This document shows, one piece after another, positions 1 through 34,693 of a stretch of 34,693 nt of DNA (position 1 is the stretch's first letter; each line of letters begins with the position of its first letter). A model generated the notes under the pieces. It was not told where the DNA came from. It worked only from the letters and a program-made list of their open reading frames with translations, and made no database searches. The position numbers and the translations under genes are program-made. Source of the stretch: Candidatus Shapirobacteria bacterium (GTDB lineage: Bacteria > Patescibacteriota > Microgenomatia > UBA12405). The stretch lies in contig JAGORQ010000011.1 of assembly GCA_018062705.1 (NCBI GenBank), positions 1 through 34,693 on the forward strand. The letters are read 5' to 3'.

Positions 1-737
1 CCACCAAAAATATTTTTGAAAAGGGTGGTGCCAAGTCCGGTGCCGGTGGCATTGAAGAGCAAGGCGATGACAAAGCTTTGGATAAATTGCATGAGGTCGA
101 TAACCAATCCAGCGATAGCATAAGAAAAAGTGATGAGAACGAGAGTGGTGATGATTTGAGGAACGGCGCTTTGGATACTGATGACAGCTTGATTGCTGAT
201 TTTGACTCGAAGCATGATCATGATGCCGATGAGAACAAAAATGACTGAAGCTAGCAAGTAGGTAAAATTGCGAAAACCGCGCCAAATAGGCAGAATTGGC
301 TGAAGACCAGCAAAACCAACGCCAGTGGCCTGAGCATAGGCTGGTATACCGAGAAAAGAGTCTCTAATACTGGCAATATATTGAATTCCAGAGACACCCA
401 TAGCAGGGGAATATAGGGCGGAAGTGAGATTGGCAGTAATACCAAGTGCACCACCGGGAATATAGCCGGCAGTAGGCAGCTTGCCTTCAAATATTTCGTC
501 GGGAATGTCGCCAATTAGGGCGTTGATAGATGAAACTAAATTGCTCCCCATGGATTCATTAAGCCAGGCCTCTTGATTGCCACCTTCCTTGCGGGCGTCT
601 TGCTTGTCTTTGATGACATTGGGAGTAGTGGGGGAGACAGGGGCGCTGTTTTGAGCGGAGACGGGACTGACTAGAAGTAAGAAGTAAGATGTAAGAAGTA
701 AGAATAAAAATGAGAACACTGAAAAACGTCGGGACAT
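1..737 (-). CDS. VirB6/TrbL-like polytopic membrane protein, 3' end cut by window edge
   Basis: An open frame starts at the ATG at 737-735 and runs off the left edge (245 codons visible). Residues 1-28 form a signal peptide (MSRRFSVFSF start, cleavage near VSA-Q). A soluble Ala/Asn/Gly-rich stretch follows, then hydrophobic segments at about 157-177 and 194-226. A polytopic protein beside VirB2-like pilins suggests a VirB6/TrbL-type inner-membrane channel component; this is inference from topology and neighbours, since no family motif is decisive. The hydrophobic core of the signal peptide is encoded by a 7-base-period repeat (673-710). The gap to the upstream gene, which ends at 765, is 27 bases, so the two are probably co-transcribed. 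Confidence 0.6.
   Translation of the reverse strand, partial: MSRRFSVFSFLFLLLTSYFLLLVSPVSAQNSAPVSPTTPNVIKDKQDARKEGGNQEAWLNESMGSNLVSSINALIGDIPDEIFEGKLPTAGYIPGGALGITANLTSALYSPAMGVSGIQYIASIRDSFLGIPAYAQATGVGFAGLQPILPIWRGFRNFTYLLASVIFVLIGIMIMLRVKISNQAVISIQSAVPQIITTLVLITFSYAIAGLVIDLMQFIQSFVIALLFNATGTGLGTTLFKNIFG
673..710 (-). repeat. 7-base-period repeat inside signal peptide codons
   Basis: About five units of the form AGAAGTA/AGATGTA on the plus strand, ending AGAATAAAA. On the coding (minus) strand it reads as the Leu/Thr/Ser/Tyr/Phe core of the signal peptide of the gene at 1-737. Confidence 0.85.
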
Positions 738-764
738 AAAGAATTTTAACATAAGGAATTTGGT

Positions 765-2270
765 TTATAGTTGCCAGCTTTTGGGTAAAAGATTTTGTTT
801 GACTAGGGCGCGGGAAAGGGGATTGCCCGGATGAACTACTTCTGGATTGCCGACGGTAGAAGAAGGTTTCCAATCGGTGGGGTAATATTTTTCTTGATCG
901 GCACCAGTTATAAGATTGCGGTTGGCGGTTTCACCAGTGGCTTGGTTTTCAGGAATTCGTTGATCAATAATAAAGGTATAGCGAACATGGGGGTAGAGAA
1001 TGTGGATGGCTTTGTCGCGGACGGTATCAAAGAGTCCGGTGATAACTTGTTTGAAAGTAACCGCGTTGGGTTTATTGAGAGAATTTAAGTTTGGTTGGCT
1101 GAGACAAGCATCGAGCGGGGTGACTGGTTGCTGGTAGGGCATGGTGTAGAGATGTTGAACTTGTTTGCCGACAAATACTCCAGCACCGGGGAAATTAATT
1201 TTTTTGTGAGTATAAGAAGAGTTGACTTCATCACCAGCGTCGTCTTTGGTGGCGTTGATTTTTTCTTGGGCCCAGCGAATTTTGGATGAAGCTGAACTAA
1301 TTTCGCCGGCGGGTTCGACGGCGGTTTTGTAAAGCTTGCAGGCTTCGAGTGGGGTAAGACTGGTGCGGGCACTAGGTGCACCGACGAGCTCATTGAGATT
1401 GAGATGAACAATTGGAGGGGGGTTGTCTTTGTTGGTGGGGTCGGTGGCAAAACAATTGTCATCGGGATTGTAAAAAAATGGATATTCGCTGGTGCCGATA
1501 CCACAGGAACCGGGCTCGAGACTACCATCGGGGAGGGTGGTGCCAAGTAAGGGGGAAACAAAATGGTTTTGATCGAGAGCGACAGCTACATCGGATAGAA
1601 ATATTTTTTCTTGACAATTACCGACCGACTTTCCTTCAAAAGCGGAAATAAACTGGCCATCATTTTTGCAGGCTATCAATTCGTCTTGAGTGGTAGAGTC
1701 GCCACCCAGTCCACGAAATCGAGTAGCTAAAACCAATCGTTGAGAGCGAAGACATTTTTGGACGGTATAAGGTAGGGTGCGTTTGGGAGAATTTGAGGCA
1801 CCATAAGTGGGATTGTCTGAATCGAGGGAAAGAAAAGCACGCTTGATGCCGGTAGGATCATTGATTTCCCGAGGGTGATTGGCTAGTTGACGAATGGCCA
1901 GGTCGACGTCAAGATTGCTATAAAATTTGTTTAAGGTAAATGTGCCATCAATTTTTTTGATATCGTAGGGAATAAAGGAGCGGGTTTGGGTGACAGTGGT
2001 AGTGCCACTGGGACTGGTGGTAACAGCACTACCACCAACCTCTTTGGGTTCAAAAGATTGCTGAATGGTGGCTTGCTCGAGACACTTGACGGTGTCGATA
2101 CTATCAATATCGTTGGCGTAATAATTGGGATATTCGTTGATATCTTTGTCGGTGGGTGGGGCAGTAAAGTCGGGCTTTTGGACAATGAGAGGATCGTAGG
2201 CGAGAGAGGGCTGTATTGATGTAAGAAGTAAGAAGTATGAAGTAAGAATAAAACAAAAGAACTTTTTCAT
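765..2270 (-). CDS. Secreted 501-residue protein of unknown function
   Basis: No family is recognised. The start at 2270 (MKKFFCF) is preferred over an upstream in-frame start at 2360 because it gives a clean signal peptide (residues 1-24, cleavage near SLA-Y) and sits 4 bases after the stop of the pilin gene at 2275. The mature part is soluble, with at least eight cysteines spread through the chain in ACK, NCQ, SCG, NCF and ACL contexts, which fits an extracytoplasmic disulfide-bonded protein. It lies between a pilin-like gene and a VirB6-like gene, so a role in an envelope-spanning secretion or adhesion apparatus is a reasonable inference. Its signal peptide core is encoded by the repeat at 2221-2252. 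Confidence 0.75.
   Translation of the reverse strand: MKKFFCFILTSYFLLLTSIQPSLAYDPLIVQKPDFTAPPTDKDINEYPNYYANDIDSIDTVKCLEQATIQQSFEPKEVGGSAVTTSPSGTTTVTQTRSFIPYDIKKIDGTFTLNKFYSNLDVDLAIRQLANHPREINDPTGIKRAFLSLDSDNPTYGASNSPKRTLPYTVQKCLRSQRLVLATRFRGLGGDSTTQDELIACKNDGQFISAFEGKSVGNCQEKIFLSDVAVALDQNHFVSPLLGTTLPDGSLEPGSCGIGTSEYPFFYNPDDNCFATDPTNKDNPPPIVHLNLNELVGAPSARTSLTPLEACKLYKTAVEPAGEISSASSKIRWAQEKINATKDDAGDEVNSSYTHKKINFPGAGVFVGKQVQHLYTMPYQQPVTPLDACLSQPNLNSLNKPNAVTFKQVITGLFDTVRDKAIHILYPHVRYTFIIDQRIPENQATGETANRNLITGADQEKYYPTDWKPSSTVGNPEVVHPGNPLSRALVKQNLLPKSWQL
2221..2252 (-). repeat. 7-base-period repeat inside signal peptide codons
   Basis: Units GTAAGAA/GTATGAA on the plus strand ending TAAAAC; on the minus strand they encode an LTSYFLLLTS-like signal peptide core of the gene at 765-2270. 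Confidence 0.85.
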
Positions 2271-2274
2271 TGGA

Positions 2275-2670
2275 CTAGCCAGGGATGATAAAGTTGGTGA
2301 CATTGGCACCGGTGAAGTTTTGGATGAGACGGAGGATAAACCAAGAAGCAATAAGACCAACTAGACCGGCAATGGCCATGGTGAGAGTGGCGGAAGCACC
2401 AGCGACTTTTTTGGCATCATTACTACTATAAAGATACTGGAAGCCACCGGTGATAAACATAAAGAGGAAAGCGACTCCAGCGGCATAGGTAACAATCTGA
2501 AGAACATTGTAAAAAAGACATTCAAAACCTTGGATGGTGGCGACGTCACCCTGGGCGACACAGCGACCTGCCCAGGCGGCGGGAGCTTGGGCGTAGACGG
2601 GAGCAGCAATTGTAGAAACTAGAAACGAGAAACTAGAAACTAGAATAAAACTAATAAAAATACGACGCAT
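2275..2670 (-). CDS. Type IV secretion pilin-like protein (VirB2/TrbC-like)
   Basis: A 131-residue protein with a signal peptide (1-27, cleavage near VYA-Q), two cysteines (37 and 51), a first membrane helix at about 58-77, a short polar turn (SSNDAKK, 82-88) and a second helix at about 95-117. Two helices joined by a small charged loop are the hallmark of VirB2/TrbC and the T4SS pilin family common in Patescibacteria. The start at 2670 is chosen because TATAAT (2682-2677) ends 6 bases before it. An upstream TTG start would place the -10 box inside the coding sequence. It is first in an operon with the 501-residue secreted protein and the VirB6-like protein. The loop lacks the Glu-Gly-Asp of its paralogues. 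Confidence 0.8.
   Translation of the reverse strand: MRRIFISFILVSSFSFLVSTIAAPVYAQAPAAWAGRCVAQGDVATIQGFECLFYNVLQIVTYAAGVAFLFMFITGGFQYLYSSNDAKKVAGASATLTMAIAGLVGLIASWFILRLIQNFTGANVTNFIIPG
2615..2651 (-). repeat. 7-base-period repeat (GAAACTA type) inside signal peptide codons
   Basis: Units GAAACTA/GAAACGA on the plus strand, ending GAATAAAAC. On the minus strand this encodes the FILVSSFSFLVS core of the pilin at 2275-2670: a different unit from the GTAAGAA type but the same period and tail. Confidence 0.85.
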
Positions 2671-2676
2671 AGTGGA

Positions 2677-2682
2677 ATTATA
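2677..2682 (-). promoter_or_regulatory. -10 box of a leaderless promoter
   Basis: TATAAT on the minus strand, 6 bases before the ATG at 2670. No Shine-Dalgarno sequence lies between, so transcription probably starts at or next to the start codon. Confidence 0.65.
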
Positions 2683-2691
2683 CAATAAAAC

Positions 2692-2727
2692 AGATTTAAG
2701 ATATACGATTTAAGATTTAAGAATAGG
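2692..2727. repeat. Intergenic 7-base-period repeat
   Basis: Units AGATTTA/AGATATA/CGATTTA ending AGAATAGG, between the pilin promoter and the terminator of the upstream pilin gene. Confidence 0.8.
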
Positions 2728-2738
2728 ACAAAAACAGT

Positions 2739-2772
2739 CTAAAAAAAATACCCCCGCGGAAGCGGGGGTATT
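2739..2772 (-). terminator. Rho-independent terminator
   Basis: An ATACCCCCGC stem with a four-base loop is followed on the minus strand by a run of eight Ts. It lies just downstream of the pilin gene at 2784-3158 and closes that transcription unit. Confidence 0.9.
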
Positions 2773-2783
2773 TGAAAATTCAT

Positions 2784-3158
2784 TTAGTAGAATTTGGGGA
2801 TTTGGAGAGAGAAAAGATCGACTCCAAAGATAGCTTGAATTAGCTTCATGATAGCGAAAGCGGCAAAGACGATAGCCAAACCAATGAGAGCATTGGTAAT
2901 TTGGGAACGGGCAGCTTCGACGGCTTTTTGATCACCTTCAGACATAATCCAACGGAGACCTCCGTAGATAAGGATGAAGAAGAAGACTAGGGCAACAGCC
3001 AAAAGAACTAAGCTGATAGCACCAGAAATAATCGAGGTAGCGGTAAGGCTACCGAGAGTGGACCAGTTGCCGGTGGGATTTAAATTGATATCGCTTTGGG
3101 CTAAAGCTGGAGCAACAACGACAGCGTATTGGAGTTTGTTTTTTAGATTATTGAACAT
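2784..3158 (-). CDS. Type IV secretion pilin-like protein
   Basis: A 124-residue protein: a weak signal-like N-terminus (LQYAVVVAPALA-Q, cleavage near 21), helix 1 at about 44-66, the conserved charged turn SEGDQK (73-78), and helix 2 at about 88-110. The S-x-G-D-x-K turn between two membrane helices is shared with its neighbours at 3214, 3623 and 3960 and matches the VirB2/TrbC pilin layout. It is the last gene before a strong terminator. The 55-base gap to the next upstream pilin is AT-rich and could hold a promoter. The paralogues share little sequence beyond the turn, so this is an old expansion. Confidence 0.8.
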   Translation of the reverse strand: MFNNLKNKLQYAVVVAPALAQSDINLNPTGNWSTLGSLTATSIISGAISLVLLAVALVFFFILIYGGLRWIMSEGDQKAVEAARSQITNALIGLAIVFAAFAIMKLIQAIFGVDLFSLQIPKFY

Positions 3159-3213
3159 AAACTGAATAATTAATAAATAAGATTAAGGAAGTTTAGCAGG
3201 AATTAATAAAAAA

Positions 3214-3618
3214 TTAAATAGTGGGCCAAGTGATAGTTAAACTTTCGAGTCCGGTGATTCCGAGAATAGTACCAACGAATTTGAGGACGGCAAAGATGGA
3301 AAAACAAACGACGATACCTAAAACTGACCAGGTAATTTCATTTTTGGCCATTTCGTAGCGTTTGGGATCGCCCTCGGAAGAGATAAAGTGGTAGCCGGCA
3401 AAAACGATATGCCAGACAAAATAGACGACAGCGACGATAAAAAAGATAGAGAAAACTGAGCTGATAACTTTGTTGGTGTAGCCTTGGGGGTCGGTGACTT
3501 GGGCAGTACCATTGGTGATGATGGGGTTGCTGATGACAGCTCGGACAGGAGAGGGATGTAAGATGTAAGAAGTAAGATTTAAGAATAAGAACGAAAAAAG
3601 AAAAAATAGTTTTTTCAT
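3214..3618 (-). CDS. Type IV secretion pilin-like protein
   Basis: A 134-residue protein starting MKKLFF at 3618, five bases downstream of the stop of the pilin gene at 3623; an upstream alternative start overlapping that gene is less likely. Signal peptide residues 1-27 (cleavage near VRA-V), helix 1 at about 54-76, turn SSEGDPKR (80-87), helix 2 at about 98-118. This is the VirB2/TrbC-like two-helix plan. The signal peptide contains NLTSYILHP, encoded by a 7-base-period repeat (3555-3590). It is probably translated from the same mRNA as the pilins at 3623, 3960 and 4321. Confidence 0.8.
   Translation of the reverse strand: MKKLFFLFSFLFLNLTSYILHPSPVRAVISNPIITNGTAQVTDPQGYTNKVISSVFSIFFIVAVVYFVWHIVFAGYHFISSEGDPKRYEMAKNEITWSVLGIVVCFSIFAVLKFVGTILGITGLESLTITWPTI
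3555..3590 (-). repeat. 7-base-period repeat inside signal peptide codons
   Basis: Units AGATGTA, AGAAGTA, AGATTTA then AGAATAA on the plus strand; it lies in the signal peptide of the pilin gene at 3214-3618. Confidence 0.85.
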
Positions 3619-3622
3619 AGTG

Positions 3623-3970
3623 TTAGAGACCCATTTTGGTAAACATAGCATTTAGGTCAAAAATGTTGGGAATGCCGGCGAGGGAGGCGATAAGGGCGCC
3701 AAGACCTAGGGCGACGACAGTAATGGTTAGACCTAAAACTCCTTCGGTGAGACGAGCGCGAGCCTGTTCCATTTTTTTGGGATCACCTTCGGAGGTGATA
3801 AAAGCGTAACCAGCCAAAATTACTTGGATGGCAAAATAGATGGCGGCGACAATGGTAAGAACGCCAATCACTTGACCAACGATTTTTTCGAGAGCGTCGG
3901 TGCCGTTGGCGGTGGGAGTTACCCCGACAGGTTTGAGAGTGTAGCTTAGGGCGAGTAATTTAGGGACCAT
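3623..3970 (-). CDS. Type IV secretion pilin-like protein
   Basis: A 115-residue two-helix protein: helix 1 at about 32-54, turn TSEGDPKK (59-66), helix 2 at about 77-98. This turn is the clearest version of the family motif in the window. No convincing cleavable signal peptide is present, unlike the paralogues at 2275, 3214 and 4321. The start at 3970 overlaps the 3' end of the pilin gene at 3960 by 11 bases, so translation is probably coupled. A VirB2-like pilin is the best reading; a small membrane scaffold cannot be excluded. Confidence 0.78.
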   Translation of the reverse strand: MVPKLLALSYTLKPVGVTPTANGTDALEKIVGQVIGVLTIVAAIYFAIQVILAGYAFITSEGDPKKMEQARARLTEGVLGLTITVVALGLGALIASLAGIPNIFDLNAMFTKMGL

Positions 3971-4271
3971 TTAAAACAGGATTAATAATTTCGATACCGG
4001 TGAGTCGGGTAACGACGGAAGCGATAACAAATGCTGAAGCGATAATTACCATACCGAGAATACTTTGCCAGATACGGTCAAAAGCAGCTTGGGTGGCTTT
4101 GACGTCACCGCTGGCGCTGATATAGGCGTAACCAGCCATAATAAATTGGAAAATCATGTAGATACCACCAATGACCGCAACAACTTGAAAAAGATTGGAG
4201 AGAAAGAGAAATAGACCGGAACCTTGGGTGCTGGCGTACTTGGGAAGTGGGGAGGCGATTTGGCCGAACAT
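3960..4271 (-). CDS. Type IV secretion pilin-like protein
   Basis: A 103-residue two-helix protein with helix 1 at about 20-49, turn SASGDVKA (52-59) and helix 2 at about 68-88. No clear cleavable signal peptide is seen; the first 18 residues are polar. It overlaps the next pilin gene (start 3970) by 11 bases and follows the pilin at 4321 by 49 bases, a gap filled by a 38-base repeat. The fold plan and neighbours indicate the VirB2/TrbC-like family. Confidence 0.78.
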   Translation of the reverse strand: MFGQIASPLPKYASTQGSGLFLFLSNLFQVVAVIGGIYMIFQFIMAGYAYISASGDVKATQAAFDRIWQSILGMVIIASAFVIASVVTRLTGIEIINPVLNGP

Positions 4272-4280
4272 TTTTTAAAT

Positions 4281-4318
4281 AGATTTAAGAAGTAAGATTT
4301 AAGATATAAGAATAAAAC
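4281..4318. repeat. 7-base-period repeat, exact copy of 4723-4760
   Basis: Units AGATTTA, AGAAGTA, AGATTTA, AGATATA then AGAATAAAAC; 38 bases identical to 4723-4760. It sits between two pilin genes. Confidence 0.9.
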
Positions 4319-4320
4319 TT

Positions 4321-4701
4321 CTAAAAAGTAGGGTTGAGAATGTTGACACCAGTGACAACCTCAACTATTTGAACTATAAAGTAAGCAAGAATGACGACTA
4401 AAAAACCAATTACGGCGTCGGTAATCATGGCTTGAGCCATGGCGGTTTTTTTGGGATCGTTCTGCCCTGCGCTCATTATAAAGGAAAATCCGCCGAAAAT
4501 CAAAAGACAAAGAAGTAAAACTCCGGCGATGGTGAGGGAGTTTTTGAGAAGGGAACCGATGAGACCAGTGATAGAAGGGTAGGTTTGAGAAAAATAACCA
4601 CCGCGGTTGTTGGGTGGATCGATGGGAACGGCGAGAGCTGAGACAGGATGTAAGAAGTAAGATGTAAGAAGTAAGAATAAAACAGGAAAACGACGGAGCA
4701 T
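4321..4701 (-). CDS. Type IV secretion pilin-like protein, first gene of the pilin operon
   Basis: A 126-residue protein starting MLRRFPVL at 4701. Signal peptide 1-24 (cleavage near SALA-V), helix 1 at about 55-77, turn SAGQNDPKK (77-85, two residues longer than in the paralogues) and helix 2 at about 95-117. The start is placed by a TATAAT box on the minus strand (4713-4708) 6 bases upstream, giving a leaderless start as at 2670. The signal peptide core LLLTSYFLHP is encoded by a 7-base repeat (4647-4683). This promoter probably drives the 4321-3960-3623-3214 run. Confidence 0.8.
   Translation of the reverse strand: MLRRFPVLFLLLTSYFLHPVSALAVPIDPPNNRGGYFSQTYPSITGLIGSLLKNSLTIAGVLLLCLLIFGGFSFIMSAGQNDPKKTAMAQAMITDAVIGFLVVILAYFIVQIVEVVTGVNILNPTF
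4647..4683 (-). repeat. 7-base-period repeat inside signal peptide codons
   Basis: Units AGAAGTA/AGATGTA ending AGAATAAAAC on the plus strand; it encodes the signal peptide core of the pilin at 4321-4701. Confidence 0.85.
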
Positions 4702-4707
4702 AGGAGA

Positions 4708-4713
4708 ATTATA
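4708..4713 (-). promoter_or_regulatory. -10 box of a leaderless promoter
   Basis: TATAAT on the minus strand ending 6 bases before the ATG at 4701, the same geometry as 2677-2682. Confidence 0.65.
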
Positions 4714-4722
4714 CAATAAAAA

Positions 4723-4760
4723 AGATTTAAGAAGTAAGATTTAAGATATAAGAATAAAAC
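4723..4760. repeat. 7-base-period repeat, exact copy of 4281-4318
   Basis: A 38-base identical copy lying between the divergent promoters of the pilin operon and the 7-TM gene. Confidence 0.9.
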
Positions 4761-4788
4761 AGAAAAACAAACAGGGTTTTTTGGTCGA

Positions 4789-4815
4789 TTGACAGGGGAA
4801 AAAGAGTGTTATAAT
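4789..4815 (+). promoter_or_regulatory. Sigma-70 promoter for the ATP-grasp cluster
   Basis: TTGACA at 4789-4794 and TATAAT at 4810-4815 with a short 15-base spacer; TG at 4807-4808 makes an extended -10. It lies 75 bases upstream of the 7-TM gene, which therefore has a leader. Confidence 0.75.
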
Positions 4816-4837
4816 ACGCCACAAAGTCAGTTCATAA

Positions 4838-4875
4838 AGTTTGTCAAGTTTATAAAGTTTATAAAGTTAAATTTT
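4838..4875. repeat. 10-base-period repeat in a leader
   Basis: Repeats of the type AAGTTTATA with a 10-base period in the 5' leader of the 7-TM gene; one of the few dispersed repeats not on the 7-base period. Confidence 0.6.
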
Positions 4876-4890
4876 TAATTTCTGCCTAAA

Positions 4891-5715
4891 ATGAGGAAAA
4901 GTTTTGCTTTTATGTTGGTTGGGTTAACACTCTTGGTTTGGGGGGCAAAGGTGATGGCGGTCGGGGAAAAATCCCAAATTCTAAATTCTAAATTCCAAAA
5001 TGGAGTGGAAGTGGTTGATCAAACTGATGTGTTGAGAAATGTTTTGGATAAAAGTAAACCCAATTGGATTAGACAGGTGGAGTTGGTGGCGGTAGAGAGA
5101 GGGGTGGAAGCCAACACAATAGTGCTGTTGATGTTGTTACCTTTGATTGCCACCTTGGTATCGGTACTCCATTATATAGTAGGACTATCCGGCTACGGTA
5201 TTTTTATACCGACAATGGTGGCAGTAACTTTTTTGGCTACGGGGATATTTGGTGGTTTGACTTTGTTTGCAATAATTTTGGGAGTATCGATGTTGAGTAA
5301 TTGGGTGTTGCGAAGATTTAAATTGCATTTTTGGCCGGCGAGATCAATTAATTTGATGTTTATCTCGATAGGAGACTTTGGTTTGATGGCGGTATCGACT
5401 TATTTTCAAATTTTGGATATCAGTAAAATTTCGATTTTTCCGATATTGATTATGATTTTGTTGGTGGAAGAGTTTGTCAGAACTCAACTATCGAAAAGCA
5501 AAAGTGAGGCGATGAAATTGACGGCGGGGACCTTGGCTTTGGCGATGGTGGGTTCGATTTCAATGAGTATTTCAAAAGTGCAGGAGTGGGTGCTGTTGAA
5601 CCCAGGGTGGGTGATATTGGCGGTGTTGATTATTAATATAGTAGTAGGGAGATATACTGGAATTAGATTGACAGAGATTAAAAGGTTTAAAAAAGCGATA
5701 AGGAGAAAAAATTAA
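4891..5715 (+). CDS. 7-TM membrane protein of the inactive-transglutaminase-associated type
   Basis: A 274-residue protein. A signal or anchor helix (1-23) precedes a soluble stretch, followed by about seven hydrophobic segments between residues 75 and 260 and a basic tail (KRFKKAIRRK). Layout and neighbours match the 7-TM module that in other bacteria is fused to an inactive transglutaminase domain and encoded beside a glutamate-ligase-like ATP-grasp and a retropepsin-like protein. Here the transglutaminase part is missing or replaced by a segment of about 50 residues, part of which (near 27-38) is written by a 7-base repeat (4969-5003). Role inferred: membrane partner of the ligase encoded 107 bases downstream. 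No Shine-Dalgarno is seen. Confidence 0.65.
   Translation: MRKSFAFMLVGLTLLVWGAKVMAVGEKSQILNSKFQNGVEVVDQTDVLRNVLDKSKPNWIRQVELVAVERGVEANTIVLLMLLPLIATLVSVLHYIVGLSGYGIFIPTMVAVTFLATGIFGGLTLFAIILGVSMLSNWVLRRFKLHFWPARSINLMFISIGDFGLMAVSTYFQILDISKISIFPILIMILLVEEFVRTQLSKSKSEAMKLTAGTLALAMVGSISMSISKVQEWVLLNPGWVILAVLIINIVVGRYTGIRLTEIKRFKKAIRRKN
4969..5003 (+). repeat. 7-base-period repeat inside a gene
   Basis: Units AAATCCC, AAATTCT, AAATTCT, AAATTCC; it encodes QILNSKFQN-like residues just after the signal helix of the 7-TM protein. Confidence 0.85.
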
Positions 5716-5732
5716 TAAAAATCCTCGTCATG

Positions 5733-5787
5733 AAATTTTTTCTCGCTAGCCAATGTGCGATGCACGTTGGAGGCTTCGAAAAAATTT
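5733..5787 (+). ncRNA. Conserved intergenic hairpin element, copy 1
   Basis: A perfect 10-bp outer stem (AAATTTTTTC at 5733-5742 with 5778-5787), a symmetric 7x7 internal loop (TCGCTAG facing AGGCTTC), and a 9-bp inner stem (5750-5758 with 5762-5770) with a 3-base loop. It lies between the 7-TM gene and the ATP-grasp fusion, 35 bases before the start. A second copy at 8316-8367 keeps the structure with compensatory changes, so it is a real element: a regulatory RNA, a processing site, or a mobile hairpin. Confidence 0.65.
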
Positions 5788-5822
5788 ACGACTTCAGCTT
5801 TTTTAATTAATTTTTTGAAATT

Positions 5823-7241
5823 ATGTTTGGAATAAACCTAAAACAATACAAGCAGTTTTTGACGAAAAATGAGCGGAATGGGGTGTATTTGAGAAAAAAT
5901 AGTGCGGAGGGGAGAGCGGTGGCGGATAGTAAGTATCGGACAAAAAAAATGCTCTACACGGCAGGAGTAGGGGTACCGAAATTGATTGCCAGGTTTAGAA
6001 CTGCTGAAGAATTGGAGAAATTTAAATGGGAGAAACTGGAGGGAAATTTTGTGGTCAAGCCGGTGTCGGGATATGGAGGAGATGGGATACTGATTGTAAG
6101 AAAAAAATCTCAAATTCCAAAATCCAATTTCCAAACAAGTTCCAAATTGCAAATTACAAATTTTCAATTAATGAATGGGAAGATGATTGCACTGGAAGAG
6201 ATCAAAGGTCATTGTCGGGAGATATTGGCCGGAAAGTATAGTATGCATGGAACACCAGATGCGGTGATTGTGGAAGAAAGGATAAAGATTCACCCAATGT
6301 TTTTGGCACTGACAAAATCGGGGACGCCTGATGTGAGGGTGATTGTATACAATAAAATTCCGGTGATGGCAATGTTGCGGATTCCGACGGAAAAAAGTGG
6401 TGGTAAGGCAAATTTACAACAAGGGGCTTTCGGTTTGGGGGTGGATTTGGCGACGGGAATTACTACTTTTGGAATTGAAGGTAAAGGTGATGAGATTAAG
6501 AAAATTTTTGACCGGGGTAAGAAAAAAATGATTAAAGTGAATGGAATTAGAATCCCGTTGTGGCGAGAAATTTTGGAAACGGCAGTAAATAGCCAAAAGG
6601 CAATTTCTGGATTGGGATTTGTGGGGGTGGATGTAGTGTTGGATAAAGATAAAGGACCAGTGGTGCTGGAAGTTAACGCCAGACCAGGGTTGTCGATACA
6701 GATTTGTAATAAAGCTGGATTGAAAGCACGAATGGAAAAGGTGGAAGATATTGAAGTAAAAAGTGTTAACCATGCGGTGTCGGCGGCTAAATATTTGTTT
6801 GGTGAAGGGTTTTTCGAGAAGGTGGAGCAAAAGGATAAAATAAAAACAGTCCAACCGTTGGAAATTATTAAGGTAAAAATCCCTAAAGGTTTTAGACCGG
6901 AGATGCAGAAGAGTCCGATTTTACGATTAGGAAAGCATCGGGTGGTGGAGGTGAGAGCCAAGATTGATACCGGCGCATTTAGAAGCTCAATGGATAGAAA
7001 TTTGGCTGAAAAATTGGGACTATTGTCTGACTCGAGGGTACTGTATTATCGACATTACAAGTCTTCTTTGGGGAAACATAAAGATAGACCAGTAATCGGA
7101 GTCACTTTTTGGCTTAACGGCAAGAAAGTGATAACGGCGGTAAACGTGGCTGATAGGCAAAAACTCCGAACTAAATTTTTGCTGGGACGTAAAGATTTGG
7201 AGGGGTTTTTAATATCGGCAAAAAAAGAAAACATTAAATAA
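5823..7241 (+). CDS. ATP-grasp ligase fused to a retropepsin-like domain
   Basis: A 472-residue protein. Residues 1-310 are an ATP-grasp ligase of the alpha-L-glutamate-ligase-related group: an N-terminal NERNGVYLRKN segment, VVKPVSGYGGDG (nucleotide binding), DVRVIVYN, and VLEVNARPG near the metal site. Residues about 345-470 resemble the retropepsin-like partner proteins (annotated ATP-dependent zinc proteases or RimB-like), with the signature AKIDTGAFRSS and Asp-Thr-Gly at 382-384. These two activities are usually on separate genes; here they are one chain. The natural inference is ATP-driven addition and trimming of amino acids on a polypeptide or cell-surface substrate. Residues 95-117 are a 7-base-repeat insertion directly after the glycine-rich loop. 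Confidence 0.8.
   Translation: MFGINLKQYKQFLTKNERNGVYLRKNSAEGRAVADSKYRTKKMLYTAGVGVPKLIARFRTAEELEKFKWEKLEGNFVVKPVSGYGGDGILIVRKKSQIPKSNFQTSSKLQITNFQLMNGKMIALEEIKGHCREILAGKYSMHGTPDAVIVEERIKIHPMFLALTKSGTPDVRVIVYNKIPVMAMLRIPTEKSGGKANLQQGAFGLGVDLATGITTFGIEGKGDEIKKIFDRGKKKMIKVNGIRIPLWREILETAVNSQKAISGLGFVGVDVVLDKDKGPVVLEVNARPGLSIQICNKAGLKARMEKVEDIEVKSVNHAVSAAKYLFGEGFFEKVEQKDKIKTVQPLEIIKVKIPKGFRPEMQKSPILRLGKHRVVEVRAKIDTGAFRSSMDRNLAEKLGLLSDSRVLYYRHYKSSLGKHKDRPVIGVTFWLNGKKVITAVNVADRQKLRTKFLLGRKDLEGFLISAKKENIK
6106..6172 (+). repeat. Long 7-base-period repeat inserted in an ATP-grasp domain
   Basis: Units of the AAATTCC, AAAATCC, AATTTCC, AAATTGC, AAATTAC type. It adds about 22 residues rich in Ser, Gln, Asn and Lys at a loop of the ligase at 5823-7241. 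It shares a CCAAACAAGTTCCAAA core with 7243-7283. Confidence 0.85.
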
Positions 7242-7242
7242 C

Positions 7243-7283
7243 AATTTCCAAATTTACAAATTCCAAACAAGTTCCAAAAAACA
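7243..7283 (+). repeat. 7-base-period repeat abutting a start codon
   Basis: CAAATTCC-type units filling the gap between two ligase genes and running up to the ATG at 7285. The first codons (MTNQKQTS) look like repeat-derived sequence. Confidence 0.75.
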
Positions 7284-7284
7284 A

Positions 7285-8316
7285 ATGACAAATCAAAAAC
7301 AAACCAGCATTGCAGTGTTTTTTGGAGGGAAGATTAGTCAACATTTGGTGTTGATTCGGAAGGCGGCGAAGAAATTGGGAGTAAGACTAGACTTAATTTC
7401 TTACAACAGGGTTTGTTTTGATACGGAAGAAAATAGTGTAAAAATTAGGGGAAATTTGGGTAAGTTTGGTGATGGAGGGGAATGGATAAATATAAATGAC
7501 TATGATGTGTTGTTTTTTAGAACGACAGGAAAACATTGGGAGGAGGTGGACTTGATAGCCAATGAATTAAATCCCTCCGCCACGGCTTCGCCGAAGGCAC
7601 CTCCCTTTGACAAGGGAGGTAAGGCACTTTCTAAGAAGCCGGTGATTGTGGATCCGATAATTTTGAGTGGGAAGCCGAGTATGGCGTGCAAGGCGTACCA
7701 AATGTTGGCGTTGAATAAAGCAGGAATTGAGGTGCCCAAGACGGTGTATGGGAGCTTGTGGTTTTTGTATGAGACGATGAATAATTTGGGCTCGAGCAAG
7801 TCGAGCCCCTACTTTACATTTCCAATAATTATAAAAGGGTCCGGAGGGGATAGGGGGACGAGAGTGTTCAAGGCGGATAATTTGGTGGAGCTCGAGGAGT
7901 TGGTGAGGAAATTGAGAAAGTCAGAGACGGAAGAGGGAAAAAGATATATGTTGCAAGAGTTTATTCCTAATGATGGGGATTATCGGGTACTAGTGCTGGG
8001 TGATAAATGCTTGGGGGTGATGAAGAGAAGTTCTCAAAGTGAAAGTGAATTTAGAAATAACTATAGCGCCGGAGGAAGTGTGGAAGTGGCTGACTTGCCG
8101 GAAAATATAAAACAATTGGCGATAAAGGCGGCCAAGGTTTGTGGGCTAGCGATAGCTGGGGTGGACGTGGCGTTTAGGGATAATGATCAAACAAAGCCAG
8201 TGATATGGGAAGTGAATAAAGGGCCACAATTTAAAGGTTTTATGCAAGCAACCGGAATTGATGTGCCATCAGAAATAGTTAAATTTTTAGTAAAATTATG
8301 CGATAATTCTCAATAA
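7285..8316 (+). CDS. RimK-like ATP-grasp ligase
   Basis: A 343-residue protein with the RimK-type layout: an N-terminal alpha/beta domain (SIAVFFGGKIS), PIIIKGSGGDRGTRVF in the ATP-binding lid, MLQEFIPNDGDYRVLVLG, and a C-terminal catalytic/metal segment IWEVNKGPQFKGFMQATG. This family joins an amino acid or peptide carboxylate to an amine using ATP. The closest match in the window is the ATP-grasp at 9269-10243, which shares EFRxNYSxGG and QFKGF, so the two are paralogues. Two GC-rich palindromes are inserted in frame: 7570-7620 (near residues 96-112) and 7788-7808 (near 168-175). No Shine-Dalgarno is seen. Confidence 0.85.
   Translation: MTNQKQTSIAVFFGGKISQHLVLIRKAAKKLGVRLDLISYNRVCFDTEENSVKIRGNLGKFGDGGEWININDYDVLFFRTTGKHWEEVDLIANELNPSATASPKAPPFDKGGKALSKKPVIVDPIILSGKPSMACKAYQMLALNKAGIEVPKTVYGSLWFLYETMNNLGSSKSSPYFTFPIIIKGSGGDRGTRVFKADNLVELEELVRKLRKSETEEGKRYMLQEFIPNDGDYRVLVLGDKCLGVMKRSSQSESEFRNNYSAGGSVEVADLPENIKQLAIKAAKVCGLAIAGVDVAFRDNDQTKPVIWEVNKGPQFKGFMQATGIDVPSEIVKFLVKLCDNSQ
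7570..7620 (+). repeat. GC-rich palindromic element inside a gene
   Basis: A CCTCCCTT/AAGGGAGG hairpin (7600-7619) preceded by CGGC-TTC-GCCG (7583-7593). It reads through in frame as about 17 residues (APPFDKGG type), a pattern seen in dispersed palindromes of other bacterial genomes. Confidence 0.8.
7788..7808 (+). repeat. Palindromic element inside a gene
   Basis: GGGCTCGA, a 5-base loop, then TCGAGCCC, followed by CTACTTTAC; in frame within the RimK-like gene. Its layout (stem then ...CTACTTT) resembles 24533-24552 in radA. Confidence 0.75.
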
Positions 8317-8367
8317 TTTTTTTCTCGCCAGTCAATGCGTTACCGCGTTGAAAGCTTCGAAAAAAAT
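8316..8367 (+). ncRNA. Conserved intergenic hairpin element, copy 2
   Basis: A 9-bp outer stem ATTTTTTTC/GAAAAAAAT, an internal loop TCGCCAG facing AAGCTTC, and an 8-bp inner stem (8332-8339 with 8344-8351) with a 4-base loop. Against copy 1 (5733-5787) the inner stem shows two compensatory pair swaps (C-G to T-A and T-A to C-G), and both strands of the outer stem gain one pair. It lies 65 bases before the phosphatase gene. AT-rich inverted sequence follows to 8430. Confidence 0.65.
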
Positions 8368-8432
8368 ATTTTCGAATTATTTCAAAATATTAACTTCGAT
8401 TATTAATATTTTATTAATAATATATATAGTAT

Positions 8433-9200
8433 ATGAACTTTCAAATTGATGATATTGTGGAGGCGGCAAGGGCAGGGGGTGAGGTGGTGCGTAAGTATTT
8501 TGGTGAAACATTGGAAGTTTTCCAGAAATCATCGGTGGGAGATCTGAAGACAAGGGCTGATGTAGAGTCGGAAAAAATAATTTTAGAATTGTTGAAAAAA
8601 AAGTATCCAACGGTAAACTATTACTCTGAGGAAAGTGGCCGGGTGGAAAATGAATCCGAATATACATTTGTGACTGATCCATTAGATGAGACAAATAACT
8701 TTGTAATGGGAATACCCGATTTTTCTGTTAGTATTGGACTTTTAAAAAGTAATCAGCCTATTTTGGGAGTGATTTATAATCCAATATTGGATCAAGTGTT
8801 TAGAGCAGAAAAAGGTAAAGGAGCGTACTTGAATGATAAAAAGATTAATGTTAACCAAGAAAATAATATTCAGATGGCAACAGTTGGATTTGTAAGTGGA
8901 TACAACACTGGCAAAGAATATGCGGAAAACATAAAAGGACGGCTTAAAGAGATGGATATTAAGCGACTGATTGATCATTGGGCACCAGCATATGATTTTT
9001 GTTTGTTGGCATGGGGAAAAATAGAAGGAATGGTCGTCGTAGATGATGACTTGGAAGATTTTGTGGCGGGTAAAGTTATTTTGGCGGAATCCGGAGCGAA
9101 AATAACTGATTTAAAGGGTGAAATTGGACTGGATAGTAGCTGTAACTTTATAGTTTCAAACGGATCGGAAATACACGAAAAATTACTAACAGTTATATAA
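8433..9200 (+). CDS. Inositol-monophosphatase-family sugar/nucleotide phosphatase
   Basis: A 255-residue protein, the usual length for the family. The metal ligands are present: YYSEESG (near 68-74), DPLDETNNF (near 83-91, the D-P-x-D-x-T-x-N-F motif with Glu in the usual Gly position), and DLEDFVAGKVILAESGAKI (near 205-223). Members hydrolyse phosphate from inositol phosphate, 3'-phosphoadenosine phosphate, fructose bisphosphate or related compounds with magnesium; the substrate cannot be told from sequence. It sits between two RimK-like ligases, so it may prepare or release a phosphorylated intermediate in the same pathway. It is preceded by the second hairpin element and an AT-rich stretch. 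Confidence 0.85.
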   Translation: MNFQIDDIVEAARAGGEVVRKYFGETLEVFQKSSVGDLKTRADVESEKIILELLKKKYPTVNYYSEESGRVENESEYTFVTDPLDETNNFVMGIPDFSVSIGLLKSNQPILGVIYNPILDQVFRAEKGKGAYLNDKKINVNQENNIQMATVGFVSGYNTGKEYAENIKGRLKEMDIKRLIDHWAPAYDFCLLAWGKIEGMVVVDDDLEDFVAGKVILAESGAKITDLKGEIGLDSSCNFIVSNGSEIHEKLLTVI

Positions 9201-9268
9201 TAAAAAAAAGTTGGAATTAACCAGTGAATTTATGTTTAATAAATGGTATAAACGGCTATAAATTAAAT

Positions 9269-10243
9269 ATGCACATGAATAAAAAAATAATTGCGTTTAC
9301 AATGTCTCTCAAACAAAGCCAATTTGAGGTTGACAGATTGGTGACGGAGGCAAAAAAACTGGGAGTGCCAGTGCTCAAGGCACTATACCGAGAGATGACT
9401 TTTGATTTGAACAATCAAAATCCAAAAGTGTATGTTCAAGGAGAAGAAGTTACCGCAGAAAACACCCTAGGAATGTGGTTTAGAGTGGCCGGAACAGTAT
9501 CGGGAAAATATACGGAGGGGAGAAATTTGGCAATTAGATTGCTACAACCCAAAGGGGTGCTTTGTGCCAACCATGATGGATATTTAAACTGGGCAAGAAT
9601 GGGGAAAATTGCTCAACATGGGGTATTTATTGAAAAGGAAATTCCGGTGGTACCAACTAGGATCTTTTATACAAAAGATCAAATTACGAATTACGAATTA
9701 CTAATGACTAATTTTTTTGGATGGGAATATCCAACTATTGCAAAACATGAGAAGGGATATCAAGGAAAAAGTGTGAAGAAGTTTGATAATGGTGAACAAG
9801 TAATAAAATTTGTAAAGAAAATCCATGAAAAAAATGTGGGAATGTTTTTGTGGCAAAAATATTTACCGACCAAGTGGGACTTGAGAGTGATAGTGCTCGG
9901 AGGAGAGGCGATTGGAGCAATGAAGAGAATGGCGGTAGGTAAGGAGTTTAGAAGTAATTATAGTTTGGGTGGGGCGGTGGATGTGTGGAATTTATCGGAG
10001 GCAGATAGAATGTTGGCAGAAAAAGTGGCGAAGGTTTGCGGTTTGGATTACTGTGGGGTTGATATTATGAAGGATGAGCAAGGGAATTCGTATATTTTGG
10101 AAGTAAACCGCCAGTGTCAATTTAAGGGGTTTGAGGAATCTACAGGAATAAATGTAGCCAAGGCGGTAGTGGAGATGTTCCTGAATAAAAATTCCTTGCC
10201 TGCCGGCAGGCAGGCAAAATCTAAACTCCAAACTCTAAAATAA
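9269..10243 (+). CDS. RimK-like ATP-grasp ligase, second copy
   Basis: A 324-residue protein paralogous to that at 7285-8316: shared features are LWQKYLPTKWDLRVIVLGG, EFRSNYSLGG, YCGVDIM and ILEVNRQCQFKGFEESTG. The start at 9269 is preferred over a GTG at 9224 because TATAAA (9257-9262) ends 6 bases before it (leaderless). Residues near 138-150 carry a 7-base-repeat insertion (9681-9717), and the C-terminus ends in an SLPAGRQAKSKLQTLK tail made of a palindrome plus another 7-base repeat (10198-10241), so the last 16 residues are probably not part of the fold. Inferred role: amino-acid or peptide ligation together with the other ligases. Confidence 0.82.
   Translation: MHMNKKIIAFTMSLKQSQFEVDRLVTEAKKLGVPVLKALYREMTFDLNNQNPKVYVQGEEVTAENTLGMWFRVAGTVSGKYTEGRNLAIRLLQPKGVLCANHDGYLNWARMGKIAQHGVFIEKEIPVVPTRIFYTKDQITNYELLMTNFFGWEYPTIAKHEKGYQGKSVKKFDNGEQVIKFVKKIHEKNVGMFLWQKYLPTKWDLRVIVLGGEAIGAMKRMAVGKEFRSNYSLGGAVDVWNLSEADRMLAEKVAKVCGLDYCGVDIMKDEQGNSYILEVNRQCQFKGFEESTGINVAKAVVEMFLNKNSLPAGRQAKSKLQTLK
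9681..9717 (+). repeat. 7-base-period repeat inside a ligase gene
   Basis: Units ATTACGA, ATTACGA, ATTACTA, ATGACTA. It encodes QITNYELLMTNFF in the second RimK-like ligase. Confidence 0.8.
10198..10241 (+). repeat. LPAGRQA palindrome plus 7-base repeat at a gene 3' end
   Basis: A perfect 14-base palindrome GCCTGCC/GGCAGGC (10198-10211) followed by CAGGCAA and then AAAATCT, AAACTCC, AAACTCT units that contain the end of the coding sequence. Confidence 0.8.
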
Positions 10244-10269
10244 TTGAGTCTTGTTGTATTATTAATAGA

Positions 10270-12060
10270 ATGAGACGGTTGTTTAGATTTTTGGGAATAC
10301 TAATTTTAGTGACGGCATTAGTTGGGGCGGTGGTGTTGGTAAAGCAAAATCAAGAGACAAGGAATAAGGCGACGGCGAATGCAACTAGTTTATCAATTTT
10401 GCCGGCGACTGTAACAGTGGGGACAAATCAACAATTCACAGTACATACTTGGGTGAATACTGGGTCGGCGACTGATAAGTTGTCGGGGGTGGAGTTTGCG
10501 GTAGTTTATGATCCGACTAAGTTGGACTTTGTTAGTTTCTCGGCACTGAATGGGTATACGCTACTAAATGATCCGGCAACAATGGATAACAAAAATGGAA
10601 ATGTAACTGTAAAACTGGTGGCGATGGGGGCAGAGATGGGAGGGGCGGTTGATTTGGGGACTATGGTATTTTTGACAAAAAACAATGGGAGTGGTTCTTT
10701 GTTGATTCAAAATGGAAAACTGGCGATTTCGGGAGCGACTGCTTTGTGGACAGTGGCCTCAAATAATCCGAGTAACTATTCGATGGCGACAGCTGGAGCA
10801 ACGGCGACACGAACATTGACGGTAACAGCCACACCGACAGCTTCGCCTACCATGGCGGGCAGGCAGGCAAATTGTATGACGGTGGTACAAGTGGCAAGTG
10901 ACAGTAGATGTTTGTATATAAATAGTGGAAAAATTTACGAGAAAGGGACTAAATCAAATCCTCACCAAGGCAAACAGTGTGGAACTGATGTAAGTAGCTC
11001 CATGCCCCACTCAAACAGCATGATTAGTCCTTACTTTTTGATGAATGTTTGCTCAAATGTGGTGCCGACTGCCACACGGACGCCTACGCCGACAGTTACT
11101 CGAACCGCAACTGTAACGACAACAAGAATACCAACAGCTACGAGAACACCAACTGCAACAATTACGCGAACTGTAACGGCCACAGCCACAAGAATACCAA
11201 CAGTGACAGCCACACCGACAGCTCCACAGTCAGGCGGGCAGGCAAATTGTATGACAGTGGCACAAGTGGCAAGCGACAGTAGGTGTTTATATATAAATAG
11301 TGGAAAGATTTATGAAAAAGACACAAGGTCAAATCCTCACCAAGGGAATACTTGCGGAACAGACATCTCTAGTTCCATGCCCCACTCGAACAGTATGATT
11401 AGTCCTTACTTTTTGATGAATGTTTGCTCAAATGTGGTGCCGACTGCCACGAGAGTGCCCACACCGACAGTTCCGGGGCAGGCGACACCGACTATGGCGA
11501 TTGCTGGTAGTTTTGGAACAGTTAAATTCAGAATTAGTTTTAATGGTGTGTTGTCTGGGGCGATGTGTGCTAGAAACTGGCCAGTTGAGGTGACGGTTCT
11601 GGATGAAGGGCAGACCAAATTGTATAAAAATATTGTGTTAACTGAGGTGGGTAATGGGACTGGTAGGGCGATATATCAAGGTCAGGTGGCAGTGGTTGGG
11701 GTAGTTAATCCGACAAGTTTGGCACTATTTATAAAGGGACCTAAACAAATCCAGACAAAGTATGGAGTTGATAATCAAGTAGATTTTTATAACTTGCCGG
11801 GAGGGAAGATCTCGATATTGAGCGATAAGGTTTATGATTTTTCGGGATACCCCTTGAATGCGGGAGATGTGGTGGGAAGTGATGTTAACCAGGACGGAAC
11901 AGTGGATGGAAGAGACTTCTCTTATATTAAGACTGAAGTGGCCAAGAGGACCGAGGGAAATAATATGCTGGCGGACATGAATGGTAACTGCAAGCTAGAG
12001 TCGCAGGATTTGGCACTGATGATGTTGACGCTAAAGGATAGACAGGGGCAATTGTACTGA
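10270..12060 (+). CDS. Surface protein with cohesin-like and dockerin-like domains
   Basis: A 596-residue protein. N-terminal membrane helix (about 7-26) followed by LVKQNQETRNKA; a cohesin-like beta domain (about 40-175, GVEFAVVYDPTKLDFVS); two Cys-rich repeats of about 65 residues (201-265 and 325-390) that are nearly identical and are separated by a Thr/Pro/Arg linker; a beta domain shared with the next gene (about 415-520); and a dockerin-like C-terminus (about 530-592) with calcium-binding loops SDVNQDGTVDGRD and ADMNGNCKLESQD. Cohesin-dockerin pairs assemble surface complexes, so this may both bind and be bound. TATTAT (10257-10262) ends 7 bases before the ATG. The repeat borders carry GGCAGGCAGGCAAA palindrome fragments. 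Confidence 0.82.
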   Translation: MRRLFRFLGILILVTALVGAVVLVKQNQETRNKATANATSLSILPATVTVGTNQQFTVHTWVNTGSATDKLSGVEFAVVYDPTKLDFVSFSALNGYTLLNDPATMDNKNGNVTVKLVAMGAEMGGAVDLGTMVFLTKNNGSGSLLIQNGKLAISGATALWTVASNNPSNYSMATAGATATRTLTVTATPTASPTMAGRQANCMTVVQVASDSRCLYINSGKIYEKGTKSNPHQGKQCGTDVSSSMPHSNSMISPYFLMNVCSNVVPTATRTPTPTVTRTATVTTTRIPTATRTPTATITRTVTATATRIPTVTATPTAPQSGGQANCMTVAQVASDSRCLYINSGKIYEKDTRSNPHQGNTCGTDISSSMPHSNSMISPYFLMNVCSNVVPTATRVPTPTVPGQATPTMAIAGSFGTVKFRISFNGVLSGAMCARNWPVEVTVLDEGQTKLYKNIVLTEVGNGTGRAIYQGQVAVVGVVNPTSLALFIKGPKQIQTKYGVDNQVDFYNLPGGKISILSDKVYDFSGYPLNAGDVVGSDVNQDGTVDGRDFSYIKTEVAKRTEGNNMLADMNGNCKLESQDLALMMLTLKDRQGQLY

Positions 12061-12063
12061 AAA

Positions 12064-12092
12064 AAACTCTAAACTCTAAATTCTAAATTCTA
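12064..12092. repeat. Intergenic 7-base-period repeat
   Basis: Units AAACTCT, AAACTCT, AAATTCT, AAATTCT between the two cohesin-dockerin genes. Confidence 0.85.
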
Positions 12093-12122
12093 AAAAAAAC
12101 AGAATAATGTATCATTATATGA

Positions 12123-13385
12123 ATGAAGGGATTTTTGAGAATATTGGGAATGGTGGTGGTGATGGGGGCGTTGGCTGGGGCGATGGTTTTGGTAAAGAAT
12201 AATCAAAATAATCAAGGGAGAGCATCGGGAACTGGAGCAAATTCGATGTTGTTGCCATCACAAATCAATACCAAGGTGGGAGAGGAATTTGGAGTAAATG
12301 TGTGGCTCAATACCGGGGGAGAAAAAAATAGCTTTTATCGAGGGCAAATAAAATTGAAATACGACCGTAAAATGTTGAGCCGGGTAAAAACCGAAGATCG
12401 GGGCAGGTACCGACTAAAAGATAGACGTGAAAAAGACGATAGGGGGGAAGATAATGAGGTGATGGATGTGGAGCAGGTGGGTGAAACTGGGTCGGGAGCG
12501 ATAAATGTGGGTAGAGTGTTTTTTAGGGCAAAAAAGGCAGGAACGGCAGAGATTGTGCTGGAAAAAACATGGTTTGAAACTGGAAAAGAACATGCAAAAA
12601 TTGATTTGACGACAAATGAAAAAACAGTGGTGACAATTACTGGTGGAAATGGCGAGGTGGCAATAATGACACCAATAGCTCCAACAAATAATCTTAGACC
12701 AACTGAAGTTAGGGTGGTGGCGACAGGAATTCCGACTGTTTTACCAACAGCAGTGCCAACATTGGTGCCAACCACGCCAGCAGTTTCACCCACCACGGCG
12801 GGCGGACAGTTTGGCGGGCAGGCTGATGGAATTTTAAAATTCAAGGTAGCTTATGATGGGGTAGCGCCGGGGGCAAAATGTACGAGCAATTGGCTAAATA
12901 CAGTAACTGTTTTGGATGGAGGTAAAAGCTACCAATTTAAGGGAGTTAAGTTTACTGAGGTGACGGCGACGGGTAGTTTGGCGACCTATCAGGGAGAGGT
13001 GAGGTTGACTGGAGTGGCTAGTAAAAACAATTTGGCGGTTTTTATTAAGGGGCCACGACAGATTCAGGTGAAATTTGGGATGAACAATCAAACTAGTATT
13101 TATAATAAGGCAGGTGGAGAAATAGTGGTGACTACAGACGGTGCAACAACGCCGGTGTATGATTTTTCGGGATACCCAATGGGGGCGGGCGACGTGGTGG
13201 GTAAAGATTTGACTCAGGATGGATCGGTGGATGGGCGAGATTTTAACTATGTTAAGGGGGAAGTGGCGAAGCGGACTGAGGGAGATAATTTGTTGGCGGA
13301 TTTGAATGGAAATTGTAAACTAGAGTCATTTGACCTGTCGCTGCTAATGGGGTCATTAAGAGATAAACAGGAGATAATGTATTAG
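12123..13385 (+). CDS. Surface protein with cohesin-like and dockerin-like domains, paralogue
   Basis: A 420-residue protein paralogous to that at 10270-12060 but without the Cys-rich repeats. N-terminal membrane helix (about 6-25) followed by LVKNNQNNQGRA, a cohesin-like domain (about 40-170), a short Thr/Pro linker (about 190-230), the shared beta domain (FKVAYDGVAPGAKC to VFIKGPRQIQVKFG) and a dockerin-like end with loops KDLTQDGSVDGRD and ADLNGNCKLESFD. Very likely cell-surface anchored by the N-terminal helix, with Ca2+-dependent protein-protein contacts. TATCAT (12110-12115) ends 7 bases before the ATG, so the message is probably leaderless. Confidence 0.82.
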   Translation: MKGFLRILGMVVVMGALAGAMVLVKNNQNNQGRASGTGANSMLLPSQINTKVGEEFGVNVWLNTGGEKNSFYRGQIKLKYDRKMLSRVKTEDRGRYRLKDRREKDDRGEDNEVMDVEQVGETGSGAINVGRVFFRAKKAGTAEIVLEKTWFETGKEHAKIDLTTNEKTVVTITGGNGEVAIMTPIAPTNNLRPTEVRVVATGIPTVLPTAVPTLVPTTPAVSPTTAGGQFGGQADGILKFKVAYDGVAPGAKCTSNWLNTVTVLDGGKSYQFKGVKFTEVTATGSLATYQGEVRLTGVASKNNLAVFIKGPRQIQVKFGMNNQTSIYNKAGGEIVVTTDGATTPVYDFSGYPMGAGDVVGKDLTQDGSVDGRDFNYVKGEVAKRTEGDNLLADLNGNCKLESFDLSLLMGSLRDKQEIMY

Positions 13386-13439
13386 GAAAAAATCTATTCC
13401 GCCGGTTGGCGGACTAAAGTCTAAAACCTAAAGAAGATC

Positions 13440-13448
13440 TGGTATAAT
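13440..13448 (+). promoter_or_regulatory. Extended -10 promoter of tRNA-Ile
   Basis: TGGTATAAT, a perfect extended -10, with no strong -35. It lies about 95 bases before the tRNA, so the primary transcript has a 5' leader. Confidence 0.7.
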
Positions 13449-13478
13449 CGGATTAGTTTTTGGGCATTAAGGGCAATT

Positions 13479-13528
13479 TCCGCCAGAGGCGGATCAGCCT
13501 ATGGCTGAAGCTCTTAGATACTTAGAGC
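13479..13528. repeat. Three consecutive hairpins in the tRNA-Ile leader
   Basis: TCCGCC-AGA-GGCGGA (13479-13493), CAGCC-TAT-GGCTG (13495-13507) and GCTCTTA-GATAC-TTAGAGC (13510-13528). The block lies between two copies of AAGGGCAATT (13469-13478 and 13546-13555); the second copy is the start of the tRNA. Confidence 0.6.
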
Positions 13529-13547
13529 ATTAAAAATTTGGAAATAA

Positions 13548-13621
13548 GGGCAATTAGCTCAGTTGGTTAGAGCACCGTCCTGATAAGACGGGGGTCGATA
13601 GTTCGAGTCTATCATTGCCCA
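13548..13621 (+). tRNA. tRNA-Ile (GAT anticodon)
   Basis: Acceptor stem GGGCAAT/ATTGCCC, D arm GCTC-AGTTGGTTA-GAGC, anticodon stem CCGTC/GACGG with loop CTGATAA (anticodon GAT), T arm with GTTCGAGTC. The 3' CCA is not encoded, so it must be added by a nucleotidyltransferase. In many bacteria this tRNA lies in the rRNA spacer; here tRNA-Ala and the 23S gene are about 3.8 kb downstream with protein genes between. Confidence 0.97.
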
Positions 13622-13632
13622 CTTGTGGAATA

Positions 13633-13670
13633 AGAAACTAGATTCTAGATTCTGGAAACTAGAATAAAAC
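13633..13670. repeat. Intergenic 7-base-period repeat (GATTCTA type)
   Basis: Units GAAACTA, GATTCTA, GATTCTG, GAAACTA with tail GAATAAAAC, directly after tRNA-Ile. Confidence 0.85.
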
Positions 13671-13701
13671 TTGAATTATTGGAAATTTGATAGAATAGAT
13701 T

Positions 13702-13830
13702 ATGGGGAGAAGATTGACTTGGTTGAGAATCGTGGCTTTTGGAGTGGCGGTGGGACTGGTGGTATTTGGAACAGTGGAAAATTTACTGAGGACAATTAGG
13801 TTTGGATTGGAGAAAGCGGGGAAAAATTAA
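13702..13830 (+). CDS. Small single-helix membrane protein (42 residues)
   Basis: The frame starts MGRRLTWLRIV, has one hydrophobic helix (about 10-24) flanked by positive charges, and ends with an amphipathic basic tail. TG-A-TAGAAT (extended -10, 13688-13696) ends 5 bases before the ATG, the same leaderless pattern as neighbouring genes; this is the main reason to call it real. No family is recognised. It lies between tRNA-Ile and the GH18-like gene. Confidence 0.5.
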   Translation: MGRRLTWLRIVAFGVAVGLVVFGTVENLLRTIRFGLEKAGKN

Positions 13831-13868
13831 TTACTAATTAATAATTACTAATTACTAATTTACTAAAG
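13831..13868. repeat. Intergenic 7-base-period repeat
   Basis: Units TTACTAA/TTAATAA between the small ORF and the GH18-like gene. The open frame of the GH18 gene extends back into it without an ATG. Confidence 0.75.
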
Positions 13869-13889
13869 TATAAATATTGGATCGGATGG

Positions 13890-15053
13890 ATGGTGGTATT
13901 CCTTGGGTTGTCAGTTGGATTATGGAAATACTTTAATTTAGAAAAGAATTTTTCGTCAGAATTTTTATCACCTCTAGGAAAAAGTATTGGCAAAATTGTG
14001 TTGCCGAGTAGACCGGAAGTGGTGGGGTTTATACCGACATGGATGATTGGGAAAACTAAAACTTACGGAGACGAATTAACACAGTTGATATTTTCAGGGA
14101 TTGAGGTGAACGAGGATGGGAGTTTGGTGTGGGATGTACAGTCGAGAAAAATTTATAACGAGAATTATAGATTGTTGAAAGAAAATATTAAGAAAACTGG
14201 CGGTAAAAATATTTTGAGTATTAAATTGTTTGATGATAAGAAGATGGAGACGTTTTTGGCGAGTGAGTCGGCCAGAAAAAATCTGGATAATGAGGTGAGG
14301 CTGGTGGTGGAAGGGGAAGGGTTTGATGGGGTGAATATTGATTTTGAATATATGAGCAATGCCTCTAGAATGCTGGATGAGGATTTTGGAATATGGCTAC
14401 TTCAGGTAAAAAATGCTGGGTGGGGAGAGGTGAGTATTGATTCGTTTGCTAACACAATTATTAAAGGTGATGGGGAAAAATTGAAACAAATGATGGAAAA
14501 GGTGGATAAATTAATTGTGATGGCTTATGACTTTCACCGCCCAGGGTCAGACTTTGCTGGACCAGTGGCGCCAATGAAAGCGGGGGTGGGTGAAAGAAGT
14601 ATTGAAGAAATTTTGCAAAAAATTGTAGAATTTAATTTGGATAAAAAGAAAATAATTATGGCGTACCCGTTGTATGGTTACGAATGGGAGACAAATACTG
14701 GCGAAGCGAAAAGTTTGACAAGAGATGGAGGGTACGGGAGGACGGTATTTTATTCGGAAGGAGTGGGAATTACTGGTGTACAAATGGATGAGACAGCTCA
14801 AAGTCCTTGGGCGGCGTGGACGGAGAAGGCAAAAAAATCTAAACTCGAAACTCTAAAGGTGGGAAAAAAATATAAGAAAGTGACCACTTATTATTTTGTG
14901 GATCAGTGGCATGAGGCTTATTTTGAAAATGAGGAGAGCCTGCGAATAAAAATTGAGGCGGCAAAACAGGCGCAAGTGGGTGGGGTGGGTTTTTGGGCGC
15001 TGGGCTATGAGGGGAAGAGTTCAGAACTGATAAAAACTTTAAACTCTAAATAA
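13890..15053 (+). CDS. Glycoside hydrolase family 18-like protein
   Basis: A 387-residue protein. N-terminal membrane or signal helix (1-14 from this ATG), then a TIM-barrel of the GH18 type: VVGFIPTWM (strand 1), the catalytic signature FDGVNIDFE (Asp-x-x-Asp-x-Glu with the proton-donor Glu present), VMAYDF (strand 6) and GFWALGYE (strand 8). It resembles the branch that includes spore-germination and peptidoglycan-active members as much as true chitinases, so cell-wall or glycan hydrolysis is the safe call. The frame is open for about 13 codons before the ATG, adding a positively charged KYKYW segment; a non-ATG start there would give a better membrane anchor. Residues near 316-322 come from a 7-base repeat (14834-14860). 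Confidence 0.82.
   Translation: MVVFLGLSVGLWKYFNLEKNFSSEFLSPLGKSIGKIVLPSRPEVVGFIPTWMIGKTKTYGDELTQLIFSGIEVNEDGSLVWDVQSRKIYNENYRLLKENIKKTGGKNILSIKLFDDKKMETFLASESARKNLDNEVRLVVEGEGFDGVNIDFEYMSNASRMLDEDFGIWLLQVKNAGWGEVSIDSFANTIIKGDGEKLKQMMEKVDKLIVMAYDFHRPGSDFAGPVAPMKAGVGERSIEEILQKIVEFNLDKKKIIMAYPLYGYEWETNTGEAKSLTRDGGYGRTVFYSEGVGITGVQMDETAQSPWAAWTEKAKKSKLETLKVGKKYKKVTTYYFVDQWHEAYFENEESLRIKIEAAKQAQVGGVGFWALGYEGKSSELIKTLNSK
14834..14860 (+). repeat. 7-base-period repeat inside the GH18-like gene
   Basis: AAACTCG/AAACTCT units encoding KSKLETLK in a surface loop; the same unit type as 12064-12092 and 10217-10241. Confidence 0.75.
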
Positions 15054-15054
15054 T

Positions 15055-15102
15055 TTAACCATTGAACCATTGAACTATTGAACCATTTATCATTTTTCAT
15101 TT
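15055..15102. repeat. Intergenic repeat with 8-base units
   Basis: Units ATTGAACC/ATTGAACT followed by ATTTATC and ATTTTTC, just upstream of the DedA promoter. Confidence 0.7.
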
Positions 15103-15116
15103 GGTAAAATGGTGGA

Positions 15117-15791
15117 ATGAGTACAATGAAATATATAATCGATTTGTTTTTGCATGTGGATAAAAATTTGGCGATGGTGATAGAGAGTTTTGGTTTGTGG
15201 AGCTACGGGATATTATTTTTGGTATTGTTTTGTGAGACGGGATTGGTAATCATGCCTTTTTTGCCAGGAGATTCATTGTTATTTGCGGCCGGAGCATTGA
15301 CGGCGAGTCTAAAAGTTTTTAACATTTGGTGGTTGTGGGGATTGATGGTGCTGGCGGCGTTTGTGGGAGATACAGTGAACTATTGGATTGGACATAGTAT
15401 TGGAAAGAAAGCGTTTGATCCAAATTTTCAATTTTCAATTTTCAATTTTCAAATAAAATTAACTAAAGTATTGAAGCCGGAATATTTGCATAAAGCACAA
15501 GCTTTTTATGAAAAACACGGGGGGAAGGCAATTGTGCTCGCCAGATTTGTGCCGATTGTGAGGACATTTGCACCGTTTGTGGCCGGGGTGGGAGAGATGA
15601 GTTATGTTAGGTTTATTACATATAATTTTTGGGGTGGGGTGCTGTGGGTAAGTTTGTTTACTGGGGCAGGGTACTTTTTTGGCAACATTCCGGTGATTGC
15701 GCATAATTTCCATTATGTGGTGCTAGGAATAGTGGTGGTTTCGGTGGTACCGATTATAATGGAGGTAGTGAAGGGGAGGAGAGAGAAATGA
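15117..15791 (+). CDS. DedA/SNARE-associated family membrane protein
   Basis: A 224-residue protein, the usual DedA length. Family features: ETGLVIMPFLPGDSLLFAAG, GDTVNYWIGHSIG, FYEKHGGKAIVLARFVPIVRTFAPFVAG and a final hydrophobic helix. The F/Y-x-R-x-x-P-x-x-R-x-x-x-P pattern with its essential arginines is intact. DedA proteins act in envelope lipid homeostasis, and some flip lipid carriers such as undecaprenyl phosphate. TGGTAAAAT (extended -10, 15102-15110) ends 6 bases before the ATG. A 7-base repeat (15421-15458) adds about 12 residues between GHSIGKKAF and the FYEKHG motif. The stop overlaps the next ATG by four bases. Confidence 0.9.
   Translation: MSTMKYIIDLFLHVDKNLAMVIESFGLWSYGILFLVLFCETGLVIMPFLPGDSLLFAAGALTASLKVFNIWWLWGLMVLAAFVGDTVNYWIGHSIGKKAFDPNFQFSIFNFQIKLTKVLKPEYLHKAQAFYEKHGGKAIVLARFVPIVRTFAPFVAGVGEMSYVRFITYNFWGGVLWVSLFTGAGYFFGNIPVIAHNFHYVVLGIVVVSVVPIIMEVVKGRREK
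15421..15458 (+). repeat. 7-base-period repeat inside the DedA gene
   Basis: CAATTTT units (about five) encoding NFQFSIFNFQIK in the loop before the conserved FYEKHG segment. Confidence 0.85.
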
Positions 15792-16150
15792 AAGATTTTA
15801 AAGATATTCCGGATCAGAGTAGGGGGCGGTTAGAGGACCTGCCGATGGCGGTACCTTTTTCAGTGGAATTGCGGTACTTGCCTGGATTAGCAAACCTGAT
15901 AGCAGTTAAACCAAAGAGTGGCTTTGTTGCTAGTGAAAGTGATGGGGTTGGTGGTCCAACAGAAAATAGGGGTGTAGGTGGATTTAAAGAATTGATGGTT
16001 AATGAAAATAATAATATTGTTTTGGGTGGCAGGGAATTTAATTTGGGTGGAGCAGATAGGGTTACGGGAATTAGAACTAAGAGTGGAATTGAGTTGACGT
16101 GGAGAATTGGTGCTAAAACGAAAAAAGTGCTATTGAAGAACTTTGAATAA
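15788..16150 (+). CDS. Unknown 120-residue protein coupled to DedA
   Basis: No family is recognised. Its ATG overlaps the DedA stop (ATGA), so translation is probably coupled. The chain is soluble, with a Gly/Val/Ser-rich middle (near 45-65) and a beta-rich C-terminal half, no cysteines and no signal peptide. Coupling to DedA suggests a link to envelope lipid handling, but nothing in the sequence shows it. Confidence 0.6.
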   Translation: MKDFKDIPDQSRGRLEDLPMAVPFSVELRYLPGLANLIAVKPKSGFVASESDGVGGPTENRGVGGFKELMVNENNNIVLGGREFNLGGADRVTGIRTKSGIELTWRIGAKTKKVLLKNFE

Positions 16151-16183
16151 TTTAGGAAACTGGGTTGTTGGTGATTTTTGAGA

Positions 16184-16192
16184 TGGTATAAT
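16184..16192 (+). promoter_or_regulatory. Extended -10 of a leaderless promoter
   Basis: TGGTATAAT followed by GGGGG and then the ATG at 16198. Confidence 0.7.
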
Positions 16193-16197
16193 GGGGG

Positions 16198-16626
16198 ATG
16201 ACAATGATGGACAATTCTCCCAACTTAAGGAAGCCTTTAAAAGAAGTTGTAACTGCCGATAAAGAAGTTCAAGATTGGAATAGCCACTTTGCAGATATCG
16301 TCAAAACAATGTTTCAAGATGGACGCAATGTTACTGAAACTAGATATGATATAGAAGATAAAGTTATAGTTGCTGAGCATCAATGGGTTTTTGCTGAGGA
16401 AGGTGGAGTCGATGTTCTTACTGACAAAATGACTATTGCTGGGAAAAATGAGTTGGATCCGAAGGCTTTTCCTCATAATGAAACGGTTATGTTTGATACA
16501 CTTCAAGGAATGTTGATTGACACAGATGATGTGTCTACAGCAACTACAATGGTGCTAGGACAGAAAATTGGTGGAAGGGAATATGCGATAGTTATCCAAA
16601 AAAATCCGCCTGTTGCTAAAAAATAA
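16198..16626 (+). CDS. Unknown 142-residue soluble protein
   Basis: No family is recognised. The start at 16198 is fixed by the extended -10 ending 5 bases upstream; a second Met lies two codons in. The protein is acidic, has no membrane segments and no cysteines, and seems to alternate helix (residues 10-40) and beta segments. Base use differs slightly from its neighbours: fewer G-rich codons and more ordinary third positions. It stands alone between the DedA pair and the methyltransferase. Confidence 0.65.
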   Translation: MTMMDNSPNLRKPLKEVVTADKEVQDWNSHFADIVKTMFQDGRNVTETRYDIEDKVIVAEHQWVFAEEGGVDVLTDKMTIAGKNELDPKAFPHNETVMFDTLQGMLIDTDDVSTATTMVLGQKIGGREYAIVIQKNPPVAKK

Positions 16627-16665
16627 TTTGGACAATTGATTTTGAAGGGATGGTAGAATGACGAT

Positions 16666-17236
16666 ATGGCTTCTAGTACTAGGTTGACTATTGATGTTTT
16701 ACACAAACCGGGGTTGAGGATTGATGCTTTGCGAATTGGCTTGCCTGAAGATTTGAACGGGAAAGTTGTAGTAGAACTTTTTGCTGGGGAAAGGGGTGAG
16801 TCGATGAGAGATTTGGTTGGCGAAAGAGGTGGGGCGTATGTTGCTGTTGATAAGAGAGTGGATGATAGACAACACGTTGACTTTAGATGGGATGTTTTGA
16901 CTGCCTTAAAAGGTTTTTCTGATGAATCGGCTGATTTTATCATTGGGTTTGGACCATTATGGTGGGGACGAAGTGATGCTAATGGTTATGGCATATATGA
17001 TTTAGATAAAACAATGAGCGTGGTGTGGGAAGCGATGAGAGTTGTAAAAAAAAGAAACTGGTAATTTTGTGGCATTTGGAAAAGGGTTTTCACAGGCGGA
17101 TGCAGAAGCTATTTTGAGTAAACTTGAGGCCAATAGTGAAAAATTTGGTGGTTGGAAATTTGAGTGGGGTGAAGAATTGGGTCATGTTGGACAAATTAAT
17201 CCAGAGTGTACTGTTTTGAGAGTTGTAAGAAGATAA
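16666..17236 (+). pseudogene. SAM-dependent methyltransferase-like gene with a frameshift at an A8 run
   Basis: The first frame (16666 to stop at 17064) has a Rossmann-type start, KVVVELFAGERGES (glycine-poor motif I), AYVAVDKR (motif II), then SADFIIGFGPL (motif IV position) and EAMRVVKK, and then stops. Dropping one A from the run at 17046-17053 opens a frame to the TAA at 17234, adding KETGNFVAFGKGF and an ending of about 60 residues that gives the missing last beta strands; the joined protein is about 187 residues. This is a sequencing or assembly indel, a decaying gene, or expression by slippage on A8. TGGTAGAAT (16651-16659) ends 6 bases before the ATG (leaderless). Substrate unknown. 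Confidence 0.75.
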
Positions 17237-17258
17237 AATGTTGGGCTAATTTGGTCTA

Positions 17259-17287
17259 TTGATTTTAGGATAGGCTTTAGATAGAAT
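17259..17287 (+). promoter_or_regulatory. Sigma-70 promoter of a small RNA
   Basis: TTGATT at 17259-17264, a 17-base spacer and TAGAAT at 17282-17287. Transcription would start near 17294. Confidence 0.75.
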
Positions 17288-17293
17288 AAGAAC

Positions 17294-17413
17294 ACTTGAT
17301 GCTCAAGCAATCTGTTCGGAACACAGAAACTTTTCTTAGAGGAGGGTTTGCCTAGCCTCTAGCTGTATTTTGAACACATGCGCCGAAAGCATTGAAGCTT
17401 TCGGCTTTTTTTT
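17294..17413 (+). ncRNA. Unidentified small RNA of about 120 nt
   Basis: It is framed by its own promoter and a strong terminator, has no ORF, and is well structured: CTTGA-TGC-TCAAG (17295-17307), CTGT/ACAG (17312-17326), and a 9-bp stem TAGAGGAGG/CCT..CCTCTA (17337-17361) with a 2-base bulge. TGTTC (17313-17317) can also pair with GAACA (17372-17376) to enclose the middle hairpin. It does not show the SRP RNA GGAAGGA loop, tmRNA ends, or RNase P P4 motifs. It sits just before tRNA-Ala and 23S. 6S-like or lineage-specific RNA are possible; identity is open. Confidence 0.55.
17382..17413 (+). terminator. Rho-independent terminator
   Basis: GCCGAAAGC, a 6-base loop, GCTTTCGGC, then eight Ts. 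Confidence 0.95.
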
Positions 17414-17459
17414 GGCTAAAAGCAGTACCTTATAAATAGGATCTCTACAGGAAAGCATT

Positions 17460-17532
17460 GGGCCTGTGGCTCAGTTGGTAGAGCACTTCATTTGCAATGA
17501 AGGGGTCACGAGTTCGAGTCTCGTCAGGTCCA
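17460..17532 (+). tRNA. tRNA-Ala (TGC anticodon)
   Basis: Acceptor stem GGGCCTG/CAGGTCC, anticodon stem CTTCA/TGAAG with loop TTTGCAA (anticodon TGC), T arm with GTTCGAGTC. CCA is not encoded. TATAAA at 17431-17436 may be its -10. It precedes the 23S gene as in a standard rRNA spacer. Confidence 0.97.
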
Positions 17533-17542
17533 CAAAGAATTA

Positions 17543-17573
17543 ATCTTCAATCTACAATCTTCAATCTTTAATG
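17543..17573. repeat. 7-base-period repeat in the rRNA leader
   Basis: Units AATCTTC, AATCTAC, AATCTTC, AATCTTT between tRNA-Ala and 23S. AATCTTCAATCT recurs at the 3' end of the 23S region (about 20796). Confidence 0.8.
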
Positions 17574-17696
17574 AAAGAAGTTTAGAAAGAAGCTAATTCG
17601 TTCCGATGAAAGTCGGAGTCATACTTTAACAATCTATCGAATCGAAAGTAGTAAAAATTTTCTTGGCAACTAAATTGAGTTGCCAAATTCAGGTTG

Positions 17697-20800
<3,104 letters not shown>

Positions 20801-20852
20801 CAATCTGAAAAATGGCAGCTCTATTTAGGAGCCAAGCTCCGCCTTTGCGGAG

Positions 20853-20886
20853 AATAACCAATAACCAAATTACAATAACCAAAAAA
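20853..20886. repeat. 7-base-period repeat between 23S and 5S
   Basis: Units AATAACC, AATAACC, AAATTAC, AATAACC. A short GGAGCC/CTCCGCC-type palindrome precedes it (20826-20852). Confidence 0.8.
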
Positions 20887-20935
20887 TTGGTGTTGATTAT
20901 TAAATTTTTATTAACTTTATATCGATTTAGTTTTT

Positions 20936-21058
20936 GAATTCCGGTCGCTTGTGCGAGATGGAACCACCTTTTCCCATTCCGAACAGAGAAGTGAAACGTT
21001 TCAGCGCCGACAATAGTATCCCGGCAACGGGACTTGAAAATAGGTCGCGGCCGGAATT
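20936..21058 (+). rRNA. 5S ribosomal RNA
   Basis: Helix I AATTCCGG/CCGGAATT closes the molecule. Loop B/C has ACCTTTTCCCATTCCGAACAGAGAAG, of which CCCATTCCGAACAGAGAAG is the universal part, and GTATC/CGGGAC lies in the second arm. Ends are approximate. It follows 23S by about 135 bases. Confidence 0.93.
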
Positions 21059-21081
21059 GAGAAACTAAATAACCCCTTCGG

Positions 21082-21116
21082 GAATTTTTAATTTTTAATT
21101 TAAAATTTTTAATCAA
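21082..21116. repeat. 7-base-period repeat after 5S
   Basis: AATTTTT/AATTTAA units directly downstream of the 5S gene. Confidence 0.7.
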
Positions 21117-21177
21117 TTTCTAATGATTAAATTTATTAATTTTTAAATTAATACAATTCGATAGATTTTAAATAATT

Positions 21178-21219
21178 AATCCTCCGATCCGCCAGCTGGC
21201 GGAGGGGGATTTTTTTTGT
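21178..21219 (+). terminator. Rho-independent terminator of the rRNA operon
   Basis: AATCC...CCGCCA-GC-TGGCGG...GGATT stem followed by eight Ts. Confidence 0.88.
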
Positions 21220-21227
21220 GCTATAAT
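21219..21227 (+). promoter_or_regulatory. Extended -10 promoter of the S1 gene
   Basis: TGCTATAAT immediately after the rRNA terminator. It leaves a leader of about 105 nt before the S1 start codon. Confidence 0.72.
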
Positions 21228-21265
21228 ACCTGAGTCTTAAGATTATTTGTTTATTTAGGGTAACC

Positions 21266-21331
21266 AATCCCGCGAATAATCCCATCAGATCCGCCTTCGT
21301 GTACTTCGGCGGACAAGGCGGGATTTTTTTA
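21266..21331 (+). promoter_or_regulatory. Attenuator-like hairpin in the S1 leader
   Basis: AATCCCGC (21266-21273) pairs with GCGGGATT (21318-21325), enclosing TCCGCC/GGCGGA (near 21290-21313), and is followed at once by seven Ts. It has all the parts of an intrinsic terminator but ends only 12 bases before the ATG of the S1 gene it would silence. This suggests conditional termination or autoregulation. Confidence 0.65.
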
Positions 21332-21339
21332 TATTAAAA

Positions 21340-22476
21340 ATGGCAAAGAAAGAGAAAGTTTCTAAAAAATCAAAAAACAAAATCGCCAAGTCAAATGCAA
21401 TATTGACCATGGAAGATTTGTTGAAAATGGAGGGGGCAACAACCGGCGGTTTGAAAAAAGGTCAGGAAGTTAAGGGTAAAATTACCGCAATTAAGAATAA
21501 GGCAATTTTTATTGATATCGGTGGTAAGACTGATGCAATGGTGGCAGGAAAAGAGTTTGAATTTGTAAAAGACTATGTGAGTGATTTAAAAGTGGGAGAC
21601 GAGATTGAAGTACAAGTAAAACATCCGGAAAATGATAAAGGACAGATTTTGGTGTCAATTCGGGGAGCGGCATCGGGTTATGGTTGGAATTATTTTAAAG
21701 AAAAAGAAAAAGCCGGTGGAGAAATGACGGTATTTGGTAAAGAATTGAACCGTGGTGGTATCGTGGTGATCGCACCGTTTGGGTTTTTTGGATTTATCCC
21801 TGGTAGCCAGATAGGTTCGAAATATGATGGTGAGCCAGATAAAATGCTAGGCAAGAAAATTAAAGTAAAAGTACTCGAGGTTGACCAAGCCAAGAATCGT
21901 TTGGTTTTCTCGGAAAGATTAGTATCGGAGCCTAACAAAGTGGGCGAAGAGGTTAATGCTATGGAGGCACTTAAATTAGATGATGCTTTTGAAGCAGAAG
22001 TAGTCCGAGTTGAGCCCTTTGGTGTATTTGTCCGAATAAATTTGGATTTGAACACAGAAAAATTGGTGTTGGAAGGTTTGGTTCATATTTCAGAAATTTC
22101 TTGGGCCAAGGTTGAGGATGTAACTCAAATGTACAAAGCGAAGGATAAGATTAATGTAAAGTTGATCAACAAAACTGATGGTAGATTGCAATTCTCAATT
22201 AAAAGAATGAGTGGTGATCCATGGGAATTGATCGAAGACAAATATCCAAAAGATAAAGAGATTGAAGGTGTAGTGGTAAAAGTGGCTACCTTTGGTGCTT
22301 TGGTTCGATTGGAAGATGGAGTAGAAGGACTAATTCATATCTCTAAACTAGGGACTGCGGGAAATTTGAAAGATGGCGATAAAGTTCAAGTCTACATCGA
22401 AAGCATTGATACTAAAAAGAGAAAAATCTCTCTGGGTTTGGTAGAGAGTGATAAGAGTAAGGTGATGTATAAATAG
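21340..22476 (+). CDS. rpsA: 30S ribosomal protein S1-like, four S1 domains
   Basis: A 378-residue protein with a Lys-rich N-terminus (1-25) then four S1 RNA-binding beta barrels at about 40-108, 125-197, 213-290 and 305-372. The barrel signature is clear in domains 3 and 4 (GVFVRI...LEGLVHISEIS and GALVRLEDGVEGLIHISKL). E. coli S1 has six domains; four-domain forms are normal in several phyla. S1 binds mRNA on the 30S subunit and unfolds structured leaders. Its role is of special interest here because most genes in the window appear leaderless. The gene follows the rRNA operon with its own promoter and an attenuator-like hairpin, and ends before a terminator. Confidence 0.92.
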   Translation: MAKKEKVSKKSKNKIAKSNAILTMEDLLKMEGATTGGLKKGQEVKGKITAIKNKAIFIDIGGKTDAMVAGKEFEFVKDYVSDLKVGDEIEVQVKHPENDKGQILVSIRGAASGYGWNYFKEKEKAGGEMTVFGKELNRGGIVVIAPFGFFGFIPGSQIGSKYDGEPDKMLGKKIKVKVLEVDQAKNRLVFSERLVSEPNKVGEEVNAMEALKLDDAFEAEVVRVEPFGVFVRINLDLNTEKLVLEGLVHISEISWAKVEDVTQMYKAKDKINVKLINKTDGRLQFSIKRMSGDPWELIEDKYPKDKEIEGVVVKVATFGALVRLEDGVEGLIHISKLGTAGNLKDGDKVQVYIESIDTKKRKISLGLVESDKSKVMYK

Positions 22477-22498
22477 GGCAAAGTGCTAAGTGCATAGT

Positions 22499-22527
22499 AA
22501 AAACCCCGCTAAACAGCGGGGTTTTTT
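22499..22527. terminator. Rho-independent terminator
   Basis: CCCCGC-TAAACA-GCGGGG with flanking A and T runs (six Ts on the plus strand), just after the S1 gene; it could work in both directions. Confidence 0.93.
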
Positions 22528-22537
22528 GGTTCACATG

Positions 22538-22546
22538 TGATACAAT
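22538..22546 (+). promoter_or_regulatory. Extended -10 of a leaderless promoter
   Basis: TGATACAAT ending 5 bases before the ATG at 22552. Confidence 0.65.
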
Positions 22547-22551
22547 TTGCT

Positions 22552-22899
22552 ATGTTTGACGACTACTGGCTAAATCAATATAGAGAAATTGCATCAGCAC
22601 TTCGAGGAGGACCTTTTCAGAAAGAAACTGATGACTTAGTTGGTAATTTGAATCAGCCAGTTAAGGCAACTTGTCCGGTTGTTGGAGCGACAGAAGTTAG
22701 AGTGATTAATAAGAGAAGTAATAGATATCAAGGGAATGAAAGAAGAGGATTTTGTTTGGCAGCTTTATGCGATTGTCCAGTGGCAAGAGTTGGTGATTCT
22801 AGTGAAGAAAACGTGACTTTGGATATAGCAAATGGTGATGTTAAGTCAAGAATAACCCATTGTGTGAGAAGTAGAAGAGTCCATGGAAAAAATAAATAG
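22552..22899 (+). CDS. Unknown 115-residue Cys-rich protein
   Basis: No family is recognised. The start at 22552 (MFDDYWLNQ) is preferred over an in-frame ATG at 22537 because the -10 box lies between the two. Five cysteines are present: one in KATCPV, three in FCLAALCDCPVARV and one in THCVRS; two C-P-V contexts suggest a small zinc-binding fold, which is inference. The C-terminus is basic (RSRRVHGKNK). The gene stands alone after the S1 terminator. Confidence 0.6.
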   Translation: MFDDYWLNQYREIASALRGGPFQKETDDLVGNLNQPVKATCPVVGATEVRVINKRSNRYQGNERRGFCLAALCDCPVARVGDSSEENVTLDIANGDVKSRITHCVRSRRVHGKNK

Positions 22900-23002
22900 G
22901 TAAGATAGGTATAATTTTATTGTGACTTCACTAGAGGCGCTGGAATGTAAGAATGGCTGGTGACCGGTATACGAAGACGGAGAAAAAAGATAAAATAGAG
23001 CT

Positions 23003-23335
23003 ATGAAAAAGAAATATTTTAGAGGTTTCTTGTTGGTATTTTTTTTGTGGATGTTATTAGGCCAATTATTATTTAATCTTGATAGGCTGTATGGTTCCTT
23101 TGATAAATTACCTAGTTTTTTAATTCTTGTAGTTAAATTTATCGTAAGTACTGTTACCATTGTCTATTTTCCGATAATGTTTTTAATTGGATGGTTTGGG
23201 CGATTTATAGATAACGGGAGTGGATTTAATTGGATGTTTTTGGGAGTGACAATTAACGTTGTATGTTTTATATACCTACTATTAGTCATAAAACTTTTTT
23301 GGTATTTAGGATCTAAAGTATTAAAGATAAAATGA
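23003..23335 (+). CDS. Unknown small membrane protein upstream of radA
   Basis: A 110-residue protein with three or four hydrophobic helices (about 8-26, 37-64, 73-100), a basic N-terminus (MKKKYFRG) and a basic C-terminus. TAAAAT (22991-22996) ends 6 bases before the ATG, giving a leaderless start. Its last four bases overlap the radA start (ATGA), so radA is probably translated by coupling to this gene. No family is recognised. Confidence 0.65.
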   Translation: MKKKYFRGFLLVFFLWMLLGQLLFNLDRLYGSFDKLPSFLILVVKFIVSTVTIVYFPIMFLIGWFGRFIDNGSGFNWMFLGVTINVVCFIYLLLVIKLFWYLGSKVLKIK

Positions 23336-24690
23336 AAAAAAATAGTGAAACTGTTTTTGTGTGCAAGAATTGCGGGAATGAATTTGGAAAATGGGTGGGG
23401 CAATGCCCGGCGTGTAAGGAATGGAATTCGCTTAAAGAAATGACGAATACTAGAAGTAAGACTTATGATGTAAGAAGTAAGAATAAATCAGAGAAGAATG
23501 AAGTAAAAAATTTGGCCCGCCTGCGCTCGGAGGGCTCCGGCGAGGTAAATAAAAATGGAGAGACTGATAATATCTTTAGCTCGAACATATCGGAATTTGA
23601 TAGAGTTTTGGGTAAAGGAATTGTACGTGGCTCGGTAGTACTGTTTGCTGGAGAACCAGGGATTGGTAAAAGTACGCTTTTAACACAACTAGTGGGTAAA
23701 AATGGTGGTTTATATGTGGCGGGAGAAGAGTCGGCCGAACAAATTGGCTTACGAGTTAGACGATTGGGATTAAATGCGGAAAGATTCGATGTTTTGGAGA
23801 CTAATTCGATAGAAGAAATTGGCGAAACACTGGAGCGAGTACAAAATGTATACAAAATAGTGGTGGTGGACAGTATTCAGACGATGACCACGCCAACAGC
23901 TGACGCAGTTGGGCGGGCAGGTGGTATTGGGAGCATTAGCCAAATTAAGGAGTCGACTTTTGAGCTGATAAGATTGGCGAAAAAAACTGGGACAGCAATT
24001 TTTATTGTGGGGCATGTGACTAAGGAGGGGGATATTGCTGGACCAAAACTTCTAGAGCATATGGTGGATACAGTTTTATATTTTGAGGGAGAGAAGAACG
24101 GAGATCTCCGAATTTTGCGGGTGTCGAAAAATCGATTTGGCCCGACGGATGAGGTAGGGGTATTTAAAATGGAGGAAAAGGGGTTAAGGGAAATTAAGTC
24201 GGATGAAATTAATTTGATTAATGATAGTAAAGAAAAGGTAGGGTCGGCTATCACAGTAGTAATGGAAGGAACCCGACCGATGATGGTGGAAATTCAAGCT
24301 TTGGTAACCGAAAGTTTTGCGCCAATGCCGACGAGGGTGTTTTCGGGAATTGATAGTAATCGGGGAAAACTGTTGGTAGCGGTGGCACAAAAAGTGCTAA
24401 GCATGCCTTTATATAAATATGATGTGTATGTATCAGTAACGGGGGGTATACGATTAGATGATACTGGGTGTGATATAGCAGTTGTTGGCGCTATGTATAG
24501 TAGTTATAAAGAGAAGGCACTAAAGAATGGAGGGGCGCAAGTCATTGCGCCCGTACTTGTGGGGGAAGTGTCGCTACTCGGTGAGGTGAAAAAAGTGAGG
24601 GGGATGGATAAACGGGAAAAAGAAGCGGTAGGAATGGGAAGGAAGATGGTGAAGATGGAGAGTATCAGAGAATTGAAAAATTTGATTTAA
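23332..24690 (+). CDS. radA: DNA repair protein RadA
   Basis: A 452-residue protein of normal RadA length. It has an N-terminal C4 zinc finger (CKNCG...CPAC, Cys 11, 14, 25, 28), a RecA-like ATPase with Walker A GEPGIGKST (near 107-115), Walker B IVVVDSIQT, the RadA signature KNRFGPTDE (near 265) and a C-terminal Lon-protease-like domain without catalytic residues (GEVSLLGEVKKVRG). RadA drives branch migration of recombination intermediates. Two repeat insertions extend it: a 7-base repeat plus a CG-rich palindrome between zinc finger and ATPase (23452-23545), and a GGGCGCAA hairpin (24533-24552) that adds about six residues in the Lon-like domain. Confidence 0.95.
   Translation: MKKNSETVFVCKNCGNEFGKWVGQCPACKEWNSLKEMTNTRSKTYDVRSKNKSEKNEVKNLARLRSEGSGEVNKNGETDNIFSSNISEFDRVLGKGIVRGSVVLFAGEPGIGKSTLLTQLVGKNGGLYVAGEESAEQIGLRVRRLGLNAERFDVLETNSIEEIGETLERVQNVYKIVVVDSIQTMTTPTADAVGRAGGIGSISQIKESTFELIRLAKKTGTAIFIVGHVTKEGDIAGPKLLEHMVDTVLYFEGEKNGDLRILRVSKNRFGPTDEVGVFKMEEKGLREIKSDEINLINDSKEKVGSAITVVMEGTRPMMVEIQALVTESFAPMPTRVFSGIDSNRGKLLVAVAQKVLSMPLYKYDVYVSVTGGIRLDDTGCDIAVVGAMYSSYKEKALKNGGAQVIAPVLVGEVSLLGEVKKVRGMDKREKEAVGMGRKMVKMESIRELKNLI
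23452..23487 (+). repeat. 7-base-period repeat inside radA
   Basis: Units AGAAGTA, AGACTTA, TGATGTA, AGAAGTA, tail AGAATAAA; same type as in the pilin signal peptides, but here read on the other strand as a basic linker (RSKTYDVRSKNK). Confidence 0.88.
23517..23545 (+). repeat. GC-rich palindrome inside radA
   Basis: CGGAG-GG-CTCCG (23528-23539) flanked by CGCC and GGCG; encodes ARLRSEGSGE in the zinc-finger/ATPase linker. Confidence 0.65.
24533..24552 (+). repeat. Palindromic element inside radA
   Basis: GGGCGCAA-GTCA-TTGCGCCC, followed by GTACTTGT; in frame as GGAQVIAP in the Lon-like domain, where RadA proteins usually have a shorter loop. Confidence 0.75.
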
Positions 24691-24995
24691 TTATCGAGAA
24701 TATTACCGATTCGGTGGATGGTTACAAAACCATAACCCCAGATTAGCGGTAGCCAGAGAGGTATCGGAAACAAAATGGTATTTTGCCAATATTGCTGACG
24801 GGAGAATTGACCGAGAAACAATTCAATAAAGGTGCCGATAATCAAACCAAAAGTAAACAACTTTATATATTTATATTTGGTTATGTGCAAATCGATGGTG
24901 GCGATTAATGAAATTAGTGCGGTAAGAAATAGTTCATGATAAAAGAAAGTCTCGACAATGAAGAATAAAATTAGGGGTAGAATGACTTTGATCAT
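24687..24995 (-). CDS. Unknown small integral membrane protein
   Basis: A 102-residue protein with about four hydrophobic helices (2-15, 22-36, 45-62, 78-95). Polar residues inside the helices (Glu15, His20, Glu58, Gln63, Trp70) are unusual for a pure scaffold and could form a site. No family is recognised. The start overlaps the stop of the upstream gene (24992-25510) by four bases (ATGA), so the two form a coupled pair. The 3' end overlaps the convergent radA gene by four bases. Confidence 0.65.
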   Translation of the reverse strand: MIKVILPLILFFIVETFFYHELFLTALISLIATIDLHITKYKYIKLFTFGLIIGTFIELFLGQFSRQQYWQNTILFPIPLWLPLIWGYGFVTIHRIGNILDN

Positions 24996-25510
24996 GGAGA
25001 ATTTTTATCTATTAAATTACGGAGGTAGTCTGATTTGGTAAGACCTGTTTTGGTGGCATTTAGATCTAGGGTTTGGAGCTGTTTTTGGGAGAGGAAAAAA
25101 TTGAAACGTTGATCGAATTGGTGATGGCGGAGACTGTTGATGAACTCAGAAATGATATCGTCGATATTTAATTCAGAATATTTGGCACCATGAAAATAAC
25201 GGCTATTAATTTTACGAGAAAAATCTTCGTGAACTGATAAACAGAGAACATGTTTTTTGTTTTGGATGGCGAGAGTGGCTTCATGGCCAAGCTGAAAACA
25301 CTCGTGGGAAATTTCGATGATGACGGCGTCGGCCCAATTAATGTCGGAACGAATAGATAGGTAGTGGTCGGAAGCCGTTGGTGGGGGAAAGTGTCCTAGC
25401 TCAGGAGAACGGAGGTCAATTTTTTGAGATTGAAGTGTGTGTAAAACCAAGTCGTAGTATTTTTGGTATTTGGTTTTGCCAGAAAAGGCGCAGGTGTAAA
25501 AAATCTTCAT
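24992..25510 (-). CDS. Nucleoside 2-deoxyribosyltransferase-like protein with C-terminal helix-rich tail
   Basis: A 172-residue protein. Residues 1-110 look like the deoxyribosyltransferase/TIR-related flavodoxin fold: MKIFYTCAFSG first strand, SDHYLSIRSDINWADAVIIEIS (polar residues before a hydrophobic strand), FQLGHEATLAIQNKKHVLCL with the Glu expected at the catalytic position in GHE. Family members cleave or exchange the N-glycosidic bond of nucleosides or nucleotides. The tail (about 140-170, LDLNATKTGLTKSDYLRNLID) resembles a ribbon-helix-helix unit, which would be an unusual partner. It is coupled to the small membrane protein at 24687. The promoter region is a TATA-rich palindrome at 25511-25527. 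Confidence 0.68.
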   Translation of the reverse strand: MKIFYTCAFSGKTKYQKYYDLVLHTLQSQKIDLRSPELGHFPPPTASDHYLSIRSDINWADAVIIEISHECFQLGHEATLAIQNKKHVLCLSVHEDFSRKINSRYFHGAKYSELNIDDIISEFINSLRHHQFDQRFNFFLSQKQLQTLDLNATKTGLTKSDYLRNLIDKNSP

Positions 25511-25589
25511 ACATATATATGTATATAGAATATTTGGTAAATGTCAATGAAATTGATAATATAGTGATTAATTACATATTAAATTTATT

Positions 25590-26045
25590 ATGAATAGCTT
25601 GGGAGTACATATCAAAGTTAAAGATTTTGCCAGATCGGAAAAATTTTATAAGGACCTAGGTTTTGAGAAGGTGTTTGAATATGGACCAAATAAAAGTGTG
25701 GTAGAAGATTATAGTGGAGCAGTGTTTGATGTAGGTGGAGCGCAACTAGAAATAGCTGATGGACATCGAGCGGTGAAAAAAGAGGTGTTTTCTGAAACAG
25801 TTAAAAGTTCTAAAATATCGTTGATGATTGGGGTGGAAAAATTATCGAATGTTATAGAAGTTTGTAATAAGGTAGAGATTGATATAGCAGTAAAACCAAG
25901 ACATTATTATTGGGGAAAATTGGAGTTGGTGATTCGCGACCCGGATGGGGTGATATTGGTGTTTTGGGCGAAATATGATGAGGTAGAGGCGAAAAAGATT
26001 CTCGCAGATGAAGCTTGGATGGTTAAAGATCGGTTACCAGCTTAA
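25590..26045 (+). CDS. VOC (glyoxalase/bleomycin-resistance) family protein
   Basis: A 151-residue protein with the paired beta-alpha-beta-beta-beta units of the vicinal-oxygen-chelate fold: LGVHIKVKDFARSEKFYKDLGFEKVFEY, AVFDVGGAQLEIADG, then LELVIRDPDGVILVFWAKY. His at position 7 and Glu near 51 fit metal ligands of the family; the substrate (a glyoxalase-type thioester, a dioxygenase substrate or a drug) is not deducible. Upstream is an AT-rich region with a TATTAA-type -10 close to the ATG and no Shine-Dalgarno. The 3' end overlaps the convergent gene at 26023 by 23 bases. Confidence 0.8.
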   Translation: MNSLGVHIKVKDFARSEKFYKDLGFEKVFEYGPNKSVVEDYSGAVFDVGGAQLEIADGHRAVKKEVFSETVKSSKISLMIGVEKLSNVIEVCNKVEIDIAVKPRHYYWGKLELVIRDPDGVILVFWAKYDEVEAKKILADEAWMVKDRLPA

Positions 26046-26358
26046 TTCTTAACTTATGGACTCCGGTGTCTGAAGAGAGAACTACCTTGGTGTCTGGATA
26101 CACTCTAAAGGTTGAGCCATAAGCAAACATACCTTGGATTGGTTCGGGATGGCGAATGGGAGCAAAGGAGTAGCGTGAAGGAGCTCTGATTGTAAATTCA
26201 GGTATGCCATCTATCCACGTTATGTTTTCAGTAATAAACCCAGCAATATTTGGCCTTAGGTCTGGCATAACAGCAATTTCAGATGTAAATCTTAAAATAC
26301 CGCCGGCATTTACAAAACGTCTGCCATCATGTCTAGTTCGCTGAATACTTAATTCCAT
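26023..26358 (-). CDS. Unknown 111-residue protein
   Basis: No family is recognised. The start at 26358 (MELSIQRTRH) is chosen because it lies 4 bases after the stop of the gene at 26363; a longer frame back to 26454 would overlap that gene by 92 bases. The chain is basic, rich in predicted beta strands, with no membrane segment or cysteine. It pairs with the 86-residue gene upstream as a two-gene unit. Confidence 0.6.
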   Translation of the reverse strand: MELSIQRTRHDGRRFVNAGGILRFTSEIAVMPDLRPNIAGFITENITWIDGIPEFTIRAPSRYSFAPIRHPEPIQGMFAYGSTFRVYPDTKVVLSSDTGVHKLRIKLVTDL

Positions 26359-26362
26359 ATAT

Positions 26363-26623
26363 TTATGCTGGTTGCTGATCAAGTCGAAGGATTCTAACGG
26401 TAGGACCGTCGACAATACAGCCGGTGTATTCACGAGTTTTAGCTTCGAGCACATGTCGTCTACCTGGCTTTCCAGTACCAGCTATAGAAGTATATTTGTC
26501 GAAGACAAAAACATAATCCCGATTATCATCAGAAGAAATATTTTTAATTTCAGTTGGTTTCTCTGGAGGGTAGTGATAACACTGTTTATCAATCCATATT
26601 TCAAAAATTGCATTTTTTGACAT
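26363..26623 (-). CDS. Unknown 86-residue protein
   Basis: No family is recognised. A small soluble protein with two cysteines (C15, C69) and beta-strand-like stretches (DYVFVFDKYTS, PTVRILRL). The start is well supported: on the minus strand TGCTATAAT (26637-26629) is an extended -10 ending 5 bases before the ATG (leaderless). It is first gene of a two-gene unit with the 111-residue protein. Its function cannot be told from the sequence. Confidence 0.62.
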   Translation of the reverse strand: MSKNAIFEIWIDKQCYHYPPEKPTEIKNISSDDNRDYVFVFDKYTSIAGTGKPGRRHVLEAKTREYTGCIVDGPTVRILRLDQQPA

Positions 26624-26628
26624 GAGGA

Positions 26629-26637
26629 ATTATAGCA
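26629..26637 (-). promoter_or_regulatory. Extended -10 of a leaderless promoter
   Basis: TGCTATAAT on the minus strand, then TCCTC and the ATG at 26623. Confidence 0.7.
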
Positions 26638-26644
26638 CGAGGAG

Positions 26645-26653
26645 TTATCCACA
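26645..26653 (+). promoter_or_regulatory. Single consensus DnaA-box-like site
   Basis: TTATCCACA matches the DnaA box exactly. An AT-rich stretch follows (26700-26760). Only one box is seen and no dnaA or dnaN gene is nearby, so it is a possible regulatory DnaA site or chance. Confidence 0.3.
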
Positions 26654-26788
26654 TCGACTTGCGGGGTGGGGGAAAGAGGTGAAAATGAAGCTGATTTGTC
26701 AAAATATAATAATATGGGATATATATAAATCGACAAGTTATTTTTTATAGGGTATAGACAGCAGGGGAAAACGAGTTATAGTTAATTA

Positions 26789-26905
26789 ATGCTGAAGAAG
26801 TTAATTGAGAGAATTAAAAAAAAGATGAGGAAGAAGAAGGAGTCTTGGGCGAGTAAACAGATTAAGGCGATGGCAAAATTTCGAGGCAGGATAGTGTTGA
26901 TGTGA
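26789..26905 (+). CDS. Very basic 38-residue ORF
   Basis: The frame begins MLKKLIERIKKKM and is almost half Lys/Arg in the first 18 residues. TATAGT (26777-26782) ends 6 bases before the ATG, matching the leaderless pattern seen elsewhere. It could be a small nucleic-acid-binding or ribosome-associated peptide, or chance. It is followed at once by structured RNA. Confidence 0.4.
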   Translation: MLKKLIERIKKKMRKKKESWASKQIKAMAKFRGRIVLM

Positions 26906-26910
26906 TGATT

Positions 26911-27170
26911 GTCCGCCAAAGGCGGATTTGTGTCTTTAAGGAAAAATTTAGGCGCTACGCTGTAAATTTTTGCTAAAGAACACAAAAAAAGAAACAACTA
27001 TATCGATATTCTCAAAGCAGGTGGAACACGAATATGGTTGTTTCTTCAAGTTCTAAGATAGACTGTTGGTGACAAAAAGTCAAACGCGGATTTTAAGGCG
27101 AAAAGTAAGGCTTCTGTGTTGAGAGTAGTGGAGGGGGCAGGTCCACTACTTTCTACATTGGAGCCTTTTT
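26911..27170 (+). ncRNA. Chain of strong hairpins ending in a terminator-like stem
   Basis: Four stems in order: TCCGCC-AAA-GGCGGA (26912-26926); a 60-nt hairpin (26927-26986) with TTTGTGT-CTTTA...AAAAATTTA pairing to TAAATTTTT...TAAAG-ACACAAA, about 21 pairs; a hairpin at 26989-27046 with AAGAAACAAC/GTTGTTTCTT plus TATAT/ATAT; and a stem at 27109-27165 with GGCTTC/GGAGCC enclosing AGTAGTGGA/TCCACTACT, followed by five Ts. No ORF fits. It does not show RNase P, tmRNA or SRP motifs. It may be an independent RNA or the 3' part of the transcript starting at 26789. Confidence 0.5.
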
Positions 27171-27206
27171 GTTGAGTGGGTAGACTAGGATATGGATTGT
27201 TTAAAG

Positions 27207-27214
27207 TGTAGAAT
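27207..27214 (+). promoter_or_regulatory. -10 box of the first beta-helix gene
   Basis: TGTAGAAT then TAATC and the ATG at 27220. The same string occurs at 28778-28791, where the TAG of TAGAAT is also the stop codon of the previous gene. Confidence 0.6.
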
Positions 27215-27219
27215 TAATC

Positions 27220-28782
27220 ATGAAGATATGGTTCTGGTTATTAGTATTTTTTATAATTGGAGGAAGAAGTGTTTGGGCGACTGAGTATTTTGTGGCAACA
27301 AACGGGAGTGATAGTAACACAGGAACCTCAAATAACTTACCATTATTAAAAATACAAACAGCGATCAATAAAGCTAGGGCAGGTGACACGGTGTATGTTC
27401 ATGGTGGAACTTACAAAGAGGGGGTGGGTTTCAGTGGTTCAGGCACTAATACTGCCCGGATTGTGGTATTGGCCGTGGCTAATGAAAATCCAATAATAGA
27501 TGGAAGTGGAGTGAGTGTGAAAAACGATGGTTTGGTTCAATTTATGGATAATGCCAACTACATTACATTTAGTGGATTTACAGTCAAAAATTCACCAACA
27601 CAGGGAATTGCCAACAGGGGGAGTAATAATATAATTAGCAACAACAAAATTTTGTTGTCGCAAAATACAGCTATATGGCACAGGTTTGGAACAAATACTG
27701 TATTTCGAAACAATGAAGTTTTTTTTAATATCCGGATGAACGCGACGTTGGCTTCTGATGCAGGGGTTACTTGTAATACCAGTGCCAGTTGGTGGGATGC
27801 GGCAATGAATTCCCAAAATTCAAGCGGAGTGTTGTGGGAAGGGAATTATGTGCATGATAATTGTGGTGAAGGGATTGTGGCTCATACTGGTGACAAGGTG
27901 ATTGGAAACAAATTTAAAGATAATTGGAGTGTGAATATTTATGTAGATAATGGAACAGGAATAATTATTGATAAAAATTTTATGTATGAGACGGAAACTG
28001 CTCCAATACCAATTAGCTCTGGTTATGGTTACAAAAAAATAGCATCGGGGGTAACAATTGCTGATGAAAATAGTCCATGTAATACATCGGATAATACAAT
28101 CAGTAACAATATAATAGTCAACACTAGATATGGATTTGGTTTTTATCAATATAACTCTTGTTCGGGAATAAAGGCTACAAAAATAGTTAATAATACATTT
28201 ATAAATTCTTGGGATTATGGAATTCGGATTGTTGGAAGTTCGGCGGTAAATTCAGGAAGTGTGATTGCCAACAATATTGTTTATTCGACTCGAGGAAAAG
28301 CAATGATTTTGGAAAACCCAGCTGATTTTAAGGTGCAAAATAATTTATGGTATTTTGCTGGGGGGGATTCGACGGGACAATTTCAGTGGGGGGCGACAGA
28401 GCGAGACTTTACAGCTTGGAGTGGAACGTCACCATCTCAAATTTTAGGTAATATATGGGCGGATCCTCAGTTTTTAAATAGTTTGAGTACCATTGTTGAT
28501 TCGATAGCTAAAGTAAAAACAACATCACCTGCCATAGATGGTGGTAGTCAGCTCGTAGTGACAAATGATTATGGTGGGGCAAGTAGACCACAAGGCTTGC
28601 GAGTGGATATTGGGGCGTTTGAGTTTGGCGGATCGGCTTCACCTGCGGTGATAGTGGGAAATTTTAATGGTGACAGTGTGGTGGACATGTTAGATTTTGT
28701 CTTCTGGAAAAAAGAGTATTTGGCGGGGAGAATGACACTGCTTGATTTTGGAATTTGGAAGAAGGCTTATTTGGGAGTGTAG
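27220..28782 (+). CDS. Secreted parallel beta-helix protein with dockerin-like C-terminus
   Basis: A 520-residue protein. Signal peptide 1-20 (cleavage near VWA-T), the usual start of a DUF1565/pectate-lyase-like protein (EYFVATNGSDSNTGTSNN), then right-handed parallel beta-helix coils rich in NNI, GNxxxDN and SGxxxxxN turns to about residue 460, and a dockerin-like end (about 475-520) with two calcium-loop-like repeats starting GNFNGDSVVDMLDFVFW. Such proteins bind or cleave polysaccharides; no lyase catalytic set can be named. The dockerin could attach it to the cohesin domains encoded at 10270 and 12123. Paralogous to the next gene. Confidence 0.82.
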   Translation: MKIWFWLLVFFIIGGRSVWATEYFVATNGSDSNTGTSNNLPLLKIQTAINKARAGDTVYVHGGTYKEGVGFSGSGTNTARIVVLAVANENPIIDGSGVSVKNDGLVQFMDNANYITFSGFTVKNSPTQGIANRGSNNIISNNKILLSQNTAIWHRFGTNTVFRNNEVFFNIRMNATLASDAGVTCNTSASWWDAAMNSQNSSGVLWEGNYVHDNCGEGIVAHTGDKVIGNKFKDNWSVNIYVDNGTGIIIDKNFMYETETAPIPISSGYGYKKIASGVTIADENSPCNTSDNTISNNIIVNTRYGFGFYQYNSCSGIKATKIVNNTFINSWDYGIRIVGSSAVNSGSVIANNIVYSTRGKAMILENPADFKVQNNLWYFAGGDSTGQFQWGATERDFTAWSGTSPSQILGNIWADPQFLNSLSTIVDSIAKVKTTSPAIDGGSQLVVTNDYGGASRPQGLRVDIGAFEFGGSASPAVIVGNFNGDSVVDMLDFVFWKKEYLAGRMTLLDFGIWKKAYLGV

Positions 28783-28790
28783 AATTAATC

Positions 28791-30188
28791 ATGAAGTGGT
28801 GGATTGGGGTGTTAATATTTTTATTGTTGGGTGGGCAAAGCGTTTGGGCGACTGAGTATTTTGTGGCGACAAATGGGAGTGACACAAATTCCGGATTAAT
28901 TACTAGTCCGTGGAAAACAATTCAAAAAGGGGTGTCGGTGGCCACAGCTGGGGATACTATCTGGGTTCGGGGAGGGGTTTATCCGGCTGTGAAAATTACA
29001 AAATCGGGAAGTGTGGGTAGTCGATTAACCTTGGCGGGATACAACAGTGAATGGCCAGTAATTACTGGCGGTGAGGGAATCACTTTACTTGGGGCAAGTT
29101 ATGTGGCGGTAAAAGGCTTTGATGTTTATGGAAATAGTCATAGTTGGCGAGGTGGAATTACAGTTGAGGGTGGTGGCAACAATATTGTCCAGGGAAACAG
29201 AGCTCACAACAACACAGGTTCGGGAACTTCGGGAATTAGAGTTTGGAACAGTTCGTTTAATAAAATAATTGAAAATGATGTTTATCAAAATACTTTTGGA
29301 GGAATTGATGTAACGGCTGAAGGAGGGAGTGCCACTGATAACGAAATTGGTTTTAATAAAGCGCATGACCATACCTTAAGCGGAGGGGATTCTGATGGTA
29401 TGGGTGGGAACGCAAATGGCGGAGTTAATACTAGAAATAATTATCATGACAATTGGGTGTTTAATAATAGTGATGATGGGATTGACACTTGGAATACATC
29501 GGGAAATATAGTTAGCAAAAATATTTCTTATGGCAATGGTTGGAATGCGAATCATCAAGTGGCGGGAGATGGAAATGGAATAAAGGTGGGTGGGGCAACA
29601 AGTGGTGGAAACAATATGGTGACTTACAATATTGCCTATGGAAACCGAATGGATGGTTTTGCTTCAAATGGTAACGGCAATAAATTTTTTAATAATACGT
29701 CGTATGGTAACGGTGGGGATGGATTTAATGATGGTTGGAGAACAAGCGGTTCAGCAAATATGAAATCGGAATTTATGAATAATATTGGGATGAATAATGG
29801 TCGGTATAATGCTTATTTTAGTTCTGATACAGCTACTTCGAGTCGGAATATTTGGTACTCGGCTGGAGGGATAAAAGTAAACGCTGGGAGTAATTATTCA
29901 ACGTTGGCAAGTTTGTATTCAGCGACTGGATTGGACAATCCCAATAGTTCATATTCGGTTGATCCAAATTTTATAGATCCAGTAAGTGGAAATTTTGGCC
30001 TAAGTAATAATTCGATTTATTGCGGTATTGGGGCAGTGGCGTGCCAGACTACGGGAAATATTCCAGGAAATTTTAACGGTGACAGTGTGGTGGACATGTT
30101 AGATTTTGTATTTTGGAAAATAGAATATTTGGCGGGGAGGATGACATTGGTGGATTTTGGAGTTTGGAAAACTAGCTACTTGAATTGA
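28791..30188 (+). CDS. Secreted parallel beta-helix protein with dockerin-like C-terminus, paralogue
   Basis: A 465-residue protein starting at 28791 (MKWWIGVLIF). An in-frame ATG at 28755 lies inside the previous gene and before the -10 box, so it is rejected. Signal peptide 1-20, then EYFVATNGSDTNSG, beta-helix coils with many NNxxxxN and GNG turns (GGEGITLLGASYV to about 420), and the same dockerin-like end as the previous gene (GDSVVDMLDFVFWKIEYLAGR). The ends of the two proteins are nearly identical at the DNA level too, but the middle has diverged, which suggests duplication followed by change or gene conversion of the ends. Secreted glycan-binding or degrading role inferred. Confidence 0.82.
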   Translation: MKWWIGVLIFLLLGGQSVWATEYFVATNGSDTNSGLITSPWKTIQKGVSVATAGDTIWVRGGVYPAVKITKSGSVGSRLTLAGYNSEWPVITGGEGITLLGASYVAVKGFDVYGNSHSWRGGITVEGGGNNIVQGNRAHNNTGSGTSGIRVWNSSFNKIIENDVYQNTFGGIDVTAEGGSATDNEIGFNKAHDHTLSGGDSDGMGGNANGGVNTRNNYHDNWVFNNSDDGIDTWNTSGNIVSKNISYGNGWNANHQVAGDGNGIKVGGATSGGNNMVTYNIAYGNRMDGFASNGNGNKFFNNTSYGNGGDGFNDGWRTSGSANMKSEFMNNIGMNNGRYNAYFSSDTATSSRNIWYSAGGIKVNAGSNYSTLASLYSATGLDNPNSSYSVDPNFIDPVSGNFGLSNNSIYCGIGAVACQTTGNIPGNFNGDSVVDMLDFVFWKIEYLAGRMTLVDFGVWKTSYLN

Positions 30189-30212
30189 GGCTGAATAGTT
30201 GGATAATTAATT

Positions 30213-31622
30213 ATGAAAACTATGATGGGTAACAAAGGTTTGGCTCAATTATGGATATTAATAGGTTTGGTGGTGATGGCAGTAGCCTTGCCAGTGGCGT
30301 CGGTATTAGTATCTAAAAATCAAGATAATAGAAACAAGGCGGCGGGCAATTCGGTTTGTTACCCGTCAAACGGGACAACTGTTTGTTATTATCCAACTGA
30401 TGTGCCGGCGTCACCGACTAAAGTACCGACGCCAGTACCAACAACAATGTTGGCTTGTTGTAAAAAAGAGAACTTGACGAAATGTCCGCTGGCAACAGCC
30501 AATTCACTTTATGGAAGCACCAATTGGACATATTGGACTAAGGTAGCTACTGCTGGAGATTGTTCGGCAACTGGATATGGTGTTTGTGATATTACAACAG
30601 GTTCCAAATGCGTTGATAATCCACCGCCAGTAGTTGGTGGAGGTGGTGGTGGTAGTGCAGGTGGAGGTGTGGCTCCAACATCAGTGGTTCAGGCTACTCC
30701 GACAAACGCCTCTTGTTTCTTGCCAGGGACATTGATTAGTACCAGCAATGGAACAAAGAGAATTGAAGAGGTGAGGGAAGGGGATGTAGTACTGTCTTTT
30801 GATAATCAAAATAAAGTAAATAGCTCGGTGGTCTCAAATCTGATGAATTTTTCGAGAGATTATTATTATCGATTGGTAGCTGGAGATAGTGAGGTGAAGG
30901 TGACGGCAGAGCATCCTTTTTATCGAGGGAATGGTGAATTTACTCAGGTGAAGGATTTGCAAGTTGGTGATGAGGTATATTTACTGAAAGATGGAGAAAT
31001 GGTTAAAGAGATGGTCTCAGAGTTGCAAAGAGTTGATGAAAAAACACCAGTGTACAACTTGACTGTTGAGACTGATCATACTTATTTTGCCAATGGATTT
31101 GCGGTGCACAATAAAAATGTGGCTATACCACCGCAGGCTATTTCATGTAAATCAGGAGATACATCTGCCAAAATGTGTGCTAAAAAATATGGAAGTAAAG
31201 CAGTACCTTATGATGTCTGTCCTAGTGATTATACGCGTCAGTGGATAAAGGGAGATGGTCATACTTATGTGACAAAAAGTTATGCAGGATTTAAGATTGG
31301 TGATTGTATTGCGCAACAGTGTTGTCTTCCACCACCAGATAGTTCGGAAAAATTGTTTGCTTGCAGTAGCGCAAAGTTAACATTAAAGGCGACTGTAAAA
31401 GGTACCCAAGTTACAATTAATGGAAGAATCTATAGGATGTCAGGTACGACAATGACAGCTCCAGTCAGTGGTTATGGGTGTCATATACCAACAGACCAAA
31501 CGTGTGTTGAAGATCGAGCTGATTATGCAAAGGACTCTATGAATAATGTGGTGAAAGTAACATCTTCTTCTTGTAAGATAAGAGGTGAGTCAGGTAATTG
31601 CTGTCCTCCGGGTAAATTTTGA
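30213..31622 (+). CDS. Surface protein with a Hint (intein-like, BIL-type) domain
   Basis: A 469-residue protein. N-terminal membrane helix (about 11-33) followed by LVSKNQDNRNKA; a Cys-rich region with Thr/Pro linker; a poly-Gly stretch; a Hint domain at 168-300 starting CFLPGTLIST (Cys168 as nucleophile), block-B-like VTAEHPFYRG (near 229-238), and ending FAVHNK with His299-Asn300; then a Cys-rich C-terminal region (305-469, at least 14 Cys). The residue after the terminal Asn is Lys, not Cys/Ser/Thr, so standard protein splicing is not expected; bacterial intein-like domains of this kind cleave or cross-link instead. GATAAT (30202-30207) ends 5 bases before the ATG. Inferred: self-processing surface or pre-toxin-like protein. 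Confidence 0.8.
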   Translation: MKTMMGNKGLAQLWILIGLVVMAVALPVASVLVSKNQDNRNKAAGNSVCYPSNGTTVCYYPTDVPASPTKVPTPVPTTMLACCKKENLTKCPLATANSLYGSTNWTYWTKVATAGDCSATGYGVCDITTGSKCVDNPPPVVGGGGGGSAGGGVAPTSVVQATPTNASCFLPGTLISTSNGTKRIEEVREGDVVLSFDNQNKVNSSVVSNLMNFSRDYYYRLVAGDSEVKVTAEHPFYRGNGEFTQVKDLQVGDEVYLLKDGEMVKEMVSELQRVDEKTPVYNLTVETDHTYFANGFAVHNKNVAIPPQAISCKSGDTSAKMCAKKYGSKAVPYDVCPSDYTRQWIKGDGHTYVTKSYAGFKIGDCIAQQCCLPPPDSSEKLFACSSAKLTLKATVKGTQVTINGRIYRMSGTTMTAPVSGYGCHIPTDQTCVEDRADYAKDSMNNVVKVTSSSCKIRGESGNCCPPGKF

Positions 31623-31654
31623 ATAAAATTAAGAGTGAGAATGTTGATTGAGGC

Positions 31655-31684
31655 TTGACAGTAGAAGGGGGTGGTTGTTACAAT
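31655..31684 (+). promoter_or_regulatory. Sigma-70 promoter of rho
   Basis: TTGACA at 31655-31660, an 18-base spacer and TACAAT at 31679-31684, with TG at 31676-31677 (extended -10). A leader of about 115 nt follows, rich in T and with no clear attenuator hairpin; GAGAGGG about 10 bases before the ATG could act as a weak Shine-Dalgarno. Confidence 0.8.
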
Positions 31685-31806
31685 AATCTTGTTCCCCTGA
31701 TTTCTGCCTTGTATTTTATGGATTTTTACCCAAAAAAACATTTTTGATTTAATTTTATTTGGTTTATTTATTCCCATTTTTTAACCACCCGAGAGGGTAA
31801 AAACGT

Positions 31807-33204
31807 ATGTTGAGAAAAAAAACCGCTCCAATAGTTGAGGAGCAAAAGCCGATTAGTGCCGAGAGTAGTGACGGCAAATTTGTGTCGACAATACCAGATA
31901 TTGTGAGTGAAACTAAGGAAGAAACTAGAAACGAGATTCTAGATTCTAGAATAGAACAAAAAGAAGAAGTTAAGGTTGATAAGCCACAAGTTTTGCCTGT
32001 GGTGAATCGCGTAGAAATTAAGAGAATGCCAGTAACCCAACAACAACCAAGACAGCAACAACCGGTTAGACCGGTAGCTCCACCAATACAGCAGATTCCA
32101 ACTGAGCCAATTTCGGGGATTTTGGAGATAATGCCAGACGGTCAGGGATTTGTGAGACCTAGGTATATTCCGTCGAATCGGGATGCAGTAATTGGATCAA
32201 TGCAAATTAGAAAATATGGTCTCCGATTTGGAGATATGATTGTAGGGGCGGCGAAGGCTCCTCGAGATGGCGAAAAATATTGGGGGATGGTACGAATTGA
32301 CAAGGTTAATGATGTTGACCTGATGCAGGCGGGTAATCGACCAGATTTTAAAGATTTGGTACCAATTTATCCGCTAAAACAATTGGTGTTGGAAAGTGAT
32401 CCAAAGGTGTTTTCGACGAGAATAATTGATTTGTTTGCGCCAATTGGTTATGGCCAAAGAGGGATGATTGCCTCGCCACCAAAGGCCGGTAAGACCACTT
32501 TGTTAAAAGAAATTGCTGCCGGGGTGTCGATAAACTATCCTGATGTTCATTTGATGGCGGTGCTGGTAGGGGAAAGACCGGAAGAAGTAACTGACTTGCA
32601 AAGATTTATTAAAGGTGAGGTGATAGCGTCACACTTTGATCAAAAACCAGAAGAGCAGACGAGAACTGCAGAAATTGCCATTGAGCGGGCTAAAAGATTG
32701 GTGGAACTAGGTAAGGATGTGTTTATTGTGTTTGATTCGATTACTAGATTGGCTAGAGCCTACAATTTGGCGATACCAACTTCGGGTAGAACATTGTCGG
32801 GTGGTTTTGATCCAGCGGCACTATACCCTTCGAAGAAATTTTTTGGAGCGGCGCGAAAAATTGAAGGTGGTGGTTCATTGACGATTATGGGGACGGCTCT
32901 AGTAGACACTGGGTCGAAAATGGACGAATTGATTTTTGAAGAGTTTAAAGGGACAGGTAACATGGAATTGTGGTTGACCCGAGAATTGGCGGAGAGGCGG
33001 GTGTTCCCAGCTTTGGATATTTTGAAATCCGGAACCAGAAATGAAGATTTGTTACTTGATTCGATAACCATGGGTAAGGTGGTATCGATGCGCAGAATGT
33101 TTGATGTGATGGGGGACAAAAATAGTGCCTCAGAGATGATCATTGAACAAATGGCCAAGAGTAAAAACAATGCTGAATTTTTGGGGAAGGTGGGGAAGAA
33201 GTAA
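31807..33204 (+). CDS. rho: Transcription termination factor Rho
   Basis: A 465-residue protein. An N-terminal extension of about 95 residues (Glu/Lys then Gln/Pro-rich) precedes the cold-shock-like primary RNA-binding domain (GILEIMPDGQGFVRPRY) and the hexameric ATPase: Walker A PPKAGKTT (near 225-232), VGERPEEVTD, Walker B VFIVFDSITR, SGGFDPAALYPSKKFFG (bicyclomycin/Q-loop region) and KGTGNMEL (R-loop). All catalytic motifs are intact. A 7-base repeat (31921-31957) writes residues 39-50 (EETRNEILDSRIEQ) in the disordered N-terminus. It has its own promoter and leader; E. coli rho autoregulates in its leader, so that could be tested here. Confidence 0.96.
   Translation: MLRKKTAPIVEEQKPISAESSDGKFVSTIPDIVSETKEETRNEILDSRIEQKEEVKVDKPQVLPVVNRVEIKRMPVTQQQPRQQQPVRPVAPPIQQIPTEPISGILEIMPDGQGFVRPRYIPSNRDAVIGSMQIRKYGLRFGDMIVGAAKAPRDGEKYWGMVRIDKVNDVDLMQAGNRPDFKDLVPIYPLKQLVLESDPKVFSTRIIDLFAPIGYGQRGMIASPPKAGKTTLLKEIAAGVSINYPDVHLMAVLVGERPEEVTDLQRFIKGEVIASHFDQKPEEQTRTAEIAIERAKRLVELGKDVFIVFDSITRLARAYNLAIPTSGRTLSGGFDPAALYPSKKFFGAARKIEGGGSLTIMGTALVDTGSKMDELIFEEFKGTGNMELWLTRELAERRVFPALDILKSGTRNEDLLLDSITMGKVVSMRRMFDVMGDKNSASEMIIEQMAKSKNNAEFLGKVGKK
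31921..31957 (+). repeat. 7-base-period repeat inside rho
   Basis: Units GAAACTA, GAAACGA, GATTCTA, GATTCTA, then GAATAGAAC; same type and tail as 2615-2651 and 13633-13670. Confidence 0.88.
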
Positions 33205-33240
33205 AAAATGACAAAATTGTAAAGTAAGCAGACTAATTTG

Positions 33241-33272
33241 TTGACATAAATGCTATGTCACTATACAATAGT
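33241..33272 (+). promoter_or_regulatory. Consensus promoter overlapped by two inverted repeats
   Basis: TTGACA at 33241-33246, a 17-base spacer, TACAAT at 33264-33269, then 5 bases to the ATG at 33275 (leaderless). TGACATA-N5-TATGTCA (33242-33260) covers the -35 and spacer; ACTAT-ACA-ATAGT (33260-33272) covers the -10. Both look like operator half-sites. Confidence 0.75.
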
Positions 33273-33274
33273 GT

Positions 33275-34474
33275 ATGAATTTGATTGATCGGATAGTTGA
33301 GAGGAATCGACAGTGGAAACGAGAAAAAATGTCAAAACAGTCCTATAAGAGAAAAATTATTAACAGGTTGTGGCGGGATATGGAAATTAAACCGATGAGT
33401 TTAATTACCGGAATGAGGCGAGTTGGCAAGTCGGTAGTGATGGAGCAATTGATTGATCAGCTTATAGCTACAGGTATTGATAGATGGCAAATATTGTTTT
33501 TTGAATTTCTACCAAAAGATAATCAGGAAGTTCTTGAGGAAGTAATGGACTATTACTTAAAAACAGTTGTGGATAAAAAGCAGAAATACTACATTTTTTT
33601 TGATGAAATACAGTATATAAAGGATTATGAGGAGGTGATGAAGGAGTGGTATGACAAACAAGAAAATGTAAAATTTGTGTTAACTGGGTCATTTAGCTTG
33701 CTTTATAAAAAAAGAGCTAAGGACAGTCTGGCTGGAAGGTACTTGGATTATGTGATGACACCACTAAATTTCATGGAATATGAGGGAATTAAATTGGCTA
33801 TGGCTGATGGGACAGGTGATAGGCAGGCAAATTTCAGAAGATTTTTAAGATATGGACGATTACCTGAAATAGTAAATTATAGTGAGGATCAGGCGGGGGA
33901 ATATTTGAACACACTTAAGCAAAGGATATTAACTCAAGATTCGTTTGACTATTTTGAAATCGAAAAACCTAATGTGTTGGGCAGGATTTTTGATTTTGTG
34001 GCAATAAACAATGGAGGAATAATAAATATTGACTCATGGTCAAAAGACCTGGGAGTGTCAAGAGAGACGGTTAGTAAATATTTGGAGGTTTTGAAAATAA
34101 TGGGTGTGGTTTATACAGTATCGAATAGTACCGACCCGTTTAAGGTTGAGAGTTCGAGTAAAAAAGCTTATGTGTCTTCGTGTTTTGTTCAAGAGAAAGA
34201 TGCGGGAAATTTAGGTAGTTTGGCTGAGTCTTATACACTTGAGAGACTTTTGGCTGATGGTAAGCTGGTGACATTTTACAGAAAGAGAGATAAAGAAATA
34301 GATTTTTTGATTCCTAAAGAAAAGCGGGCCTGTGAAGTAAAGTTTTGCAACAAGATTGATAGCGTAGACAAATACGTTAAACTGGCAAAAAAAATTGGTT
34401 ATATGTTGGAAATGGTGACTTTGGATCAAACGGATTTGGGGGAGATAAAAGTTACTCCGGCATATTTATTTTAG
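33275..34474 (+). CDS. AAA ATPase with DUF4143-type C-terminus
   Basis: A 399-residue protein. N-terminal AAA-type ATPase of the archaeal-ATPase-like group: Walker A GMRRVGKS (near 46-53), Walker B YIFFDEIQ (near 106-113), sensor LTGSFS; a central winged-helix-like region (WSKDLGVSRETVSKYLEVLKIM, near 260-281); and a DUF4143-type end with a restriction-nuclease-like core (KEIDFLIP...ACEVKF: Asp ... Glu-x-Lys). Members are common in mobile and variable gene pools; some act with defence or toxin-like functions, most are uncharacterised. Intact motifs suggest an active ATPase. It has a consensus promoter under two palindromes, so it is probably tightly controlled. Confidence 0.85.
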   Translation: MNLIDRIVERNRQWKREKMSKQSYKRKIINRLWRDMEIKPMSLITGMRRVGKSVVMEQLIDQLIATGIDRWQILFFEFLPKDNQEVLEEVMDYYLKTVVDKKQKYYIFFDEIQYIKDYEEVMKEWYDKQENVKFVLTGSFSLLYKKRAKDSLAGRYLDYVMTPLNFMEYEGIKLAMADGTGDRQANFRRFLRYGRLPEIVNYSEDQAGEYLNTLKQRILTQDSFDYFEIEKPNVLGRIFDFVAINNGGIINIDSWSKDLGVSRETVSKYLEVLKIMGVVYTVSNSTDPFKVESSSKKAYVSSCFVQEKDAGNLGSLAESYTLERLLADGKLVTFYRKRDKEIDFLIPKEKRACEVKFCNKIDSVDKYVKLAKKIGYMLEMVTLDQTDLGEIKVTPAYLF

Positions 34475-34508
34475 TATTTTTTGGGAAAGGTAGGAAAATA
34501 TAGAATAT

Positions 34509-34693
34509 ATGTTAAATGACATTGTCCATGTTGAAAGAAGACTAGTATCACCGCTACCGATTGAACAGCTTGATATTGATGGTTTATTCCATGAAAATAT
34601 TGGTATAAATGATAAAGTAGCAGAAATTGATATGTTGGCTTGGTCAGCCATTTCGAAAGAGATAAGGAAAAAATCTGTTGATGACCGTGAGTA
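34509..34693 (+). CDS. Unknown protein, 3' end cut by window edge
   Basis: An open frame of 61 codons (MLNDIVHVERRLVSPLPI start) runs off the right edge. It is soluble and acidic. A TATAGAAT-type box lies only 2-5 bases upstream, so the start is less certain than for other genes. No family can be named from this fragment. Confidence 0.5.
   Translation, partial: MLNDIVHVERRLVSPLPIEQLDIDGLFHENIGINDKVAEIDMLAWSAISKEIRKKSVDDRE

Follow-up and report, generated by a model that had tools for sequence, protein, structure and literature searches.

Rickettsia palindromic elements are short, dispersed sequences that lie in-frame inside protein genes and form larger palindromes. The repeats described here, from the genome of a tiny, uncultured member of Candidatus Shapirobacteria, differ from them in being heptad-periodic, shorter and concentrated in the h-regions of predicted signal peptides, and a length of ~38 bp is by itself enough to make membership of that class unlikely.

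Heptanucleotide repeats are known as the cyanobacterial STRR and as the GGGAATC and GGGGA(C/T)T heptamers of Xanthomonas and Nostoc (PMC4692102). As in those systems, 7-base units are here dispersed in one genome, far above chance, and are denser in non-coding DNA (PMC4692102); unlike them, the arrays are of near-fixed length, carry a conserved end in one family and, in coding DNA, are sorted by the encoded peptide. The TAACTGA repeats of Beggiatoaceae are similarly patchy across taxa and limited in site and orientation by coding consequences (PMC4679880), but they consist of one unit placed mostly upstream of starts. Here the units are many, genome-specific and other than TAACTGA, and the copies in the genes considered here lie within coding sequence instead of directly upstream of start codons.

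One property is shared with the opa genes of Neisseria: the signal-peptide codons contain a repeat whose unit length is not a multiple of three, such that a change of one unit shifts the frame (PMC3899988, PMC4534519). However, the opa repeat is a microsatellite whose variable copy number switches expression, whereas the arrays reported here are dispersed elements of near-fixed length that have an end in common and are present in many genes and in intergenic DNA. Borg tandem repeats in coding DNA give rise to new stretches of protein and occur preferentially in extracellular proteins (PMC9879509); their coding units are divisible by three and mostly give disordered regions, in contrast to the 7-base units and hydrophobic cores described below. 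Among the papers searched, none described heptamer arrays from genomes of the Candidate Phyla Radiation.

The origin of export signals is mostly untestable, because h-regions keep little phylogenetic trace. A repeat leaves a readable mark, and array-bearing and array-less orthologues are available within one bacterial family.

Repeat-encoded h-regions in the secretion gene cluster

The window, i.e. the whole stretch of 34,693 nt that was analyzed, contains 15 period-7 arrays (0-1 in shuffled sequences), while other periods (5, 6, 8-11 and 13) gave at most one array. The genes and arrays of the cluster are listed below, with a slash marking the predicted cleavage site.

3..737, minus strand: gene of a predicted secreted or membrane protein, truncated where the contig stops; Pfam gave no match
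673-704, minus strand: array (AGAAGTA)x4.6 in the predicted h-region of the gene starting at 737, MSRRFSVFSFLFLLLTSYFLLLVSPVSA/Q
768..2270, minus strand: gene of a predicted secreted protein of 501 aa, no Pfam match
2221-2248, minus strand: array, with the conserved element end TAAGAATAAAAC to 2254, in the predicted h-region of the gene starting at 2270, MKKFFCFILTSYFLLLTSIQPSLA/Y
2278..2670, minus strand: T4SS pilin gene (PF18895, 28.6 bits)
2613-2645, minus strand: array of unit TAGAAAC, ending TAGAATAAAAC at 2651, in the predicted h-region of the pilin gene starting at 2670, MRRIFISFILVSSFSFLVSTIAAPVYA/Q
3217..3618, minus strand: T4SS pilin gene (PF18895, 46.6 bits)
3555-3584 (feature to 3590), minus strand: array in the predicted h-region of the pilin gene starting at 3618, MKKLFFLFSFLFLNLTSYILHPSPVRA/V
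4324..4701, minus strand: T4SS pilin gene (PF18895, 27.9 bits)
4650-4677, with the conserved end to 4683, minus strand: array in the predicted h-region of the pilin gene starting at 4701, MLRRFPVLFLLLTSYFLHPVSALA/V

The original prediction, that the repeat read on the minus strand encodes the signal-peptide cores of five genes as a seven-residue, hydrophobic and stop-free cycle, was borne out: all five arrays fall in h-region codons, and the minus strand gives a recurring FLLLTSY free of stops, while the opposite strand hits TAA. Four of the arrays (genes 737, 2270, 3618 and 4701) are built of the unit AGAAGTA/AGATGTA, and the gene starting at 2670, as had been noticed, keeps a hydrophobic core with a different unit, TAGAAAC. 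Signal peptides were identified from hydropathy and motifs rather than with SignalP; on this basis all five proteins have the features of a Sec signal peptide, i.e. an N-terminal K/R, a hydrophobic h-region and a predicted A-X-A-type cleavage site (VSA/Q, SLA/Y, VYA/Q, VRA/V and ALA/V). The signals are presumably used.

The curated cut-off of T4SS_pilin (PF18895, 26.6 bits) was passed by the products of the genes starting at 2670, 3158, 3618, 4271 and 4701 (27.9-46.6 bits), and the gene starting at 3970 scored below it (22.5 bits). Pfam gave no match for the products of 737 and 2270, their orthologues or three other array-bearing secreted proteins, and the cluster can therefore be called T4SS-like by its pilins only. 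Relatives were sought via the neighbouring ATP-grasp protein, which recovered only six loci. In G010, G011, G013, G017 and G020 the same cluster also contains an orthologue of the 2270 gene.

A dispersed element with a fixed end and a near-fixed length

The survey was based on sampled stretches covering approximately one third of the genome and on whole-genome pattern searches. The 342-kb sample contained 85 period-7 arrays against 0-1 expected, with AATTACT, AAATCTT, AAACTCT and AAGAAGT among the units. Their length has a mode of exactly 31 bp (22/85), with 80 of the 85 between 24 and 37 bp and only 3 longer, and the mode is identical in the sister genus G017. This is not the open-ended copy-number distribution that slippage predicts for repeats of the STRR and heptamer class, and since lengths peak at 31 bp, the arrays are not ordinary slippage microsatellites. 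The AGANNTA family constitutes a ~38-bp dispersed element with the fixed end TAAGAATARRAC, of which 25 copies with sharp information boundaries occur in this genome and 0-6 in each relative. The fixed end is present in genic and intergenic copies. Three intergenic copies of the element lie in the window:

2692..2729, no strand assigned: intergenic copy, units AGATTTA/AGATATA, end TAAGAATAGGAC
4281..4318, no strand assigned: intergenic copy, upstream of a pilin gene that starts at 4271 and has no array
4722..4760, no strand assigned: intergenic copy upstream of the gene starting at 4701

The 33-mer GTTTTATTCTTACTTCTTACATCTTACTTCTTA was found within the signal peptides of unrelated genes (exact in 4701 and in a gene of the stretch C38, and with one mismatch in 737), with the unit variants in the same order. 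These observations bear on whether each array arose where it stands, the Leu/Phe-rich codons of h-regions (TTA, CTT, TTC) seeding independent local 7-base duplications. The array units do match h-region codons, and heptanucleotide repeats are over-represented in some bacteria, for which polymerase slippage has been proposed (PMC4679880, PMC4692102). However, the shared 33-mer with its variant order and the fixed end in genic and intergenic copies are both strong counter-arguments, and the sharp length mode also conflicts with such an origin, which we consider quite unlikely. Plain slippage is likewise an unlikely origin, given the fixed end and fixed length.

Alternatively, the secretion genes may have copied their N-termini from one another by gene conversion, carrying one array along, as the presence of arrays in five neighbouring genes and the near-identity of 737, 2270 and 4701 in the 33-mer could suggest. 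Against this, the n- and c-regions differ among the genes (for the same reason common ancestry of the five N-termini was rejected), information drops outside the element with no homology between the signal peptides beyond it, and the same element occurs in intergenic DNA and at loci on other contigs; signal-peptide exchange is thus very unlikely. We infer that it is the element copies that move; neither a mobilising enzyme nor an empty site was found for the heptad element.

The arrays could also be Opa-like contingency loci, in which loss or gain of one unit shifts the frame and thereby turns the production of a secretion protein on or off. The Opa genes of Neisseria do exactly this through CTCTT repeats among their signal-peptide codons (PMC3899988, PMC4534519), the removal or addition of one unit was computed to truncate all five window genes, and long pure arrays, which favour this reading, are present in some relatives (the 3618 orthologue in G013 and the 2670 orthologue in G028). 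The window arrays, however, are interrupted (longest pure run ~14-20 bp, no purer than non-coding arrays), the lengths are fixed near 31 bp and not spread, the same elements are found between genes and inside housekeeping-like genes, and no copy-number variants are visible, which makes such switching unlikely.

Array density in signal peptides and the peptide reading of coding copies

The original proposal required arrays to be more frequent in signal peptides than elsewhere, and the densities do not refute it: h-regions have 2.07 arrays/kb (0.93/kb outside the window), other coding DNA 0.085/kb and non-coding DNA 0.95/kb. Signal-peptide array frequency is approximately the intergenic one and 10-20 times that of other coding DNA. 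Among coding arrays in the sample, 8/38 fall in h-regions (p=3e-8). Once the window and C38, a stretch that had been chosen deliberately, are left out, the sample signal is weak (2 of ~22 coding arrays, p=0.03), and the case therefore rests on the genome-wide pattern searches, which are free of sampling choice, and on a second genome. In this genome, 7/15 arrays are in signal peptides (p=1e-10), or 3/10 outside the window (p=1.4e-4); in G017, with the unit AAAAGTA, 6/25 are (p=5e-7). Samples taken from the array-rich genomes G090, G035 and G078 held no signal-peptide arrays; read by eye, the T-rich strands of the main G090 units appear to hold stops.

The two genome-wide searches found 19 hydrophobic-sense coding copies, of which 13 lie in signal peptides and the other 6 in membrane segments; coding arrays of other units are in hydrophilic stretches. 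When copies of a single family are compared, those in signal peptides mostly consist of stop-free unit variants (20/23), whereas stop-prone variants predominate between genes (p=7e-5). Regulatory DNA or RNA sites near gene starts, with an incidental signal-peptide reading, would be comparable to what has been proposed for the TAACTGA repeats, which lie directly upstream of start codons (PMC4679880), and some intergenic copies are indeed close upstream of genes (4281 and 4722 in the window). Yet where a gene has no signal peptide, its first 45 codons have only 0.18 arrays/kb, against 2.07/kb in h-regions, and signal-peptide copies favour stop-free variants; this reading is highly improbable, and a general gene-start effect as the main cause was rejected on the same density.

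Orthologue comparison and gain of signal peptides

If arrays were a source of ready-made export signals, as originally proposed, array-less orthologues should not keep the same signal. The comparison gave a split answer, and the proposal is supported in part. In six genes, array-less orthologues retain a signal peptide or an N-terminal hydrophobic segment of unrelated sequence, and the array has therefore replaced an existing core. In three T4SS pilins (3618 and 4701 of the window and the sister-genus orthologue of 4271), the predicted signal peptide coincides with the array, and most array-less orthologues are without one. Among the scored 4701 orthologues, a signal peptide is present in G000 only, i.e. 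one change on the tree. For 4271 it was gained in G017 together with the array, and for 3618 at the base of the G000/G013/G017 clade, in which three different units are found. Gains with no detectable array also exist (4271 orthologues in G003 and G012, and the 3618 orthologue in G005). A complete signal is in no case supplied: the repeat contributes the h-region only, and as the n- and c-regions are not repeat-encoded, the signal may predate the array and have been overwritten later.

Taken with the densities above, this points to a dispersed heptad element filtered by peptide tolerance, which mostly rewrites and occasionally creates h-regions (probability about two in three). The genome holds many dispersed short elements of near-fixed length and seven-base rhythm; these would build up where harm is small, and a coding copy would survive only where its cyclic heptapeptide fits the site, the filter presumably being selection. 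LTSYFLL-type units, stop-free only on the T-rich strand, would persist in h-regions and membrane segments, and the ITNYELL, NSKLQTL and ETRNEKLE readings in hydrophilic stretches and termini. Because h-regions require hydrophobicity and no particular sequence, they would accept copies almost as readily as DNA between genes does, and tolerance explains their array density without positive selection. The usual outcome would be a copy overwriting an existing core; in some T4SS pilins a copy may have supplied, or coincided with, the h-region giving a cleavable signal peptide that relatives lack. That insertion itself created the signal is the more tentative part, and the stronger version, in which the element is a recurrent h-region donor and gave signal-less T4SS pilins a cleavable signal peptide in several Candidatus Shapirobacteria lineages, each by its own genome-specific unit, is possible but doubtful. 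Through the repeat, signal peptides can also be measured as a coding site that is among the most permissive of a reduced genome. In addition, the arrays suggest that bacteria of the Candidate Phyla Radiation carry an uncharacterised heptad element.

One further array of the window lies far from the secretion cluster:

23470..23482, plus strand: two-unit array, opposite-strand reading DVRSKNK, inside the gene 23332-24690

This gene looks RadA-like by its sequence, and the array sits in a hydrophilic stretch past the cysteine-rich N-terminus.

Repeat-encoded signal-peptide cores of the pilin locus

The window is contig C20 of the G000 genome (1.07 Mb, 50 contigs). Relatives retrieved via a neighbouring ATP-grasp protein are mostly named Candidatus Shapirobacteria (Patescibacteria/Candidate Phyla Radiation). 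The minus-strand block at positions 1-4701 comprises six T4SS pilin-like genes (PF18895, five of the six above the cut-off) and two further secreted/membrane genes without a Pfam match. The original prediction, that five genes of this block (named by their window starts: 737, 2270, 2670, 3618 and 4701) carry period-7 arrays encoding signal-peptide hydrophobic cores (h-regions), was confirmed for each of them. As predicted, the cycle is seven residues long and stop-free: TTCTTAC on the coding strand gives FLLLTSY in every frame, while the opposite strand runs into TAA. The different unit of the 2670 gene (TAGAAAC, coding GTTTCTA) does yield a hydrophobic core, ILVSSFSFLVS. The n-regions (K/R) and c-regions (A-X-A type) of all five lie outside the repeat-encoded part.

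Elsewhere in the window, an AAATTCT-type array (KSQILNSKFQ; 4969-4999) starts right behind the signal-peptide-like N-terminus of a 7TM_transglut gene, and the 23S rRNA gene (17697-20803) is approximately 3,107 bases long against a 2,925-position model and may contain insertions. In the relative G020 (contig C94, locus L047, near 5464-5492) a run of N (scaffold gap) adjoins a signal-peptide array, as if the assembly had been broken by the repeat.

Arrays as probable copies of a dispersed element

The window contains 15 period-7 arrays and a 342-kb sample 85, versus 0-1 in shuffles of either; all other periods gave counts near zero, apart from 14, a multiple of 7. In the 342-kb sample the length mode is exactly 31 bp, with 80 of the 85 arrays at 24-37 bp and three longer; the mode is the same in G017, a genome of the sister genus. 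These are not free-length microsatellites. Copies of the AGANNTA family share one fixed end, TAAGAATARRAC, with 25 occurrences in G000, nearly always after about four heptads, and conservation drops sharply beyond the block of ~38 bp; relatives have 0-6 occurrences of this 12-mer each. The end is the same in signal-peptide and between-gene copies. Moreover, the 4701 gene and an unrelated gene of contig C38 share an identical 33-mer within their signal peptides, and the 737 gene has it with a single base changed. The common end and the 33-mer shared by unrelated genes argue for dispersed copies of an element, which would spread through the genome. No enzyme moving it was found within the window.

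The AAAAGTA elements of G017 (loci L184-L206) also have recurrent ends, with AAAATTC before and AAAAAC after many arrays. Other members of the class, G035 (L092), G090 (L111-L117) and G078 (L107), have period-7 arrays at equal or higher density, built on very different units, some of them GC-rich (AAGGGCT; AAAAGTT). Most sampled relatives have few or none, and the trait is therefore patchy.

Placement of the arrays

The predicted excess in signal peptides over the coding background was borne out in the sampled stretches of G000: array density is 2.07 per kb in h-regions and 0.95 in non-coding DNA, versus 0.18 in the first 45 codons of genes without a signal peptide, 0.13 in internal membrane segments and 0.085 in other coding DNA (after manual correction of the gene models for 4701 and for the contig C3 gene in L012). 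H-regions make up 1.3% of coding bases and hold 8 of 38 coding arrays (p=3e-8). When the window is left out, the values are 0.93 per kb and 3 of 28 (p=0.005); on further removal of C38:40000-59999, a stretch selected with its array already known, they hold 2 of ~22 (p=0.03).

Whole-genome pattern searches are free of stretch selection, with locations assigned by eye from printed reading frames. GTAAGANGTAAGA gave 15 arrays in G000: seven in signal peptides, four in internal membrane segments, two in soluble proteins (RadA-like and enolase-like, on the opposite strand) and two intergenic or at a gene end; outside the window, 3 of 10 are in signal peptides (p=1.4e-4). AAAAGTAAAAAGTA gave 25 in G017, six of them in signal peptides (p=5e-7; one, in the 3618 orthologue, had been placed in non-coding DNA by script and was reassigned from sequence) and two in membrane segments, the others being non-coding or encoding hydrophilic stretches via the A-rich strand; outside the cluster the share is 3 of 22 (p=0.002). 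The two housekeeping-like genes with arrays read on the hydrophilic strand, RadA-like (array at window 23470-23482) and enolase-like (array at L070:1496-1524), were named from the look of their sequence.

Across both searches, every one of the 19 hydrophobic-sense coding copies falls within a signal peptide (13 copies) or a membrane segment (6 copies), and relative to their share of bases signal peptides are over-represented against membrane segments (p=8e-6). The peptides that other unit families encode are mostly hydrophilic and lie internally or at termini (ITNYELLITN, NSKLQTLNSK, ETRNEKLE). Within the AGANNTA family, stop-free variants make up 20 of 23 units in signal-peptide copies and stop-prone ones 17 of 23 in intergenic copies (p=7e-5). 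Coding copies are thus sorted by encoded peptide, with selection probably acting through that peptide. Purifying selection is the simplest cause; since h-region density is similar to intergenic density, tolerance suffices and positive selection is unnecessary.

Replaced cores and gained signals

Orthologues were gathered from approximately 30 relatives. For six genes (737, 2270, 2670 and array-bearing genes of contigs C3, C15 and C38) most array-less orthologues have an unrelated signal peptide or N-terminal hydrophobic segment, which indicates that arrays replaced cores. Arrays with differing units were seen at the 2670 pilin in eight genomes and require no fewer than five changes on the tree. 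The C3 gene of G000 and its orthologue in G017 carry arrays at one and the same position that differ in unit.

Three pilins show another pattern. Among scored 4701 orthologues, a signal peptide is present, with an array, in G000 alone, where the conserved M-R and LA-IDP ends are separated by ~19 additional codons; the others have starts resembling MNRLLAVKIDPS, in most cases bounded by a stop upstream. The 4271 orthologue has an array signal peptide in G017, absent from the congener G013 and from G000, and signal peptides without clear arrays in G003 and G012. Among the 3618 orthologues, those of the G000/G013/G017 clade (99/98 support) carry array-bearing signal peptides, built on three different units. 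G003 and G005 make up a second gain, and of the two only G003 has an array; the remaining scored members are short. As order-level outgroups lack pilin signal peptides, gain is likelier than loss. Insertion would then create the signal, or the array may have overwritten one that had just arisen. The proposal of a recurrent source of ready-made export signals therefore holds in part: arrays coincide with signal gain in these three pilins, but in the six other genes existing cores were replaced, and the n- and c-regions are not supplied by the repeat.

The arrays, their fixed end and length, the placement rule and the orthologue pattern are direct observations; the predicted signals are presumably used. 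Repeat-encoded signal peptides are already known from Opa genes, with CTCTT repeats within the signal-peptide coding sequence (PMC3899988, PMC4534519), and heptamer repeats from cyanobacteria, Xanthomonas and Beggiatoaceae (PMC4692102, PMC4679880); the literature searched contained no prior report of the latter in Candidate Phyla Radiation genomes. What is new here is the dispersed element of near-fixed length and its coincidence with signal gain.

Gene starts

Of the sampled ATG genes, 50 of 286 in G000, 28 of 153 in G017 and 12 of 41 in the relative G008 have a TATAAT-like box whose end lies 5-7 bases ahead of the start codon. Together with the rarity of Shine-Dalgarno-like motifs (21 of 286 in G000), this makes widespread leaderless transcription likely. 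Across the 2670 and 4701 orthologues the box is conserved.
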